Part shown: piece after piece, positions 1 through 64,000 of the stretch
Numbering within the stretch: position 1 is the first letter of the stretch
Layout of the letters: the number at the start of each line of letters is the position of its first letter
Assembly (NCBI RefSeq): GCF_030813515.1
Contig: NZ_JAUSUK010000002.1
Coordinates: forward strand, 744,001 to 808,000
From: Rhodopseudomonas julia
GTDB lineage: Bacteria > Pseudomonadota > Alphaproteobacteria > Rhizobiales > Afifellaceae
Length of the DNA stretch: 64,000 nt
Direction of reading: 5' to 3'
Position numbers and translations under genes: made by a program
Notes under the pieces: model-generated
The model's database searches: none
What the model saw: only the letters and a program-made list of their open reading frames with translations
Told to the model about the DNA's origin: nothing

Positions 1-1847
1 GTCTCTCGCTGGACCTTGCGACGCACGGATTTTTCCGTCGTGCGGTCCTGGTTTTCTGTCTCTGGCGGCACCATCGCAAGGATGCGCCCGGCATTCGAGG
101 CGGCACGCTCCTGCGCCTGTTCAGCGAAAAAGAGGCTACCATCGGGTGCGACATACAACAGAATCTCCAGATCGTCGCCGCGCTCGTTGCGATAATCCTC
201 GAAGGTGTATTCCTTCGTGAGCGGGGTCGATTGGATCTTCCAGCCGCTCGAAAGGCGCCGCTCGAGTTCCCAGTAGGAAACGCCGGAGGCGAGCAGGGGA
301 CGGCCGCCGACCGTGACGGCCATGTTCTTCTTGCTGCCTGAATCCTCGTCGCGCTGACGGCCGATCTGAAAGACGTCGGTGCGGCCGAAATGCGGGCCGA
401 AATCGGTGCAGACGAGAGCGTTGTAGGCGTCGTTGTCAGTCGCTGCGATGAGGTAGTCGTAGCGGTTGAACTCGACGGAGAATTCCGCGGGCTCCGAGAG
501 GATTTCGCCGTAATAGGTCGGGATTTCCGTCTGGCGCAAAAGGCGCAGGCGCGACCAGTTGCGGTCGGCCACCATCGTCGGGATCTTCATCTCCTTGAGG
601 CGGGCCGTCAGCGCCTTTGTGAAGTTCGATGCGCCGACGACGAGGATCCCCGAGCGGCGATCGGCAGCAAGACCCAGATGGCGCGCCAGCCAGGGGAGGG
701 TGAAGCCGTGGACGACAACGGTGACGAAGACGAGCGCGAAGGTGATCGGCACCATCAGCGGGCCGTCGTCGACGCCGATCGCAGCAAGCTCCGTTCCAAA
801 CAAACCTGCGACCGCGACCGCCACGATACCGCGCGGGGCGATCCAGCCGACGAGCAGGCGTTCTGAGAGTTTGAGTCCACTGCCGATCGTTGCCACGAGC
901 ACGGAGAGCGGCCGCACGACGAGAAGCAGGACGACGATGAAGGCTGCGAGGCGCCAATTGAGGGCCGTGAGATCCGCCCAGGTGAGCGTCGCCGTGAGCA
1001 GCACGAAGACGCCCGAGACGAGGAGGACCGTCATCGTCTCCTTGAAGCGCTTCAGTTCGTCGAGGCTCGCGATGCGGGAATTGCCGAGCGTGATGCCGAG
1101 AACGGTCACGGCGACGAGGCCGGCTTCGGCCACCAAAAGATCGGTCGCGGCATAGGCGACGAGAACGGCCGCCAGGATGAGAGGCACTTTCAGGTATTCG
1201 GGCACCCAGCCGCGGGAGAAGACGGTGACAAGACCCCGGCCGAGAAGATAGGCGCCGGCGAGCGCCACGACGGCCGCCGCGACGATCGACATGGCGAAGT
1301 CGGAAAAAGCCTGCTCGTGATGGTTGATGAGAATGACTTCGAAGGCCAGAACCGCAAACAGGGCGCCGATCGGGTCGTTGATGATGGCTTCCCAGCGCAG
1401 GAGTGACGCGGGTCGCTGGGCAAGCCGGGCCTGGCGCAGAAGCGGCATGATGACGGTCGGCCCCGTCACCACGAAGAGGCCGGAAAGAACCGTCGCCGTC
1501 GGCCAGCTGAGATCGCCCACGAAATGGGCGGCGATCGTGCCGAGGAGGAAGGCGAGCGGCCCACCCAACAGGACGAGGCGCCGCACACCCATCGAAGTCT
1601 CTCGGATCTCGTGGAAATGCAGCGTCAGGCCGCCTTCGAACAGAATGATGGCGACGGCAACCGCGATGATCGGGCGCAAGAAGTCGCCGAAATCCGATTC
1701 CGGATCGATGAGGCCTAGCCCCGGTCCGATCAAAAGACCGGCGAGCGACAGGACGACGATCGCCGGCAGGCTGAAACGCCAGGACAGCCATTGGGCGGCA
1801 ATGCCGGTGGCGCCGATCAGCGCAATCTCGGTGATGATGTCGTGCAT
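1..1847 (-). CDS. NhaP-type Na+/H+ antiporter with C-terminal RCK/TrkA-N domain (partial)
   Basis: The frame is open from an ATG at 1847 to the left edge, so the C-terminus is missing. The first ~400 residues are a multi-span CPA1/NhaP exchanger: hydrophobic segments, an early LFEGGLTL segment, and the INDPIGA motif typical of the ion-binding helix pair. About residue 400 the chain enters a Rossmann-like TrkA-N/RCK segment (GILVVGASN, then AATDNDAYNALV), which in this family binds nucleotide and gates transport. It probably exchanges Na+ or K+ for H+ across the inner membrane. It lies 126 bp downstream of uvrD on the same strand. A perfect 8-bp hairpin sits immediately before the start codon. 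Confidence 0.88.
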   Translation of the reverse strand, partial: MHDIITEIALIGATGIAAQWLSWRFSLPAIVVLSLAGLLIGPGLGLIDPESDFGDFLRPIIAVAVAIILFEGGLTLHFHEIRETSMGVRRLVLLGGPLAFLLGTIAAHFVGDLSWPTATVLSGLFVVTGPTVIMPLLRQARLAQRPASLLRWEAIINDPIGALFAVLAFEVILINHHEQAFSDFAMSIVAAAVVALAGAYLLGRGLVTVFSRGWVPEYLKVPLILAAVLVAYAATDLLVAEAGLVAVTVLGITLGNSRIASLDELKRFKETMTVLLVSGVFVLLTATLTWADLTALNWRLAAFIVVLLLVVRPLSVLVATIGSGLKLSERLLVGWIAPRGIVAVAVAGLFGTELAAIGVDDGPLMVPITFALVFVTVVVHGFTLPWLARHLGLAADRRSGILVVGASNFTKALTARLKEMKIPTMVADRNWSRLRLLRQTEIPTYYGEILSEPAEFSVEFNRYDYLIAATDNDAYNALVCTDFGPHFGRTDVFQIGRQRDEDSGSKKNMAVTVGGRPLLASGVSYWELERRLSSGWKIQSTPLTKEYTFEDYRNERGDDLEILLYVAPDGSLFFAEQAQERAASNAGRILAMVPPETENQDRTTEKSVRRKVQRE

Positions 1848-1850
1848 GAA

Positions 1851-1874
1851 CCCGCTCTGCGCTGGAAGAGCGGG
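1851..1874 (-). promoter_or_regulatory. Hairpin abutting the antiporter start codon
   Basis: Perfect 8-bp inverted repeat CCCGCTCT/AGAGCGGG with an 8-nt loop, ending 3 nt before the antiporter ATG on the minus strand. Its 3' arm covers the position where the ribosome-binding site should be. There is no T-run after it in the leftward direction, so an intrinsic terminator for uvrD is unlikely. Control of translation initiation is an inference. Confidence 0.4.
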
Positions 1875-1973
1875 ATTAAAGAGCAACTGCAGCCGCTTTC
1901 AAGCGCCGTTGGCGGAACTTTCGTCGAAAGTCTTTTGCTCAGAAGGCGGTTTGGACAGCTTGGACCTGCTTGC

Positions 1974-4382
1974 TCAGGTCGCTTCGACAAAACTGTCGAC
2001 CACGCGCTTGCGGCCGGATTTTTCGAAATCGATCGTGAGTTTGTTGCCGTCGATCGTGTGGATGGTGCCGTAGCCGAATTTCTGGTGGAAGACGCGCTCG
2101 CCGACCGAATAGCGGCTCGTGCCGCCGATCACCGATTTGGCGACGAGTTCTCCTTCAAGGGTCGTCGGCCCGCGCCCGGTGCGGTTTCTCGGATCGGCGC
2201 GATCCCGGTTGGATTTCGCGCGCTGCCATCCCGGCGTCCGATAGGCGGAATCGAAGGGCTCCATCCGCTCAAAACGTGAGCCGCCATAGCCGCCCGATCC
2301 GTAATGGCCGGCACCGCCATAGCCGCCGTAGCTCGCAGGCTCTGCCACTTCGACATGGTCTTCCGGCAGATCGTCGATGAAGCGGGAGGGCAGGGTGGAT
2401 TGCCACAGTCCGTGGACGCGGCGATTGCCGACAAACCAGATGGTGGCGTGGCGACGGGCGCGCGTCAGGCCGACATAGGCGAGGCGGCGTTCCTCTTCGA
2501 GGCCGGCCTTGCCGCTCTCGTCGAGCGCACGTTGATGCGGGAAGAGACCTTCCTCCCAGCCGGGCAGATAGACGACGTCGAATTCGAGGCCCTTCGCCGA
2601 ATGCAATGTCATGATGGAGACGGCTTCTTCGGTCTCGCCGCCCTCCGTGTCCATGACCAGCGAGACATGCTCCAGGAAGCCGCCGAGGGAATCGTATTCG
2701 CCGAGATTGTTGACGAGTTCCTTGAGGTTCTCGAGCCGGCCCGGGGCTTCCGGCGAGCGGTCGCGCTGCCACATCTCGATGTAGCCGGATTCCTCCAGAA
2801 TGATCTCCGCGAGCTCAGGATGCGGCGTGTGCTCCAGCATCTCCGACCAGCGGGCGAAGTTTCGGACCAGGTCACCGAGCGCCTGGCGCTGGCGTGGCTT
2901 GATCTCTTCGGTCGCCGCCAGCTCTCCGGCCGCCGCCAGAAGCGGGATGTCGCGGCTGCGCGCATGCGAATGGATGAGCTGGATGGTGGCCGCGCCAAGG
3001 CCGCGCTTCGGCGTGTTGACGATGCGCTCGAAGGCGAGACCGTCGGCCGGATTTTGCGTGACGCGCAGATAGGCGAGCGCATCGCGGATTTCCATGCGCT
3101 CGAAGAAGCGTGGGCCGCCGATGACACGGTAGGGAAGGCCGAGCGTGACAAAGCGGTCTTCGAATTCGCGCATCTGGAAGGAAGCCCGCACGAGGATGGC
3201 AATCTCGTTGAGAGATATGCCTTGGCGCTGCTTTCTTTCGATGTCTTCGCCGATCGAGCGCGCCTCTTCGGAGGAATCCCATCCGGAGGCGACCATGACC
3301 GGCGCGCCCATATCGTCGGTCGCCGGAAACAGCGTCTTGCCGAGACGGCTCTCGTTCTGAGCGATGAGGCGTGAGGCGGCGGCGAGGATATGGCCCGTCG
3401 AGCGATAATTGCGCTCCAGACGGATCACCTTGGCGCCGGGAAAATCGTGATCGAAGCGGAGGATGTTGGCGACTTCGGCGCCGCGCCAGCCATAGATCGA
3501 CTGATCGTCGTCGCCCACGCAGCAGATATTGGCGCGCTCGCCTTCCGGACGCTGGGCGAGGAGGCGCAGCCAGAGATATTGCGCGACGTTGGTATCCTGG
3601 TACTCGTCTACGAGAATGTAGCGGAAGCGCTGCTGGAAGCTTGCGAGCACATCGGGATGCTCGCGGAAAAGCCGCACGCATTCCGTCAGAAGATCTCCGA
3701 AATCGACGGCATTCAGCGTCTTCAGACGCTCCTGATAGGCGGTGTAGAGTTCGCGCCCGCGCCCATTGGCAAAAGCGTAAGCGTCGGAATCCGGAATCTT
3801 GTCAGGCGACAAGCCGCGGTTCTTCCAGCCGTCGATGAGGTTGGCGAGCTGGCGCGCGGGCCAGCGCTTGTCGTCGAGACCGGCGGCCTGGATCACCTGC
3901 TTCATCAGCCGGATCTGGTCATCGGTGTCGAGGATGGTGAAATCGGAGCGCAGTCCGACGAGCTCGCCGTGGCGGCGGAGAATCTTGACGCCGATCGAGT
4001 GAAAGGTGCCGAGCCACGGCATGCCTTCGGTCTGTTCGCCGCCGATCAAGGCGCCGATCCGCACCTTCATCTCGCGCGCCGCCTTGTTGGTGAAGGTGAC
4101 CGCCAGGATCTGCGAAGGAAATGCGCGACGTGAGGCGAGGATATGCGCGATGCGCGTCGTCAGAACGCGCGTCTTGCCGGTGCCCGCACCGGCCAGCACG
4201 AGAAGCGCGCCTTCCGTCGTCTCCACCGCATCGCGCTGCTCGGGATTGAGGCCTTGCAGGTAGCGCGCGGGAGACGAGACCTGTGCCGCCTGGGCGCGGG
4301 CCGCGATCCCACCAGCCCGCGGGGCAGGCGTCGGCGGGTCAAAAAGGGGATCGTCGTGTCGGTCGGCGTTTGAATGGGTCAT
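1974..4382 (-). CDS. uvrD: UvrD/PcrA-type ATP-dependent DNA helicase
   Basis: 802-residue superfamily 1A helicase, a 3'-5' translocase used in nucleotide excision repair, mismatch repair and clearing of stalled replication or transcription complexes. Visible motifs: Walker A GAGTGKTR (about 64-71), Walker B DEYQDTN (about 257), GDDDQSIYGWRGA, and the late motifs MTLHSAKGLEFD and VGLTRARR. After the helicase core comes a Gly/Tyr-rich linker (about 680-700), then a ~50-residue C-terminal domain with the VGERVFHQKFGYGTI pattern of the PcrA/UvrD Tudor-like RNA polymerase-binding domain. The ~40-residue N-terminal extension is Ala/Pro-rich. The ATG at 4382 is the first start in the frame. Monocistronic or followed by the antiporter gene. 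Confidence 0.95.
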   Translation of the reverse strand: MTHSNADRHDDPLFDPPTPAPRAGGIAARAQAAQVSSPARYLQGLNPEQRDAVETTEGALLVLAGAGTGKTRVLTTRIAHILASRRAFPSQILAVTFTNKAAREMKVRIGALIGGEQTEGMPWLGTFHSIGVKILRRHGELVGLRSDFTILDTDDQIRLMKQVIQAAGLDDKRWPARQLANLIDGWKNRGLSPDKIPDSDAYAFANGRGRELYTAYQERLKTLNAVDFGDLLTECVRLFREHPDVLASFQQRFRYILVDEYQDTNVAQYLWLRLLAQRPEGERANICCVGDDDQSIYGWRGAEVANILRFDHDFPGAKVIRLERNYRSTGHILAAASRLIAQNESRLGKTLFPATDDMGAPVMVASGWDSSEEARSIGEDIERKQRQGISLNEIAILVRASFQMREFEDRFVTLGLPYRVIGGPRFFERMEIRDALAYLRVTQNPADGLAFERIVNTPKRGLGAATIQLIHSHARSRDIPLLAAAGELAATEEIKPRQRQALGDLVRNFARWSEMLEHTPHPELAEIILEESGYIEMWQRDRSPEAPGRLENLKELVNNLGEYDSLGGFLEHVSLVMDTEGGETEEAVSIMTLHSAKGLEFDVVYLPGWEEGLFPHQRALDESGKAGLEEERRLAYVGLTRARRHATIWFVGNRRVHGLWQSTLPSRFIDDLPEDHVEVAEPASYGGYGGAGHYGSGGYGGSRFERMEPFDSAYRTPGWQRAKSNRDRADPRNRTGRGPTTLEGELVAKSVIGGTSRYSVGERVFHQKFGYGTIHTIDGNKLTIDFEKSGRKRVVDSFVEAT

Positions 4383-4641
4383 CAGGTTTCGATTCGCTTA
4401 AGCCCAAGATAGGGCAACGATCCCTGTCTTGCGAGGCGGCCGCCTGGCTACCGGATTGTACTATTGTTCTTGACCCGTTCTCTGCGTCTACCGATCAGGC
4501 CGCAAGGGGGCGTGGCAAAAAAATCCGTGTCGCTAGCCGAATCTCTGCCACATGATCGAACTCGGGAGAGGGAGGGCGACGAACCTTCAGAGGTTCTTCT
4601 AAGACCGCACTTCCGGCCAGTTTGGGTTCTGGGGGAAAGAT

Positions 4642-5115
4642 ATGTCTGTGGAGCTTGAAGGGGGATGCTCCTGCAAGCACGTGCGCTACCGGCTCACATC
4701 GCTGCCGATGTTCGTGCATTGCTGCCATTGTCGGGACTGCCAACGCGAGACGGGCAGCGCCTTCGTCCTCAACGCGCTCATCGAACGCGACCGGATCGCG
4801 CTATTGAAGGCGGAGCCGGTCGTCGTGACGCTACCGACGGGGAGCGGGCTCCCTCATGACGTCTATCGCTGCCCGAACTGCCAGATTGCGCTGTGGAGCG
4901 ACTACGGACGCCGTGGCATTCTGAGTTTCCTGCGGGTCGGAACGCTCGATAATCCGGATGTGCTCGTGCCTGACGTCCACATCTACACGCGCTCTAAGGT
5001 TCCGTGGCTCGAATTGCCGGCCAATGTTCCCGCCTTTGAGGAATATTACGATCTGAAGGAGCTGTGGCCGGCCGCCAGCCTGGCGCGCAGAGACGCGCTG
5101 CTCAAGACAGAATAG
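4642..5115 (+). CDS. GFA/CENP-V domain zinc protein
   Basis: 157-residue protein of the glutathione-dependent formaldehyde-activating enzyme (Gfa/CENP-V) fold. The zinc ligands are visible: CSC near residue 10, CCHCRDC near residue 30, and CPNC around residue 80. The conserved context HCxxCRxxxGSAF is present as HCRDCQRETGSAF. Most family members have no proven formaldehyde activity, so the substrate is unknown. The start follows a good ribosome-binding site (GGGGGAAAG). A cupin gene follows 59 bp downstream and may be co-transcribed. The 259 bp upstream, back to uvrD, hold no gene I can support. Confidence 0.85.
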   Translation: MSVELEGGCSCKHVRYRLTSLPMFVHCCHCRDCQRETGSAFVLNALIERDRIALLKAEPVVVTLPTGSGLPHDVYRCPNCQIALWSDYGRRGILSFLRVGTLDNPDVLVPDVHIYTRSKVPWLELPANVPAFEEYYDLKELWPAASLARRDALLKTE

Positions 5116-5174
5116 CGAACTGATCGGCCTTTCTCTGCATTGGGGTTGAGACACCCCAAGAGTGGAGACATCGC

Positions 5175-5840
5175 ATGGCAACGCACGACCTCGACCTCAG
5201 CGTCGCAGTCGAATCCTATGATTTTGAACCCTCAAGCGGCATCCCTAACAGCAAGCTGCCGACGCTTATCTATCGCGGCGGCCTTGACGAGCCGGTCCGT
5301 ATGGCCGGCGCTGCCGATACGATCCTGACGCGGAATATGTGGCAGGGTGTGTGGGTCTGGTCGATCTATCCGTTCTGGCACTTCCACACGAAGGGCCATG
5401 AGGTGCTGGCCTGTGTGTGTGGCTCGGCCCGCGTCGGGCTCGGCGGCGATGACGGCATCGAAACCGATCTCAATGCCGGCGACGTGGTCGTCATTCCCGC
5501 CGGTGTCGGCCACAGAAGACTGTCGGCGACGGAGGATTTCTCGGTCGTCGGCGCTTACCCGAAAGGGCAGGAGGGTGACATCACCAAGCCCGAGGAGATC
5601 GATTTCGAGGAAGCCAGGAAGAAGGCGGCAAGCGTGCCTCTTCCAGACACCGATCCGATCTATGGCCGGGAAGGTCCGCTCTTTGAGTATTGGAAAGGCA
5701 GCAGTTCGGCCCATACGGACGACGACGCCTCTTCGGACGTTCAGCAGGAAGACGCCGTCGAAGGCGAAGACGAAAATGCCTCTTCGGATGTGCATGAAGC
5801 GAGCGACGCCGAGAAGACCGGCGCGACGAACGAAAAATAA
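5175..5840 (+). CDS. Cupin domain protein
   Basis: 221-residue single-domain cupin. Residues ~55-130 carry the metal-binding pattern: HFHTKGHEVLACVCGSARV (motif 1, His/His/Glu) and the LNAGDVVVIPAGVGHR motif (Gly/His of motif 2). The fold is that of COG4297-like cupins of unknown substrate. The last ~60 residues are acidic and Ser/Asp/Glu-rich, and contain a repeated ASSDV element (residues about 185-210), probably a disordered tail. Start supported by GGAGAC upstream. It follows the Gfa-like gene in the same direction and is convergent with the PRC-barrel gene. No signal peptide, so probably cytoplasmic. Confidence 0.85.
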   Translation: MATHDLDLSVAVESYDFEPSSGIPNSKLPTLIYRGGLDEPVRMAGAADTILTRNMWQGVWVWSIYPFWHFHTKGHEVLACVCGSARVGLGGDDGIETDLNAGDVVVIPAGVGHRRLSATEDFSVVGAYPKGQEGDITKPEEIDFEEARKKAASVPLPDTDPIYGREGPLFEYWKGSSSAHTDDDASSDVQQEDAVEGEDENASSDVHEASDAEKTGATNEK

Positions 5841-5896
5841 GGAAGAGCGCGGGCGAGCGAATGTTCGCTGCGCTGCGGGCGTAAGAAAGTTCAGCC

Positions 5897-5930
5897 GAAA
5901 AAAATGCCGCCCGCATGGTGCGGACGGCAT
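5897..5930 (-). terminator. Intrinsic terminator of the PRC-barrel gene
   Basis: Stem of 12 positions (ATGCCGCCCGCA against TGCGGACGGCAT, one mismatch) with a 3-nt loop, followed on the minus strand by a run of seven T. It lies 27 bp past the stop codon of the PRC-barrel gene. The flanking sequence on the plus strand is CTTTC, so it may weakly stop the cupin transcript too. Confidence 0.8.
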
Positions 5931-5957
5931 CTTTCAAACCCGAGGAGATGTGGGCGG

Positions 5958-6590
5958 TTACTGCGACTGGGCCGGTTCGCCGGTCGCCGGAGCACCGCCG
6001 GTGCTGGTGCCCATGCCGCCGCTCTCAGTCTGTGACTGCTGGGCCGCGGCTTCGGCCTGCGCCTTCTGGTCGTCGAGGTCAACAAAGTCAGGGGCCGCTT
6101 CAAGCGCCTCCTTCGATCCGTCGATCACGAGGTGCAAGTCACCATCCTCATCGGTCTGGATGTCGATCTCGCTGAACTTGACCGCCACGTTCTTCTCACC
6201 GATGCCGAGGAAGCCGCCGACACCGATGATGGCGCCGTCAATGCCGCCTGCCTTCTTGAAGAGGAGGTCGTTGATGTCGCCCACCGCTTCGTCGCTCTGG
6301 TTGTAGACCGTCTGGCCGATATAGCTGCTCGCCTGGACCTGATCTTCGCTCTGCTCAGTCAGGAAGACGGAGGCATCCATGGGCTTCGCCGGAGCCTCGG
6401 CAGCCTCGCCTGTCGGGGCGCTCATGCTGTCGTTCGGCTGCGCTTCCATGCCGCCAGCAGGGGCCTTGTCCGGGCTTGCCGGCTGTTCCGCCATCGGCTG
6501 GTTGGTGGTGTCGGTCTCGGTCGTCTGCGCCATCGCGCCGGTGGCGATCATCGCCGAGATGGCCGTCGTTGCCAAAAGCTTCTTCAACAT
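5958..6590 (-). CDS. Exported PRC-barrel domain protein
   Basis: 210 residues from the ATG at 6590, chosen because it gives a clear signal peptide (MLKKLLATTAISAMIATGAMA, cleavage after AMA) and sits behind GGGAGAG; an in-frame start 22 codons upstream lacks these. After a Thr/Pro/Ala-rich linker, residues ~105-175 form a PRC-barrel (YIGQTVYN..EAVGDINDLLF..IGVGGFLGIGEKNVAV). The C-terminal ~25 residues are Gln/Ser/Gly-rich. Exported PRC-barrel proteins of this type are common in Hyphomicrobiales and often stress-induced; function unknown. Periplasmic location is predicted. Confidence 0.88.
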   Translation of the reverse strand: MLKKLLATTAISAMIATGAMAQTTETDTTNQPMAEQPASPDKAPAGGMEAQPNDSMSAPTGEAAEAPAKPMDASVFLTEQSEDQVQASSYIGQTVYNQSDEAVGDINDLLFKKAGGIDGAIIGVGGFLGIGEKNVAVKFSEIDIQTDEDGDLHLVIDGSKEALEAAPDFVDLDDQKAQAEAAAQQSQTESGGMGTSTGGAPATGEPAQSQ

Positions 6591-6963
6591 TCTCACTCTC
6601 CCTGTTGGGGGCTCGCCTGGGTGGCGGCTCGCCCCGTTCGTGTAGTGGGAGGGCAATGCCGTGGCGGCTGAAGGGTTCGTTCAAATAACGTTGCGAAAGG
6701 CTTGCAAAATGTGATCGCATCTGCGGGAACCGTTTTGGCTCACGGTCAAGCCTTTTCGGCAGCTTCGCCTTCGCTCGCTGTGCCGAAAACATGCCGCCGG
6801 GTGCAGGTCTACGGTGAGCTTTGCGGTCCGATCGTTTCGCCAACCGTCAGCGATGGCGCATGGGAGAAAGCCGGCGCGCAACCTTGACCTTGCGGCTTGC
6901 TTGGGTGCAGGAGACGAGGGCTTCCCGGTGCCCGCGACAGATTAACCTCTTGTTCTTCTCAGT
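6591..6963. other. Noncoding interval between two divergent genes
   Basis: 373 bp between the divergently transcribed PRC-barrel and ClC genes. It must hold both promoters. I see no RNA gene, no convincing -35/-10 pair and no repeat. The short reading frames crossing it have no recognisable product. Confidence 0.5.
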
Positions 6964-8847
6964 GTGACGCTCCGTTCGGAAGCGGCACCCGAGATGGAAA
7001 GAAGCGAGATCGTGACCGACACTTCGGCCGAGGCGAAGCCGACAAATTCAGCGCCAGTTTCCGCGTCCGGTACGGAAGAAGAGAGCCAGGAACCCGTCTT
7101 GAGCGCTCCCGCACTGTGTGTGGTCGCATTCACGATCGGTGTGGTGGCGGCCGTTGGCGCAGTCCTTTTTCGCTACATGATCGCCTTCGTGCACAATCTC
7201 GCTTTCAACGGGCGCATCAGCTTCTTCTACGATGCCAACCATTTCGAAGCGGCGAGCGTCTGGGGCCCGTTCATCATTCTCGCGCCGATCATCGGCGGGC
7301 TCATCGTCGTCTTCCTGGTGAAGACGTTTGCGCCGGAGGCGAAGGGTCACGGCGTTCCGGAAGTGATGTACGCCGTCTATCACAACAACGGCGACGTGCG
7401 CGGTGTGGTGGCGATCGTCAAGTCGATCGCCTCCGCCATCTCCATCGGCAGCGGCGCTTCGGTCGGTCGCGAAGGCCCGATCATTCAGATCGGTGCCTCG
7501 TTCGGTTCGACGATTGCACGGACATTGAAGCTGCCGCGCTGGCAAAAGATCACGATGCTTGCCGCCGGCGCCGGTGCCGGCATCGCAGCGACATTCAACA
7601 CGCCCCTCGGTGGTGTGCTCTTTGCGGTGGAACTTCTCCTGCCGGAGGTGAGCGGACGGACCTTTCTGCCGGTTGTCGTGGCGACGGCGACTGCGACCTA
7701 TATCGGCCGTATTGCTCTCGGCCTCGATCCGGCATTCTTGGTGCCACTTTCTGCGGTCGATCCGCAGCATGCGATCAATCTCGCCGAGCTCGTCGGTTTC
7801 GCCTTCCTCGGCCTCGTGGCGGGCGTCGCCTCCTGGGCGTTCATCCGCTTCCTCGCCTTCTGCGAGGATTTCTTTCCGAAGCTGCCCGGCAACGATTACA
7901 CGCGCAACATCATCGGCATGACGCTGATCGGGTTGCTCGCCTATGGCTTCTTCGTCACGACGGGCCAGTACCACACCGCTGGCGTCGGCTATGCCACGAT
8001 CCAGTCGATCGTGAGCGAGAGCAATTACAGCTACACGCTCTTCCTTCTCGTCGCCTTGCTGATCGGCAAGCTGGTGGCGACGAGCGTCAGCCTTGGCGCG
8101 GGAGCGTCCGGCGGCGTTTTTTCTCCCTCCCTCTTCATCGGCGCGACGCTCGGCGGCGCTGTCGGCGCGCTCGGCGCGTGGCTCTTCCCGGGAGAGGGCT
8201 TCAACATGGCCGAATTTGCCGTCGTCGGCATGGGCGCACTCGTGGGCGGTGCGACCGGTGCCTCAATGACGGCGATCGTCATGATCTTCGAGATGACGCG
8301 CGACTATAATGTGATCGTCCCGCTCGTCCTGGCGGTGGCGCTCTCGGTCGGCGTGCGGCGCTGGTTCATCGCCGCCGACATTTACACGATCAAGCTGCGC
8401 AATCGCGGCCGCCCGATCCCGTCGGTGCGGCACACCAACATGTATCTGGTGCAGCAGGCGCGCGATCTGATGAACCGCAATTTCGTCGTCCTGCCTGCGG
8501 CGACGAGCGTTAGGGATGCGATCAAACTCGTCGGCCAGGAAGGTCAGCGCAAGCATGTCGTCGTCAGTGAGGAAGGCCGCATCGTCGGTTATGCTCGCTT
8601 CGGTTCGGTGCTCTACGCGCCGTCGATCCGGGCCGATCAGACGCTTGCCGATATCATCTCCGACGATTTCGTTGTCGCGCCGGAAAACAACATTCTCAAT
8701 TCCATCATCACGCGCATGAACCGACGGGCGCGCTCTTTCGCGATCGTCGTGCGGGCTGGCGTGGTGGTGCCGCGTCCGGAGGATGTGGTCGGGGTTATCG
8801 ATTCTCCCGAGATCGCAGGGGCCGTCATCCGCAACCATTATTCGTAA
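6964..8847 (+). CDS. ClC-family chloride channel/antiporter with CBS domains
   Basis: 627 residues from a GTG at 6964; an ATG at 6994 is equally possible because neither has a strong ribosome-binding site. All ClC signature loops are present: GSGASVGREGP with the gating Glu, GAGAGIAATFNTPLGGVLF, and GAGASGGVFSP, within about ten hydrophobic segments (residues ~45-470). The C-terminal ~150 residues form a CBS pair (starting near VRHTNMYLVQQARDLMNRNF), a cytoplasmic regulatory module that binds adenine nucleotides in relatives. Likely an inner-membrane Cl-/H+ exchanger or channel. Convergent with the downstream thioesterase gene. Confidence 0.92.
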   Translation: MTLRSEAAPEMERSEIVTDTSAEAKPTNSAPVSASGTEEESQEPVLSAPALCVVAFTIGVVAAVGAVLFRYMIAFVHNLAFNGRISFFYDANHFEAASVWGPFIILAPIIGGLIVVFLVKTFAPEAKGHGVPEVMYAVYHNNGDVRGVVAIVKSIASAISIGSGASVGREGPIIQIGASFGSTIARTLKLPRWQKITMLAAGAGAGIAATFNTPLGGVLFAVELLLPEVSGRTFLPVVVATATATYIGRIALGLDPAFLVPLSAVDPQHAINLAELVGFAFLGLVAGVASWAFIRFLAFCEDFFPKLPGNDYTRNIIGMTLIGLLAYGFFVTTGQYHTAGVGYATIQSIVSESNYSYTLFLLVALLIGKLVATSVSLGAGASGGVFSPSLFIGATLGGAVGALGAWLFPGEGFNMAEFAVVGMGALVGGATGASMTAIVMIFEMTRDYNVIVPLVLAVALSVGVRRWFIAADIYTIKLRNRGRPIPSVRHTNMYLVQQARDLMNRNFVVLPAATSVRDAIKLVGQEGQRKHVVVSEEGRIVGYARFGSVLYAPSIRADQTLADIISDDFVVAPENNILNSIITRMNRRARSFAIVVRAGVVVPRPEDVVGVIDSPEIAGAVIRNHYS

Positions 8848-8863
8848 TCGCCTGACAAACTGA

Positions 8864-8890
8864 TTCAGCCCTCATCTCCAGGGGGCTGAT
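8864..8890. terminator. Possible bidirectional hairpin between convergent genes
   Basis: TCAGCCC/GGGCTGA inverted repeat, extendable to nine pairs with one bulged T, in the 46 bp between the converging ClC and thioesterase stop codons. No T-run on either strand, so termination efficiency is doubtful. Confidence 0.35.
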
Positions 8891-8893
8891 CCG

Positions 8894-9382
8894 TCAGCGT
8901 TTATCGAGGGTGATCGCCGCGCCTGCGCTTTCCGGCCAGGGGAGTCTCCGGTGGGCCTTGAAGGTGGCTTCGATGTTTGCCTGAATGTGCGGCGGGAAGG
9001 CGGCCGCCCGCCGCGCGGCCATGTCGACATGCAGATGCAGGTGCTCGGACGTCGCGGCTACCAAGCCGTTGTCGGCATCGCGGAGCTCCATGTAACTGCG
9101 CAACCGCTTATCGTCGGCGGACAGGAGCTGCCAGGTCGAATAGACCTTCGCGCCGGTTTTCAATTCTCGCAGATAGCGTACATGCATTTCGACCGCGAAG
9201 AAGGAAGCGTCATGGCTCTGGCGGTAATCGGGGCCGAGGCCGAGAGCTTCGAAGGCTTCGTCGATGCCGCGGTCGAAAAGCAGGACGTAATACGCGACAT
9301 TCATATGGCCGTTGTAATCGATCCAGGCGTCCTCGACGGTCTGCGTCGTCACCTGGAACGGAGCCTCAATTGTCCTGGACAT
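8894..9382 (-). CDS. Hotdog-fold acyl-CoA thioesterase
   Basis: 162 residues matching the 4-hydroxybenzoyl-CoA thioesterase (4HBT)-like hotdog family. The characteristic DYNGHMN segment (about residues 22-28, with the catalytic Asp-type motif) is followed by the hydrophobic YYVLLFDRGIDEAFEALG helix and the VEMHVRYLREL strand. Substrate is unknown; similar rhizobial proteins are linked to carnitine or betaine catabolism, which would fit the betB gene elsewhere in the window only loosely. Transcribed away from the FAD-oxidase gene with 112 bp between the starts. Confidence 0.82.
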   Translation of the reverse strand: MSRTIEAPFQVTTQTVEDAWIDYNGHMNVAYYVLLFDRGIDEAFEALGLGPDYRQSHDASFFAVEMHVRYLRELKTGAKVYSTWQLLSADDKRLRSYMELRDADNGLVAATSEHLHLHVDMAARRAAAFPPHIQANIEATFKAHRRLPWPESAGAAITLDKR

Positions 9383-9494
9383 AAGCCACCTTTTTTCGCA
9401 TTGCAGGGGATAGTCGCGCCGCCCGAGAGCCAGCGCGGCAACTTGTTATGCTTTCAACAAGCTTGAGGATTTGCTCCGGCATCGGGAGCCGAAT

Positions 9495-10898
9495 ATGGCC
9501 ATCGCAGACGCGCTTTCTCGCAACGAAGACGGTATTTCTACCGCGCTTGGTATTCTCGCTCAGCGTTTCGGGGAGCGCTTTTCCACCTCCGCCGCGGTCC
9601 GTGAGCAGCACGGCCACACCACGACCTGGATCACCAATCAGCCGCCCGACGGCGTGGTCTTCGTGCATTCCACCGAAGAGGTCGCGGAAGTGGTGCGCGT
9701 CTGTGCCGAGCATCATGTGCCGATCATCCCGTTCGGCACCGGATCGTCTCTCGAAGGCCATCTCAACGCGCCGGCGGGGGGTGTCTCGATCGACTTGTCC
9801 GGGATGAAGCGGATTCTCGCGGTGCATGGGGAAGATCTCGATTGCGTCGTCGAGCCGGGGGTCACCCGTAAACAGCTGAACGAGCATCTGCGCGACACCG
9901 GGCTTTTCTTTCCGATCGATCCGGGCGCGGATGCGAGCCTCGGCGGTATGGCCTCGACGCGCGCCTCCGGCACCAATGCGGTCCGCTACGGTACCATGAA
10001 GGACAATGTCCTCAACCTTACGGCTGTCATGCCGGACGGCTCGATCGTGCGCACGGCGCAGCGGGCCAAGAAGACCTCGGCGGGCTATGATCTGACCCGG
10101 CTTCTCGTGGGAGCGGAGGGGACACTCGGCGTCATCACCGAATTGACTTTGCGGCTGCAGGGAATCCCGGAGGCGATCTCGGCCGGCGTGTGCAGCTTTC
10201 CGGATGTGGAATCGGCCTGCAACACCGTTATCGCCACCATCCAAAGCGGCATCCCCATGGCGCGCATCGAGCTCCTCGATACGCTGCAGATGCGTGCCTG
10301 CAATGCCTATTCCAAGCTCGATTACCCCGAGGCGCCGACGCTCTTTTTGGAATTCCACGGCACCACCGCCGGCGTGAAGGAGCAGGCGGAGCTCTTCGGG
10401 GAGATCGCGGAAGAATTCGGCGGCGGCAATTTTTCCTGGACGACACGGCAGGAGGACAGAGCAAAGCTCTGGCAGGCGCGTCACGATGCGTATTGGGCGG
10501 CGATCTCGCTGCGGCCGGGGACGCGAGCCTTCGCAACCGACGCCTGCGTTCCCATCTCCCGACTTGCCGATTGTGTGCGCGGAACGATGGACGACATTGC
10601 CGAGCTCGGCCTGATCGCGCCCATCGTCGGCCATGTCGGCGACGGCAATTTCCATGTGTCGGCGCTGATCGACATGGACGATCCCGCGGAACTCGAAAAG
10701 GCGCAGCAGCTTTCCGCGCGCATCAGCGCCCGTGCGATCGGGATGGATGGAACATGCACCGGTGAACACGGAATCGGTCAGGGCAAGCGCGCTTATCTGG
10801 AGCAGGAACTCGGCCCCGCTCTCGATGTCATGCGGGCGGTCAAACGCGCGATCGATCCGCAGAACATCATGAATCCGGGTAAGATCATTCGTCTCTAG
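9495..10898 (+). CDS. FAD-binding 2-hydroxyacid oxidase (D-lactate dehydrogenase / GlcD type)
   Basis: 467 residues from ATG 9495, preceded by GGGAGC; an upstream TTG at 9471 is less likely. The PCMH-type FAD domain occupies ~residues 40-220 (PFGTGSSLEGH, then GGMASTRASGTNAVRYGTMKDN and GAEGTLGVITE). The cap and C-terminal domains follow, with GHVGDGNFH and GTCTGEHGIGQGK, both typical of D-lactate dehydrogenase (cytochrome) and glycolate oxidase GlcD. It likely oxidises D-lactate or a related 2-hydroxyacid and passes electrons to cytochrome c or quinone. No GlcE/GlcF partner is adjacent, which favours the single-subunit D-lactate type. Confidence 0.88.
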   Translation: MAIADALSRNEDGISTALGILAQRFGERFSTSAAVREQHGHTTTWITNQPPDGVVFVHSTEEVAEVVRVCAEHHVPIIPFGTGSSLEGHLNAPAGGVSIDLSGMKRILAVHGEDLDCVVEPGVTRKQLNEHLRDTGLFFPIDPGADASLGGMASTRASGTNAVRYGTMKDNVLNLTAVMPDGSIVRTAQRAKKTSAGYDLTRLLVGAEGTLGVITELTLRLQGIPEAISAGVCSFPDVESACNTVIATIQSGIPMARIELLDTLQMRACNAYSKLDYPEAPTLFLEFHGTTAGVKEQAELFGEIAEEFGGGNFSWTTRQEDRAKLWQARHDAYWAAISLRPGTRAFATDACVPISRLADCVRGTMDDIAELGLIAPIVGHVGDGNFHVSALIDMDDPAELEKAQQLSARISARAIGMDGTCTGEHGIGQGKRAYLEQELGPALDVMRAVKRAIDPQNIMNPGKIIRL

Positions 10899-10944
10899 AT
10901 CGGATTGAGACCGTCGCGCAGAGGGGCGGAGAGGGAGAGTTGTT

Positions 10945-13900
10945 CTGGGAAGGCTTTACGTCGCGATAGGCCTCGCCATCATTGCGGTGCTCTTCACCGC
11001 CTTGATCGGGCCGTATCTCGTTGATTGGAGCGCCTACCGGCAGGAGTTCGAGGAAAAAGCCTCGGCGAGCCTGGGCGTGCCGGTCAAGGTGCGCGGCGAT
11101 GCCGACCTTTCGATCCTGCCCACGCCGAGCTTGCGCCTCGCGGAAGTGCGCATCGGACCTTCCGACGCGCCCATCCTGACGCTCGGGCGCCTGCGCGCCA
11201 AGGTGGAGCTCACTGGTCTCCTCAAGGGGGAGATCAACATCATTTCCGTCCAGCTCGATCGGCCGCGCTTGATGCTGGATGTTGCCGATCTCGCTCAGCC
11301 GGGAAGGCGGCTGCGTATCGGCCGCTTCGGGCCAGAGCAGATTTCCCTCGACGCGATGGAAATTCGAAACGGCGAGATCGACCTCAAGGACAGCCGACGC
11401 GGCGCGTCCTGGCGGATCGGCGATATCAATGCGCTGATGCAAGCGCGCTCGCTCGAAGGGCCCGGGCATTTGCAGGGCGGCTTCCGGCTCGGGGGCGACG
11501 CCTACAGCATCGATGTCGGGGTTGGACGCCTGGCCGATGGCCGCATGCCATTGAAGGCGAGCCTGACGCCCGCGGCGAAACCTCTGGTGTTGTCGGTTGC
11601 CGGCGATCTCGTCACGGATGGTGAAGAGGGGCTCGCCTTGAAGGGTACCTTCGACCTTTCCGGTCTCAAGCCGGATACGGAAGCGGGGCCCGAGCAATCT
11701 CTCTCGCCGCTCGCGCTTTTGCGGACGAAGGGCGAGTTCGAGCTCACCAGCGAGAAGCTCGCCTCGGAAGACTTCACCTTTGCTTACGGGCCGGAAGCGA
11801 ACGCGGTTCAGGCGGCGGGTCATGGCGAACTCGCATTCGTGCCGGAACCGCGCTTCGCCATTGCGCTCGATGCGCGGCAGATCGATCTCGATCGGGCGCT
11901 CGGGGCCGGTGGAGGCAAGCCGGTCGCCATCGAAAAAGCGGCCGAAAGGCTCGTCGCCGGGCTCACAGATCTGCCGAGGCCCTCGGTTCCCGGCACCCTT
12001 ACGCTCGATGCGCAAGGCGTCGTTGTCGGCGGCAGCGTCATTCAGGCGGTCGGGGCGGATGTGAAGCCCGCAGAGAATGGCTGGAGGGTGGATATCCTGT
12101 CCGCGATGCTGCCGGGGGCGACACGCATCGATGTCAGCGGCGATATCGACACGACCACGCCAACTTTCCACGGCCACGGGCGGATCGCTTCCGAGCGTCC
12201 CGCGGCCTTTGCTGCCTGGTGGCGCGGCGATGCCGGAGACGCGCTGCGCCTCGACCATTTCAAGGTGGAAGCCGATCTCGACCTGTCACAGCGCCGGCAG
12301 ACGGCGCAGAATCTGGTTGCGGAGATCAATGACGGGACGATCGACGGCGCGATTTCCATGCGCCGGTTCGCGCGCACCGGAGAAACGTTCGCCGATGTGA
12401 CTCTGAGCGCCGAGAATGTGGCACTCGAAGAGGCGGAGGCGGTCACGGGCCTTCTTGCCGGAGACGATCTGCGCAACGGCAATTTCGCACGTGTGGCGAT
12501 GTCGCTTGCGGCACAGAACCTGTCCGTGGGCGGGGCGGAGGCGGCCTTCGTCAATCTGGAAGGGGTATTGAGCGGCGACAGTCTGGACATTGCCACCTTG
12601 TCGATCGCCGATCTCGCCGGCGCCGATATCAATGCGTCGGGACGGATCGAGAATTTCTTCGCGGCACCGCGAGGCCGGCTTTCGGCCGATATCGTGGCTG
12701 AGAACCTAGCAGGTGCTGCCGCCTTTCTGCGGGGGCTTCTGCCGCAGAGCCAACTTGCGGAACGTCTGGTGGCGCGCGCTCAGGCCTTGTCGCCTGTCGA
12801 TGCCAGTCTCGTGGCGACCGCTGAGACGGATGGGGCGCTGACGCTGGAGCTTTCCGGTAATTTTGCCGGAACGCGGCTGACGCTGACCGCCGACGGGCGG
12901 GGCGGCTTCAACGATCCGGAAGAGCTTTCCGGGCAGGCCGATCTCCTCGTGCAATCGCAGGATTCGGCCTCACTCCTCACTCAATTCGGCTTCGACGTCG
13001 TGCCGTTGCCCGGAAGTGGGCCGGCTCGGTTGAGCGTGAAAGCGAACGGGTCTGTCGGCCAGGGTGCCGATCTCGACGCGAGGGGACGTATCGCCGGCAT
13101 CGATTTCGGCTTCGACGGGCGCGGCGAATTCGGCGGGGATGCGCTTTCTCTTGCGGGTCCGTTGTCACTTTCGACCGAGGACGTCGATTCCGTCCTCCTT
13201 CTTGCCGGTGTGGCGCTGCCTGGGATCGGCGAAGGCCACGCTCTTGCAGCGAGTGGGCCGTTCAAGCTCTCGGGCGGCGTGGCCGAGCTCGATCTCGAGA
13301 GCGCGTCTTTCGCCGGTCAGAATGTCAGTGGCAGCCTCATGCTCAAGGCGGGCGACAGCCTGGCCATCGGCGGCGACCTTCGCCTGCAGACCGTCTCCTT
13401 GCCGCTTCTCTTGGCCGCGCCGTTCGGGATGACGCCGGCCTATGCGGTGGGGCAGTGGCCGACCCAGGCTTTCGCCCCGGCTCTTCCAACCGGGATTTCT
13501 CTCGATCTCGCCGTCAAGGCGCAAGAGGCGGCGACGGGCCTCGTCATGCCTCTGCGCAATCCGGCCTTCACGCTGCGCTACGACGGGGGACGCCTGCGTT
13601 TCGACAATCTCAGCGGCGGTTTTGCCGGCGGCGAGCTCGCCGGGGTTCTCTCGGCGGGAGGTGGCGAGGGCGCACAACCGCTGACATTGCAATTGTCTCT
13701 CAAAGATGCGGTTCTCGCCGAACTCGTCTGGCGCGAAGATGGTCGTCCGGTTGCCTCGGGGCGGCTTTCCACGTCGCTCGAACTGATGGGACGCGGCCGG
13801 TCTTTCTCGGGCATGGTCTCCGCCTTGAACGGGAGCGGTTCCTTCACCCTGCGCGACGGCCTCCTGCGGTATTTGAATCCGCAGGCTTTCGGCTCCGTCA

Positions 13901-14748
13901 TTCGCGCCGCCGACGCCGGGCTGAAGCTTGAAAGCAAGCCGGTTGCGGCTGCGTTTTCGGGACATCTCGATGCGGGGACACTTTCCTTCGATGAGGCGAC
14001 GGGCTCGTTCTCAGTCACCTCCGGGACGGTTCGGCTGTCGACGCTGCAGGTGGCGGGGAGCGAAAGCGCGACCGTCCTCGGCAACGCGTCTCTCGACCTC
14101 AACCGCATGGAGCTCGCCTCCGACTGGTCTCTGAAGGTCGATCCCGGTCAGGATGCGGTGACGGGCGCGCAACCCGAAGTCGGGATCGTCTTTTCCGGGC
14201 CTCTTGCCGATCCCGGTCGCCATATCGACGTCACGCCGTTCCTCGGTTTTCTGACGGTGCGCGCCTTCGAGCAGGAGGTGGAACGGGTCGAGAAGCTTCA
14301 GGCGGAAATCCTGGAAGGCGAGCGGCTGCGCCGTGAGTTGAAGCGCCAGCGCGAAGAGGAACAGCGCCAGGAGCGCGAGAAGGCGGCGCAGGCTGCTGAA
14401 GAGAAAGCTGCTGCCGAGAAGGCTGCGGCGGAGGAGGCGGCTCAGCGGGCCGAAGAGGCGGCTGAGGAAACGGCTCCCGGCGCGCAGCACGGTGAGCCGG
14501 GCGCGGCTCGGCCCGACGCTCCATCAGCGGATGGAACGCAAGGGGATGGAACCCAAGGCCGCCCGGAAAAACCCGAAGCGCGAGGTTCGACGCCGAAGCC
14601 GCAGGGTTCGGAGAGAGATCAGGAGACGTTTGGGCGTCGGCTCGGCCGCATCCTTGACGAACCGGTTCCGGAGGCCCCCAAAGCGGTCGCGCCGGAGCGT
14701 GGCGGCAGCGGCGCGCCGCTCGACCTCCTGCCGTCGCTGTCGGAATAA
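10945..14748 (+). CDS. Large AsmA-family protein with non-standard start
   Basis: About 1267 residues. An N-terminal membrane anchor (LYVAIGLAIIAVLFTALIG) leads into an AsmA domain (DWSAYRQEFEEKASASLG..VKVRGDADLSILPTPSL) and a long beta-rich repeat region, ending in an AsmA_2-like segment (~850-1090). This is the plan of bridge-like lipid-transfer proteins spanning the periplasm. The C-terminal ~150 residues are a Glu/Ala/Arg-rich coiled coil followed by a Pro/Gly-rich tail. There is no ATG, GTG or TTG in frame between the stop at 10906 and GTG 10987, and that GTG would cut the membrane anchor. A CTG at 10945 behind GGAGAGGGAGAG is the best start. The stop is 3 bp from the converging RHH gene. 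Confidence 0.85.
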   Translation: MGRLYVAIGLAIIAVLFTALIGPYLVDWSAYRQEFEEKASASLGVPVKVRGDADLSILPTPSLRLAEVRIGPSDAPILTLGRLRAKVELTGLLKGEINIISVQLDRPRLMLDVADLAQPGRRLRIGRFGPEQISLDAMEIRNGEIDLKDSRRGASWRIGDINALMQARSLEGPGHLQGGFRLGGDAYSIDVGVGRLADGRMPLKASLTPAAKPLVLSVAGDLVTDGEEGLALKGTFDLSGLKPDTEAGPEQSLSPLALLRTKGEFELTSEKLASEDFTFAYGPEANAVQAAGHGELAFVPEPRFAIALDARQIDLDRALGAGGGKPVAIEKAAERLVAGLTDLPRPSVPGTLTLDAQGVVVGGSVIQAVGADVKPAENGWRVDILSAMLPGATRIDVSGDIDTTTPTFHGHGRIASERPAAFAAWWRGDAGDALRLDHFKVEADLDLSQRRQTAQNLVAEINDGTIDGAISMRRFARTGETFADVTLSAENVALEEAEAVTGLLAGDDLRNGNFARVAMSLAAQNLSVGGAEAAFVNLEGVLSGDSLDIATLSIADLAGADINASGRIENFFAAPRGRLSADIVAENLAGAAAFLRGLLPQSQLAERLVARAQALSPVDASLVATAETDGALTLELSGNFAGTRLTLTADGRGGFNDPEELSGQADLLVQSQDSASLLTQFGFDVVPLPGSGPARLSVKANGSVGQGADLDARGRIAGIDFGFDGRGEFGGDALSLAGPLSLSTEDVDSVLLLAGVALPGIGEGHALAASGPFKLSGGVAELDLESASFAGQNVSGSLMLKAGDSLAIGGDLRLQTVSLPLLLAAPFGMTPAYAVGQWPTQAFAPALPTGISLDLAVKAQEAATGLVMPLRNPAFTLRYDGGRLRFDNLSGGFAGGELAGVLSAGGGEGAQPLTLQLSLKDAVLAELVWREDGRPVASGRLSTSLELMGRGRSFSGMVSALNGSGSFTLRDGLLRYLNPQAFGSVIRAADAGLKLESKPVAAAFSGHLDAGTLSFDEATGSFSVTSGTVRLSTLQVAGSESATVLGNASLDLNRMELASDWSLKVDPGQDAVTGAQPEVGIVFSGPLADPGRHIDVTPFLGFLTVRAFEQEVERVEKLQAEILEGERLRRELKRQREEEQRQEREKAAQAAEEKAAAEKAAAEEAAQRAEEAAEETAPGAQHGEPGAARPDAPSADGTQGDGTQGRPEKPEARGSTPKPQGSERDQETFGRRLGRILDEPVPEAPKAVAPERGGSGAPLDLLPSLSE

Positions 14749-14751
14749 GCC

Positions 14752-14970
14752 TCAGCCGTTCTCTTCCAGCCGCTGCCGGAGATCCTCAAGAACGGCAATG
14801 CGCAGGGCGGATGAGAGGTTATCGGTCTCCCGCCGCGCATCGATCTCCTCGATCAAAGCGGCGAGCGGCATTTCTCGTGTTTCGGCCATCGCCTTGAGCT
14901 CAGCCCAGAAGGGATCTTCCAGGCTGACGCTCGTGCGATGTCCGGCGATGACGACGGAGCGCTTTTTCAC
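14752..14970 (-). CDS. Ribbon-helix-helix domain protein
   Basis: 72 residues of the alphaproteobacterial RHH_4 family. The strand-helix-helix order is visible: KKRSVVIAGHRTSVSLEDPFW, a helix to about residue 30, then LAALIEEIDARR and a C-terminal Leu-rich helix. RHH proteins bind DNA as dimers through the beta strand, but many members of this family have no known target. It sits at the end of the leftward fumC/DUF4169 block, 30 bp after the exported protein gene. Confidence 0.85.
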   Translation of the reverse strand: MKKRSVVIAGHRTSVSLEDPFWAELKAMAETREMPLAALIEEIDARRETDNLSSALRIAVLEDLRQRLEENG

Positions 14971-15000
14971 ATCGTCACGACGGGCAGGGCCGCGCTCCGT

Positions 15001-15783
15001 TCAGTTCCCGGAGCCCGGCAGCGGCAGAAGCGCCTCAGGCGGGGGCGGCGGGGTGATGCGGATCGTCGGATCGGGCTCCACCGAACTGTCCGGTTGCAGG
15101 GGCGCCGGTTCTTCCGAGGCGGGTGGTACAGGGGTCGATGCCGGCGTGGTGCAGGCCGAGCGCATCGTGCGCAGCGCGGCCGCAGACCCCTTCAAGGTGA
15201 GATCGAGACGCTGCTGACCGACGGCGACATTGAGGCTTTCGCCAACGGACAGGGCGTAAAGCAGAGGATCGCTGTCCTTGATCGTCACTTCCGGAAGAAA
15301 GCCGCCATAGAGCTCGCTCTGGTGCAGCCGCCCGTCGCGGCGGAAGATATCCCGATCGACCTCGAAGGCGACTTCGACGAGATCGCCTTCAAGCGCGCTC
15401 TCGATGGCAATGGTCGGGCGAACGGTGATGTCGCCGCCTGCAAGCGTGCAGCTGATGTCGAGAGGCACGTCATCGCACTGATCGCAACCGGCGATGAAGG
15501 CGGCAGCACCACTGTCGGTGAGGGATGAGCGCCAGGAATAGGAATCGCCGCTCGTTTCACTGGACCCTGACGCTGCAGGCGCACTCATACCGCTTCCATC
15601 CGTGTTCTCGGTCTGGGATTGCGGCTGTTGCTGTGGTTGCGGCTGCTGGGTCGGCGAAGGCTGCGTCTGAGATGGCACCTGCATCGGAATCTGCCGGATG
15701 GTGCCGGGAGCCTGATCCTGCGCGAGCGCCATCGTCGGTGTGGCGAGGAGTGAGAAAGCGACAAGGCGAGACATCATCTGCAT
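15001..15783 (-). CDS. Exported protein of unknown function, Gln/Pro-rich linker
   Basis: 260 residues from ATG 15783, preceded by GAGGTT; a longer in-frame extension runs back over the neighbouring genes and is not credible. Signal peptide MQMMSRLVAFSLLATPTMALA. Residues ~25-60 are a Pro/Gln/Ser-rich linker (repeated PQPQQQPQ), followed by a Ser/Gly stretch. The core, about residues 85-215, contains two cysteine pairs (CDQCDD and DISCTLAG, plus a late CTTP) and a pattern of short beta strands. The C-terminal 40 residues are Pro-rich. I do not recognise the domain. A periplasmic or surface role is all that can be inferred. Confidence 0.7.
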   Translation of the reverse strand: MQMMSRLVAFSLLATPTMALAQDQAPGTIRQIPMQVPSQTQPSPTQQPQPQQQPQSQTENTDGSGMSAPAASGSSETSGDSYSWRSSLTDSGAAAFIAGCDQCDDVPLDISCTLAGGDITVRPTIAIESALEGDLVEVAFEVDRDIFRRDGRLHQSELYGGFLPEVTIKDSDPLLYALSVGESLNVAVGQQRLDLTLKGSAAALRTMRSACTTPASTPVPPASEEPAPLQPDSSVEPDPTIRITPPPPPEALLPLPGSGN

Positions 15784-15790
15784 GGCAACC

Positions 15791-15991
15791 TCATGGTTTT
15801 TCCTCGCCCTCAGGCGGTGCGCCGCGGAAATGACCTTCCAGCCGGCGCGTCTCTTTGGCGAGCACGTCACGCTCGGTCTGCCGTTCTGCCGCACTGCGGC
15901 CATGCCGCCGGCGGTTTTCCGCAGCGTCTTTTTCCTTGGCCTGACGCGCCGCCCGTTTGCGGGCGGTGCGCAGATTGACGATCTCGGCCAT
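15791..15991 (-). CDS. DUF4169 family protein
   Basis: 66 residues, highly charged and helical, beginning MAEIVNLRTARKRAARQAKE, the hallmark of DUF4169. The family is restricted mainly to alphaproteobacteria and has no assigned function. It lies 10 bp downstream of the fumC stop, so it is probably co-transcribed with fumC, and 7 bp before the exported protein gene. Confidence 0.85.
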   Translation of the reverse strand: MAEIVNLRTARKRAARQAKEKDAAENRRRHGRSAAERQTERDVLAKETRRLEGHFRGAPPEGEEKP

Positions 15992-16001
15992 AGGTTCTTT
16001 C

Positions 16002-17396
16002 TCAGCGTGGCCCGATCATGTTTTCCGGGCGGACGATCTGGTCGAATTCCTCCGGCGTGACGAAACCGAGGCCGACCGCCTCTTCCTTCAAGGTCGTGCC
16101 GTTCTTGTGGGCCGTCTTGGCGACTTTGGTGGCGTTGTCGTAGCCGATCTTCGGCGCAAGCGCGGTCACGAGCATCAAGGAACGCTGCATCAATTCTGCA
16201 ATGCGCTCTTCGTTGGCCTGAATGCCCACCACGCATTTGTCGGCGAAGGACCGGCAGGCGCCGGCGAGGAGGTCGATCGACTGCAGCATGTTGTAGGCGA
16301 GGACCGGCTTATAGACGTTGAGCTCGAAATGCCCCTGGCTTCCGGCAATGCCGATCGTGGTGTTGTTGCCCATCACCTGAGCGCAAACCATGGTCATCGC
16401 CTCGCACTGGGTCGGGTTGACCTTGCCCGGCATGATCGAGGAGCCCGGCTCGTTTTCCGGCAGGATCAATTCGCCGAGACCGGAGCGCGGGCCGGAACCC
16501 AGGAAGCGAATGTCATTGGCGATCTTGAAGAGCGACACGGCGAGCGTGTTGATCGCGCCATGGGCCGAGACATAGGCGTCGTGGGTTGCAAGCGCCTCGA
16601 ACTTGTTGGGCGCGGTGCGGAAGGGCAGACCGGTCGATTCGGCGACCGCGGCTGCAAATTTCTCGGCGAATTCCGGCTTGGTGTTGAGCCCGGTGCCGAC
16701 CGCCGTCCCGCCCTGGGCGAGTTCGAAGAGATAGTCGACGCCTTCGCGCACGCGGCGCAGGCCGTAATCGAGCTGGGCGACGTAACCGGAGAATTCCTGG
16801 CCAAGCGTGACGGGCGTCGCGTCTTGCGTATGCGTGCGGCCGATCTTGATGATATCGGCGAAGGCGCGTTTGCGGTCGCGCAGAGCCTCGCGCAGATGCT
16901 CGACCGCGGGAATGAGGTGGTGCACGATCTCTTCCGCCGCCGCGATATGCATCGCTGTCGGGAAGGTGTCGTTGGAGGACTGGCTTCGATTGACGTGGTC
17001 GTTCGGGTGGACCGGATCTTTCGAGCCGAGCGTGCCGCCGAGCATCTCGATCGCGCGATTGGCGATGACCTCGTTGGCATTCATGTTGCTCTGGGTGCCC
17101 GAACCCGTCTGCCAGATGACGAGCGGGAAATTGTCGTCGAACTTGCCGGAAGCGACTTCCTGGCCGGCCGCGGAAATCGCGTCGGCGAGGCGAGGCTCGA
17201 GGTTGCCGAGGTCCTTGTTGACCTGCGCGGCAGCGCTCTTGATCAGGCCGAGCGCGCGGATGAGCGGCTTAGGCATCCGCTCATGGCCGATTTCGAAATT
17301 CTTGAGCGAGCGCGCGGTCTGTGCGCCCCAATATTTGTCGGAGGGAACTTCCAGGGGGCCGAAGGAATCGGTCTCGGTACGCGTGCTCTCTGTCAT
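16002..17396 (-). CDS. fumC: Class II fumarate hydratase
   Basis: 464 residues, the usual length of FumC, which interconverts fumarate and L-malate in the TCA cycle without an iron-sulfur cluster. ATG 17396 was chosen over an in-frame start 27 codons upstream because it aligns with the conserved beginning ([25 protein letters not shown]). Signature [11 protein letters not shown] is present near residue 320, as are the substrate-binding [10 protein letters not shown] and SSNDTFPTA segments. Followed by the DUF4169 gene; sspB is 111 bp upstream on the same strand. Confidence 0.96.
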
Positions 17397-17507
17397 GGTC
17401 GGGTCCGCCAGTTTTTCGGCCTTTTCCCATTGGCGGGCGCCGCAGGCAAGAGCCGGAGGCGGGAAAGAGGCTTTCAACCGACGAGGAACAGAAAAAGACG
17501 CGGACGC

Positions 17508-18086
17508 TCAGCCGTTTTTCTTGCGAAATGCGTCGAGAGAGACGACTTCGGCACCCTCTTTGCCGTCCTCGCCTTCGGCCGGCGCCTCTGCAGTCTCCGC
17601 GCTTCCTTCCTTGCGCTCCAGGACCGCCGGCGGAAGAGGGCTGGGCATGAGGCCCGGCTGTTCCTCTTCACCAGGGAGAAGCCCCGGCATCGCCTCAACT
17701 TCCGCAGAGGCGAGATTTTCGCCCTCCGTCTCCGGCACATCGAACTTCAGGCCGAAGCTCGCATGCGGATCGACGAAAGCCTTGATCGCGCGGAAGGGGA
17801 CGAGAAGACGTTCCGGCACGCCGTTGAAGGAGAGGCCGACCTCGAAGGTCGTCTCCGTGACGTTGAGGTCCCAGAATTGGTGCTGGAGGACGATGGTCAT
17901 CTCTTCGGGATATTGCGCCCTGAGACGCGAGGAGATGCGCACGCCTGGGTGACGGGTCTCGAAGGTCACGAAGAAATGGTGCTCGCCGGGCAATCCGGTC
18001 TGCGCCACCTCGCCGATCACCTTACGGATGACCTGCCTCAGGGCGTCCTGAGTGAGAATGTCGTAACGAATGAGGTCGCTTGCCAT
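17508..18086 (-). CDS. sspB: SspB, ClpXP adaptor for tmRNA-tagged proteins
   Basis: 192 residues of the alphaproteobacterial SspB family. The folded N-terminal domain (~1-120) opens with IRYDILTQDALRQVIRKVI and includes HHFFVTFETRHPGVRIS and MTIVLQHQFWDL, the region that binds ssrA-type degrons. A long acidic/Pro linker follows. The last residues (VVSLDAFRKKNG) resemble the XB motif that docks on the ClpX zinc-binding domain. SspB tethers ssrA-tagged proteins to ClpXP. The gene that makes the tag RNA, ssrA, ends about 95 bp upstream on the same strand. Confidence 0.93.
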   Translation of the reverse strand: MASDLIRYDILTQDALRQVIRKVIGEVAQTGLPGEHHFFVTFETRHPGVRISSRLRAQYPEEMTIVLQHQFWDLNVTETTFEVGLSFNGVPERLLVPFRAIKAFVDPHASFGLKFDVPETEGENLASAEVEAMPGLLPGEEEQPGLMPSPLPPAVLERKEGSAETAEAPAEGEDGKEGAEVVSLDAFRKKNG

Positions 18087-18181
18087 TGAGCGAAACTATG
18101 TTGGCCGCGCGCAACGGGCAATATGCGCCAGGACGTTTCGGCCCCTCTGACACCGATTTGCAACGGCATGGAAAACGAAAT

Positions 18182-18531
18182 GGAGGCTTCTGTTGCCAGG
18201 TGCCTCCGGACCCCGCCTGACGGGGCTAACCGCCAGGGCTTGAATCGAAGCAGTCAGGCTGCATTACGCAGCGAGACGAGCCTCAGCATAGTTGTCATTC
18301 GCAACTACAAGTTTTAGTCCGATAACGGTGGAACCATACCGAGCGAAAGTTCAGCCTTTACACCCTCGTCGATCCTATTTCGCCCCCATCAACAGCGGCC
18401 CCTTGCAGGGATTCCGGCTCTTCCAGGCACTCTGCCCTGGGCCGTTGATGGTGGAGGCGCCGGGTACCGCCCCCGGGTCCGATAGGCTTATTCCGCAGAC
18501 CATTTATCGCCATAGTCGGCTTGCGCCGACG
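18182..18531 (-). ncRNA. ssrA: Circularly permuted two-piece tmRNA
   Basis: Leftward gene in permuted order. The acceptor piece comes first and ends in CCACCA (18454-18449). The excised loop follows, then the coding piece begins GGGGGCG at 18387, with GATCGACG shortly after. The two ends form the 7-bp acceptor stem GGGGGCG/CGCCTCC. The tag reading frame (18302-18264) encodes ANDNYAEARLAA then TAA, with GCG as resume codon. A GGAGGC/GCCTCC stem and a short T-rich stretch close the 3' end. It rescues stalled ribosomes with SmpB. Exact processed ends are approximate. Confidence 0.95.
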
Positions 18532-18537
18532 CGAGCC

Positions 18538-18565
18538 AATATAAGCGGTCCTGGCTGAATTTCAA
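18538..18565 (-). promoter_or_regulatory. Sigma70-type promoter of ssrA
   Basis: On the minus strand TTGAAA (18565-18560) and TATATT (18543-18538) are separated by 16 bp. This is a near-consensus housekeeping promoter, placing transcription start near 18531, just before the acceptor piece of tmRNA. Confidence 0.75.
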
Positions 18566-18638
18566 AGGCTTGCCTGCACCCACTTTTGAGACGCGACGGG
18601 ATTTGCGTGGCGCGCCGCCGGTCAAAGGAGGAGTCTTC

Positions 18639-19280
18639 TCAGGCGTTTGCATGTGCCGGCTGCGAAAGAGATTCAGAGTGTTTACCCGGAATCCGTGACT
18701 GCCCGGCAAGAGCGATCCCACAGCCGGCCAGAAGCCCTGCGACATGGGCGCCGAGATGCGGTGGCCAGACGAGGTCTGCTGAAAAAATCGGTCCGAAGGC
18801 CGCCTCCCAGGCGATCTTGGCGACGTTCGCGCCGAGGGCAAGAAGCCAGATCTTGTCACGCGTCTCTTTCCAGAGGCCGAGGGTGAGCGCCGCATAGAGC
18901 GTGTTGAGAACGGCCGAGAGGCCGCAATAGCGGAGCGTTTCGGGGAAGAGGGCGAGGAGGGTGGCCGTGACCGCCAGGCCGCCGAAGCCGAAGACGTGGA
19001 GAGCGAGCCGGCGCGAGCCGCCGAAGGGGGAGAGCTCGTAAGCGATGCCGAGCGCCAGAAGCGCGCCCAAATTATAGCTGAGATGGTGAAGGTCGAGATG
19101 GACGAGATGGCCGGTCACGAGCCGCCAGACTTCGCCGGCTTCGATCGCCCCGCGATCGTAGACGAGGCCGGAGGGCGCGCCACCGGCGAGGGCGTAGAGA
19201 GTGCCGATCAGAGCAGCAAGGCCGAGGGTGAACCACGGCAGGCGAGGCCTGCCGTGGAACACATTAGCGAGCGCCTGCAT
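18639..19280 (-). CDS. rrtA: Rhombosortase (rhomboid-family GlyGly-CTERM protease)
   Basis: 213 residues with about six membrane helices. The rhomboid landmarks are present: HLVHLDLHHLSYN (residues ~58-70), catalytic Ser122 in CGLSAVLN, and catalytic His179 in HLGAHVAGLLAG. Short rhomboids of this plan (rhombosortases) cut GlyGly-CTERM tails of secreted proteins. The start codon overlaps the stop of the upstream VIT/VWA gene by one base (TGATG), so the two are translationally coupled. That upstream protein ends in a GlyGly-CTERM tail, which makes it the obvious substrate. ATG 19280 is used because a longer extension runs inside the upstream gene. Confidence 0.88.
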   Translation of the reverse strand: MQALANVFHGRPRLPWFTLGLAALIGTLYALAGGAPSGLVYDRGAIEAGEVWRLVTGHLVHLDLHHLSYNLGALLALGIAYELSPFGGSRRLALHVFGFGGLAVTATLLALFPETLRYCGLSAVLNTLYAALTLGLWKETRDKIWLLALGANVAKIAWEAAFGPIFSADLVWPPHLGAHVAGLLAGCGIALAGQSRIPGKHSESLSQPAHANA

Positions 19281-21391
19281 CAGGCGGCCTCCCGCCGGCG
19301 CAGGCGGAGGGTGCCGCAGAGCACGAGGATCGCGAGGATCAGGCCCGGCAGGCCAATGGCGCCAGAGCCGCCGGAACCGCCGCCCGAATGGGAGGGGCGA
19401 GGGGCATCGAACATCGGCGTTTGGGTATCGACCCGGGTCGTCTGCGCCGGCGTGTTCATGCGCTTCTGGCGGGCTGTGTCTTCCACGGCGAGGCGGTCGC
19501 GGTTGGTACGATCGATCGCCAGCTCCTCGAACCGCTCGTCGCGCACCACCAGCATGGAGGTGAAAGGGGAGAGGATGCCGTATTCCTTGGAGGTGTCGAT
19601 GACCGATTGCTTGACGTCGGCGTCGCTGCCCAAGAGGTCGAGTTTGCGAAGCTCCCGCTCGATTTCGGCAAAGGCCCAAAGCCGCTCAAGCTCGGGGTTG
19701 AGGTTCACGGTCTCGGGGAAGGCGAAGCGAGTCTTATAGGAAACCGGCTTGCCGGAAATCTCGCCGGAGAGCGTCAGGTCAGCTTCGCCAGCGCCGCGGT
19801 AATGGCCGAAGAGGACCATCTGTTCGCCGCGATAAAGGGTGCGTATGCCCTTGCGGCGGAGATCGTCGATGGTGAGGTCGCTGCCTGACGGGTCGAGATC
19901 GAGCTTCACGCCGTGAAGCGCCTCGTGGGTCACTTTTGTCGTTGCCTGCAAGAGAACGCCGATGATGTCGTCGGAATTGGAGACCGCGCTCGCGAAGCCG
20001 CCGGATTCCAGTGTCATCGGTTCAAGCAGCGGGCGATTGACGCTGTTGCCCATGATGGCGGTGAAGAGGCGCACATCCTGCTCTTTCACCAGAGCGAGAA
20101 AGTCCTTCACCTCCGTGCGGCCGACATTGGCGACGCCGTCGGTGACGAGGACGAGGGCGCTTGTGCGGTCGGCATCCGCCGCGTCGAGGCCGAGCTTGAG
20201 GCCGTCGTAGAGATTGGTGCCGCCCGAGGCGTCGACGCTCCGCACCCATTCGAGTGCCTTGGAGATGCTCTCCTGGCTGGCATTCATGAAGCCTCGGGTG
20301 AGCTCTTTGGCGCTGTCATTGAAATAGACGATGCGGAAGCGGTCGTCGGGATTGAGCTGGCCGAGGGCGCGCGAGACGCCTTCCGTGAGGCTCGACATCT
20401 TGCCGCCCATGGAGCCGGAGCGATCGAGCACGAAGATGAAGTCGCGGCCTTCGGTGATCGGCTTCAAATCCATGCCGGGCGTCAGCGTCAGCATGAAGGT
20501 GCCGCGGCCATCGCTCTCAGGCTTGTAGGCGAGCATGTCGACGCGAGCCGGCTCGTTCTCGGCCTGGCGCCAATAGACGACGATGTCGGTGTCGAGTTTG
20601 AAGTTTTGTTTGGCTTGTGCCGGCGTCGAGGCCGGCTTGTCCTCATCGGCTGGGGCCGCGTCTTCGACAGCTTCGGAACCGGCGTTGGGGGCGGCGGTCG
20701 CGTTGTCGATATGGACGCGCCAGCTGCCATCCAGATCCTTTGAGATGGCGGCGCCCGGATGGGCCGGGAGGCGCAGGGCCTCGACCGTATAGTCGGTGCG
20801 CAGGTGGAGATCGAAGCTGAAGCTGCCGGTGACCGTCTCGTTCGCCGTCCAGAAGGCGAGCTTGTTGTCGTCAACGCCGCCTTCTTCCAAGGGATAGACG
20901 AAGCGGCCGATGCCGGTGTCGAGCTTCGCCGGCTGGATGTAGGCGAGGCGGATCTTGACGTCGCTTCCCGCCCGCACGGGCCAGACGGTCATGTCGAAGG
21001 TCTTGTAGGCGTCCTGCTCGGCAAGTGCGGTCTCGCGACCGGCCGCCTTCTCGCCCTCGTAGATATTGCGGGCCTCCTCCTTCTCCATGACTTCCGCCGT
21101 CACCGGCTTGCCGTCGATCCAGTAGGTGAATTCCGACACAGCCGCCCGTTCGGGAACCGGGAAGGAATAGATCGCCTCCATGTCTTCGGCGTTCGGATTG
21201 GCGAAGGTCTGCTCGACCGTGACGACGGCATAGCCGCCCCCCACCACCACATCGACTGCCTGGTCGCGCAGATCGAGAGCCGGCGTACCGTCTTTCGGCG
21301 TCATCAGACCGGCTGCGTCGGCGGCAGGGGCTGCGACGACTGCGCCGAGCGCCAGACCGGCTGCGAGCGCGAGCCGTTTCAGGGAGTGCAT
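19280..21391 (-). CDS. Secreted VIT/VWA-domain protein with GlyGly-CTERM tail
   Basis: 703 residues from ATG 21391 (GAGG six bases upstream; two earlier in-frame ATGs are possible). Signal peptide ~1-26. A VIT domain follows (~28-155, VVTVEQTFANPNAEDMEAIYSFP), then a VWA domain near residue 320 with an intact MIDAS start DRSGS. A linker leads to the C-terminal tail: Gly/Ser run SGGGSGGSG, one hydrophobic helix and a terminal RLRRR cluster, the three parts of GlyGly-CTERM. It resembles the 'marine proteobacterial sortase target' family, but here the partner is a rhombosortase. Predicted export, tail cleavage and surface anchoring or release. Divergent from a tetR gene. Confidence 0.9.
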   Translation of the reverse strand: MHSLKRLALAAGLALGAVVAAPAADAAGLMTPKDGTPALDLRDQAVDVVVGGGYAVVTVEQTFANPNAEDMEAIYSFPVPERAAVSEFTYWIDGKPVTAEVMEKEEARNIYEGEKAAGRETALAEQDAYKTFDMTVWPVRAGSDVKIRLAYIQPAKLDTGIGRFVYPLEEGGVDDNKLAFWTANETVTGSFSFDLHLRTDYTVEALRLPAHPGAAISKDLDGSWRVHIDNATAAPNAGSEAVEDAAPADEDKPASTPAQAKQNFKLDTDIVVYWRQAENEPARVDMLAYKPESDGRGTFMLTLTPGMDLKPITEGRDFIFVLDRSGSMGGKMSSLTEGVSRALGQLNPDDRFRIVYFNDSAKELTRGFMNASQESISKALEWVRSVDASGGTNLYDGLKLGLDAADADRTSALVLVTDGVANVGRTEVKDFLALVKEQDVRLFTAIMGNSVNRPLLEPMTLESGGFASAVSNSDDIIGVLLQATTKVTHEALHGVKLDLDPSGSDLTIDDLRRKGIRTLYRGEQMVLFGHYRGAGEADLTLSGEISGKPVSYKTRFAFPETVNLNPELERLWAFAEIERELRKLDLLGSDADVKQSVIDTSKEYGILSPFTSMLVVRDERFEELAIDRTNRDRLAVEDTARQKRMNTPAQTTRVDTQTPMFDAPRPSHSGGGSGGSGAIGLPGLILAILVLCGTLRLRRREAA

Positions 21392-21412
21392 GATCATCCT
21401 CGTCTCCATTCT

Positions 21413-21466
21413 TGAACAACGTTCATGAACATCGTTCACTCGTATCCTATCTGTGAACATTGTTCA
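21413..21466. promoter_or_regulatory. Three copies of a 13-bp operator (TGAACANYGTTCA)
   Basis: Near-palindromic 13-mers at 21413-21425, 21426-21438 (directly abutting) and 21454-21466: TGAACAACGTTCA, TGAACATCGTTCA and TGAACATTGTTCA. They fill the 131-bp gap between the divergent VIT/VWA and tetR start codons. The geometry fits a dimeric repressor; the adjacent TetR protein is the natural candidate, an inference. Confidence 0.8.
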
Positions 21467-21522
21467 AGTCGGAGTGGTGACGTTGTGCAATCTGCGCTAA
21501 TCGGAAGGCAGGAGGGTCGGAT

Positions 21523-22167
21523 TTGGCCGAGAGTTCTAGCCCGCGGCGGCGAGCCGCCGACATCAGGTCCGCCATGATTGACGCGGCGGAGCGCATCGTC
21601 AGCGAGGAGGGGGTGTCGGCCGTCACGGCCCGGCGCGTCGCCTCCGAAGTGGGCGTCGCCGTCGGCACCACGTACAACGTCTTCGACAATCTCGGCGCGC
21701 TCATCGCGGCCGTGAATGCGCGCACCTTTGCCGCCCTCGCCGAGACGATGTCAGAAGTGACGGTGGAAGGACGTGCGACGCGCGAGGTGCTGCTCGACTT
21801 CGCCGATCGCTACGCCGACTTCGTCCACGAGAATGAGCGCCGCTGGCTCGCCGTGTTCGAGACGGAAATGCCTGCCGATGGTGCCGAGCCACCGAATCAG
21901 CCGACTGTCGACCGACTGTTCGCCACGCTGGAGCAGGCGATCCGCGCACATGACCGGCGTATCGACGACAAGCTTGCCCGGCAGTCGGCGCGCGGCCTTT
22001 GGGCGGCCGTGCACGGGCTCCTCATCCTCTCCGCCTCCGGACGTCTCGGTGCGATCCGCCTCGACAGCGTGCGGCCGACCATCGAGCATCTCGTCCAATG
22101 CCACCTTGCCGGGCTCGAAGAGCTGGTGAAGCGGCGCAAGGACGGCGACCAGCTGCCGATGTTCTGA
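21523..22167 (+). CDS. TetR/AcrR family regulator
   Basis: 214 residues starting at a TTG (21523) behind a strong AGGAGG. The N-terminal ~60 residues form a TetR-type HTH (RSAMIDAAERIVSEEGVSAVTARRVASEVGVAVGTTYNVFDNLGALIAAV). The C-terminal ligand domain is helical with no recognisable ligand site. It is divergent from the VIT/VWA-rrtA operon, and the three 13-bp operator copies between them suggest that it represses both that operon and itself. thyA follows 83 bp downstream in the same direction but is probably a separate unit. Confidence 0.9.
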   Translation: MAESSSPRRRAADIRSAMIDAAERIVSEEGVSAVTARRVASEVGVAVGTTYNVFDNLGALIAAVNARTFAALAETMSEVTVEGRATREVLLDFADRYADFVHENERRWLAVFETEMPADGAEPPNQPTVDRLFATLEQAIRAHDRRIDDKLARQSARGLWAAVHGLLILSASGRLGAIRLDSVRPTIEHLVQCHLAGLEELVKRRKDGDQLPMF

Positions 22168-22250
22168 ATTCTCTTGTGAACTGGGCCATCGTGACGGCCC
22201 GTGGAAGATCGGCACTCGGACGGGGCCCAGAATCGCGCTAGGTAATCTCG

Positions 22251-23045
22251 ATGCAGCAATATCTCGATCTCCTCCGGCGCGTGCTCGATGAGGGCAGCGT
22301 CAAGGGCGACCGCACCGGAACCGGCACGCGCTCCGTTTTCGGGCACCAGATGCGCTTCGATCTCGCGGCGGGATTTCCGCTCCTGACGACGAAGAAGCTG
22401 CATCTGAAATCGATCATCCACGAACTTCTGTGGTTCCTCGCCGGCGACACCAACATCCGCTATCTGAATGACAACGGCGTGCGGATCTGGAACGAATGGG
22501 CCGACGAGAACGGCGATCTCGGACCGGTCTATGGCCGGCAATGGCGCTCCTGGGCGACCCCCGACGGGCGCCAGATCGACCAGATATCTCAAGTGGTTGA
22601 GACGATCCGTTCGAAACCCGATTCACGCCGGATGATCGTCACGGCCTGGAACCCGGCCGATGTCGATCAGATGGCGCTGCCGCCCTGTCATTGCCTGTTC
22701 CAGTTCTACGTCGCCGACGGGAAGCTCTCCTGTCAGCTGTATCAGCGCTCGGCGGACGTGTTTCTGGGCGTGCCCTTCAACATCGCGTCCTATGCGCTTC
22801 TCACCTTGATGATGGCGCAGGTGACGGGACTCAAGCCGGGCGACTTCATCCACACCTTTGGCGATGCGCATCTTTACGCCAACCATGTGGAGCAGGCGCG
22901 GTTGCAACTGTCGCGCACGCCGCGGTCGCTGCCGCAGATGCAGCTCAATTCCGAGGTCGGCTCGATTTTCGATTTCACCTACGACGATTTCCGCCTGGAG
23001 GGGTATGATCCCCATCCGCATATCGCGGCGAAGGTGGCAGTGTGA
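22251..23045 (+). CDS. thyA: Thymidylate synthase
   Basis: 264 residues, the same length as the E. coli enzyme, with the catalytic Cys at 146 in [10 protein letters not shown]. It converts dUMP to dTMP using methylenetetrahydrofolate. Other conserved parts: RTGTGTRS (phosphate-binding Arg), [12 protein letters not shown], and the [21 protein letters not shown] segment. Its stop codon overlaps the GTG start of folA by four bases (GTGA), so the two genes of the dTMP cycle are translationally coupled. Confidence 0.98.
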
Positions 23046-23554
23046 CTGCGCCCAAAATCTCTCTCGTCGTTGCGGTGGCGCAAAACGGCATCATCGGGCG
23101 AGATGGCGCGCTTCCCTGGCGCGTGCGCGGCGACATGAAGCGCTTTCGCGCCGTCACCATGGGCAAGCCCATCATCATGGGGCGTCGGACGTGGGAAAGC
23201 CTGAAGGGTCCGCTTCCCGGCCGCAGCAATCTCGTCGTCACCCGCCAGGAAGGCTATGAGGCGCCGGGCGCGACGACGGCGCCTTCCTTCGATGACGCGC
23301 TTTCTCTCGCCGAAGATGCGGCGGCACGGCTCAACGCCGATGAAATCTGCGTGATCGGCGGGGCCGAGATCTTTGCCGCGGCCCTGCCTCGCGCCTCGCT
23401 TCTCCACTGGACGGAAATTGCGGCAGAGCCAGAGGGAGACGTTGCGTTTCCGCCTTTCGAGCGGGCGGCGTGGCAAGAGATTTCCTGCGATCGCCTGCCC
23501 GTGCATGAGGGCGATACGGCGGAAGCCATCTACCGGCTGTTGGAGCGGAGATGA
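23042..23554 (+). CDS. folA: Dihydrofolate reductase
   Basis: 170 residues, starting at GTG 23042 inside the thyA stop region. It reduces dihydrofolate, the by-product of ThyA, to tetrahydrofolate with NADPH. Conserved pieces: [19 protein letters not shown] (substrate loop), [13 protein letters not shown] (NADPH-binding), [11 protein letters not shown], and [14 protein letters not shown]. The 223 bp between folA and hflK hold no further gene. Confidence 0.96.
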
Positions 23555-23777
23555 CGCAATCGCGTCGGCGACGCTTGCGCTGGCATTCCCACTATCCCAT
23601 GTGGCCCGCGGCACCCGCATTTCTGCATGGCAAGTCGGTCCCGGCGATTGACCCAGCAGCATGACGGTGGCCAGCGGATCAGCGGTTCGCATCCGCAGAC
23701 GGGCGGGCGTTGATGGGCGGGCAGGGCTCGCCTATAACCGCGCGCAAGGCGCGGATGGGGTCAAACGAGGAGGCTAA

Positions 23778-24920
23778 ATGCCCTGGAGTAACAACAATAA
23801 CGGCGGTGGCCCGTGGGGAAATCCCGGCGGTGGCAACCGCGGTGGACCTTGGGGGTCCGGGCCGCAGCCGTCCGGCCCGCAGCAGCCGGATCTTGAAGAT
23901 CTCATCCGGCGAGGCCAGGACAAGCTGCGCGGGATGTTTCCTGGCGGCGGTCGAGGCAATCTCGCCATTGCGGCGGTCGTCGTCGTCATTCTGATCGCCG
24001 TGTGGTTGACCAATGCGATCTACACCGTCCAGGCCGATGAGCTTGGACAGGAGCTGGTGTTTGGCAAGCCGAAGTCGCAGGTCGAGCAGCCGGGACTGCA
24101 TTTCCATTTCTGGCCCTTTGAAACCGTAGAGATCGTCACGATCCGCCAGCGCCGCGAAACCATCGGCACCAGCACCCAGCGTCAGGGCGATCCGATGAGC
24201 CTGATGCTGTCGGGTGACCAGAACATCGTCGACGTCGTTTTCTCGGTGATCTGGCGAGTGAGCGATCCGAAGGCCTACCTCTTCAACGTCGCCGATCCAG
24301 AAGGCTTCGTGCGGCGTATCGCCGAGAGCGCTATGCGCGAATATGTCGGCCGTTCACGGGCCGAGGATGTTCGCACAGAACGGCGTGCCGAAGTCGAAGA
24401 GCAGGTTCGTGCGTTGCTGCAGGGAACGCTCGACAATTACGGCGCCGGCATCACCATCGTCGGTGTGCAGCTGGAACGCGCCGATCCCCCGTCTGAAGTC
24501 GCGGATGCCTTCGAAGAAGTGCAGCGCGCCCAGCAGGATCTCGATCGCTATCAGCGTGAGGCGGAGCAGTACGGCAACAAGCGGCTCGGTGAAGCGCGCG
24601 GTGAGGCGTCGAAGGTCCGCGAGGCAGGTCGCGCCTATAAGGAATCGACCATCGCCGAAGCTCAGGGTGAGGCCCAGCGCTTCTTGTCGATCTACAATGA
24701 ATACCGCCAGGCGCCGGAAGTGACACGCAAGCGTATCTATCTGGAGACGATGGAAGGCGTGCTGCGCGATTCCAACAAAGTCATCATGGAATCGGAGGAC
24801 GGTGGCTCGGGCGTCGTGCCCTATCTGCCGCTCAATGATCTGCCGCGCGGCACTGGGCGGAGTTCTTCCGCAACAGGTTCAAACGGCTCGCGCACGAGCC
24901 AGCAAGGGAGCAACCAATGA
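23778..24920 (+). CDS. hflK: HflK, SPFH-domain membrane protease regulator
   Basis: 380 residues with a Gly/Asn/Pro-rich cytoplasmic N-terminus (~1-60), one membrane helix (NLAIAAVVVVILIAVWL) and a periplasmic SPFH/prohibitin domain, followed by a coiled-coil region. With HflC it forms the large cage around FtsH and modulates FtsH proteolysis. Start supported by GAGGAGG. The C-terminal tail is Ser/Thr/Asn-rich. The stop overlaps the hflC start by four bases (ATGA). Confidence 0.95.
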   Translation: MPWSNNNNGGGPWGNPGGGNRGGPWGSGPQPSGPQQPDLEDLIRRGQDKLRGMFPGGGRGNLAIAAVVVVILIAVWLTNAIYTVQADELGQELVFGKPKSQVEQPGLHFHFWPFETVEIVTIRQRRETIGTSTQRQGDPMSLMLSGDQNIVDVVFSVIWRVSDPKAYLFNVADPEGFVRRIAESAMREYVGRSRAEDVRTERRAEVEEQVRALLQGTLDNYGAGITIVGVQLERADPPSEVADAFEEVQRAQQDLDRYQREAEQYGNKRLGEARGEASKVREAGRAYKESTIAEAQGEAQRFLSIYNEYRQAPEVTRKRIYLETMEGVLRDSNKVIMESEDGGSGVVPYLPLNDLPRGTGRSSSATGSNGSRTSQQGSNQ

Positions 24921-26098
24921 GGCGCCTGTGGATAATTCTACTCGCGGTGGTGGTGCTCCTCATCCTGCTTTACTCCTCCGTCTTCGTCGTCAACGAGCGT
25001 CAGCAGGCGCTTGTCCTGCGGTTCGGTGAGATCAACAGGGTGATCGAAGAGCCCGGCATTTACTTCAAGGTTCCGACCAATTTCGTCGAAACGGTTCAGA
25101 TCATCGAAGATCGACTTTTGTCCTTCGATCTGGAGGATATTCGCGTGCAGGTGCGCGATGGGCGCCGTTATCTGGTCGACGCTTTTCTCGCATTTAAGAT
25201 CGTCGATCCGCGCAAGTTCAGAGAGAATGTGTCCGGGTCTTTGGAAATCGCGCAGCAGAACCTGCGCACGCGGCTCGATGCATCTTTGCGGCGTGTCTAC
25301 GGTCAGCGCTCCTTTGAAGCGGCGCTTTCGGAAGAGCGTGTCGCCATGATGGTCGAGGTGCGCGATCAGCTTCGTCCTCTCGCCGTCGATCTCGGTATCG
25401 AAATCGTCGATGTGCGCATCAAGCGGACCGATCTTCTTCCTGAGGTCTCGCAGCAGACCTTCGATCGGATGAAGGCCGAACGCCTTGCGGAAGCTGCGGA
25501 GTTGCGTGCGCGCGGCACCGAGCAGGCAGCCCGAATCCGAGCCGAGGCCGATCGCGAGGCACAGGTGACGGTGGCGGAGGCCAGCCGGGATGCAGATATC
25601 CTGCGCGGTGAAGGTGACGCACAGCGCAACATCATCTTTGCGCGTGCCTATGGCCAGGACGAGAACTTCTTCGAGTTCTACCGCACGATGAAAGCGTATC
25701 AGACGGGCATCCAGGGCACGGGTACCACCATGCTCCTGAAGCCGGATTCGCAGTTCTTCCGCTACTTCCAGCAAGCTGTCCCGGAGGGAACCTTGCCCGC
25801 CCCGCAGCCGGCGATCGATCTGCCGGACATCTTGGACCTGAATGGAGAAGGCGGGCCGGACGCGGCAGATTCAGACGAGTCTCGGGCTCCGGCTATGGAA
25901 GATGACGGTGCGGCGATCGAGGGAGAAGGCGACACGGCTGCGTCGCCTTCGGATGCGATCGAGGTGACACCTTCTCCTCGTGCGGGCGACCAGTCGGAGG
26001 CCGGCGACACCAGCCCCGAGCCGTCTGGCTCTGCGGATGATGCCGGTGAACCGGGTGTGCCGACAGGCGAACCGACGTCGACCGCCATCCCGCAATGA
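24917..26098 (+). CDS. hflC: HflC, SPFH-domain partner of HflK, with extended acidic tail
   Basis: 393 residues, longer than typical HflC (about 300-330). N-terminal membrane helix (LWIILLAVVVLLILLYSSVFVV), then the SPFH domain and a coiled-coil region (KAERLAEAAELRARGTEQAARIRAEAD). The family-typical part ends near residue 290. The remaining ~100 residues are an Asp/Glu/Ser/Pro-rich, low-complexity tail that looks disordered. Acts with HflK on FtsH in the inner membrane. Overlaps hflK upstream and the DUF2065 gene downstream by four bases each, so three genes are translationally chained. Confidence 0.94.
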   Translation: MRRLWIILLAVVVLLILLYSSVFVVNERQQALVLRFGEINRVIEEPGIYFKVPTNFVETVQIIEDRLLSFDLEDIRVQVRDGRRYLVDAFLAFKIVDPRKFRENVSGSLEIAQQNLRTRLDASLRRVYGQRSFEAALSEERVAMMVEVRDQLRPLAVDLGIEIVDVRIKRTDLLPEVSQQTFDRMKAERLAEAAELRARGTEQAARIRAEADREAQVTVAEASRDADILRGEGDAQRNIIFARAYGQDENFFEFYRTMKAYQTGIQGTGTTMLLKPDSQFFRYFQQAVPEGTLPAPQPAIDLPDILDLNGEGGPDAADSDESRAPAMEDDGAAIEGEGDTAASPSDAIEVTPSPRAGDQSEAGDTSPEPSGSADDAGEPGVPTGEPTSTAIPQ

Positions 26099-26280
26099 GC
26101 GACTTGTTCACCGCCTTCGGCCTCGTTCTTGCCCTGGAAGGTGCGTTATACGCGCTATTTCCTGACTTCATGAAGCGAGTGGCCGAACAGGCGGTGGCCA
26201 GTCCGAGCGACATGCTCAGAACCGTCGGCCTGGTTTCGGCGGGTTTCGGAGTTGCCCTCGTCTGGTTGGCTCGAGGTTGA
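26095..26280 (+). CDS. DUF2065 small membrane protein
   Basis: 61 residues, two membrane helices, matching DUF2065 (YjeT family): MSDLFTAFGLVLALEGALYALFP and GLVSAGFGVALVWL. In many proteobacteria this small protein is encoded beside hflKC; its role is unknown. Here its ATG overlaps the hflC stop (ATGA), and the HtrA gene follows 44 bp later. Confidence 0.9.
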   Translation: MSDLFTAFGLVLALEGALYALFPDFMKRVAEQAVASPSDMLRTVGLVSAGFGVALVWLARG

Positions 26281-26324
26281 GCAAGCGAGGCGGGGGCGTA
26301 ACGTCGGCTTGAGGAGGTTGTTTG

Positions 26325-27845
26325 ATGGGTGAGCGCAATTCGGTCAGCATGGTCGCGCGGGCTGGCATGGGCCTTGTCCTTGCGGCGATGGTGACGCTGA
26401 CGGCCAGCCTCGCCTCCGCCCGACCCGTGCCGGAGAGTTTTGCCGATCTCGCGGAAAGCCTCCTCGATTCCGTCGTCAATATATCGACCTCGCAGCGCGT
26501 GCGCGCCTCGCGGGGCATTCCGGTCCCCGAGGTTCCCGAAGGCTCGCCCTTCCAGGAATTCTTCGAGGATTTCTTCAATCGCAATCAGAGCGAGGGCGAA
26601 CAGCCCTCGCGACGAGTGCAGTCGTTGGGCTCCGGCTTCGTGCTGGATTCCTCCGGCCTCATCGTCACCAACAACCACGTCATCGCCGATGCTGACGAGA
26701 TCGTCGCCAACTTCGCCGACGGCACCAAGCTCGAAGCGGAGGTCGTGGGGCGCGACACCAAGACCGATCTCGCTCTTCTCAAGGTGAACCCGCCGCACCC
26801 GCTCAAGGCGGTCGAGTTCGGCGATTCCGAGCATCTGCGGATCGGCGATTGGGTGATGGCGATCGGCAATCCCTTCGGGTTCGGCGGCACCGTCACGGTG
26901 GGTATCGTCTCGGCGCTCGAACGCGACATCAATTCAGGGCCGTACGACAAGTTCATTCAGACCGATGCCTCGATCAATCGCGGCAATTCGGGCGGTCCCT
27001 TGTTCAACCTCGACGGCAAGGTCGTCGGCATCAACACGGCGATCATCTCGCCGACCGGCGGGTCGATCGGCATCGGATTTGCCGTTCCCGCCGAAATCGC
27101 CATGCCGGTCATCGAGCAGCTTCGCGAATTCGGCGAAACGCGCCGCGGCTGGCTCGGCGTGCGCATTCAGGAAGTGACGGATGAGATCGCTGAAAGCCTC
27201 GGCATGGACAAAGCCGAAGGTGCGCTGATCGCCGGCGTGACCGACGGCGGACCTGCTGCTGAGGCGGGCATCCAGGCCGGCGACGTCATCATCGATTTCG
27301 ACGGCCGCGAGGTTGCATCCATGCGCGAACTGCCGAGCATCGTGGCCGATACGCCGGTCGGCAAGGACGTCGAGGTCACGCTTCTTCGCAAGGGCGAGAA
27401 ACTGACGGTTACCGCCAGGCTCGGTCGGCTCGAGGAAGAGCAGACGGTCTCGACGCTTTCCGGCGACGACACGCCCGGCTCCGAGATGGACAGCGACGAA
27501 GCGGTCCAGATGCTCGGCCTGACGCTCGAACCTCTGAGCGACGACGCGCGGAGCGAATACGGGATCGCCGACGATATCGAGGGTGTTCTCATCTCTTCGG
27601 TGGAGCCTGGAAGTGCCGCGGAAGAAAACCAGATCGCGGCCGGCGATGTCATCGTCGAAGTGAGCCAGGAGGCCGTCACCGAGCCCGAAGATGTCACCGC
27701 GCGCATCGAACGGCTGCGGGCTCAGGACCGGCAGTCGGCTCTCTTTCTGATCGCGAGCCCGGATGGGGACCTGCGTTTCGTCGCGATCCGGCTCGACGAT
27801 CTGCCGTCAGACAATGCCCCGGCCGAGGAGAGCCCTGAGCAATAA
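26325..27845 (+). CDS. Do/HtrA-type periplasmic serine protease
   Basis: 506 residues from ATG 26325 (GAGGAGG seven bases upstream). Signal peptide ending near ASA (about residue 32). Trypsin-like domain with the triad His118 (TNNHVI), Asp148 (TKTDLALL) and Ser222 (GNSGGPLFN). Two PDZ domains follow (about 270-360 and 400-490). Do-family DegP/DegQ proteins degrade or refold misfolded envelope proteins. The location next to hflKC groups two envelope proteolysis systems. Its stop lies 3 bp from the stop of the converging GNAT gene. Confidence 0.95.
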   Translation: MGERNSVSMVARAGMGLVLAAMVTLTASLASARPVPESFADLAESLLDSVVNISTSQRVRASRGIPVPEVPEGSPFQEFFEDFFNRNQSEGEQPSRRVQSLGSGFVLDSSGLIVTNNHVIADADEIVANFADGTKLEAEVVGRDTKTDLALLKVNPPHPLKAVEFGDSEHLRIGDWVMAIGNPFGFGGTVTVGIVSALERDINSGPYDKFIQTDASINRGNSGGPLFNLDGKVVGINTAIISPTGGSIGIGFAVPAEIAMPVIEQLREFGETRRGWLGVRIQEVTDEIAESLGMDKAEGALIAGVTDGGPAAEAGIQAGDVIIDFDGREVASMRELPSIVADTPVGKDVEVTLLRKGEKLTVTARLGRLEEEQTVSTLSGDDTPGSEMDSDEAVQMLGLTLEPLSDDARSEYGIADDIEGVLISSVEPGSAAEENQIAAGDVIVEVSQEAVTEPEDVTARIERLRAQDRQSALFLIASPDGDLRFVAIRLDDLPSDNAPAEESPEQ

Positions 27846-27848
27846 GTC

Positions 27849-28415
27849 TCAGGCTCCTTGGCGTTGCTGGGCCTCCCAGGCCTTGCGCGTGATCGAATAG
27901 GCCACGTGCGGCCTCAGAGCCGAGTTTTCGCGCAACAGCGGGTGGTCGAAATCCTTGGCTCGGTCACGCAACATGCCGATGCGCTCCATGACGCGGCGCG
28001 ATTTCACGTTGGTCGGGACGGTGAAAGAGATCACCTCGTTGAGGGCAAGCGGGCCGAAGGCATAGGCCAGGCTCGCAACCGCCGCTTCCGTGGCATAGCC
28101 CTTGCCCCATTCGGCGCGTTTCAGCCGCCAGCCGATTTCGACGGCCGGTGTGAAGGGAGCGTCGAAATCCGTGTGCTGCAGCCCCGCGAAGCCGACCGGC
28201 TCGCGGTCCGCCTTCCGCTCCAGCACCCAAAAGCCCAAGGTGTGGACCAGAAAATGTCCCTTCAGGCTCTCGAAGATGGCGTCCGATTCCGCGCGGCTGC
28301 GAGTCGTCTCGAAGAAGCGCATCACCTCCGGATCGGCGTTGAGATCGGCCCAGAAATCGCGATCGCTCTCTTTCCACGGGCGCAGGACAAGACGTTCGGT
28401 TTCAAGTCTGGTCAT
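27849..28415 (-). CDS. GNAT-family N-acetyltransferase (RimJ/RimL-like)
   Basis: 188 residues of the Acetyltransf_3 type: opens LETERLVLRPWKESD, with the acetyl-CoA loop seen as EWGKGYATEAA (about residues 99-109) and the later NVKSRRVMERIGM helix. Substrate unknown; relatives modify ribosomal protein N-termini or small amines. Its ATG overlaps the stop of serB by four bases, so the two genes are coupled in one leftward unit. Confidence 0.9.
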   Translation of the reverse strand: MTRLETERLVLRPWKESDRDFWADLNADPEVMRFFETTRSRAESDAIFESLKGHFLVHTLGFWVLERKADREPVGFAGLQHTDFDAPFTPAVEIGWRLKRAEWGKGYATEAAVASLAYAFGPLALNEVISFTVPTNVKSRRVMERIGMLRDRAKDFDHPLLRENSALRPHVAYSITRKAWEAQQRQGA

Positions 28416-29326
28416 GGCTCACGCGCTTCCGCCTCGTGGAATTCCTCACGCTTGTAGCCCTGGAGATAAAGAAGGGCGGTGAGGTCGCCATAACGAATGT
28501 CGGCATCCGCTTCGCGCACCAGGGCCGGCTTGCCGTGGAGAGCGACGCCGAGCCCGGCATGGGCGACCATCCCGACATCATTGGCACCGTCGCCGACGGC
28601 GATGGTTTCCTCAGCCGAGAGGTTGTGGCGGGCGAGGGTCGCCTTCAGCGTTTCGACCTTGGCATTGCGGCCGAGGATCGGTTCGGCCACCTTGCCGGTG
28701 AAATGGCCGTCTTCGTGAAGAAGGCGGTTGGCGTGGAATTCCTCGATGCCGAGCATTTTTGCGATTTTCTCGGCAAAGATGGTGAAGCCGCCGGACACGA
28801 GAACGGTGTGGGCGCCTGCGGCGCGCATCGTGGCGACGAGCGTCCGCCCGCCCGCCTTCAAGGTGATGCGTTCCGCCAGAACACGGTCTGCCACGTCAAC
28901 AGGGAGACCTTTGAGAAGGCCGACACGCTCTCTGAGTGCCGGCTCGAAATCGAGTTCGCCGGCCATCGAACGTGCCGTGATGTCTGCCACATGTTCGCCG
29001 ATGCCCGCTTCGACCGCGAGCTCGTCGATACATTCCTGATCGATGAGGGTGGAATCCATGTCGGCGATCAGCAGCCGCTTGCGCCGGTTCGCCGCCGGCG
29101 TTGCGGTGACGTCGATGGCAGCCGGGCCGACGACCTGCCGTGCGGCGGCAAGGGCCGATGCGCTTATGCCGGCAAAGGGCAGGTCGCAGGCTTCGCCTTC
29201 ACACAGCCATTGCGGGCTGCCTGCCGCAAGGCCGGCTCTGCCGAGCTCGGCCGTCACTGCGACGATCAGATCTTCGGTGACAGGCGCTTTCCGTTTCGAG
29301 CCGATCAGCGTTAGGACGGACTGCAT
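28412..29326 (-). CDS. serB: Phosphoserine phosphatase
   Basis: 304 residues from ATG 29326. HAD-superfamily phosphatase that makes L-serine from phosphoserine. The nucleophile motif is DMDST (Asp89 and Asp91); later motifs are VSGGFTIFAEKIA and GDGANDVGM. An N-terminal ~80-residue regulatory-like region precedes the catalytic domain, as in E. coli SerB. The start codon overlaps, head to head, the start codon of miaA: CAT at 29324-29326 and ATG at 29325-29327. AGGA lies 10 bases upstream of this start, inside miaA coding sequence. Confidence 0.95.
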   Translation of the reverse strand: MQSVLTLIGSKRKAPVTEDLIVAVTAELGRAGLAAGSPQWLCEGEACDLPFAGISASALAAARQVVGPAAIDVTATPAANRRKRLLIADMDSTLIDQECIDELAVEAGIGEHVADITARSMAGELDFEPALRERVGLLKGLPVDVADRVLAERITLKAGGRTLVATMRAAGAHTVLVSGGFTIFAEKIAKMLGIEEFHANRLLHEDGHFTGKVAEPILGRNAKVETLKATLARHNLSAEETIAVGDGANDVGMVAHAGLGVALHGKPALVREADADIRYGDLTALLYLQGYKREEFHEAEAREP

Positions 29327-30239
29327 GAGAATTGATCCTGAACATGTGGCGGAAGGCGAGGTCGTGCTGATAGCGGGGCCTACGGCGAGCGGCAAGACAC
29401 AGCTTGCTCTCGATTTGGCCGAGGGGTTTCAAGCGCGGGGCCGGACCGCAATGGTCGTCAACGCCGATGCCATGCAGGTTTACCGGGATCTCCTTGTGCT
29501 CACGGCACGTCCGCGACCCTCCGAGATGCGCAATCTGGAGCATCGACTTTTCGGCCATGTCGACGCGGCGGAGCGCTATTCTGTCGGTCGCTGGCTGGCT
29601 GAGGTGCAGGGTCTCCTGGCCGAAGCGCGGGAGGACGGCGCGGCCGCCATATTTGTGGGCGGGACAGGTCTTTATCTGAAGGCTCTGACGGAAGGCCTTT
29701 CTCCGATTCCTGATATTGTGCCGGAAATCCGCGACGAGGTGCGGGCGCGCGCCGAGCGGGAAGGCAGAGATGCGATGCTCCGCTGGCTAGAGGCCCTCGA
29801 CCCGCAGGCGGCGCGAGCCGTCAAGCCGGGCGACACCCAAAGGGCGGTGCGTGCGGTCGAAGTGAAGCTTTCGACAGGCCGCTCGATCATGGACTGGCAG
29901 AGCGAGCCGCGCGAGCCGGCGCTCGTAAGCGAGGCGCAACGCTTCATCCTGCTGCCGCAGCGCGAGACGGTCTACCGGGCGATCGATCAGCGTTTTGGCG
30001 CGATGATCGATGAAGGCGCGCTTGAAGAGGTCGAAGCACTGATGGCACGCGAGCTCGCGACCGATCTGCCGGCGATGAAGGCGATCGGCGTGCGGCCGCT
30101 TTCGGCCTATCTGCGGGGCGAGATCGCTCTTGCGGACGCGATCGAGCGGGGAAAGGCGGAAAGCCGTCGCTATGCCAAACGGCAGCTGACCTGGCTGCGC
30201 CACCAATGCGGTGCGGGCTGGTGCGAGCTCCACACGTGA
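29325..30239 (+). CDS. miaA: tRNA dimethylallyltransferase
   Basis: 304 residues from ATG 29325, with TTAGGACGG upstream as ribosome-binding site. MiaA adds the isopentenyl group to A37 of tRNAs reading UNN codons. Walker A GPTASGKT at 18-25, then VNADAMQVYRDL, and the GGTGLYLKAL segment. A much longer in-frame extension upstream runs antisense through serB and is not credible. In many proteobacteria miaA is linked to hflKC/hfq; here hflKC lies 3 kb away. Confidence 0.95.
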   Translation: MRIDPEHVAEGEVVLIAGPTASGKTQLALDLAEGFQARGRTAMVVNADAMQVYRDLLVLTARPRPSEMRNLEHRLFGHVDAAERYSVGRWLAEVQGLLAEAREDGAAAIFVGGTGLYLKALTEGLSPIPDIVPEIRDEVRARAEREGRDAMLRWLEALDPQAARAVKPGDTQRAVRAVEVKLSTGRSIMDWQSEPREPALVSEAQRFILLPQRETVYRAIDQRFGAMIDEGALEEVEALMARELATDLPAMKAIGVRPLSAYLRGEIALADAIERGKAESRRYAKRQLTWLRHQCGAGWCELHT

Positions 30240-30248
30240 TGGCACCGC

Positions 30249-31649
30249 TCAGGCGGTGGCAGGCGGTGTCGCCTTGCGCGGTACGAACAGCCGGTGTTTT
30301 GCGCCTGGGCGTTGTCCTCCCGGTGCCGCCGGTGTCGCCTCCATTTCGGCACCAAGGCTGCGCGACATCGAGGAGACGATGACACGACCGAGGCCGGGCC
30401 CGTCGCTCTGATCGAGCGCGTAACCGATGCCATTGTCGACGATCTCGATCACGCAGCCCTTGTCGGGTTCTTCCACGGCATAGGAGCGAATGAGAATTTC
30501 GCCGTTCTCGCCGTCGGGGAAGGCGTATTTGATGGCATTGGTCACGAGTTCGTTGACGATGATGCCGATCGATACCGCATCCTTGCTCGGCAACTGGAAC
30601 GGCTCGGCCTCAAGTTTCAGCGTGATCGGCTTGCCGGCCGACAATTCCTGCAAGTCTTCCACAAGCGGTTCCAGATAGCCGTCGAGGCGGACCCAGTCGC
30701 GTCCCGCCAGGAGATGCAGGCGGCGCTGCGCCGAGGCGATGGCGCCGATATGCTCGCGAGCGCCGTCGAGCACCGCTTTGGCTTCTTCGTTGTCGCTTTG
30801 ACGGGCCTGCAAGGCGAGGATGGAGGAGACCATCGACAGGTTGTTGCCGACGCGGTGATTGACGTCGCTCAACAAGGCTTCGGCGCGCTGGCGCTCGATA
30901 TCGAGCTCCGCCGTCCGCTCACGCACGCGCATTTCGAGCGACGCATTGGTCTGGTTCAGTTCCGCGATGTGCAATCGCTCGGCCCGCAGGATGGCCGTCG
31001 CAAGCCCGGCCGTTGCGAGAAGCGAGGCGGTGATGGCGAGAAGGAGCAGGTTGCGGTTGCGCCGCTGCTGTGCCTGTCGCTGAGCAAGATGGCGGACTTC
31101 CTCCGCATCGAGCTCACGCAATTGCTGGACGATGCCATTGGAAATCGTGCGTCCTTGCTGCTCGACCTGGGCGCGGGCGGCCGCCTGCTGACCGGCTGCG
31201 AAGAGCTCGATCGTCTCGTCCATTTGGTCGAGACGCTGTCGAATGAGGGCATTGGCCGCGTCGAGACGGGCGGTCTGGCCGGGACTGTCGGAGAGGAGGT
31301 CGTGAAGTTTCTGCACCTGATCGGGCAGCAGTGCCACGGCTGGCCGGTAAGGGTTCAGATAGGTTTGATCGCCCGTGAGAAGATAGCCGCGTTGGGCGCC
31401 TTCCGCTTCCCGCAATGACCCCAGAAGGGATTCGATCTCGCTGCGTACGCGCAAGGTATGTTCGACCCAGTCGTCGGTCCGGTCGGCACGCAGGGTCAAA
31501 AACAGAATTGCGGCCATCGACAAGAGCAGCAGGCCGAAAAGCGCCATGCGCGCGAGCATAATGCGGTTGCGGGCTCGGCCGAGTGCTGCGCCCCATCTGG
31601 AGTGGCGCTCGGGCGTCATGGTTACGTCCATCGTTCCGTCGATGCTCAT
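30249..31649 (-). CDS. CHASE3 sensor histidine kinase of the HWE/HisKA_2 class
   Basis: About 466 residues. The start is uncertain: ATG 31649 has AGG five bases upstream, while 31619, 31691 and a TTG at 31721 are also in frame. Two membrane helices (~35-55 and ~195-220) enclose an extracytoplasmic CHASE3 domain (EGAQRGYLLTGDQTYLNPYRPA). A short coiled coil leads to the phosphoacceptor region DVNHRVGNNLSMVSSIL, the HisKA_2/HWE form rather than classical HisKA. The ATPase follows (VNELVTNAIKYAFP, then EIVDNGIGY). Divergent from the response-regulator gene at 31811, which is the likely partner. Stimulus unknown. Confidence 0.9.
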   Translation of the reverse strand: MSIDGTMDVTMTPERHSRWGAALGRARNRIMLARMALFGLLLLSMAAILFLTLRADRTDDWVEHTLRVRSEIESLLGSLREAEGAQRGYLLTGDQTYLNPYRPAVALLPDQVQKLHDLLSDSPGQTARLDAANALIRQRLDQMDETIELFAAGQQAAARAQVEQQGRTISNGIVQQLRELDAEEVRHLAQRQAQQRRNRNLLLLAITASLLATAGLATAILRAERLHIAELNQTNASLEMRVRERTAELDIERQRAEALLSDVNHRVGNNLSMVSSILALQARQSDNEEAKAVLDGAREHIGAIASAQRRLHLLAGRDWVRLDGYLEPLVEDLQELSAGKPITLKLEAEPFQLPSKDAVSIGIIVNELVTNAIKYAFPDGENGEILIRSYAVEEPDKGCVIEIVDNGIGYALDQSDGPGLGRVIVSSMSRSLGAEMEATPAAPGGQRPGAKHRLFVPRKATPPATA

Positions 31650-31810
31650 CCGAGCCTGCCATCCCTCATCCTTGTCTGAGGCGGAACTCATCACGCATCG
31701 CGCCATTGGCAATAGTGACAAGGAAAGATGACAGGGAAGGGGCGAGACAAATTGCGTTGTGTCCTCATGCTTAACCGCAGCAGGGCGGCAAAGGCAATCT
31801 CGCCGGTGTT

Positions 31811-32212
31811 ATGATGGTGCAACAGGCTCGTATTCTTCTCGCCGAGAACCAGCCTTTGGTGGCACTCGATTTCGAATTTGCGCTTTGCGATGCGGGCTAC
31901 GAAGTGCTCGGCCCCGTCGATGAGCTGACGGAAGGGTTACGGCTTGCCGAGAAGACGAGGCCCGATGCCGCCGTTCTCGACGTCCAGCTGGCGGACGGGC
32001 GCGTCTTCCCGCTGGCGCGGGCGCTCATGGCCGCGGGCGTGCCGATCATGTTCGTTACGGCGCATGTCGCGGAGGAGCAGATCTGGCCGGCGAGTTTCCG
32101 CCATTGTCCACGCCTCGGGAAGCCGGTCGATCCGGAGGTTTTCCGGCGCACGGCGGCAGGGCTTCTGGCGGCTCGTGAAGACGGGCAACCGGCAGGCGTG
32201 GCTGTGGCATAA
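31811..32212 (+). CDS. Single-domain response regulator
   Basis: 133 residues consisting of one receiver domain with no output domain. Phosphoacceptor Asp57 in AVLDVQLADG; acidic pair near the N-terminus (AENQPLVALD); conserved Thr in MFVTAH and Lys in RLGKPV. HWE kinases in alphaproteobacteria often pair with stand-alone receivers, and the divergent kinase gene starts about 160 bp away. It could serve as a phosphate sink or act by protein contact. Confidence 0.88.
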   Translation: MMVQQARILLAENQPLVALDFEFALCDAGYEVLGPVDELTEGLRLAEKTRPDAAVLDVQLADGRVFPLARALMAAGVPIMFVTAHVAEEQIWPASFRHCPRLGKPVDPEVFRRTAAGLLAAREDGQPAGVAVA

Positions 32213-32223
32213 AATTCTATCGC

Positions 32224-32252
32224 TTGACCTTGCAGCCGCATCGCCCTAGAAG
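32224..32252 (+). promoter_or_regulatory. Predicted promoter of the ilvB leader
   Basis: TTGACC (32224-32229) and TAGAAG (32247-32252) separated by 17 bp. Transcription would begin near 32259, within one base of the leader-peptide ATG at 32260, so the transcript would be leaderless. Confidence 0.6.
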
Positions 32253-32259
32253 CCGGCTC

Positions 32260-32313
32260 ATGTATATCTCGTCGCTTATCGTAACGTTGCGCGCCACCGG
32301 GGCGACCTCCTAG
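32260..32313 (+). CDS. ilvB leader peptide
   Basis: 17-codon frame encoding MYISSLIVTLRATGATS, with Ile, Leu, Ile, Val and Leu codons clustered at residues 3-10. Its stop codon sits in the loop of a 6-bp hairpin, and a terminator hairpin follows 27 bp later, before ilvB. This is the arrangement of branched-chain amino acid attenuators. There is no Shine-Dalgarno sequence; the predicted start of transcription coincides with the ATG. Confidence 0.7.
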   Translation: MYISSLIVTLRATGATS

Positions 32314-32364
32314 GTCGCTGCGATTACGGTGGTGCGTGCCAAGGCTCCTTCGGGGGCCTTTTTT
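32291..32364 (+). terminator. Attenuator hairpins and intrinsic terminator before ilvB
   Basis: Two structures. At 32291-32335 a 9-bp outer stem (GCGCCACCG/CGGTGGTGC) encloses a perfect 6-bp stem (GCGACC/GGTCGC). At 32341-32360 AAGGCTCC/GGGGCCTT closes a TTCG loop and runs into six T. The first overlaps the leader peptide codons; the second is a textbook intrinsic terminator 56 bp before ilvB. I did not resolve the antiterminator pairing. Confidence 0.78.
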
Positions 32365-32419
32365 ATTGCCTCAAGAAACGAGATAACGGTGAGCCCGAGC
32401 GGCCAGGCGGAGAGGATTG

Positions 32420-34177
32420 ATGGGCAAGGAAATGACCGGCGCGGAGATGGTCCTGCAGGCGATGAAGGACCACGGGGTCAAGCATATCTTCGGCTACCCC
32501 GGTGGCGCCGCGCTACCGATCTATGACGAGATCTTCCAGCAGGACGATATCCAGCACATCCTCGTTCGCCATGAGCAGGGCGCCGGCCATGCGGCGGAAG
32601 GCTATGCGCGCTCGTCCGGCAAGCCCGGCGTCGTTCTCGTGACCTCCGGGCCGGGCGCGACCAATATGGTGACGGCGCTCACCGATGCGATGATGGATTC
32701 CATCCCGCTCGTCTGCATTACGGCGCAGGTCCCGACCCATCTCATCGGCTCCGACGGTTTTCAGGAATGCGACACGGTCGGCATCACGCGGCCGTGCACC
32801 AAGTACAATTGGCTGGTGCGCGACGTGAACGATCTCTCGCGCGTCCTGCATGATGCCTTTCATGTCGCGACGACGGGCCGTCCGGGCCCGGTGGTGGTCG
32901 ACATTCCGAAGGATGTGCAGTTCGCGACGGGCATCTATCACACGCCCGATCCGGCCGGACGGTCGAGCTATCAGGGCTACGAGCCGCGCATGAAGGGCGA
33001 CGAGAACGCGATCGCCCATGCCGTGGAGCTCATGGCGCATGCCAAGCGTCCGATTCTCTACACGGGCGGCGGCGTCATCAATTCCGGTCCCGAGGCGAGC
33101 CAGCTCCTGCGCGAACTGGTGGCGGCGACGGGCTTTCCGATCACCTCGACGTTGATGGGGCTCGGCGCCTATCCGGCATCGGGTAAGAACTGGCTCGGCA
33201 TGCTCGGCATGCACGGCACCTACGAAGCCAATATGGCGATGCACGATTGCGATGTGATGGTGTGCATCGGCGCCCGTTTCGACGACCGGATCACCGGGCG
33301 GACGGATGCCTTCTCGCCCGGCTCGAAGAAGATCCATGTCGATATCGATCCGTCCTCGGTCAACAAGAACATCCGTGTCGATGTGCCGATCATCGGCGAT
33401 GTCACCCATGTTCTCAAAGACATGCTCGCCATGTGGAAGGCGCGTGCGCCCGAGCCCGATCTCAAGGCCTGGTGGACGCAGATCGAAACCTGGAAGGCCC
33501 GGCACTCGCTGGCCTATCGGGCGAACCGTGACGTGATCATGCCGCAATATGCGATCGAGCGGCTTTATCAGGCGACGAAGGACCGCGACACCTACATCAC
33601 GACGGAGGTCGGCCAGCATCAGATGTGGGCGGCCCAGTTCTATCACTTCGACGCGCCCAATCGCTGGATGACGTCCGGTGGTCTCGGCACGATGGGCTAC
33701 GGCCTGCCGGCGGCTCTCGGCGTGCAGGTCGCCCATCCCGACAGTCTCGTCGTCGATATCGCTGGCGATGCCTCTGTGCTGATGACCATGCAGGAGATGT
33801 CGACGGCGGTGCAGCACAACCTGCCGATCAAGATCTTCATCTTGAACAATTGCTATATGGGCATGGTGCGGCAGTGGCAGCAGCTTCTGCACGGCAATCG
33901 CCTGTCGAACTCCTACAACGAGTCGCTCCCCGATTTCGTGAAGCTCGCCGAGGCGTATGGCTGCGTCGGTCTGCGCGCGGACAAACCCAGCGAACTCGAC
34001 GGTGCGATCGAAGAGATGATTGCCGTGCGCCGGCCCGTCCTGTTCGACTGTCGCGTGGCCAATCTCGAAAACTGCTTCCCGATGATTCCATCCGGCAAGG
34101 CACACAACGAGATGATCCTGCCGGCTGAATCAGACGGGGCGGAAGAGGCTTTCGCCGGCGGTAAAGCACTGGTTTGA
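32420..34177 (+). CDS. ilvB: Acetolactate synthase large (catalytic) subunit
   Basis: 585 residues from ATG 32420 (AGAGG upstream; ATG 32432 is an alternative). ThDP-dependent enzyme condensing two pyruvates, or pyruvate and 2-oxobutyrate, at the first common step to Val, Leu and Ile. The ThDP-binding Glu is in VRHEQGAGHAAEGYAR; the C-terminal ThDP/Mg motif is GDASVLMTMQEMSTAVQHNLPIKIFILNN. Preceded by a leader peptide and terminator, so expression is probably attenuated by branched-chain aminoacyl-tRNA supply. ilvN follows after 141 bp, a gap that contains a GGGCCC-flanked hairpin (34191-34215). Confidence 0.96.
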   Translation: MGKEMTGAEMVLQAMKDHGVKHIFGYPGGAALPIYDEIFQQDDIQHILVRHEQGAGHAAEGYARSSGKPGVVLVTSGPGATNMVTALTDAMMDSIPLVCITAQVPTHLIGSDGFQECDTVGITRPCTKYNWLVRDVNDLSRVLHDAFHVATTGRPGPVVVDIPKDVQFATGIYHTPDPAGRSSYQGYEPRMKGDENAIAHAVELMAHAKRPILYTGGGVINSGPEASQLLRELVAATGFPITSTLMGLGAYPASGKNWLGMLGMHGTYEANMAMHDCDVMVCIGARFDDRITGRTDAFSPGSKKIHVDIDPSSVNKNIRVDVPIIGDVTHVLKDMLAMWKARAPEPDLKAWWTQIETWKARHSLAYRANRDVIMPQYAIERLYQATKDRDTYITTEVGQHQMWAAQFYHFDAPNRWMTSGGLGTMGYGLPAALGVQVAHPDSLVVDIAGDASVLMTMQEMSTAVQHNLPIKIFILNNCYMGMVRQWQQLLHGNRLSNSYNESLPDFVKLAEAYGCVGLRADKPSELDGAIEEMIAVRRPVLFDCRVANLENCFPMIPSGKAHNEMILPAESDGAEEAFAGGKALV

Positions 34178-34318
34178 TGGTGCTGGTTGGAGGGGCCCGG
34201 CTTTAAGGGCCCTGGTTTGAGGTGACGGCGGCCCGTAAGCTGGCCGCCAGGCGGATGACATTCGGCGGGCGCTTTCGCGAGAGGTGCCTTCGCCGTTCGA
34301 TGAAGGATACGAAGGACA

Positions 34319-34915
34319 ATGAACGATTCCTCGACCATGACCGGCAAGCCCGCCATGACGCCGCCGGCCTCGACCTATTTCATCGAGGATCGCCAGGACC
34401 CGGAGGAGGCACATACCCTCTCCGTTCTCGTCGACAACGAGCCGGGCGTCCTGGCGCGTGTCATCGGGCTTTTCTCCGGGCGCGGCTACAATATCGAAAG
34501 TCTCACCGTTTCTGAGACGGAACACGAAAAGCACCTGTCGCGCATCACCATCGTCACGCGCGGCAGCGTTGCCGTTCTTGAGCAGATCAAGAACCAGCTC
34601 GGCCGTCTCGTTCCGGTCCACCGGGTGACAGATCTCACGGAAGTGGCGGTGGCCCGCAATCAGGAAAAGCCGCTGGAGCGCGAGCTGGCGCTGGTGAAGG
34701 TCGCGGGCCACGGCGAGATGCGGGTGGAGGCGTTGCGCCTTGCCGATGCCTTCAAGGCCGAGGTGATCGATGCGACCCGCGAGCATTTCGTCTTCCAGAT
34801 GACGGGACGTTCCGCCAAAGTGGAGCAATTCATCTCGATCATGCAGCCGATGGGGCTCATTGAAGTATGCCGTACTGGGCTTGCCGCGCTGTCGCGCGGG
34901 CCTGAATCCTCCTGA
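34319..34915 (+). CDS. ilvN: Acetolactate synthase small (regulatory) subunit
   Basis: 198 residues. The N-terminal ~20 residues are poorly conserved, then an ACT domain (HTLSVLVDNEPGVLARVIGLFSGRGYNIESLTV) that binds valine and confers feedback inhibition. A C-terminal domain (~110-185) completes the IlvH/IlvN family. Partners with IlvB. The gene lies 141 bp after ilvB, in the same direction. Confidence 0.95.
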   Translation: MNDSSTMTGKPAMTPPASTYFIEDRQDPEEAHTLSVLVDNEPGVLARVIGLFSGRGYNIESLTVSETEHEKHLSRITIVTRGSVAVLEQIKNQLGRLVPVHRVTDLTEVAVARNQEKPLERELALVKVAGHGEMRVEALRLADAFKAEVIDATREHFVFQMTGRSAKVEQFISIMQPMGLIEVCRTGLAALSRGPESS

Positions 34916-34971
34916 CCGTCCGCGGGCACAAGCTCCCGGGCGCCTTCTGACACCGGCTCGGGAACTGCGCC

Positions 34972-35565
34972 ATGTCGACGGAAATCGTCTCCGCTCTTGT
35001 CGTCTTCGCCGTCGTTGCCTCGGTGACGCCGGGGCCGAACAACCTGATGCTTCTGGCCTCGGGGGTGAATTTCGGCTTCCGCCGAACGCTCCCGCATCTT
35101 CTCGGCGTTCTCGTGGGCTTTGCCATTCTCCTGACGGCCGTCGGGCTCGGCATCGGCGCTCTGGTGGAGCGCTTTCCTGCGCTCCACACCCTGCTCAAGG
35201 TCGTGGGCGGCGCCTACCTTCTCTATCTCGCCTGGAAGATTTCGATGTCGCGTGCGCTGCACGAGGAGAGTGCTGGGCAGGGACCTCTTACCTTTCTGGA
35301 GGCAGCGCTCTTCCAATGGGTCAATCCGAAGGCCTGGATGATGGGGCTCGCCGCCATGGCCGCATACACAGACCCCGACCATTATACGCTGACGCTCGCC
35401 ATCGTCGTCGCCGTCTTCTGCCTTGTGGGAATTCCTTCGGCGTCGATCTGGGCAGGTTTCGGGTCAGCCTTGAAGGATTGGCTCAACCATCCCGTCCGCA
35501 TCAAATGGTTCAATATCGGCATGGGGCTCGCGCTCGTCGCTTCCCTCTGGCCGATGCTGAAGTGA
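34972..35565 (+). CDS. LysE/RhtB-family amino acid exporter
   Basis: 197 residues with about six membrane helices and the family signature SVTPGPNNLMLLASG near the N-terminus, then FRRTLPHLLGVLVGF. LysE/RhtB proteins export amino acids or their analogues by proton antiport. The location 56 bp after ilvN suggests, but does not prove, a link with branched-chain amino acid overflow. Confidence 0.9.
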   Translation: MSTEIVSALVVFAVVASVTPGPNNLMLLASGVNFGFRRTLPHLLGVLVGFAILLTAVGLGIGALVERFPALHTLLKVVGGAYLLYLAWKISMSRALHEESAGQGPLTFLEAALFQWVNPKAWMMGLAAMAAYTDPDHYTLTLAIVVAVFCLVGIPSASIWAGFGSALKDWLNHPVRIKWFNIGMGLALVASLWPMLK

Positions 35566-35658
35566 GTGCGGCCGTGTCATCTTGAAAGCCGATCTCGCCC
35601 GCGTCACCTTCTTTGCGGCAGGCTCGCGCGATGCGTGCAGCCGCCGTGGGGGAGTGGC

Positions 35659-36108
35659 ATGCGCAGTCTTTTCGGCAAGATCCTTTCGCCAATCATGATT
35701 GCTGTCGCGGTTGCGGCGGGCGGCGTCTTTGTCGCCGCTCCCGCGAGTGCCGGCGATCCCTGCCTTGACATCACCTTCACATGCCGCGGCGCGGAGCCTT
35801 TTTGGAGTTTTACGACGGGCGTCGATGCCGAGGGGCGCGACGTGGTGCGCTTCTCCGATCCGGAGAACCAGGACGACCAGGAGAGCCCGCTCGTGATCGA
35901 AGGCTGCGTCGAGCAGGGCGCGCCGAACGATTTCGAGCTGACGACGGAGGCGCCTCTCGACCTGATTGCCAGTATCGTCGGCCAGAGCTGCACCGAACCG
36001 AGCGGCGAGAAGACCGATTTTTCCGTGATGGTGTCGTTCAAGCTGGGCGCGCAGACCGCGACGCCGCGGGAGGTGAGCGGCAAGGGCTGTTGCGTGCGTG
36101 AGAAGTGA
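35659..36108 (+). CDS. Secreted EPFW-motif protein of unknown function
   Basis: 149 residues from ATG 35659 behind GGGGGAG; the in-frame region upstream lacks a signal peptide. Signal peptide ending at ASA (~31). The mature part carries FTCRGAEPFWSF, similar to the CxGxEPFW signature of COG3650-type envelope proteins, and cysteines at several places including a terminal GCCVREK. Probably periplasmic; no enzymatic motif. Confidence 0.7.
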   Translation: MRSLFGKILSPIMIAVAVAAGGVFVAAPASAGDPCLDITFTCRGAEPFWSFTTGVDAEGRDVVRFSDPENQDDQESPLVIEGCVEQGAPNDFELTTEAPLDLIASIVGQSCTEPSGEKTDFSVMVSFKLGAQTATPREVSGKGCCVREK

Positions 36109-36252
36109 GCCGCCGGCCTTTCGTCCTTCGCATGTTCTTATTGTGTTCTTGTTGATGCGCAGTTAGCCTGGTGCGGTTGGGGTCGTTTTCTGCCCGGTGG
36201 CGTGCGAGTGTCCGCGGCAGAATCCCCCAAGAGCCGTGATACCCGAAAGACG

Positions 36253-37389
36253 ATGCAGTTTTCCCCGCAGCAGGAACAGGCGCTGAAGGCCGTTTCGAAA
36301 TGGCTGAAGAAGCCCGACCAGCAGATTTTCCGGCTTTTCGGCTATGCCGGCACCGGCAAGACGACGCTCGCCCAGCATCTTGCCGAAGGCGTCGACGGGG
36401 AAGTGCTGTTCGGTGCTTTCACCGGAAAGGCGGCGCAGGTTCTGCGTGCCAAGGGCGCGGAGAATGCCCGCACCATCCATTCGCTCATCTACCGGCCGCG
36501 CGGCGAAGAGACGGTCGAGGACGAGGAGAGCGGCAAGACCAAGGTCTCGCCGACCTTTTCGTTGAACCGCGGCAGCCCGGTGGCGCAGGCGGCGCTCGTC
36601 GTCATCGATGAATGTTCCATGGTCGATGAAGCGCTCGGCCGCGACCTTCTCTCTTTCGGCACGCCGATCCTGGTCCTCGGCGATCCGGGTCAGCTGCCGC
36701 CGGTCAAGGCGGGCGAGGGGGGCGGCGGCTTCTTCACTGAAGCCGAGCCGGACATGCTCCTCACCGAAGTACATCGCCAGGCGCGCGACAACCCGATCAT
36801 CGATCTCGCCATGCGGGTGCGCGAAGGCGATCGCATCGATTACGGCTCCTATGGCGAAAGCCGCGTCATCTCCAAGAACGATGTCGATCAGGACATCGTC
36901 ATGTCGGCGGATCAGGTGCTTGTCGGGCGCAATCGCACGCGCCGCCTCTACAATCATCGTCTGAGGACGTTGAAAGGCTTTTCCGGTTCGCTGCCGGAGG
37001 CGGGCGATCGGCTCGTCTGTCTTAGGAACGATCCGAAGAAGGGCCTGTTGAACGGCTCGCTCTGGGATGTCGCCTCCGTCGGCACGCCGCGCGGCCCCGG
37101 CCTGCAATTGATGGTGAAGGCGGTCGATGAAGTGCCGCGCTCGCCGACGGCGAAGATCAAGGTCTTGAAATCGGCCTTCGAGGATCCCGATTCCGATCCG
37201 GGCTGGGCGGTGAAGCGGCGTTTCGACGATTTCGATTACGGCTATGTCTTGACCGTGCACAAGGCGCAGGGTTCGCAGTGGGACGAACTCGTGCTGTTCG
37301 ACGAGAGTTTTGCCTTTCCCGATACGCGCGAGCGCTGGCTCTACACCGCGATCACCCGCGCGGCGGAGAAGATCACCATCGTCAAGTGA
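36253..37389 (+). CDS. RecD-like superfamily 1B DNA helicase
   Basis: 378 residues from ATG 36253; a GTG at 36202 would add 17 residues. Motifs: Walker A GYAGTGKTT (30-38), Walker B VVIDECSMVDE, motif III GDPGQLPPV, motif IV VHRQARDNPI, and the C-terminal VHKAQGSQWDE with YTAITRA. This is the order of short RecD2/Dda-type helicases (5'-3' polarity in relatives). It lacks an N-terminal extension or UvrD/PIF1-specific domains. No RecBC genes nearby; a repair or recombination role outside RecBCD is likely. Confidence 0.88.
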   Translation: MQFSPQQEQALKAVSKWLKKPDQQIFRLFGYAGTGKTTLAQHLAEGVDGEVLFGAFTGKAAQVLRAKGAENARTIHSLIYRPRGEETVEDEESGKTKVSPTFSLNRGSPVAQAALVVIDECSMVDEALGRDLLSFGTPILVLGDPGQLPPVKAGEGGGGFFTEAEPDMLLTEVHRQARDNPIIDLAMRVREGDRIDYGSYGESRVISKNDVDQDIVMSADQVLVGRNRTRRLYNHRLRTLKGFSGSLPEAGDRLVCLRNDPKKGLLNGSLWDVASVGTPRGPGLQLMVKAVDEVPRSPTAKIKVLKSAFEDPDSDPGWAVKRRFDDFDYGYVLTVHKAQGSQWDELVLFDESFAFPDTRERWLYTAITRAAEKITIVK

Positions 37390-37461
37390 TGGCGCTGGTA
37401 AAGGGATGGCGGCTACTGCGGGCTGTCGCGGCGCGCCGGAAGCGGCGAAGGGTGGGGCTGC

Positions 37462-37704
37462 CTATTGCGGCACGTTCTCTGAGCATGGCGGCAGACAGAA
37501 GTTCGTTTCCTTGTCCACCTTCTGGACGCCTTCGACTTTGGTAAGGCTCGCCAGCAGCGTCTCGTCGCCCGTGCCGTAGATCACGCCGATCTCAGGCACG
37601 ATCGATTCCACGCGCATGCCAGCCTTGACGGCCGAGCGGCTCACCACATCGGTCTTGCCGATGTGTGCCTCGTCGACAACGACTTTCAAGGCAATGTCCG
37701 CCAT
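37462..37704 (-). CDS. Small stand-alone protein resembling a subtilisin-type prodomain
   Basis: 80 residues from ATG 37704. No signal peptide. The central part (VESIVPEIGVIYGTGDE, then LLASLTKVEGVQKVDKE) has the beta-strand/helix/strand ending of inhibitor I9-type propeptides. It resembles residues ~68-108 of the S8 peptidase encoded 70 bp upstream (VFEELGVAFVS, then LMDTECVQNVRPE). A chaperone or inhibitor acting in trans on that peptidase is a reasonable inference; no family is recognised with certainty. A frame extending to 37818 overlaps the peptidase gene and is less likely. Confidence 0.6.
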   Translation of the reverse strand: MADIALKVVVDEAHIGKTDVVSRSAVKAGMRVESIVPEIGVIYGTGDETLLASLTKVEGVQKVDKETNFCLPPCSENVPQ

Positions 37705-37774
37705 GGCGACCTCGCATCGGGTGCCCGTCTCGCCACCCGTCTTTCGCTGCGTGTTAAGATAGGGCGGCGGCAGC

Positions 37775-39004
37775 TCAGACGCCAGCTTGGCCCTTCGGCG
37801 CTTGAACAAGGCCCGCACCGACGTCGCGTGCCGGCGCGTCGAGCCCGCGGGCCGTTTTTGTCAGCTTGTCCCACAAATTTTTGCCGCGCAGCGCCGGGTC
37901 GGTCTCGGCCCAAAGAGCCGCGACGCCTGCGACATGCGGGCAAGCCATACTGGTTCCCTGCATCTTTCTGTAAAGCTCGGGCTGTGGGACCGCGGAAAGG
38001 ATGCCCACGCCCGGGCCGGCGATATCGACCTCGCCGCCATCGGGGTTGATGGCGCCGCAGGAAAACTCCGCCACGTCCAACGACTGGTCGACGGCCGCTA
38101 CGGCCATGATCGAGGGCGAATTCGCCGGGGCGTCTACGGGGGCGATAAAGCCATAGCGGCGCGAACTTTCGTTGCCCGCCGCGGCGACGATGAGCGAGCC
38201 CTGCCGAAGCGCCAGCTGGCCGATGCGTTCGTATTCGGGCGCCGGTTCTTCGCCGGGCTGTACGGGCCGACCGAGCGACATGGAAATGATGCAGCAGCCC
38301 TGCTGAATGGCCCAGACCATGCCGGCGATGATGTCGCGTTCGTGCCCAGATCCGGCATTGTTGAGCACCTTGCCGACATAGAGTTCGGCATTTGGGGCGA
38401 GGCCGTAACGCAGCGGGCTTTGTGTGGCGCGACCGCCTGCCGCGGTGCCGACGCAATGCGTGCCGTGGCCATGTCCGTCCTGCACGTCCTGTCCCGAGAC
38501 GAAGCTCCGCTTAACGATGCTGCGGCCGGCAAAGTCCGGATGCGTCAGATCAAGGCCGGTGTCGAGGACTGCGAGGCGCACGCCTTCGCCCGTCTGCGGG
38601 CTGTTGGTGGCCCCGACCGCGCGGACGCCCCAGGTCGCTTCAGTCGTGTCCGCAAAGGTCTCGATTGCGAACATATAGAATTCCGGCCGCACATTTTGCA
38701 CGCATTCGGTGTCCATCAGTCTGGCCCGGATTGAGCTTGTCGCCTCCAGCCCGAAGCGTTCGGAGACGAAGGCGACGCCGAGTTCCTCGAAGACAAGGGC
38801 AGGCTCGCCGTCGAGTGCCTTGATCTCGGCTGCCTCCGACAGCGCCACGGACCGCACCCCCGAGCCGATGGCATTCTCCAGGGCCGTCACCTCGTCGCGG
38901 CCGGCGGGCTCTGCAAAGGAGACGACAAGGCCGCCGGTCGCCTTCGGTCGCAATAGGTCGAGGACGGAGTTGCCATCCGTCGTGGGTTCGCCGGTAGTTG
39001 CCAT
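37775..39004 (-). CDS. S8 (subtilisin-like) serine peptidase, apparently cytosolic
   Basis: 409 residues from ATG 39004 behind AGGGGGCAG (ATG 39022 is possible). The triad is complete: Asp148 (AVLDTGLD), His183 (GHGTHCVG), oxyanion Asn278 (AAAGNESS) and Ser352 (GTSMACPHVAG). The N-terminal ~115 residues contain a prodomain-like segment but no signal peptide or membrane helix, so the enzyme probably stays in the cytoplasm. Several cysteines (ECV, GTHC, GCC, FSCGA) are unusual for a secreted subtilisin, consistent with a reducing compartment. Followed by a small prodomain-like gene. Confidence 0.9.
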   Translation of the reverse strand: MATTGEPTTDGNSVLDLLRPKATGGLVVSFAEPAGRDEVTALENAIGSGVRSVALSEAAEIKALDGEPALVFEELGVAFVSERFGLEATSSIRARLMDTECVQNVRPEFYMFAIETFADTTEATWGVRAVGATNSPQTGEGVRLAVLDTGLDLTHPDFAGRSIVKRSFVSGQDVQDGHGHGTHCVGTAAGGRATQSPLRYGLAPNAELYVGKVLNNAGSGHERDIIAGMVWAIQQGCCIISMSLGRPVQPGEEPAPEYERIGQLALRQGSLIVAAAGNESSRRYGFIAPVDAPANSPSIMAVAAVDQSLDVAEFSCGAINPDGGEVDIAGPGVGILSAVPQPELYRKMQGTSMACPHVAGVAALWAETDPALRGKNLWDKLTKTARGLDAPARDVGAGLVQAPKGQAGV

Positions 39005-39515
39005 TTCTGCCCCCTGCGTCATGGCCCGCGCTTGCCGCGCGCACTGTTGCTGAGGGAAGTTTAGGATCCTCAAATCTACTATGAAAGTATCATTGAATAA
39101 ATTCGGATATTTGAATCGTGCGATCGTGTAAAAATATTTTCTGATTCAACAGACTGACGGTGCGATTTGGAGGGGTGCTTGTCTGTTGCTTCGCGCTCAG
39201 GCGAATGCTGCCTCTCTCTGGCGATCACCGTTGCGGCGGAGGAGGTCACCATCGTGACGGCAAGGTGGCGCTCGATCAGGTCCGCGGATCGCGCTTTTGC
39301 GCCGAATTCGTTTTCACGCCGATGCGCGGGTTCCATCAGCATGGCCTCTGCCGTCCCAAGCGGAAGACGTTGGTCGCTTTTTTTCCGGAGCGCTTTGTTC
39401 TATCCGGGGAGGGGACGGTCGTCATGCCGTCGCGCCCTTAGGCTCCATCACCGGACCGCGTCTTGCCTTCGTCCTTCTCCTCCTTTCCCCGGATCTCGTT
39501 GCCCGTCCTGAGGGC
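39005..39515. other. Noncoding interval with an AT-rich patch
   Basis: 511 bp between the divergent S8 peptidase and crcB genes. The 39065-39160 part is clearly AT-rich compared with the GC-rich surroundings and probably holds the peptidase promoter. The rest has frames with no recognisable product. I looked for a fluoride riboswitch and did not find the conserved core. Confidence 0.5.
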
Positions 39516-39929
39516 ATGCTGACCGTGACGTCCTTTCTCCTGACGTGCGTTCTCGTTTTTCTGGGGGGCGCTATCGGCGGCCTCGGCCGCTTTTTCGTGT
39601 CGGGTTTCGTGGCGCGCCGCTTCGGCGAGACATTTCCGTGGGGCACGCTCACGGTCAATGTGATCGGCTGCGCGGCGATCGGCATCCTTGCTGCCCTTTT
39701 TTTCGATCCGGCGAGGCAGGGCCCGTCGAACCTGCCGCTCTGGGCGCTGTTCGTCACGGGCGGCCTCGGGAGTTTCACGACCGTCTCTTCCTTCGCATTG
39801 CAGACATTGGCGCTGGCGCGGGCGGGCGAGCCGCTCGATGCCGTCCTCAACATCGCAGTGTCGCTTGCCGCCTGTCTTCTCGCGGCCGCTTCCGGCTTTG
39901 GCGGCGCCTATGCGCTGCTGGGGGGCTGA
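39516..39929 (+). CDS. crcB: Fluoride channel subunit CrcB/Fluc (first copy)
   Basis: 137 residues, four membrane helices. Fluc signatures: GGAIGGLGRFFVSG near the N-terminus, PWGTLTVNVIGC with the conserved Asn, and GGLGSFTTVSSFALQT with the pore Phe residues. ATG 39516 follows GAGG; longer in-frame extensions have no support. Fluc channels are dual-topology dimers that expel fluoride. Two copies in tandem, four bases apart, suggest an obligate heterodimer. Confidence 0.93.
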   Translation: MLTVTSFLLTCVLVFLGGAIGGLGRFFVSGFVARRFGETFPWGTLTVNVIGCAAIGILAALFFDPARQGPSNLPLWALFVTGGLGSFTTVSSFALQTLALARAGEPLDAVLNIAVSLAACLLAAASGFGGAYALLGG

Positions 39930-39933
39930 GGTC

Positions 39934-40344
39934 ATGCCGCGCCAGGTGCGCCTCCTCATGGCCGTGGCGCTCGGCGCCGCCAGCGGCTCGCTCTTGCGCT
40001 ATCTCTCATCGCTGGCCGCGCTTGCGCTTTTCGGCTCCGGATTTGCGTGGGGGACGCTCTTCGTGAACGTCGTCGGCTCGTTTCTGATCGGGCTTTACTC
40101 CACCCTGACGGAGCCTGATGGGCGCATCATGGCGGGGCCCATTCTGCGTCAGGGTGTGCTCACCGGCTTTTGCGGTGGTTTCACAACCTTCTCCGTCTTC
40201 AGCCTGGAGACCTTTCTTCTCCTTCAGGCGCAGGCTTTCGGGGTTGCCGCGCTCAACGTCGCGGCGTCCGTCATTCTCTGGCTCGTCGCCGTTTGGATCG
40301 GGTACCGTATCGGCGTGCGCCTCAACCGTCTGAAAGGAAGCTGA
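39934..40344 (+). CDS. crcB: Fluoride channel subunit CrcB/Fluc (second copy)
   Basis: 136 residues, four membrane helices. Motifs parallel the first copy: ALGAASGSLLRYLSS, WGTLFVNVVGSFLIG and GFCGGFTTFSVFSLETF. ATG 39934 is four bases after the first crcB stop, behind GAGG. The two proteins differ in charge at their termini, as expected for two chains inserted in opposite orientation to form one channel. A DUF190 gene follows three bases later. Confidence 0.93.
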   Translation: MPRQVRLLMAVALGAASGSLLRYLSSLAALALFGSGFAWGTLFVNVVGSFLIGLYSTLTEPDGRIMAGPILRQGVLTGFCGGFTTFSVFSLETFLLLQAQAFGVAALNVAASVILWLVAVWIGYRIGVRLNRLKGS

Positions 40345-40347
40345 GCC

Positions 40348-40692
40348 ATGCCTGACACCAAGGATGCGCGCCTCCTACGCCTTTTCATCGGCGAGAGCGA
40401 CGAGCATGAAGGCCGTCCACTTTACGAAGCGATCGTGCTGAAAGCGCGGGAGATGGGTCTCGCCGGGGCGACGGTCCTGCGCGGGCCGATGGGGTTCGGC
40501 CGCTCCAGCCGACTGCATACCTCGAAGATCCTGCGCCTCTCGGAGGATCTGCCGCTCATCATCGAGATCGTCGACACGGCTGAGAGGATCGAGAGCTTCG
40601 TTCGTGCCGCTGAGCCGATGCTGGGCAGCGGTCTCGTCACGCTGGAGAAGGTCGAAGTCGTGCGCTACGGACACGATGCCGGGCTGGAATAG
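40348..40692 (+). CDS. DUF190 protein associated with CrcB
   Basis: 114 residues. DUF190 proteins have a PII-like ferredoxin fold: LLRLFIGESDEHEGRPLYEAIVLKAREMGLAGATVLRG and SEDLPLIIEIVDTAERI are characteristic. The gene is commonly linked to crcB and is presumed to regulate or sense in the fluoride response. It starts three bases after the second crcB stop, completing a three-gene operon. Confidence 0.92.
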   Translation: MPDTKDARLLRLFIGESDEHEGRPLYEAIVLKAREMGLAGATVLRGPMGFGRSSRLHTSKILRLSEDLPLIIEIVDTAERIESFVRAAEPMLGSGLVTLEKVEVVRYGHDAGLE

Positions 40693-40859
40693 GGGGCTGA
40701 AAGGCACCTTTGCAGCTCGCGCAGCCGGCTTTTGGACGCAAGGGAAGCCCGGTTCGACGAAGCTGTTTTGCGGTTTCGTCGCCCTGGCCATTCGATCGGG
40801 CGCGCGCGTGGTTGCCCGCCGCTCTTCTGCCCGCTAGAACGCCGCGATTATATCTTTGT

Positions 40860-41927
<1,068 letters not shown>

Positions 41928-41972
41928 GGCTGCGGCGAGGGTGACAATCCTCGCCTCGCGTCACGGTTTCGA

Positions 41973-41999
41973 GGGGGTCGGCATGCCGGCCCCCTTTTT
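41973..41999 (+). terminator. Intrinsic terminator of ilvC
   Basis: GGGGGTCGG/CCGGCCCCC stem (nine pairs including one G-T) with a short loop, followed by five T, 45 bp after the ilvC stop. Confidence 0.9.
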
Positions 42000-42028
42000 C
42001 GTTCGGTGTTGTGTCTGAGGGGCTACCG

Positions 42029-42283
42029 CTAGCGGATAAATTGCACGCCGATCTGATCGCCCTTGCGCCAGATGACTTCGGCTTGCAGCATCACGTTGTC
42101 TGATTCCAGGAGAAGCTCGAAGCTCTCCGGGACGGCGACGGGGTTCGTAACCTTGAGCTTCGCCCCGCCCTTCGACAGGTCTCGCACCACACAATCGATC
42201 GTGGAGTGACGGTCGTTCAGCACGATTTTTGCGGATTTGAGGGCCCTTGCGCGGTGCTCGGACCGCTTTTCCTGATCTTCCAT
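42029..42283 (-). CDS. PilZ-domain protein
   Basis: 84 residues from ATG 42283; an in-frame start 25 codons earlier is less likely. The PilZ core is visible: ERRxxxR-like SEHRARALKSAKI, then DCVVRDLSKGGAKL (the D/NxSxxG motif), and VIWRKGDQIGVQF. The first arginine motif is degenerate (HRAR), so c-di-GMP binding is probable but not certain. Single-domain PilZ proteins are frequent in Hyphomicrobiales and act on motility or polysaccharide systems. Confidence 0.85.
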   Translation of the reverse strand: MEDQEKRSEHRARALKSAKIVLNDRHSTIDCVVRDLSKGGAKLKVTNPVAVPESFELLLESDNVMLQAEVIWRKGDQIGVQFIR

Positions 42284-42417
42284 CCTTGTCAACCCAGGGT
42301 TTCTCCGTCCAAGAATACCTTTCACCCGTTCATCAGGCGTAAACGCAAGCCCTTTCACGCAACGATCGGAAAGGGATTTGGCTGACCGGATCGGGGTTGC
42401 GACTGCCAGGAAAGCCG

Positions 42418-43662
42418 ATGCTCAGCCTCTTTGACATTTCTGCCCTTCTGCTCGTGCTGTCGGCCCTCTTCGGGTGGGTCAATGTGCGCTTCATTCGCCT
42501 GCCGCATACGATCGGCATGCTGCTGATGGCGCTTTTCGCCTCGCTCGCCATCGTGGCCTTCGACGTGGTCGTACCCGGCTCGCATGTGCGCGAAGCTTTT
42601 ACGGAGACGATCCGGCAGATCGATTTTTTCGATACACTGATGCACGGCATGCTGGCGTTTCTCCTCTTCGCGGGTGCCCTGCATGTCGATTTCGGGCTTT
42701 TGAGATCGGAACGCTGGGCCGTCGGCCTGATGGCGAGCCTCGGCGTCCTTATCTCCACCGTCATCATCGGCTTCGGCTTTTATTTCGGCGCGAACCTCTT
42801 GGGCGTCGATCTCTCGCTTCCCTGGGCGTTCGTCTTCGGCGCGTTGATCAGCCCGACGGATCCGGTCGCGGTGCTGTCGCTGTTGAAGTCGGTGCGCGTG
42901 CCCGAGACCCTCGAAGTCAAGATCGCCGGCGAAAGCCTCTTCAATGACGGTGTCGGCATCGTCGTCTTTACGGTTCTTCTTGCGATCGCAGCGGGGGGAG
43001 GCGAGATCGAACCGCTCCATATCGGCGAGATCTTCCTTCTGGAAGCGGGCGGGGGCGCGCTCCTCGGCTTCGTCGGCGGATGGATCGCCGTGCGGCTGAT
43101 GCAGTCGATCGATCATTATCCCGTCGAGATCCTCCTCAGCCTCGCGCTGGTGACCGGGCTCTATGCGGCGGCGCTCGCTCTCCACATGTCGGGACCGATC
43201 GCGGTCGTCGTGGCCGGTCTTCTCGTCGGCAATCGCGGCCAGCGCACGGCCATGAGCGAGGAGACGAAGACCTATCTCTTTCATTTCTGGGAGGTGATCG
43301 ACGAGCTTTTGAACTCAGTCCTGTTCCTCCTCATCGGGCTTGAGGTTCTTATCGTCGCGACCGATCCGGAGCTTGCGCTTTTTGCTTTGGCTGCAATCCC
43401 GCTCGTGCTTGTGGCGCGCTTCGTCTCCGTTTTCCTGCCGATCACGCTGCTCGCTTTGAAACGCACATTCACGTCGGGTTCGATTGCCGTCCTCACCTGG
43501 GGCGGCGTGCGTGGCGGTATCTCGGTTGCGCTCGCGCTGTCGCTGCCGGATGTGCCCGCGAAACAGCCGATTCTCCTGACCACTTATGCGGTGGTGATTT
43601 TCTCCATCGTGGTGCAGGGTCTGACGATCAGAAGTCTCATACGTCGCGTCGTATTCACTTAG
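42418..43662 (+). CDS. CPA1/NhaP-type sodium:proton antiporter
   Basis: 414 residues from ATG 42418 (AGGAAAG upstream), with about twelve membrane helices. Diagnostic segments: FGALISPTDPVAVL, ESLFNDGVGIVVF (the ion-binding ND motif), and WGGVRGGISVALALSLP. Unlike the antiporter at the left edge it has no RCK domain. It exports Na+ in exchange for H+ or the reverse. Its stop codon overlaps the ribosome-binding site of the PhzF gene 8 bp downstream, indicating an operon. Confidence 0.92.
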   Translation: MLSLFDISALLLVLSALFGWVNVRFIRLPHTIGMLLMALFASLAIVAFDVVVPGSHVREAFTETIRQIDFFDTLMHGMLAFLLFAGALHVDFGLLRSERWAVGLMASLGVLISTVIIGFGFYFGANLLGVDLSLPWAFVFGALISPTDPVAVLSLLKSVRVPETLEVKIAGESLFNDGVGIVVFTVLLAIAAGGGEIEPLHIGEIFLLEAGGGALLGFVGGWIAVRLMQSIDHYPVEILLSLALVTGLYAAALALHMSGPIAVVVAGLLVGNRGQRTAMSEETKTYLFHFWEVIDELLNSVLFLLIGLEVLIVATDPELALFALAAIPLVLVARFVSVFLPITLLALKRTFTSGSIAVLTWGGVRGGISVALALSLPDVPAKQPILLTTYAVVIFSIVVQGLTIRSLIRRVVFT

Positions 43663-43670
43663 GAGGGGAT

Positions 43671-44573
43671 GTGGAACGCCGTTATCAGATCTACGACGTC
43701 TTTACCGACAAAGCCTTGGCCGGAAATCCGCTGGCGATCGTGATCGACGCGGATGGGCTGGAGACCAGCCAGATGCAGGCGATCGCACGTGAATTCAACT
43801 TGTCGGAGACGGTCTTCATTCTCTCTGCGGACAATCCGGCGCATTCGGCCCGGGCTCGAATTTTCACGCCTTTCAGCGAATTGCCCTTCGCAGGCCATCC
43901 GACTGTCGGCGCGGCCGTCTGCCTCGCCTCGGCGCGTTTCGGCGGGCAGCCGAGCGGTCAGGACGCCGTCGTGGTTCTGGAAGAAGGCATCGGGCCAGTG
44001 CGCTGCGGCGTCAAACTTTCCGAGCAGGCGGGTTTTGCCGAGTTTGACTGTCCGAAGCTGCCCGTGGAAATGGGACCTGCCCGTGAGATCGACGAAATCG
44101 CTGCGGCCTGCGGACTGACGACCGGCGAATTGCTGTTTGAAAACCACAAGCCGACGGTCTGGTCGGCGGGATTGCCGTTTCATTTCGTGCCGGTGCAGGA
44201 TCGCGCCGCACTCGCTGCCGTCGATCCGGCGCATCCTGCCTGGGCCGAAACCTTCAGCCAGGACGGCGTCTATCTCTATTGCCGCGATCCGGAGGCTCGC
44301 GACAATCATTTCCGGGCGCGCATGCTCGCGCCTTCGCTCGGGATCGCGGAAGACCCGGCGACAGGCTCTGCCGCGGCGGCCTTCGCCGGCCAGCTTCTGA
44401 AGTTCGATCAATTGCCGGATGGAGATCATGCCGTGCGCATCGAACAGGGTTTCGAGATGAGCCGGCCTTCCATCATTCGCCTCGAAGTCAGCGTCACGCG
44501 TTCCGCCATCACGGCGGTGCGAATCGGTGGGTCTGCGGTGAAGGTGATGGAGGGCTTTCTCCAGGTCGGATGA
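43671..44573 (+). CDS. PhzF-family isomerase/epimerase-like protein
   Basis: 300 residues, starting at GTG 43671 behind AGGAGG that overlaps the antiporter stop. PhzF fold: YQIYDVFTDKALAGNPLAIV, FNLSETVFI with the catalytic Glu, FTPFSELPFAGHPTVGAA, and GIAEDPATGSAAAAFAG in the second half. Enzymes of this family isomerise small metabolites; no phenazine genes are near, so the substrate is unknown. Confidence 0.92.
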   Translation: MERRYQIYDVFTDKALAGNPLAIVIDADGLETSQMQAIAREFNLSETVFILSADNPAHSARARIFTPFSELPFAGHPTVGAAVCLASARFGGQPSGQDAVVVLEEGIGPVRCGVKLSEQAGFAEFDCPKLPVEMGPAREIDEIAAACGLTTGELLFENHKPTVWSAGLPFHFVPVQDRAALAAVDPAHPAWAETFSQDGVYLYCRDPEARDNHFRARMLAPSLGIAEDPATGSAAAAFAGQLLKFDQLPDGDHAVRIEQGFEMSRPSIIRLEVSVTRSAITAVRIGGSAVKVMEGFLQVG

Positions 44574-44701
44574 GGCCTCAGTTTTCGTACCCAAAGCGAG
44601 GCTTTGATGCTGGTCGCGCCCTGCGGCTTCACCGGCATTTGCTTTTGCGCCACGCTGAGGTTAAAAAGCCTGACGTGTTGACGTTGTGGAACGCCGTTCG
44701 A

Positions 44702-44812
44702 ATGCGCTCGCCGACGAAGCATTGCGACATTTCCTTCTCCCGTGCCCCTTCGGGCGCGGCGCTGTCGCTTACCCTTCTTCCCCTCGACCTTCTTCTCCTT
44801 AGGCGCCCCTGA
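44702..44812 (+). CDS. Leucine-rich leader peptide upstream of leuA
   Basis: 36-residue frame with nine Leu codons, all near the C-terminus (ALSLTLLPLDLLLL), ending 124 bp before leuA. The Leu codons lie in the loop of a GGGCGC/GCGCCC pairing (44752-44757 with 44803-44808). Further hairpins follow: GCCTC/GAGGC, and GCCGG/CCGGC with a GAGA loop just before the leuA ribosome-binding site. This looks like a leucine attenuation or translational-control leader. I see no T-run terminator, so the mechanism is open. The 128 bp between the PhzF gene and this frame hold no recognisable gene. Confidence 0.6.
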   Translation: MRSPTKHCDISFSRAPSGAALSLTLLPLDLLLLRRP

Positions 44813-44936
44813 GCGTCGACAGCCCGGGCCGGTTTCGACCGAGCCGCACAGGGCGGGCATTCAGGGGAGACGCGAACAAGCCGAAACGTTCAGCGCCTCG
44901 ATGAGGCCAGCCGGGAGACCGGCAAGGAGAATTCAA

Positions 44937-46499
44937 ATGACCATTACCGACGAAGTCCGATCCGAAGGCGACCGCGTCGTCATTTTCGACACCACTTTGC
45001 GCGACGGGGAGCAATGTCCCGGCGCGACCATGACGTTTGAGGAAAAGCTCGAAGTCGCTGCCTTCCTCGACCAGATGGGTGTCGACATCATCGAAGCGGG
45101 CTTTCCGATCGCCTCGCCGGGTGATTTCGAGGCGGTCTCGGAAATCGCCCGCCGCTCGAAGAATTCCGTCATCGCCGGTCTCGCAAGGGCCAATCCGGGC
45201 GACATCGACCGGGCCGGCGAGGCCGTGCGGCACGCGAAGCGCGGGCGGATCCACACCTTCATCTCCACCTCGCCGGTGCATATGAAGTTCAAGCTTCAGA
45301 AGGAGCCGGAGCAGGTCCTGCAGCTCGTCACCGATTCCGTCACCCGCGCGCGCAATCTGATCGACGATGTGGAATGGTCGGCCGAGGACGGGACGCGCAC
45401 GGAATTCGATTTCCTGTGCCGCTGTGTCGAAGCGGCGATCCGTGCCGGCGCCGGGACGATCAACATCCCCGATACCGTCGGCTACACCACGCCCGACGAA
45501 TACCGCGATCTCTTCATTCGCCTGCGCGAGGCGGTGCCCAATTCCGATCAGGCGGTCTTTTCCGTCCATTGCCACAACGATCTCGGCATGGCGGTGGCAA
45601 ATTCACTCGCCGGCGTCACCGGCGGCTGCCGTCAGATCGAATGCACCGTCAACGGCATCGGCGAACGGGCCGGCAATGCGGCGCTGGAAGAAATCGTCAT
45701 GGCGATCGAAACGCGCCGGGACGTTCTGCCCTATCACACCGGCATCGATACGAAGATGCTGACGCGCGCCTCGAAGATGGTGTCTTCGGCGACCTCCTTC
45801 CCGGTGCAGTTCAACAAAGCGATCGTCGGTCGCAATGCCTTCGCGCATGAAAGCGGCATCCACCAGGACGGCATGCTGAAGCATACCCAGACGTATGAGA
45901 TCATGACGCCGGAATCCGTCGGCGTTCAGAAGACCTCGCTCGTCATGGGCAAGCATTCCGGCCGCAATGCCTTCCGCTCCAAGCTGAAGGAGCTCGGCTA
46001 CGATCTGGGCGACAATGCGTTCGAGGATGCCTTCAACCGCTTCAAGGCGCTGGCCGATCGCAAGAAGCATGTCTTTGACGAGGACATCGAGGCGCTGGTC
46101 GACGAGAAGCTGGCGAATGCGGCCGATCGTATCCGGCTGGAAGCGCTGACGATCATTGCCGGCACGATGGGCCCGCAAGCCGCGACCCTGACTGTCAGCC
46201 AGGACGGGCAGCATCGCACCTTTCAGGCGACGGGCAACGGCCCTGTCGATGCCGCCTTCAATGCGATCAAATCGCTCGTTCCGCATGAGGCGACCCTGGC
46301 ACTCTATCAGGTGCATGCGGTGACCGGCGGCACGGATGCGCAGGCGGAAGTCTCCGTCCGCGTCGAAGATCGCGAGGGCCGCGCGGTGACCGGCCGTGCC
46401 TCCGATCCCGACACGCTCGTTGCCTCCGCAAAAGCCTATCTCGCGGCGGTCAACAAGCTGATCGCGCGCGGCGAACGTCTGCACGCGCAGGCCGGCTGA
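44937..46499 (+). CDS. leuA: 2-isopropylmalate synthase
   Basis: 520 residues from ATG 44937 (AAGGAG upstream). Catalyses acetyl-CoA plus 2-oxoisovalerate to 2-isopropylmalate, the first committed step to leucine. Motifs: FDTTLRDGEQCPGATM (metal-binding), STSPVHMKFKL, the metal-ligand HCHNDLGMAVANSLAG, and the C-terminal regulatory LeuA dimer domain (~390-515) that binds leucine. Preceded by a Leu-rich leader ORF. The DUF1624 gene follows 11 bp downstream. Confidence 0.97.
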   Translation: MTITDEVRSEGDRVVIFDTTLRDGEQCPGATMTFEEKLEVAAFLDQMGVDIIEAGFPIASPGDFEAVSEIARRSKNSVIAGLARANPGDIDRAGEAVRHAKRGRIHTFISTSPVHMKFKLQKEPEQVLQLVTDSVTRARNLIDDVEWSAEDGTRTEFDFLCRCVEAAIRAGAGTINIPDTVGYTTPDEYRDLFIRLREAVPNSDQAVFSVHCHNDLGMAVANSLAGVTGGCRQIECTVNGIGERAGNAALEEIVMAIETRRDVLPYHTGIDTKMLTRASKMVSSATSFPVQFNKAIVGRNAFAHESGIHQDGMLKHTQTYEIMTPESVGVQKTSLVMGKHSGRNAFRSKLKELGYDLGDNAFEDAFNRFKALADRKKHVFDEDIEALVDEKLANAADRIRLEALTIIAGTMGPQAATLTVSQDGQHRTFQATGNGPVDAAFNAIKSLVPHEATLALYQVHAVTGGTDAQAEVSVRVEDREGRAVTGRASDPDTLVASAKAYLAAVNKLIARGERLHAQAG

Positions 46500-46510
46500 C
46501 GCGGCTGCCC

Positions 46511-47365
46511 TTGGCACACGAACACACGCACGACAGCATCTCCGGTCCGGCGGACACGCCGGGCCGGAATGTTCTGGACGGGACGGGTGCCTCGCTCGGC
46601 GAAAAGGCCGGGCGTCTCGACCCGCCGGCTGCCGGCGCGCGGCTGCCGCGGCTCATCTGGATCGACGTCTTTCGCGGCATCGCGCTCGTGGCGATGGCGG
46701 TCTACCACTGCTCCTGGGATCTCGCCTTCTTCGGGTTTTCCGATGCGGGCGTGGCGAGTGCGCCGGGCTGGATTCTGTTCGCGCGCATGATCGCCGGATC
46801 ATTTTTGTTCCTCGTCGGCGTGAGCCTCGCGCTTGCGCATCATTCCGGGCTTCGGTCTCGGCCGTTCCTCAAACGTCTTGTGATGGTCGCGGGCGGCGCG
46901 GCGGCGATCACCCTCGTCACCTATCTGGTCTTCCCGGAGGCCTATATCTTCTTCGGAATTCTGCACGAGATCGCGCTGGCGAGCGTGCTCGGCCTTCTCT
47001 TCCTGCGGGCGCCGTTATGGCTCGTCGCGGCTGTGGCGGCTTTCTTCCTGTTCGGCGCGGATTTCCTCGCAGGGCCCGCTTTCAACGGCCGCTATCTGCA
47101 GTTTCTCGGGCTGATGACCTACCGCCCGTTCACCAACGATTACGTGCCACTGTTTCCGTGGTTCGGTGTCGTTCTCTCGGGCCTCGTCGGTGGACGCCTG
47201 CTTTTGAAAAAGCAACAGGTTCTCAGACTTCTGGCAAAGCCCGCACGTGATCCGATCTCGCAGGCGCTCGCCTTCGGCGGACGCCATTCGCTTGCCTTCT
47301 ACCTCATCCATCAGCCGGTGCTGTTCGGCCTCGTCTATGCGGCGGCATGGCTGATGATGCGCTGA
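46511..47365 (+). CDS. DUF1624/HGSNAT-type membrane protein
   Basis: 284 residues, seven or eight membrane helices, matching the heparan-alpha-glucosaminide N-acetyltransferase catalytic family (DUF1624). Key parts: IDVFRGIALVAMAVYHCSWDLAFFGF, a conserved ILHEIALASVLGLLFLR with the functional His, PLFPWFGVVLSGLVGG, and FGGRHSLAFYLIHQPVLF. It may acetylate a cell-envelope component. The TTG start at 46511 lacks a ribosome-binding site, so the N-terminal ~45 residues (His/Gly/Pro-rich) are uncertain. Close spacing to leuA suggests co-transcription. Confidence 0.83.
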   Translation: MAHEHTHDSISGPADTPGRNVLDGTGASLGEKAGRLDPPAAGARLPRLIWIDVFRGIALVAMAVYHCSWDLAFFGFSDAGVASAPGWILFARMIAGSFLFLVGVSLALAHHSGLRSRPFLKRLVMVAGGAAAITLVTYLVFPEAYIFFGILHEIALASVLGLLFLRAPLWLVAAVAAFFLFGADFLAGPAFNGRYLQFLGLMTYRPFTNDYVPLFPWFGVVLSGLVGGRLLLKKQQVLRLLAKPARDPISQALAFGGRHSLAFYLIHQPVLFGLVYAAAWLMMR

Positions 47366-47482
47366 GCTCTTAGCCCTGCGCCCTGCGCGCGAAGGGGAAC
47401 CGAGGCTCGCTGCGGTTTCGCCATCGGGGGCAGCATGGAGGGAGTCAGACGAAGAGGATTCGTCTGCGCTCGCGTCCGAGGC

Positions 47483-49294
47483 TTACGAAGAACGCCCTGA
47501 AAAATCGGCGATCACCGCCACGAAGGCGCTGCCGTAGCGACCGAGCTTGGCTTCGCCCACACCGGGGACATTGGCCATCTCGGCGCGTGATCGGGGACGC
47601 GCCGCCGCGAGCTCGATCAGCGTCTTGTCGTGAAAGATCACATAGGGCGGCACGTTCTGCTGCCGCGCGATCTCGAGCCGTTTTTCTCTGAGCGCCTGAA
47701 AGAGATCCCGGTCGGATTCCGGCACGACAGACTGGGCCGTGCTTTGCGTGCCCTTGCCGCGCCAGCTTCGGCGAGGGGGCGGCACGCGCAGCATGAGGGC
47801 CGGCTTGTCGCGCAGGAAGTCCCGGCCGGCGGGCGCGATCGACAGGCCCCCGTGGCCGGCAAGGTCGACGTCGACGAGGCGCAGGGCGATCAGCTGGCGC
47901 AGGATTGCGCGCCACAGGCGGCTGTCGTGTTCCTTGCCGATGCCGAAGGTGGAGATCCGGTCATGGCCGAACTGGGCGATGCGCTCACTCTCTACTCCGA
48001 GAAGGACATCGACGATATAGGCCTGCCCGAAACGCTCACCGGTGCGATAGATGCAAGACAAGGCTTTCTGAGCCGCGATCGTGCCGTCGAAGAGCTTTGG
48101 CGGCTCGGCGCAGGTATCGCAATTGCCGCAAGGCTCGCAATGATCGCCGAAATAGGCGAGCAGCACCTGGCGGCGGCAACCCGCCGTCTCGGCCAGCCCC
48201 AGCAGCGCGTCGAGCTTTTGCCGTTCGGTCCGCTTGCGCGCGTCGGGCGCGTCCGATTCCTCGATGAAGCGGTTGCGCAGCGCGACGTCTTCAGGGCCGT
48301 AGAGCATCAGCGTCTCGGCCGGCAGACCGTCCCGCCCGGCGCGGCCGGTCTCCTGGTAATAGGCCTCCAGGCTGCCCGGCAGATCGATATGGGCGACGAA
48401 GCGCACATCCGGTTTGTCGATCCCCATGCCGAAAGCGATGGTGGCGACCATGACGACCGCCTCGCCATGCTGGAAGCGCTGCTGGTTGGCTTCTCGCTCG
48501 GCCTTGTCCATGCCCGCGTGATAGGCGAGAGCGTCGTAACCTTCGCCGCGAAGCCAGGCGGCCGTCTCCTCGCATTTGCGTTTGGAGAGGCAGTAGACGA
48601 TGCCGCTTTCGCCTTGATGGCGCTTCAAGAAATCCTTCAGCTGGGCGCGGGGATTGTCCTTTTCGGCGATGGCGTAGCGGATGTTGGGTCGGTCGAAACC
48701 GGCGATGAAGGCGTCGGCTTCGACGATCTCGAGATGCGACAGGATCTCGGCGCGCGTCGGCGCATCGGCCGTTGCCGTCAGGGCCATGCGCGGCGTTTTC
48801 GGGAACTGGCGCACGAGCACGTCGAGCTGGCGGTAGGAGGGGCGGAAGTCGTGGCCCCATTGCGACAGGCAGTGGGCCTCGTCGATGGCGATCAGCGACA
48901 GGGTCGTCTGCCCAAGCCGCTGCAAGACCCCACCGCGCAGGAGCGTTTCGGGCGCGACATAGAGGAGATCGAGTGCGCCGGCCTCAATATCGCTCCACAA
49001 GGCGCGCCGCTCTTCCGGCGGAAGATCGGAGTTGAGCGCGGCGGCTTTGACCCCCGCCTGGCGCAAGGCCGCGACCTGATCGGCCATCAGCGCCAGAAGC
49101 GGGGAGACGATCAGCCCCATGCCGGGGCGGGCGATCGCCGGGATCTGGTAGCAGAGCGATTTTCCGCCGCCGGTCGGCATCAGCACGAAGGCGTTATGCC
49201 CGCCGATCACATGCTCGATGATGCGCGCCTGCGGGCCACGGAACGCATCATAGCCATAGACGGCCTTGAGGATTTCGACGGCTTTCGTGGGCAT
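47483..49294 (-). CDS. recQ: ATP-dependent DNA helicase RecQ
   Basis: 603 residues from ATG 49294. Superfamily 2 helicase with 3'-5' polarity, used in recombination and repair. Walker A MPTGGGKSLCYQ, DEAH box (IDEAHCLSQWGHDFRPSY), and motif VI QETGRAGRDG. The zinc-binding RQC module carries four cysteines (CRR, CEPCGNCDTC). A winged-helix segment and a C-terminal HRDC domain (~520-595) complete the full-length E. coli-type plan. Confidence 0.97.
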   Translation of the reverse strand: MPTKAVEILKAVYGYDAFRGPQARIIEHVIGGHNAFVLMPTGGGKSLCYQIPAIARPGMGLIVSPLLALMADQVAALRQAGVKAAALNSDLPPEERRALWSDIEAGALDLLYVAPETLLRGGVLQRLGQTTLSLIAIDEAHCLSQWGHDFRPSYRQLDVLVRQFPKTPRMALTATADAPTRAEILSHLEIVEADAFIAGFDRPNIRYAIAEKDNPRAQLKDFLKRHQGESGIVYCLSKRKCEETAAWLRGEGYDALAYHAGMDKAEREANQQRFQHGEAVVMVATIAFGMGIDKPDVRFVAHIDLPGSLEAYYQETGRAGRDGLPAETLMLYGPEDVALRNRFIEESDAPDARKRTERQKLDALLGLAETAGCRRQVLLAYFGDHCEPCGNCDTCAEPPKLFDGTIAAQKALSCIYRTGERFGQAYIVDVLLGVESERIAQFGHDRISTFGIGKEHDSRLWRAILRQLIALRLVDVDLAGHGGLSIAPAGRDFLRDKPALMLRVPPPRRSWRGKGTQSTAQSVVPESDRDLFQALREKRLEIARQQNVPPYVIFHDKTLIELAAARPRSRAEMANVPGVGEAKLGRYGSAFVAVIADFSGRSS

Positions 49295-49383
49295 GTGAGG
49301 TCGCGTGGAGAATCGTGGGAGCGCTCTCCATAGCAGTTTCGCCCGGGTCACGATCAATGGGCCGTGTCGACGGCGGAGGATTC

Positions 49384-50865
49384 CTAGTAGGGCGCCTCGA
49401 CCTTTCCGAGATTCACGTAGACGCTTTTCCGCTCGGTGTAGAAATCGAGCGCGGCGAGGCCGTTCTCGCGGCCAATGCCGGACTGCTTGGTGCCGCCGAA
49501 GGGCATGGCGATCGGCGTCAGATTGTAAGAATTGACCCAGATCGTGCCCGCCTGCAGCGCGGCCGCGACGCGGTGGGCGCGCGCAAGGTTCTGCGTCATC
49601 AGCCCGGCCGCGAGGCCGAAGGGCGTCGCATTGGCGCGGGCGACGACGTCTTCCTCCTCGGAGAACGAGAGGACGCTCATGACGGGGCCGAAAATCTCCT
49701 CGCAGACGATCGTCATGTCGTCGCGTGTCTCGGCGAAGATCGCCGGGCGCATGAAGAAGCCGTTCTTGAAGGCGTCCGTCGTCAGCCGCTCGCCGCCGGT
49801 GACGAGCTTTGCACCTTCGGAAACGCCTTTTTCGACATAGGCGAGGACTTTTTGCAGATGCGCCTCGGAGATGAGCGGGCCCATCTGCGTGTCGGGGTCG
49901 AGAGGATCGCCGATGCGGATTTTTTCCGTGCGCTCCGTGAGTCTTGCGAGGAATTCCTCGCGAACTGATTCATGCACGAAGACGCGTGTGCCGTTGGAGC
50001 AGATTTCGCCCTGCGTATAGAAGTTTGCAAGGAGCGCCGCAGAAACCGAATCATCAATGTCGGCGTCATCGAAAACGATCAGCGCCGATTTGCCGCCGAG
50101 CTCCATCGTGACGTGTTTGAGCGTCTCCGCGGCGGCCGCCATGATGCGCTTTCCCGTCGGCACGGAGCCGGTCAGCGACACTTTCGCGATGCCGGGATGG
50201 GCCGTCATTGCGGCGCCCGTTTCGCCGGCGCCGAGGACGACATTGAAGAGACCTTTCGGGGCGCCGGCCTCTTCGACGATCTCGGCCAGTTTGAGCGCGG
50301 TGATCGGCGTCAATTCGCTTGGCTTGAAGATCATGGCGTTGCCGGCGGCAAGCGCCGGCGCCGTCTTCCATGAGGCGATCTGGATCGGATAGTTCCAGGC
50401 CCCGATGCCGGCGCAGACGCCGAGCGGCTCGCGGCGCGTATAGGCGAAGGCATCCTCGCCGAGCGGCATGTGCTCGCCATGGACGATCTGAGTGAGCCCT
50501 GCGAAGAACTCGAAGCAATCGGCGGCCGAGCCGATATCGGCCTCCGGGGCCTCCTGGATGGGCTTTCCGGTGTCGAGAACCTCCAGGCGAGCAAGTTCGT
50601 CCGTGCGGGCGCGCAGGAGATGGGCGACACGGTTGAGGATGCGACCGCGTTCAGCCGGCGGCATAGCCAGCCATTCCCGCTGCGCGGCGTGGGCTGCGCC
50701 GACGGCGCGGTCGATTGTCGCGCTGTCGGCGGCTGCAAAGCGAGCAAGGATCGCGCCATTCGCGGGATTGATCGTGGCGATCTTGTCGCCACCGCCGGCC
50801 ACCATTTCTCCGGCGATATGGGAGGCGAGGTCGGGCATAAGCGTATCGGGCGCGGTCATCGGCAT
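49384..50865 (-). CDS. betB: Betaine-aldehyde dehydrogenase
   Basis: 493 residues from ATG 50865. NAD(P)-dependent aldehyde dehydrogenase: catalytic Cys in [12 protein letters not shown], general base Glu in [12 protein letters not shown], coenzyme loop [10 protein letters not shown]. The order of motifs and the N-terminal part match BetB, which oxidises betaine aldehyde to the osmoprotectant glycine betaine. No betA, betI or transporter gene is adjacent, so activity on another aminoaldehyde is possible. recQ follows on the same strand 89 bp away. Confidence 0.87.
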
Positions 50866-50995
50866 CACACGGTCTTGGGGGTGGAAGGGGCGTGAGCCGG
50901 CGTCGCCGTCATTCAGGCGGGTGCCGGCAGGGGACAAATATCCTGACGAAAATCGATGCGTTGTGCAATTCTGCACCGATGCCGCGCCTGATGGC

Positions 50996-51024
50996 TTGCA
51001 CAGCGCGGCTGGCCCCACTATACA
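50996..51024 (+). promoter_or_regulatory. Sigma70-type promoter of tRNA-Lys
   Basis: TTGCAC (50996-51001) and TATACA (51019-51024) with a 17-bp spacer; start of transcription predicted near 51031, seven bases before the tRNA. Confidence 0.8.
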
Positions 51025-51037
51025 GCGCCCACGCTTC

Positions 51038-51113
<76 letters not shown>

Positions 51114-51175
51114 ATCTCATCGACAACGATTGAGCGCGCTGTGGAGACCCTTCTCCGTCTGGCGCGCCTCGGCAC

Positions 51176-51203
51176 AAAAAACCCGGCCTTGCGGCCGGGT
51201 TTT
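51176..51203. terminator. Bidirectional intrinsic terminator
   Basis: Perfect 8-bp stem ACCCGGCC/GGCCGGGT with a TTGC loop, flanked by A-run on the left and T-run on the right, so it works on both strands. It ends tRNA-Lys from the left and the BASS transporter gene from the right. Confidence 0.88.
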
Positions 51204-51230
51204 CGCTTTTCAGGGCTTCTTCGACGCCGA

Positions 51231-52199
51231 TCAGTTCGAACGAGCAGGTGCCATCTCGCTGCGCAGCGTGCGCCCGTCATCGAGTTTTGAATAGAAGTTC
51301 GCGACGATCGCGCCGGCGATGTTGTGCCAGACGCTGAAGATGGCGCTCGGCACGGCAGCGAGAGGCGAGAAATGGGCGCTGGCGAGCGCCGCCCCCAGGC
51401 CGGAATTCTGCATGCCGACCTCGATCGAGATCGCCTTGCGTTTGGCCACCGGCATGCCGCTCATCCGCGCGAGCCAATAACCGAGCGCCAGGCCGATGCC
51501 GTTGTGCAGGGCGACGACGGCGAAGATCAAAAGCCCGGTCGTGGCGATTTTCTCCTGATTGACCGCAACCACGGCGGCGATGATGAGGACGATGCCGGTG
51601 ACGCTGACGAGGGGCAGGGCCGGAAGTGCTGCCCGCACCAGCGTCGGCGCCAGCTTCTGCATGGCGAAGCCGAGCCCAAGCGGCAGGAGAATCATCTTCA
51701 CGATCGAGATGAACATGCTCACGGCATCGACCGGCAGATACTGGCTGGCGAAAAGCCAGACGAGGAAGGGGGTGACGATCGGCGCGACCAAAGTCGTGAC
51801 GCTGGTGCAGGCGACGCTCAAGGCCACGTCGCCGCGGCACAGATAGGTCATCACGTTGCTTGCCGTACCGCCTGGGCAGCAGCCGACCAGGATGACGCCG
51901 GCCGCCACTTCGGGAGACATGGGAATGATCGATGTGAGGGCGACGGCGACGAGCGGCATGATGAGGAATTGCGCGCCGACCCCGATCGCAACGTCCTTCG
52001 GCCGACGCACGACCTCGCGGAAATCCTTCAGCGAGATCGTCAGGCCCATGCCGAACATGATCATGCCGAGAAGCGGGACGATATAAGGGACAAGGGTGCG
52101 GAAGACGTCGGGCAGGACGAATCCGAGGACAGCGAAGGCGATGACCCACAAGGCAAAGGTGCGCCCAAAGAACGCGGACACAAGCGCAATAGCTCTCAC
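51231..52199 (-). CDS. Bile acid:sodium symporter (BASS) family transporter
   Basis: 322 residues starting at GTG 52199, seven bases after AGGAGG. About nine or ten membrane helices, with the family signatures GMIMFGMGLTISLKDF, GCCPGGTASNVMTYLCRGDVALS and EVGMQNSGLGAALA. Bacterial BASS proteins carry organic anions such as pantothenate or 2-oxoacids with Na+; the substrate is not evident here. Longer in-frame extensions upstream have no ribosome-binding site. Divergent from nifA, with a 557-bp gap. Confidence 0.9.
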   Translation of the reverse strand: MRAIALVSAFFGRTFALWVIAFAVLGFVLPDVFRTLVPYIVPLLGMIMFGMGLTISLKDFREVVRRPKDVAIGVGAQFLIMPLVAVALTSIIPMSPEVAAGVILVGCCPGGTASNVMTYLCRGDVALSVACTSVTTLVAPIVTPFLVWLFASQYLPVDAVSMFISIVKMILLPLGLGFAMQKLAPTLVRAALPALPLVSVTGIVLIIAAVVAVNQEKIATTGLLIFAVVALHNGIGLALGYWLARMSGMPVAKRKAISIEVGMQNSGLGAALASAHFSPLAAVPSAIFSVWHNIAGAIVANFYSKLDDGRTLRSEMAPARSN

Positions 52200-52756
52200 T
52201 GTTTCCTCCTGATGGCAGCGACTGCTGGGGAGCTGCCAATGGCTTGCTTCTAAAAGCAAAACCCGATGGGGAGCGGTCATGCACCCACGCATGCGGCCGT
52301 GTCTAGCGATGGAACAAATTAGAGCGATTTTTGCCGTCGAATTGAAAAATTGTTTTTCAGATGACCGGAATCTCGCGCGTTCCGGGGGAATCAATCCAGA
52401 GATGGCCGCCTTTCGGAAAATGGACTGTTTCCATGGTTGCCGCACTGCGGGAGGTTTCGGCCGGCGCGTCCAGAATCGCGCCTCTACAGCAGGTGTCGAA
52501 GTCTTCCAAGGACTGGCACGGATCATGCAAAGAAGATCTATAGAATGGCTCTATGGAAGCTGCATGGCTCTTATGCGAAGCCTGTTTTCGCGGTTTTCTT
52601 TAGGGCCCGACAAAAGTCGAACCTGTGCGAGCCTTCGCATTGGTCTAACTATTTAGCAGATGCAACATAGGTAGGCGGAATCTTGGAAGGTTTGGGGGCC
52701 TTCCAGCCTGCGTATTCGATGCATGCGCATCGAGATCGTCATGGAGGGCGGAGACC
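52200..52756. other. Long intergenic region upstream of nifA
   Basis: 557 bp with no gene I can support; it separates the divergent BASS gene from nifA. It contains a sigma54-type element at 52514-52529 (listed separately), which implies a ~215-nt 5' leader on nifA mRNA. A TGT-N11-ACA sequence (52300-52316) resembles a NifA site but has the wrong spacing. No FixK/FNR box (TTGAT-N4-ATCAA) was seen. Confidence 0.6.
52514..52529 (+). promoter_or_regulatory. Sigma54 (-24/-12) promoter upstream of nifA
   Basis: TGGCACGGATCATGCA: GG and GC are exactly 10 bases apart, with the TGGCAC half matching consensus and the -12 half slightly degenerate (ATGCA instead of TTGCA). Start predicted near 52540. 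It suggests that nifA is at least partly under sigma54 control. Confidence 0.65.
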
Positions 52757-54478
52757 GTGACAGTGCACAGCCCCGGAAACGGTACGAATGGGCGGACAAG
52801 CCGCGCTGATATCGAGCTCATTGGAATCTACGAGATCTCCAAGCTCCTCAGCGCGCCGAACCGGCTGGAGACGACGCTTGCCGGCGTGCTCACGCTCCTG
52901 TCCAGCTTTCTCGATATGCGCCACGGTCTGATCGCGCTTCTCGACGGCGATGGGGAGCCGGAGATCGTCGTTGGTTCGGGATGGAGCGAGGAGAACGCCA
53001 AGCGCTATTTCAAACGCTTGCCCGAGCAGGCGATCGGGCAAATCGTGGCCACCTGCATGCCGCTCGTGGTGCCAGATGTGCGCAGCGACCGTCTGTTTGC
53101 GGGGACCGATCTCGATGGCTGGGGTTCGGAGGACGGCAAGCCGTTTTCCCTCATCGGCGTGCCGATCAAAAACGGCGAGGCGGTGGTCGGCACGTTGACC
53201 ATCGACCGCAGTTACGAATTCGCCGACCAGACCCCGTTCGATCAGGATGTCCGGTTTCTGACACTTGTCGCCAATCTCCTCGGTCAGACGTTGCGCCTGC
53301 ACAAGGCGGTGGCACGCGACCGCGAACGGCTGATGGCCGAACAGCGGCGGCTCGAAAAGCAATTGTCGGCGGGCCGTGACGACGGCGTGGCCTCCGGCAA
53401 GATCGAAGGCATCGTCGGCGAGAGCCCGGCATTGCGTGCGGCCCTCGACAAGGTGCGGATCGTCGCCCGCAGTCGCTCGACCGTGCTGCTGCGCGGCGAA
53501 TCGGGCACCGGCAAGGAGCTCTTCGCCTCGGCGATCCACGATCTGTCACCGCGCAGTTCCGGACCCTTCGTCAAACTCAATTGCGCGGCACTTCCGGAAA
53601 GCGTCCTCGAATCGGAGCTCTTCGGCCATGAGAAGGGCGCCTTCACCGGCGCCATCCAGCAGCGCAAGGGGCGCTTCGAGCTCGCCCATGGCGGCACGCT
53701 CTTCCTCGACGAAATCGGCGAGATTTCCGCCGCCTTTCAGGCCAAGCTCTTGCGGGTGCTGCAGGAGGGCGAGTTTGAACGTGTCGGCGGCACGCGCTCG
53801 CTCAAGGTCGATGTGCGGCTCGTTTGCGCCACCAACCGGGACCTGGAGGCCGCCGTCAGCAAGGGCGAGTTCCGCGCGGATCTCTATTATCGCATCAGCG
53901 TCGTGCCGATTTTCCTGCCGCCGTTGCGCGAGCGGACCGGGGACATCCCGCTTCTCGCGCAGGAGATCCTGCAACGCTTCAACAAGGAGCACGGCACCGA
54001 TCTCACCTTGACGGGCGAGGCGCTTCGGGCGCTTTCCGGCTGCTACTTTCCCGGCAATGTGCGAGAGCTGGAAAATTGTATCCGGCGCACGGCGACGCTG
54101 GCACGCGACCAGCAGATCGTGGCGCACGATCTCGCCTGTCAGAATGACGGGTGCCTTTCCTCCGTTCTCTGGCAGGGAAGCCCCAGGGCGAGCCATTCTC
54201 CCGGATTCCAGCCGCTGCCGGTCATCCAGCCGCAGCCGCAGATGGGCGGGACGGTTTTTGCCGAGGCGGAAAGCCCTGCTTCAACGCCGCAATCCTGCCC
54301 GTCGCCCGGCGCCTGCCCGGTGCCTGGAGGAGATACGCGCTCGGAGCGTGACCGGTTGATCGAGGCGATGGAGACGGCTGGCTGGGTGCAGGCGAAAGCG
54401 GCGCGCATTCTTGGCATGACGCCGCGCCAGATTGGCTACGCCCTTCGCAAGCATTCGATTCCGATCAAGCGCTTCTGA
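52757..54478 (+). CDS. nifA: NifA, sigma54-dependent activator of nitrogen fixation genes
   Basis: 573 residues from GTG 52757 (GGAGGGCGGAG upstream). An N-terminal GAF domain (~20-190) is followed by a linker, the AAA+ domain (~215-450: Walker A GESGTGKE, sigma54 loop GAFTGA, Walker B GGTLFLDEIGE) and a C-terminal Fis-type HTH (~530-570). Cysteines at 429, 441, 461 and 466 form C-X11-C-X19-C-X4-C, the metal-dependent oxygen-sensing signature of rhizobial NifA. The interdomain region is long and Pro/Ser-rich. It binds TGT-N10-ACA sites and activates nifB, nifH and probably itself. Confidence 0.96.
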   Translation: MTVHSPGNGTNGRTSRADIELIGIYEISKLLSAPNRLETTLAGVLTLLSSFLDMRHGLIALLDGDGEPEIVVGSGWSEENAKRYFKRLPEQAIGQIVATCMPLVVPDVRSDRLFAGTDLDGWGSEDGKPFSLIGVPIKNGEAVVGTLTIDRSYEFADQTPFDQDVRFLTLVANLLGQTLRLHKAVARDRERLMAEQRRLEKQLSAGRDDGVASGKIEGIVGESPALRAALDKVRIVARSRSTVLLRGESGTGKELFASAIHDLSPRSSGPFVKLNCAALPESVLESELFGHEKGAFTGAIQQRKGRFELAHGGTLFLDEIGEISAAFQAKLLRVLQEGEFERVGGTRSLKVDVRLVCATNRDLEAAVSKGEFRADLYYRISVVPIFLPPLRERTGDIPLLAQEILQRFNKEHGTDLTLTGEALRALSGCYFPGNVRELENCIRRTATLARDQQIVAHDLACQNDGCLSSVLWQGSPRASHSPGFQPLPVIQPQPQMGGTVFAEAESPASTPQSCPSPGACPVPGGDTRSERDRLIEAMETAGWVQAKAARILGMTPRQIGYALRKHSIPIKRF

Positions 54479-54500
54479 GTAAGACGGCCCGGCCCGCCAA

Positions 54501-54535
54501 TGTCGGAGACCCGACACGATGTCGGAGCCGCGACA
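54501..54535 (+). promoter_or_regulatory. Two NifA upstream activator sites before nifB
   Basis: TGTCGGAGACCCGACA (54501-54516) and TGTCGGAGCCGCGACA (54520-54535), both exact TGT-N10-ACA, 19 bp apart. Their centres lie about 65 and 85 bp upstream of the -24 element, the usual distance for NifA with DNA looping. Confidence 0.88.
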
Positions 54536-54591
54536 GGGTTTTGTCTCTCGTTGCTGGATACCAAGTCCTTGTAAATACGTAGCTTTCACTC

Positions 54592-54607
54592 TGGCATGGG
54601 GCTTGCT
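54592..54607 (+). promoter_or_regulatory. Sigma54 (-24/-12) promoter of nifB
   Basis: TGGCATGGGGCTTGCT, with GG and GC 10 bases apart and a good TTGC at -12. Start predicted near 54618, about 37 nt before the nifB start codon. Confidence 0.9.
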
Positions 54608-54654
54608 CAACGGTTCCTGAAAGACGCTTTGGACGTGTGTCGCGGAGGGATCGA

Positions 54655-56133
54655 TTGGCTCAGCTCATCTCGCTTGGCAGCCTGAAGGCGCCGACATCTG
54701 CCGCTCAAATGCGGGCTTCGCTCGCCAAGTCCGGCTGCGCCTCCTCAAGCTGCGGCTCTTCTGACGGACCCGCCGATATGTCGCCGGAATTGTGGGAGCG
54801 GGTGAAGGATCACCCCTGTTACTCGGAAGAGGCGCATCATTATTTCGCGCGCATGCACGTCGCCGTCGCTCCCGCCTGCAACATCCAGTGCAATTACTGC
54901 AATCGGAAGTACGATTGCGCCAATGAAAGCCGGCCGGGCGTCGTCTCCGAGCGGCTCGACCCCGACCAGGCGGTCAAGAAAGTCATCGCGGTCGCCAACG
55001 AGGTGCCGCAGCTTTCCGTCCTCGGCATCGCCGGCCCCGGCGACGCCTGTTACGACTGGCGCAAGACGAAAGAGACGTTTGAGCGCGTCTCCAAGGAAAT
55101 CCCGGACCTCAAGCTCTGCCTGTCGACCAACGGTCTGGCGCTGCCGGATTACGTCGACGAGATCGCCGACATGGCGATCGACCATGTAACGATCACCATC
55201 AATGCGATCGATCCGGAGATCGGTGCGAAGATCTATCCCTGGGTCTTCTACGATCACCGGCGCTGGACCGGCGTGGAGGCGTCTCAGATCCTGCTTGAGC
55301 GGCAGATGCTCGGCCTGGAGATGCTCGTCGCCCGCGGCATCCTGGTGAAGGTCAATTCCGTCATGATCCCTGGGATCAACGACGAGCATTTGATCGAGGT
55401 GAACAAGGCGGTGAAGGCGAAGGGCGCCTTCCTCCACAACATCATGCCGCTGATTTCCGACCCTGCCCACGGCACACATTTCGGGCTGACGGGTCAGCGT
55501 GGGCCAACGCCGATGGAGGTGAAGGCGCTGCAGGACAAGGTGGAGGGCGGCACCAAGCTGATGCGCCATTGCCGCCAGTGTCGCGCCGATGCCGTCGGCA
55601 TCCTTGGCGAGGATCGCGGCCAGGAATTTACCATGGACCAGCTGCCCGAGACGGTTTCCTACGATCCGGCGCGACGCGAGGAATATCGCTCCGTGGTCGC
55701 GACGGTGCGCGGCGAACATGCCGCAACCAAAGAGGCGGCCAAAGCAGATCTTGCCGAAGTGGGCGATGCGCCGGCGCTTCTTGTCGCGGTGGCAACAAGA
55801 GGTGGCGGGCGTATCAATCTACACTTCGGTCATGCGCAGGAATTCCAGGTCTTCGAAGTTTCACCTGGCGGCGTGACCTTCGTGGGGCATCGCAAAGTCG
55901 AGCAATATTGCCATGGTGGACACGGCGAGGAGAGGGCCTTCGACGGCATCGTCGAAACGCTGCAAGGCGTCTCTGTCGTCATGTGCGCCAAGATTGGCGA
56001 AGCCCCAAAAGACCGACTGGAGAAGGTCGGCATCAAGGCGAGCGACGCCCATGCTTATGACTGGATCGAGGCAGGCATCGCTGCCTGGTACGCCGCCGAA
56101 TACGGCACCCAGCCTGCCGTGCTGACAGCCTAA
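54655..56133 (+). CDS. nifB: NifB, radical SAM enzyme making the FeMo-cofactor core
   Basis: 492 residues from a TTG start at 54655, chosen because GGAGGG lies six bases upstream; a GTG at 54637 has no ribosome-binding site. The radical SAM cluster ligands are Cys75, Cys79 and Cys82 ([16 protein letters not shown]). The SAM domain runs to about residue 310. A C-terminal NifX/NafY-like domain (~375-480) follows. NifB fuses two 4Fe-4S clusters with a carbide to form NifB-co, the precursor for FeMo-co. fdxN follows 17 bp downstream. Confidence 0.97.
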
Positions 56134-56150
56134 CCGAGAGGAGAAATCAA

Positions 56151-56345
56151 ATGGCCTACAAGATCATCAAGTCCCAGTGCACCGTTTGCGGCGCCTGCGA
56201 ATTCGAGTGCCCGAACGCGGCCATCAAGTTCAAGGGCGATACCTACATCATCGACCAGGACAAATGCACCGAATGCGAGGGGCATTTCGATGCCCCGCAA
56301 TGCGTTGCCGTCTGCCCGGTCCCGGACACTTGCGTCCCGGCCTGA
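56151..56345 (+). CDS. fdxN: FdxN-type 2[4Fe-4S] ferredoxin
   Basis: 64 residues with two cluster motifs: [12 protein letters not shown] (C-X2-C-X2-C-X3-C) and C-X2-C-X8-C-X3-C in the second half, the 8-residue insertion being typical of nif-linked ferredoxins next to nifB. It likely supplies low-potential electrons to NifB or to nitrogenase reductase. Good ribosome-binding site (GAGAGGAG). A strong hairpin follows in the gap before nifZ. Confidence 0.95.
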
Positions 56346-56357
56346 GTTGAATTGGCC

Positions 56358-56385
56358 GCCGGCGGGCCGGGTTCGGCCTGCCGGC
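56358..56385 (+). other. Strong hairpin in the fdxN-nifZ gap
   Basis: 12-bp stem (GCCGGCGGGCCG/CGGCCTGCCGGC, one G-T pair) with a 4-nt loop, 13 bp after the fdxN stop. Only scattered T follow, so it is a weak terminator at most. It may stabilise the nifB-fdxN mRNA or cause partial termination before nifZ. Confidence 0.65.
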
Positions 56386-56452
56386 GCTGTCTTGTGCGCC
56401 TCGCACGGATCACAGCCGACCTGACATTCGCCATGTCGCGAAGGAGACTGCG

Positions 56453-56788
56453 ATGGGACTTGCCCGCGAAGACGAGGTAGAGATTTACGATCAGCCTCTC
56501 TTCATGCCTGGTGCCAAGGTGCGCGCCCGGAAGGCCGTCAAGAACGACGGGACGATGCCCGGCTGCGAGATCGGCGAGATCGTCGTGCGCAAAGGGGATG
56601 AAGGATATGTGCGCGACGTCGGCACCTATCTGCAGCGGTATTACATCTACGCGGTCGAGTTTCTCGATTGCGGCAGGATCGTCGGCATGCGCGGGCGCGA
56701 GCTGATCGCCGTCGACGCAACCGAAATCAACGACTCCGGCGACGGAGCGGCGAGCGACATTTCGGACGAGCAGGAGACAGCAGCATGA
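56453..56788 (+). CDS. nifZ: NifZ, P-cluster maturation protein
   Basis: 111 residues: DVEIYDQPLFMPGAKVRARKAVKNDGTMPGCEIGEIVVRKGDEGYVRDVGTYLQ is the conserved NifZ core. NifZ helps form the second P-cluster of NifDK. The tail after residue ~95 is acidic. The 107-bp gap to fdxN contains the hairpin above. Its stop overlaps the nifT start by four bases (ATGA). Confidence 0.93.
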   Translation: MGLAREDEVEIYDQPLFMPGAKVRARKAVKNDGTMPGCEIGEIVVRKGDEGYVRDVGTYLQRYYIYAVEFLDCGRIVGMRGRELIAVDATEINDSGDGAASDISDEQETAA

Positions 56789-57000
56789 AGGTGATGATCC
56801 GCAGCACGCCCAAGGGGCTTTCCGCCTATGTCGCAAAGAAGGATCTCGAAGAGCCGATCGTCGAATGCGAGCACGAGGCGCTGTGGGGCGGCTGGGTGAA
56901 GCTGAAGAATGGCTGGATTCTGGAGCTGCCGGAGATGGAGGCCGACACCAAGCTGCCGATCACGGTCGAAGCGCGGCGCCGCCCGGAAAGCGTTTCATGA
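56785..57000 (+). CDS. nifT: NifT/FixU protein
   Basis: 71 residues, the normal NifT length (about 72): KVMIRSTPKGLSAYVAKKDLEEPIV, then GGWVKLKNGWILELPEM. Function unknown and dispensable in tested diazotrophs, but conserved in nif clusters. Starts inside the nifZ stop and its own stop overlaps the start of the SIR2-like gene by four bases (ATGA), so three genes are chained. Confidence 0.93.
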   Translation: MKVMIRSTPKGLSAYVAKKDLEEPIVECEHEALWGGWVKLKNGWILELPEMEADTKLPITVEARRRPESVS

Positions 57001-57872
57001 GTGTTGAGGCGGCTTTGGACGAGCTGGTTGTCCGCAACGCCGAGCCAGTCCTTGACGACATCGTCCGCCGCCTGAAGAGCGGCGGTATCATTCCCTATCT
57101 CGGTCCCGGCACGGTGCCCGTCGATGCGGGCGTTCCCGCGAGCTATGCGGCATTGGCCGCGTTCTTCACCTCGAAAGTCGCGCTGCCGAGACGTGCGCGT
57201 GGCAATCCCTGGGCCTCGGCGCAGTTCATCGAAGGGCGCAAGCATCGCAAGACGCTCGACGCTTTGATGGCGGAGGCCTTCGCCGCGCCGGTGGCGCCGA
57301 CGGCGCTTCACGAGGCGCTCGCCTCATGCCCACAAATCCCGATGATCGTCGACAGCTGGTATGACGGAGCGATGCGGTCTGCGCTCGCTCAATGCGGCAG
57401 CCGGGGCAGCGATTGGGGCGAAGTGCAGGGGATCACCCGCGCCGGTATCGGCGAATTTCTCTGGTTCCGCTTTTACGACGCTGAGGGTGACGAGGTGGCC
57501 GCGCCGGAAGATGAATGGCGAACGCTCCTCTATAAGCCGCATGGCGGCGTGACGCCGGCGCACAATTATCTCATTGCCGATTCCGACTATGTCGAAGTGT
57601 TGACGGAAATCGACATCCAGACGCCGATCCCTGAGATCGTGCGCACACGACGGACAAATTGCGGTTTTCTGTTCATCGGTTGTCGCTTCGACGACCAGAT
57701 GCTCCGGCTCTATGCCCGGCAGATCATGAAGCGCTCCAAGGGCCCGTATTTCGCACTGGTGGAGCCTGAAGGGCTCACGCGCAACGAGCTGCGTTTCTTT
57801 GAGACGGAAGCGATCACGCCGCTCGCCGTTTCTCCGGCAAGACTTGCCGAACGCCTCGCCGAGACGGTCTGA
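56997..57872 (+). CDS. SIR2-like protein coupled to nifZ-nifT
   Basis: 291 residues of the SIR2_2-like superfamily. The Rossmann-type start is seen as GGIIPYLGPGTVPVDAG near residues 29-45, where canonical sirtuins have GAGxS. The later element PTALHEALASCPQIPMIVDSWYD replaces the TTNYD-type motif, and a third segment (CGFLFIGCRFDDQMLR) matches the SIR2_2 C-terminal part. The catalytic-His and GAGxS motifs are not obvious, so deacylase activity is doubtful; NAD(H) or nucleotide binding is possible. It starts in the nifT stop codon, so it belongs to the nif operon. Role in nitrogen fixation unknown. Confidence 0.78.
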   Translation: MSVEAALDELVVRNAEPVLDDIVRRLKSGGIIPYLGPGTVPVDAGVPASYAALAAFFTSKVALPRRARGNPWASAQFIEGRKHRKTLDALMAEAFAAPVAPTALHEALASCPQIPMIVDSWYDGAMRSALAQCGSRGSDWGEVQGITRAGIGEFLWFRFYDAEGDEVAAPEDEWRTLLYKPHGGVTPAHNYLIADSDYVEVLTEIDIQTPIPEIVRTRRTNCGFLFIGCRFDDQMLRLYARQIMKRSKGPYFALVEPEGLTRNELRFFETEAITPLAVSPARLAERLAETV

Positions 57873-57970
57873 GTCTCTTCTTTTCCTGACACGATTTTCA
57901 AGCGGCTGACCGCTCGACGGCGCTTTGGCCTGTCGCTGCGCCAGGTCATGGCGAAACGCGACATTCGCAA

Positions 57971-58065
57971 TGTCGTGTCGGTTTTGTCGGTTGTTCGGCT
58001 CTCTTCCCTCTGTCGTCTTTTGTCGGAGATCGGACAGCGACTGTCGGAGGTCCGGTCCTTTGTCG
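57971..58065 (+). promoter_or_regulatory. NifA activator region upstream of nifH
   Basis: One exact NifA site TGTCGGAGATCGGACA (58021-58036, TGT-N10-ACA) about 87 bp before the -24 element. It is embedded in a cluster of seven TGTCG half-sites at 57971, 57976, 57985, 58011, 58021, 58042 and 58061. Just upstream, a perfect inverted repeat CGACATT-CGC-AATGTCG lies at 57959-57975. The rest of the 325-bp SIR2-nifH gap holds no gene. Confidence 0.85.
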
Positions 58066-58086
58066 AATCTCATAACTGTCTCATAA

Positions 58087-59097
<1,011 letters not shown>

Positions 59098-59105
59098 TTG
59101 TCCCC

Positions 59106-59134
59106 GCCCGGCCGCCGCAGGGCGGTGGCCGGGC
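59106..59134 (+). other. 13-bp hairpin between nifH and nifD
   Basis: Stem of 13 pairs including one G-T, with a 3-nt loop, filling much of the 70-bp nifH-nifD gap. There is no T-run. Hairpins here commonly protect nifH mRNA ends and raise NifH over NifDK; that function is inferred. Confidence 0.75.
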
Positions 59135-59167
59135 CCATCTTCAACATTGTTCGATGAGGAGAGCGCT

Positions 59168-60667
59168 ATGAGCCTCGACCACAAGAACGACGCCGAGTTC
59201 CACGCCAGCCTCATTGAGGAGGTGTTGAAGGCCTATCCGGACAAGGCCCAGAAGAAGCGGAGCCGGCATCTGAGTGTCGCCAAGCCCGCGGAGGCCCCCG
59301 AAGAAGGCGGCGAACAGAATCTGTCGGAATGCGCCGTCAAATCCAACATCAAGTCGATCCCGGGCGTCATGACGATCCGCGGCTGTGCCTATGCCGGATC
59401 CAAGGGCGTGGTCTGGGGCCCGGTGAAGGACATGGTCCATATCAGCCATGGCCCGGTCGGTTGCGGCCAGTATTCTTGGGCCCAGCGCCGCAATTATTAC
59501 ACTGGCACGACCGGCGTCGACACCTTCGTGACGATGCAGTTCACCACCGATTTCCAAGAGCGCGACATCGTCTTCGGCGGTGACAAGAAGCTCGAAAAGG
59601 TGATCGACGAGATCAACGAGCTGTTCCCGCTCGCCAACGGCATTTCCATCCAGTCGGAATGCCCGATCGGTCTGATCGGTGACGATATCGAGGCCGTGGC
59701 GCGCAAGAAGAAGAGCGAAACCGGCAAGACTGTGGTGCCGGTGCGCTGCGAGGGTTTCCGTGGCGTGTCGCAGTCGCTCGGCCACCACATCGCCAACGAT
59801 ACGATCCGCGACTGGGTGCTCGACAAGAGCGAACGCGAGTTCGAGGCGACGGATTACGACGTCACCATCATCGGCGACTACAATATCGGCGGCGACGCCT
59901 GGGCCTCGCGCCGGCTTCTGGAAGAGATGGGCCTCAGGGTTATCGGCAGCTGGTCCGGCGACGGCACGCTCGCCGAACTCGAGCAGGCGCCGAAGGCGAA
60001 GCTCAACCTCATCCATTGCTACCGGTCGATGAATTACATCTGCCGCCACATGGAAGAGAAGCACGGCGTGCCGTGGACGGAGTACAATCTCTTCGGCCCG
60101 ACGCAGATCGCCCAATCGCTGCGCCATATCGCCAGTTATTTCGACGATACCATCAAGGAAGGTGCGGAGCGCGTCATCGCCAAGTACCAGCCGCTCGTCG
60201 ATGCCGTCGTCGGCAAGTACAAGCCGCGCCTCGAAGGCAAGACGGTGATGCTCTATGTCGGCGGCCTGCGTCCACGCCATATCGTCAATGCTTATGACGA
60301 TCTCGGCATGGAAATCGTCGGCACCGGTTATGAATTCGCCCACAACGACGATTATCAGCGCACCGGCCATTACGTGAAAGAAGGCACGCTCATCTACGAT
60401 GACGTGACCGGCTACGAGCTGGAGAAGTTCATCGAGCAGATCCGGCCCAATCTCGTCGGCTCGGGCATCAAGGAAAAGTACCCGGTGCAGAAGATGGGCA
60501 TCCCGTTCCGTCAGATGCATTCCTGGGACTATTCCGGCCCCTATCACGGCTACGACGGTTTCGCGGTCTTCGCCCGCGACATGGACCTCGCCATCAACAA
60601 CCCCGTCTGGGATCTGTTCGACGCTCCCTGGACCAAGACCGAGCCGCTGGCGGTCGCCGCCGAATAG
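59168..60667 (+). CDS. nifD: Nitrogenase MoFe protein alpha subunit
   Basis: 499 residues from ATG 59168 behind GAGGAG. P-cluster cysteines at 73, 99 and 165 keep the exact spacing (26 and 66) of the Azotobacter alpha chain. The FeMo-co Cys is in [11 protein letters not shown] and the His in [12 protein letters not shown]. The [19 protein letters not shown] segment marks the Mo-type (not V or Fe-only) enzyme. Forms the alpha2beta2 tetramer with NifK, encoded 33 bp downstream. Confidence 0.99.
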
Positions 60668-60700
60668 CGCGCGCGCCGAGCCTCAAGAAGGAATGGACCC

Positions 60701-62236
60701 ATGCCACAATCTGCAGAGAAAGTCCTCGACCACAGCCTTCTGTTCCGGGAGCCGGAATACAAGGAGATGTTCGCCAAGAAGCGTGCGGACATGGAAAACA
60801 TGCCTGCCGCCGAGAAAGTGCAGGAAACCGCCGACTGGACGAAGAGCTGGGAGTATCGGGAGAAGAACTTTGCCCGCGAATCCCTCTCCATCAACCCGGC
60901 AAAGGCTTGCCAGCCGCTCGGTGCCGTCTTCGCGGCGGCGGGTTTTGAGAAGACGCTGAGCTTCGTGCACGGCAGCCAGGGCTGCGTCGCCTATTACCGC
61001 TCGCATCTCTCCCGCCACTTCAAGGAGCCGTGCTCCGCGGTTTCCTCCTCGATGACGGAAGATGCGGCCGTGTTCGGCGGCCTCAACAACATGATCGAGG
61101 GCTTGAAGAACGCCTATGCGCTCTACTCGCCGAAGATGATCGCGGTGTCGACGACCTGCATGGCCGAGGTGATCGGCGACGATCTGCAGTCGTTCATCAT
61201 CGGCGCCAAAGAAAAAGAATCGGTGCCGCAGGGTTTCCCAGTGCCCTTTGCCCACACTCCGGCCTTTGTCGGCAGCCACACGACCGGCTACGACAACATG
61301 CTGCGCGGGATTCTCGAGGGCTTCTGGGCAGATGCCGAGGTCACGAAGAACGAGACGATCAACATCGTGCCGGGCTTCGACGGGTTCGCGGTCGGCAACA
61401 ATCGCGAGCTGAAGCGCATCCTCGACCTGATGGGCGTGGAATACACGATCCTCTCCGACGTCTCCGATCAGTTCGACACGCCTTCGGACGGCGAGTTCCG
61501 CATGTATGACGGCGGCACGACGCTTGAAGCGGCCAAGAACGCGGTCAATGCCAAGGCGACGATCAGCCTGCAGCAATACTGCTCGGTGAAGACGCTTCAA
61601 TACGCAAAGTCCCTCGATCAGGAGACGGCGAGCTTCCACTACCCGATGGGCGTGGCGGCGACCGACGAATTCCTGATGAAGGTGTCCGAGATCACCGGCA
61701 AGGAGATCCCGGAAGAGCTCAGGATGGAGCGCGGCCGTCTCGTCGATGCGATGGCCGACAGCCAGGCGACCCTGCACGGCAAGACCTACGCCATCTACGG
61801 CGATCCGGACTTCGTCTATGCGATGGCCCGCTTCGTGCTGGAGTTCGGCGGCGAGCCGCGCCACTGCCTGGCGACCAACGGCACCAAGCCGTGGGCGAAG
61901 AAGATGCAGGCCCTGTTTGATAGCTCGCCCTTCGGCGCGGAATGCAAGGCCTATCCGGGCAATGATCTGTGGCACATGCGGTCGCTTCTCGCCACCGAGC
62001 CGACGGACTTCCTCATCGGCAATTCGCACGGCAAGTTCCTGGAGCGCGACACGGGCGTGCCGCTCATCCGGCTGACCTTCCCGATCTTCGACAGGCACCA
62101 TCACCACCGCTTCCCCGTCTGGGGCTACCAGGGCGGATTGCGGGTTCTGGTGACGCTGCTCGACAAGGCGTTCGACACGCTCGACGCGGCCGGGCTGGAG
62201 CCGGGCGGTGACATTTCCTTCGATTTGACCCGCTAA
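60701..62236 (+). CDS. nifK: Nitrogenase MoFe protein beta subunit
   Basis: 511 residues. P-cluster cysteines at 70, 95 and 153, the same numbers as in Azotobacter NifK. Conserved [29 protein letters not shown], and [20 protein letters not shown] segments. An N-terminal ~50-residue extension wraps NifD in known structures. nifE follows 26 bp downstream. Confidence 0.99.
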
Positions 62237-62262
62237 AAGGCGGGCGGCGCCGGGAGGCGATC

Positions 62263-63708
62263 ATGGGCGAAGTCTTGAGGTCGAAAACAGCCGAACTCTT
62301 CAACGAGCCGGGCTGTGCGAAAAACCAGGCCAAGAGCGAAAAGGAGCGCAAGAAAGGCTGCTCCAAGCCTTTGGTGCCGGGCGCCGCCGCAGGCGGTTGT
62401 GCCTTCGACGGTGCCAAGATCGCGCTGGAGCCGATCGTCGACGTCGTGCATCTGACGCACGGGCCGTCGGCGTGCGAAGGCAACAGCTGGGACAACCGCC
62501 ATGCTGCCACCTCGGGGCCGAGCACTTACCGGCTCGGCCTCACCACCGATCTCTCCGAGCTCGACATCGTCATGGGCAACGGAGAAAAGCGACTGTATCG
62601 GGCGATCAAGGACGCGATCGCCCGTTACGACCCGCCGGCCGTCTTCGTCTATCAGACCTGCGTGCCGGCGATGATCGGCGACGACATCGAGGCCGTCTGT
62701 CGGCATGCGGCGGAGAAGACCGGCACGCCCTGCATTCCGGTTCTGTCGGCCGGGTTTTCGGGCAAGAAGAATTTCGGCAACAAGCTCGCCGGTGAGGCGC
62801 TCTTCAAGCACGTCATCGGCACCATCGAGCCTGAATATACGACGCCGACGGACGTCAACATTCTGGGCGAATACAACATCGTCGGCGAGATCTGGCAGAT
62901 CAAACCGCTTCTGGAAAAACTCGGTATCCGGCTTCTCGCCAACATCACCGGGGATGCGCGCTACCGCGATATCGCCGGCGCGCACCGCGCCCGCGTCAAC
63001 ATGATGATGTGCTCGGCGGCTCTCATCAATCTGGCGCGCCAGATGGAGGAACGCTGGGGCATCCCGTATTTCGAAGGGTCTTTCTATGGCATCGCCGATA
63101 CGTCGGCAGCTTTGCGCATGCTTGCCCGCATGCTCGTCGAGCGCGGAGCCCCTGAAGATCTTTTGGAGCGCACGGAAGCGTTGATCACGGCGGAGGAGGC
63201 GCGGGCCTGGGCGCGCATCGAACCTTACCGCGAGATCCTCAAGGGCAAACGCGTCATTCTCTATACGGGCGGGGTCAAATCCTGGTCGATCGTCTCCGCT
63301 CTGCAGGAGATCGGCATGAAGATCGTCGCCACCTCGGTGCGCAAGTCGACGGAAGGCGACAAGGAGCGGATCAAGGAGATCATGGACGATCCGCATATGG
63401 TCGGCTCCGTTCCGGCACGAGAGATGTATGCGAGGCTCGCCAATGACGAGGCGGACATTCTCCTGTCGGGCGGCAAGACGCAATATGTCGGGCTGAAGGC
63501 GCGCAGGCCGTGGCTCGATATCAACCAGGAGCGCAACTACGCCTATGCCGGCTATGACGGCACCGTGGCGCTCGTGGCGGAACTCGCCAAATCCTTGTCC
63601 AATCCTGTGTGGGAGGAGATCCGTCGGCCTGCGCCCTGGGAAATCTCCGCCGATATCGTCCCGCTCGATTGCGGACCGCAATCGCGTTCCGGCGTCGGGG
63701 AGGCGTAG
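62263..63708 (+). CDS. nifE: FeMo-cofactor assembly scaffold NifE
   Basis: 481 residues. Homologue of NifD that with NifN forms the scaffold where NifB-co is matured to FeMo-co. Cluster-binding cysteines lie in ELFNEPGCAKNQ, SKPLVPGAAAGGCAFDG, HLTHGPSACEGNSWDNR and [18 protein letters not shown]. The ribosome-binding site GGGAGGCG precedes the ATG. Its stop TAG is immediately followed by the nifN ATG. Confidence 0.98.
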   Translation: MGEVLRSKTAELFNEPGCAKNQAKSEKERKKGCSKPLVPGAAAGGCAFDGAKIALEPIVDVVHLTHGPSACEGNSWDNRHAATSGPSTYRLGLTTDLSELDIVMGNGEKRLYRAIKDAIARYDPPAVFVYQTCVPAMIGDDIEAVCRHAAEKTGTPCIPVLSAGFSGKKNFGNKLAGEALFKHVIGTIEPEYTTPTDVNILGEYNIVGEIWQIKPLLEKLGIRLLANITGDARYRDIAGAHRARVNMMMCSAALINLARQMEERWGIPYFEGSFYGIADTSAALRMLARMLVERGAPEDLLERTEALITAEEARAWARIEPYREILKGKRVILYTGGVKSWSIVSALQEIGMKIVATSVRKSTEGDKERIKEIMDDPHMVGSVPAREMYARLANDEADILLSGGKTQYVGLKARRPWLDINQERNYAYAGYDGTVALVAELAKSLSNPVWEEIRRPAPWEISADIVPLDCGPQSRSGVGEA

Positions 63709-64000
63709 ATGGCCACGCTCCTCCAGCCGAAAAAGAACGGCTCGATCAATCCTTTGAAGTCCTCCGCGCCGCTCGGCGCGGCGCTTGCCTATCTCGGCGT
63801 CGATGGCGCCGTGCCGCTCTTTCATGGTGCGCAAGGGTGCACCTCCTTCGCCCTGACGCTCGCCGTCCGCCATTTCCGCGAGGACATGCCGATGCAGACG
63901 ACGGCGATCGCCGAGGTCGAGACGATCTTGGGTGGTGCCGACAATCTGGAGGAGGCGCTCGTCAATCTGCAGGCGCGGATGAACCCGAAGTTCATCGGCA
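63709..64000 (+). CDS. nifN: FeMo-cofactor assembly scaffold NifN (partial)
   Basis: The first 97 codons are present; the right edge cuts the gene. Starts directly after the nifE stop codon. The N-terminus INPLKSSAPLGAALAYLGVDG and the HGAQGCTSFALTLAVRHFRE segment are typical of NifN, homologue of NifK and partner of NifE. Confidence 0.95.
   Translation, partial: MATLLQPKKNGSINPLKSSAPLGAALAYLGVDGAVPLFHGAQGCTSFALTLAVRHFREDMPMQTTAIAEVETILGGADNLEEALVNLQARMNPKFIG

Follow-up and report, generated by a model that had tools for sequence, protein, structure and literature searches.

Rhombosortases have so far been understood, from work on Vibrio, as a step toward surface delivery by the type II secretion system (T2SS). 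VesB was reported to be cut by rhombosortase and then joined to a glycerophosphoethanolamine-containing moiety (PMC6219818). The C-terminal tail and the rhombosortase were described as sufficient for membrane association, and crossing of the outer membrane as needing a further secretion signal (PMC13393428). Adjacent pairs of a rhombosortase and a single client were described by Haft and Varghese in 2011 (PMC3237569, Table 3), as were VIT/VWA relatives bearing GlyGly, PEP-CTERM or LPXTG tails; a histidine at position Ser+4 is given there as a signature of virtually all rhombosortases.

All coordinates below are positions in the window, i.e., the whole stretch of 64,000 nucleotides which was analysed. 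The initial annotation had pointed out a gene for a VIT/VWA protein with a GlyGly-CTERM-like tail, a rhombosortase gene overlapping it by one base and a divergent tetR gene, and this arrangement was confirmed. The open frame of the VIT/VWA protein (19280–21460, minus strand, 726 aa) extends beyond the likely start, which was placed at the ATG at 21397 because of the signal peptide MIMHSLKRLALAAGLALGAVVAAPAADAA and because operators cover 21413–21466; the gene would then span 19280–21397 (minus strand), with a product of 705 aa. The rhombosortase gene, rrtA, is located at 18639–19280 (minus strand, 213 aa), and its ATG shares one base with the TGA of the VIT/VWA gene (TGATG). The divergent gene for a TetR-family repressor (21523–22167, plus strand) contains Pfam domains PF00440 (TetR_N) and PF13305 (TetR_C_33).

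The VIT/VWA protein begins with a predicted Sec signal peptide (21317–21397, minus strand; cleavage after ADA), read by eye from the translation. It is followed by a VIT domain (20939–21268, minus strand; PF08487, 109.7 bits; residues 65–174 of the 726-aa frame) and a VWA domain (19967–20443, minus strand; PF00092, 51.2 bits), with the motif DRSGS / GGTNL / VTDG, which we take to be the MIDAS motif, in all six aligned VIT/VWA proteins. The tripartite tail SHSGGGSGGSGAIGLPGLILAILVLCGTLRLRRREAA (19283–19393, minus strand) stands at the extreme C-terminus and consists of a Gly/Ser motif without Cys, a hydrophobic stretch and RLRRR. A rule of glycine motif, hydrophobic stretch and basic residues, formulated after such tails had been seen, was satisfied at 72 of the 78 VIT/VWA loci that are complete, i.e., the present locus together with its relatives, vs 1 of 589 other open frames. 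As to form, the complete GlyGly-CTERM tail claimed at the outset was borne out, but no curated model recognized it: at E ≤ 10, neither the present protein nor any of the five relatives nearest to it was matched by GlyGly-CTERM models, TIGR03501 (cut-off 15.5 bits) among them. A search of the own genome with TIGR03501 yielded zero matches, both at E ≤ 0.001 and at E ≤ 10. Since it misses even this tail, the model is unusable for counting clients, and a profile of relatives' tails was substituted. Built from 26 tails, this one included, the profile detected the present tail at 1.5e-11 and, at moderate sensitivity, no other Gly-motif C-terminal tail in this genome; the VIT/VWA tails of loci L248 and L252 in two control genomes reached only E about 0.1, and further divergent clients may thus escape it. 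The proposed dedication of the enzyme to one client is supported by the single tail found in this moderately sensitive search, which had been suggested as a check, and by the placement of the enzyme in a VIT/VWA-linked branch.

The product of rrtA belongs to TIGR03902 (100.6 bits, cut-off 84), a curated cut-off of which the reported His at Ser+4, missing from this enzyme, is not a part. The proposed active site holds, as Ser122 (codon at 18915–18917, minus strand) and His179 (18744–18746, minus strand) are both invariant in 43 aligned rhombosortases and the structure model is GlpG-like. This AlphaFold2 model (mean pLDDT 89.5) shows the GlpG fold and had 32 PDB matches at E ≤ 0.001, with GlpG entries among the matches listed; a sequence search of solved structures returned only GlpG, at E 0.5. 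At Ser+4 the enzyme has Asn126 (18903–18905, minus strand), where most enzymes not downstream of a VIT/VWA gene have His. None of 44 VIT/VWA-adjacent rhombosortases carries His there, their usual residue being asparagine, while 14 of 17 others do; in the tree a 100% branch separates the VIT/VWA-adjacent enzymes from the other rhombosortases. Both types coexist in three genomes, which offers a handle on how two rhombosortases might separate their clients. With Asn at Ser+4, the chemistry may differ from the processing of VesB.

Between the divergent genes, a palindrome search pointed to three candidate operators: TGAACAACGTTCA at 21413–21425, TGAACATCGTTCA at 21426–21438 and TGAACATTGTTCA at 21454–21466 (no strand assigned). 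The second lies directly downstream of the –10-like hexamer, and the third overlaps the –35-like TTGAAC, of a promoter-like sequence for VIT/VWA-rrtA, TTGAAC-N17-TACGAG (21439–21467, minus strand), which was recognized by eye. A consensus promoter scan detected no promoter; in six of six loci, the same place shows either TTGAAC or TTGACC, separated by 17 bases from a hexamer containing A/T. The exact palindrome TGAACNNNGTTCA was present in 26 of 30 loci with tetR vs 4 of 53 without (83 loci), and with one mismatch allowed in 30 of 30 vs 5 of 53; L115, L127, L141 and L166 carry the exact operator despite having no tetR within the fetched DNA. Out of 934 kb, 30.6 kb of promoter DNA held 53 of the 54 exact sites. 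Exact sites were confined to this promoter in five of six genomes searched, among them the present one with three; G251 has six exact copies elsewhere. The reversed pattern, used as control, occurred 0 times in this genome and 0, 0, 1, 0 and 2 times in G028, G107, G251, G060 and G097, respectively. The TetR switch is thus well supported, and from the distribution of its candidate operators it looks private to the VIT/VWA-rrtA unit; repression by TetR, and a transcript shared by both genes, would be in keeping with this layout.

The VIT/VWA-rhombosortase-tetR unit occurs in many proteobacteria. Afifella marina DSM 2698 also has it, with a VIT/VWA protein 92% identical to the present one. Among 297 genomes of the order, a rhombosortase above cut-off was present in 6 and a sortase in 56, and the gene order tetR/VIT-VWA/rrtA, whose conservation was to be checked, was found in all six. 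Mutual exclusion of the two enzymes in the order was considered and rejected, since an overlap of 0/6 is close to chance (about one expected, with 56/297 bearing a sortase). Of 49 client-bearing genomes, 2, of unstated completeness, gave no rhombosortase match at E ≤ 1e-12.

The initial annotation saw in the locus a sortase system whose enzyme had been exchanged for a rhomboid. That an LPXTG-sortase VIT/VWA system in this lineage recently swapped its sortase for a rhombosortase is highly improbable, although the order contains sortase-bearing (56/297), rhombosortase-bearing (6) and PEP-tailed VIT/VWA relatives and genus g18 has both kinds of loci, in different species. Between the g18 sortase locus (one genome) and the rhombosortase loci (two genomes) no shared DNA was detectable; a flank comparison by BLAST of frames was set aside, since shadow frames blurred the result. 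In the tree a 100% branch sets the 33 GlyGly VIT/VWA rows apart as a separate lineage, and a recent exchange is therefore not supported. Sortase-linked VIT/VWA matches are 24–28% identical, and all 20 sortase loci examined (of 56) lack the exact operator as well as any match to the tetR profile. With 221.7 bits, the protein also scored far below the cut-off of 551.65 set for TIGR03788, the marine proteobacterial sortase target model. Close relatives which were fetched carry GlyGly-like tails on their VIT/VWA proteins, and the own genome has no adjacent sortase, without matches to PF04203 (E ≤ 1) or TIGR03784.

The reading that we prefer, with a probability of about 0.55, is a self-contained, privately regulated sorting unit, whose TetR-controlled client would be processed by the rhombosortase, joined to a lipid and tethered in the periplasm. 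TetR would bind the palindromes flanking the divergent promoter and keep transcription of VIT/VWA-rrtA, and probably that of tetR itself, switched off until a ligand relieves repression. The signal peptide would take the VIT/VWA protein into the periplasm, and the tail of Gly motif, helix and basic residues would anchor it in the inner membrane. Rhombosortase from the same transcript would then cleave within or beside the glycine motif, and the new C-terminus may, by analogy with VesB, be joined to a phosphoethanolamine lipid. The product would most likely remain periplasmic, given that no T2SS was found, and present a metal-dependent VWA binding site while tethered at the inner membrane. A wider proposal, rather less than an even chance in our estimate, is that rhombosortases of the Asn type form a subfamily which evolved together with a single VIT/VWA client and, in many lineages, with a private TetR switch. 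Such a system would be inducible and could function without a T2SS, cutting an adhesin-like protein and tethering it to lipid within the envelope rather than displaying it.

Surface display, as assumed in the initial annotation, would require that the processed protein crosses the outer membrane by a missed type II system or another route. There is precedent in Vibrio, where the processed client gets to the surface by T2SS (PMC6219818), and among client-bearing genomes, GspD exceeded the cut-off in 27 of 29 from gammaproteobacteria and in 7 of 20 from alphaproteobacteria. In the present genome, which is 99% complete, and in five relatives, however, neither GspD nor GspE scored above cut-off; the best scores in the six genomes were 132 bits (cut-off 351) and 53 bits (cut-off 630), respectively, and the sole secretin matched here is pilus-type (domain PF13629). 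Surface display is therefore doubtful. Lack of a T2SS does not characterize the unit as such, since among the 20 alphaproteobacterial genomes searched, three of which are G107, G060 and G251, the 17 further ones yielded seven with GspD above cut-off and one full-length match just below. Tail and rhombosortase alone yield membrane association only, according to the Vibrio report (PMC13393428), and a periplasmic tether appears likelier than a location at the surface. Another improbable course of events is timed release, in which the rhomboid would hydrolyse the tail off, without joining to a lipid, and leave a soluble periplasmic or released protein. Rhomboids are proteases, and with a Ser+4 residue unlike the usual His transamidation is not assured; regulated release was also proposed by Haft and Varghese (PMC3237569). 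VesB, on the other hand, bears a glycerophosphoethanolamine-type modification after cleavage by rhombosortase (PMC6219818).

A unit for which one client, one repressor and no T2SS were found provides a minimal system for the role of cut and tether alone. The operator motif allows screening for the ligand of the repressor with a plain reporter.

Among solved structures, the best sequence matches of the client, to the VWA part and beyond, were inter-alpha-trypsin inhibitor heavy chains (PDB 6fpy, 9c4f), which are animal plasma proteins without a membrane sorting tail. PEP-CTERM VIT/VWA proteins, found within this taxonomic order at L061, L073 and L074, likewise combine the client domains with a sorting tail at the C-terminus, but have a PEP-type motif and, expectedly, an exosortase as partner. 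In the marine proteobacterial systems of sortase TIGR03784 and target TIGR03788 a VIT/VWA client likewise adjoins its sorting enzyme; they differ by the sortase, LPxTAT-like tails and the divergence in client sequence and promoter described above. VesB and its rhombosortase RssP of Vibrio cholerae share the tail architecture, the rhomboid enzyme and the expected cut at the glycine motif; six clients in one genome and delivery by T2SS are reported there (PMC13393428), whereas one client and no T2SS were found here, and the clients named in that report are mostly proteases and a DNase, none VIT/VWA. Closest are the dedicated pairs of Haft and Varghese (PMC3237569), with one client and one rhombosortase in adjoining genes, and their GlyGly families, which include vault-protein (VIT/VWA) homologues (Fig. 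3 legend); the type of unit is thus already known. Their bearers, as described, are mostly gamma-, beta- and deltaproteobacteria, generally with a T2SS, and their enzymes virtually always have His at Ser+4, while the present host is an alphaproteobacterium. What goes beyond the known type is the lack of a detected T2SS here, the private TetR operators and the Asn-type branch of rhombosortases.

The VIT/VWA gene (19280 to about 21397, minus strand) ends in SHSGGGSGGSGAIGLPGLILAILVLCGTLRLRRREAA, and its TGA is overlapped by one base by the ATG of the rhombosortase gene (18639-19280, minus strand); a tetR gene (21523-22167, plus strand) is divergent from both. The layout reported in the initial annotation, including the GlyGly-type tail, was thus confirmed. 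The VIT/VWA protein scored below the cut-off of the marine sortase-target model (221.7 vs 551.65), and none of the GlyGly-CTERM models lists it. Its VWA domain retains the DxSxS, T and D residues that make up the metal site. The genome is 3.79 Mb in size and 99% complete; Afifella marina DSM 2698, taken to be genome G107 (locus L105) and bearing the same genus code, possesses a VIT/VWA protein with 92% identity. In one draft genome (locus L154:963-3691) the VIT/VWA gene is split into more than one frame between tetR and the rhombosortase gene.

A rhombosortase above the cut-off of model TIGR03902 was found in 6 of 297 genomes of the order Rhizobiales, and all six carried the arrangement tetR/VIT-VWA/rrtA (the tetR of locus L031 was recognised by profile), i.e., the gene order is conserved wherever the enzyme exceeds the cut-off in this set. 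VIT/VWA proteins with 58–92% identity to that of the window were restricted to these six genomes of the order; a further 31 genomes gave matches at E <= 1e-20, with 24–29% identity. From a scan of named genomes, 80 of 85 relatives were kept, with titles nearly all of alpha- or gammaproteobacteria and some broader. Together with the window, L031 and L033 these gave 83 distinct loci; L032, L034 and L035 were left out, since their genomes are already represented by L105, L126 and L112. A rhombosortase gene was directly downstream of VIT/VWA in 44 of 76 assessable loci (42 by rule, and L147 and L154, which the rule missed, from coordinates).

Upstream of VIT/VWA are three palindromes, TGAACNNNGTTCA, at 21413-21425, 21426-21438 and 21454-21466. 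In the minus-strand reading, TTGAAC is overlapped by the third palindrome and followed after 17 bases by TACGAG, with the second palindrome immediately thereafter; visual inspection showed a similar layout in each of the six loci, and a consensus promoter scan found no promoter. Among 30 loci with tetR, 26 carried the exact palindrome upstream of VIT/VWA (all 30 when one mismatch was allowed), compared with 4 of 53 loci (5 of 53) lacking tetR. The 934 kb examined contained 54 exact copies, of which 53 were situated within promoter DNA totalling 30.6 kb. Neither an exact copy nor a tetR-profile match was present in the 20 sortase loci covered (VIT/VWA loci with a sortase; 270 kb, 20 of 56 such loci). 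The whole genomes G000 (the window's own), G028, G107, G060 and G097 contained three exact palindromes each, all at the VIT/VWA promoter, while the pattern read backwards occurred 0, 0, 0, 0 and 2 times, respectively, and once in the sixth genome, G251. The latter had seven exact palindromes, one of them at the VIT/VWA promoter; four of the others are clustered some 60 kb away from the module (G251:C93:91735-92398), where its TetR may have a second target.

Thus, tetR and operator go together, yet neither is universal among the loci. Where the rule placed a rhombosortase next to VIT/VWA (42 loci), tetR was present in 15 and missing in 27, and 11 loci had tetR and no adjacent rhombosortase. Loci L115, L127, L141 and L166 have operators upstream of VIT/VWA and no tetR-profile match within the flanking DNA covered, which predicts a tetR that is located farther away or is of another kind. 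In seven loci from Woeseiaceae and others (L123, L128, L132, L134, L137, L180, L181), tetR and operators (with one mismatch in L180 and L181) accompany VIT/VWA with no adjacent rhombosortase; six of these genomes were searched (all but that of L181) and encode the enzyme elsewhere, with His at the fourth residue after the catalytic serine (Ser+4) in five and Asn in that of L128.

The window's rhombosortase reached 100.6 bits (cut-off 84); a second match in the same genome was weaker and under the cut-off. Ser122 and His179 were invariant across 43 sequences, and an AlphaFold2 model (mean pLDDT 89.5) had GlpG as best match (E 4.6e-05). Haft and Varghese (PMC3237569) report His at Ser+4 in virtually all rhombosortases. 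This residue, which is Asn126 here, was Asn in 34, Phe in 9, Thr in 1 and His in none of 44 VIT/VWA-adjacent enzymes, compared with His in 14 of 17 enzymes not directly downstream of the client, the remainder being Asn, Thr and Tyr. One of the 14, L143 (identical with L191), is encoded on the strand opposite its client, some 0.9 kb upstream of it; excluding it, His was found in 13 of 16. The tally was made by hand, omitting duplicates and L208, whose adjacency is hidden by a contig end; the proportion with His should not be read as a census, since the non-adjacent enzymes were sampled from the best-scoring loci and from genomes selected for their VIT/VWA gene. A tree of 62 enzymes, with L208 counted as adjacent, separated the two groups at a single branch (SH-aLRT support 100%); seven end branches were long. 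The genomes of L122, L129 and L130 have one enzyme of each kind, both over the cut-off, and G335 has two over the cut-off, of which one was examined. Among 49 named genomes, many of them drafts, 46 had a rhombosortase over the cut-off, and G323 and G341 had no match at E <= 1e-12.

A tail rule devised after such tails had been seen (glycine motif, 14-residue hydrophobic stretch, then at least two basic residues) was satisfied in 72 of 78 complete VIT/VWA loci, compared with 1 of 589 other open frames of the same loci; of the six failures, five were tail-like by eye and one (L154) came from the broken frame. The proposed dedication of the enzyme to one client was supported, as a profile built from 26 tails, the window's included, recovered the window's tail at 1.5e-11 and no other match better than E 0.47 in its genome. 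Four further matches appeared; L254, L260 and L268 were inspected and proved not to be glycine-motif tails at the C-terminus, and the remaining one was only listed. The same profile detected two more true-looking tails in control genome G320; since it scored the known tail of two other control genomes only near 0.1, the negative result is a moderate one.

The exchange of a sortase for a rhomboid protease, as suggested initially, was not supported as a recent event. The VIT/VWA tree comprised 58 sequences (33 of 83 GlyGly loci, 20 of 56 sortase loci, three PEP-like tails and two others), with the last 50 residues trimmed if the match extended into them. A branch with 100% support set the GlyGly sequences apart from all others; a program warning about long branches applies to this join. 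In genus g18, the sortase locus of one genome and the rhombosortase loci of two had no detectable shared DNA, and three tail types within one VIT/VWA family were described already in 2011 (PMC3237569). On these grounds the unit seems to represent an old lineage and not a local swap. A sortase profile seeded from two sortase loci recovered 20 of 20 such loci and matched none of the 80 named loci within the fetched flanks. VIT/VWA relatives L061, L073 and L074 of the same order have PEP-CTERM-like ends (APEPEAMLALL, STPEPEHLIAL and APEPGTIGAMI), which makes three sorting tags on this family within one order.

Surface display of the product is doubtful: in the six genomes, the type II secretion (T2SS) components GspD (<=132 bits, cut-off 351) and GspE (<=53 bits, cut-off 630) both stayed under the cut-off, and the window genome's own secretin carries the pilus N-domain PF13629. 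GspD was over the cut-off in 27 of 29 gammaproteobacterial named genomes and in 7 of 20 alphaproteobacterial ones, with one more full-length match just under; the 20 include L105, L112 and L126 (G107, G060 and G251 again) and L113, titled only Proteobacteria, and many of the genomes are drafts. The lack in this genome is worth notice, since GlyGly bearers are stated generally to have a T2SS (Haft and Varghese, PMC3237569), as do most alphaproteobacteria (review, PMC10128026). For Vibrio, published work describes cutting by rhombosortase, a glycerophosphoethanolamine-type adduct (PMC6219818), membrane association, and a final step that depends on T2SS (PMC6219818, PMC13393428). By analogy with these steps, and with no T2SS component over the cut-off, the VIT/VWA product would be tethered, facing the periplasm. 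A private operator set, an Asn-type branch and a T2SS-less setting were not met in the portions of the rhombosortase literature searched; single-client rhombosortase pairs and the tail diversity of VIT/VWA proteins are already in print.
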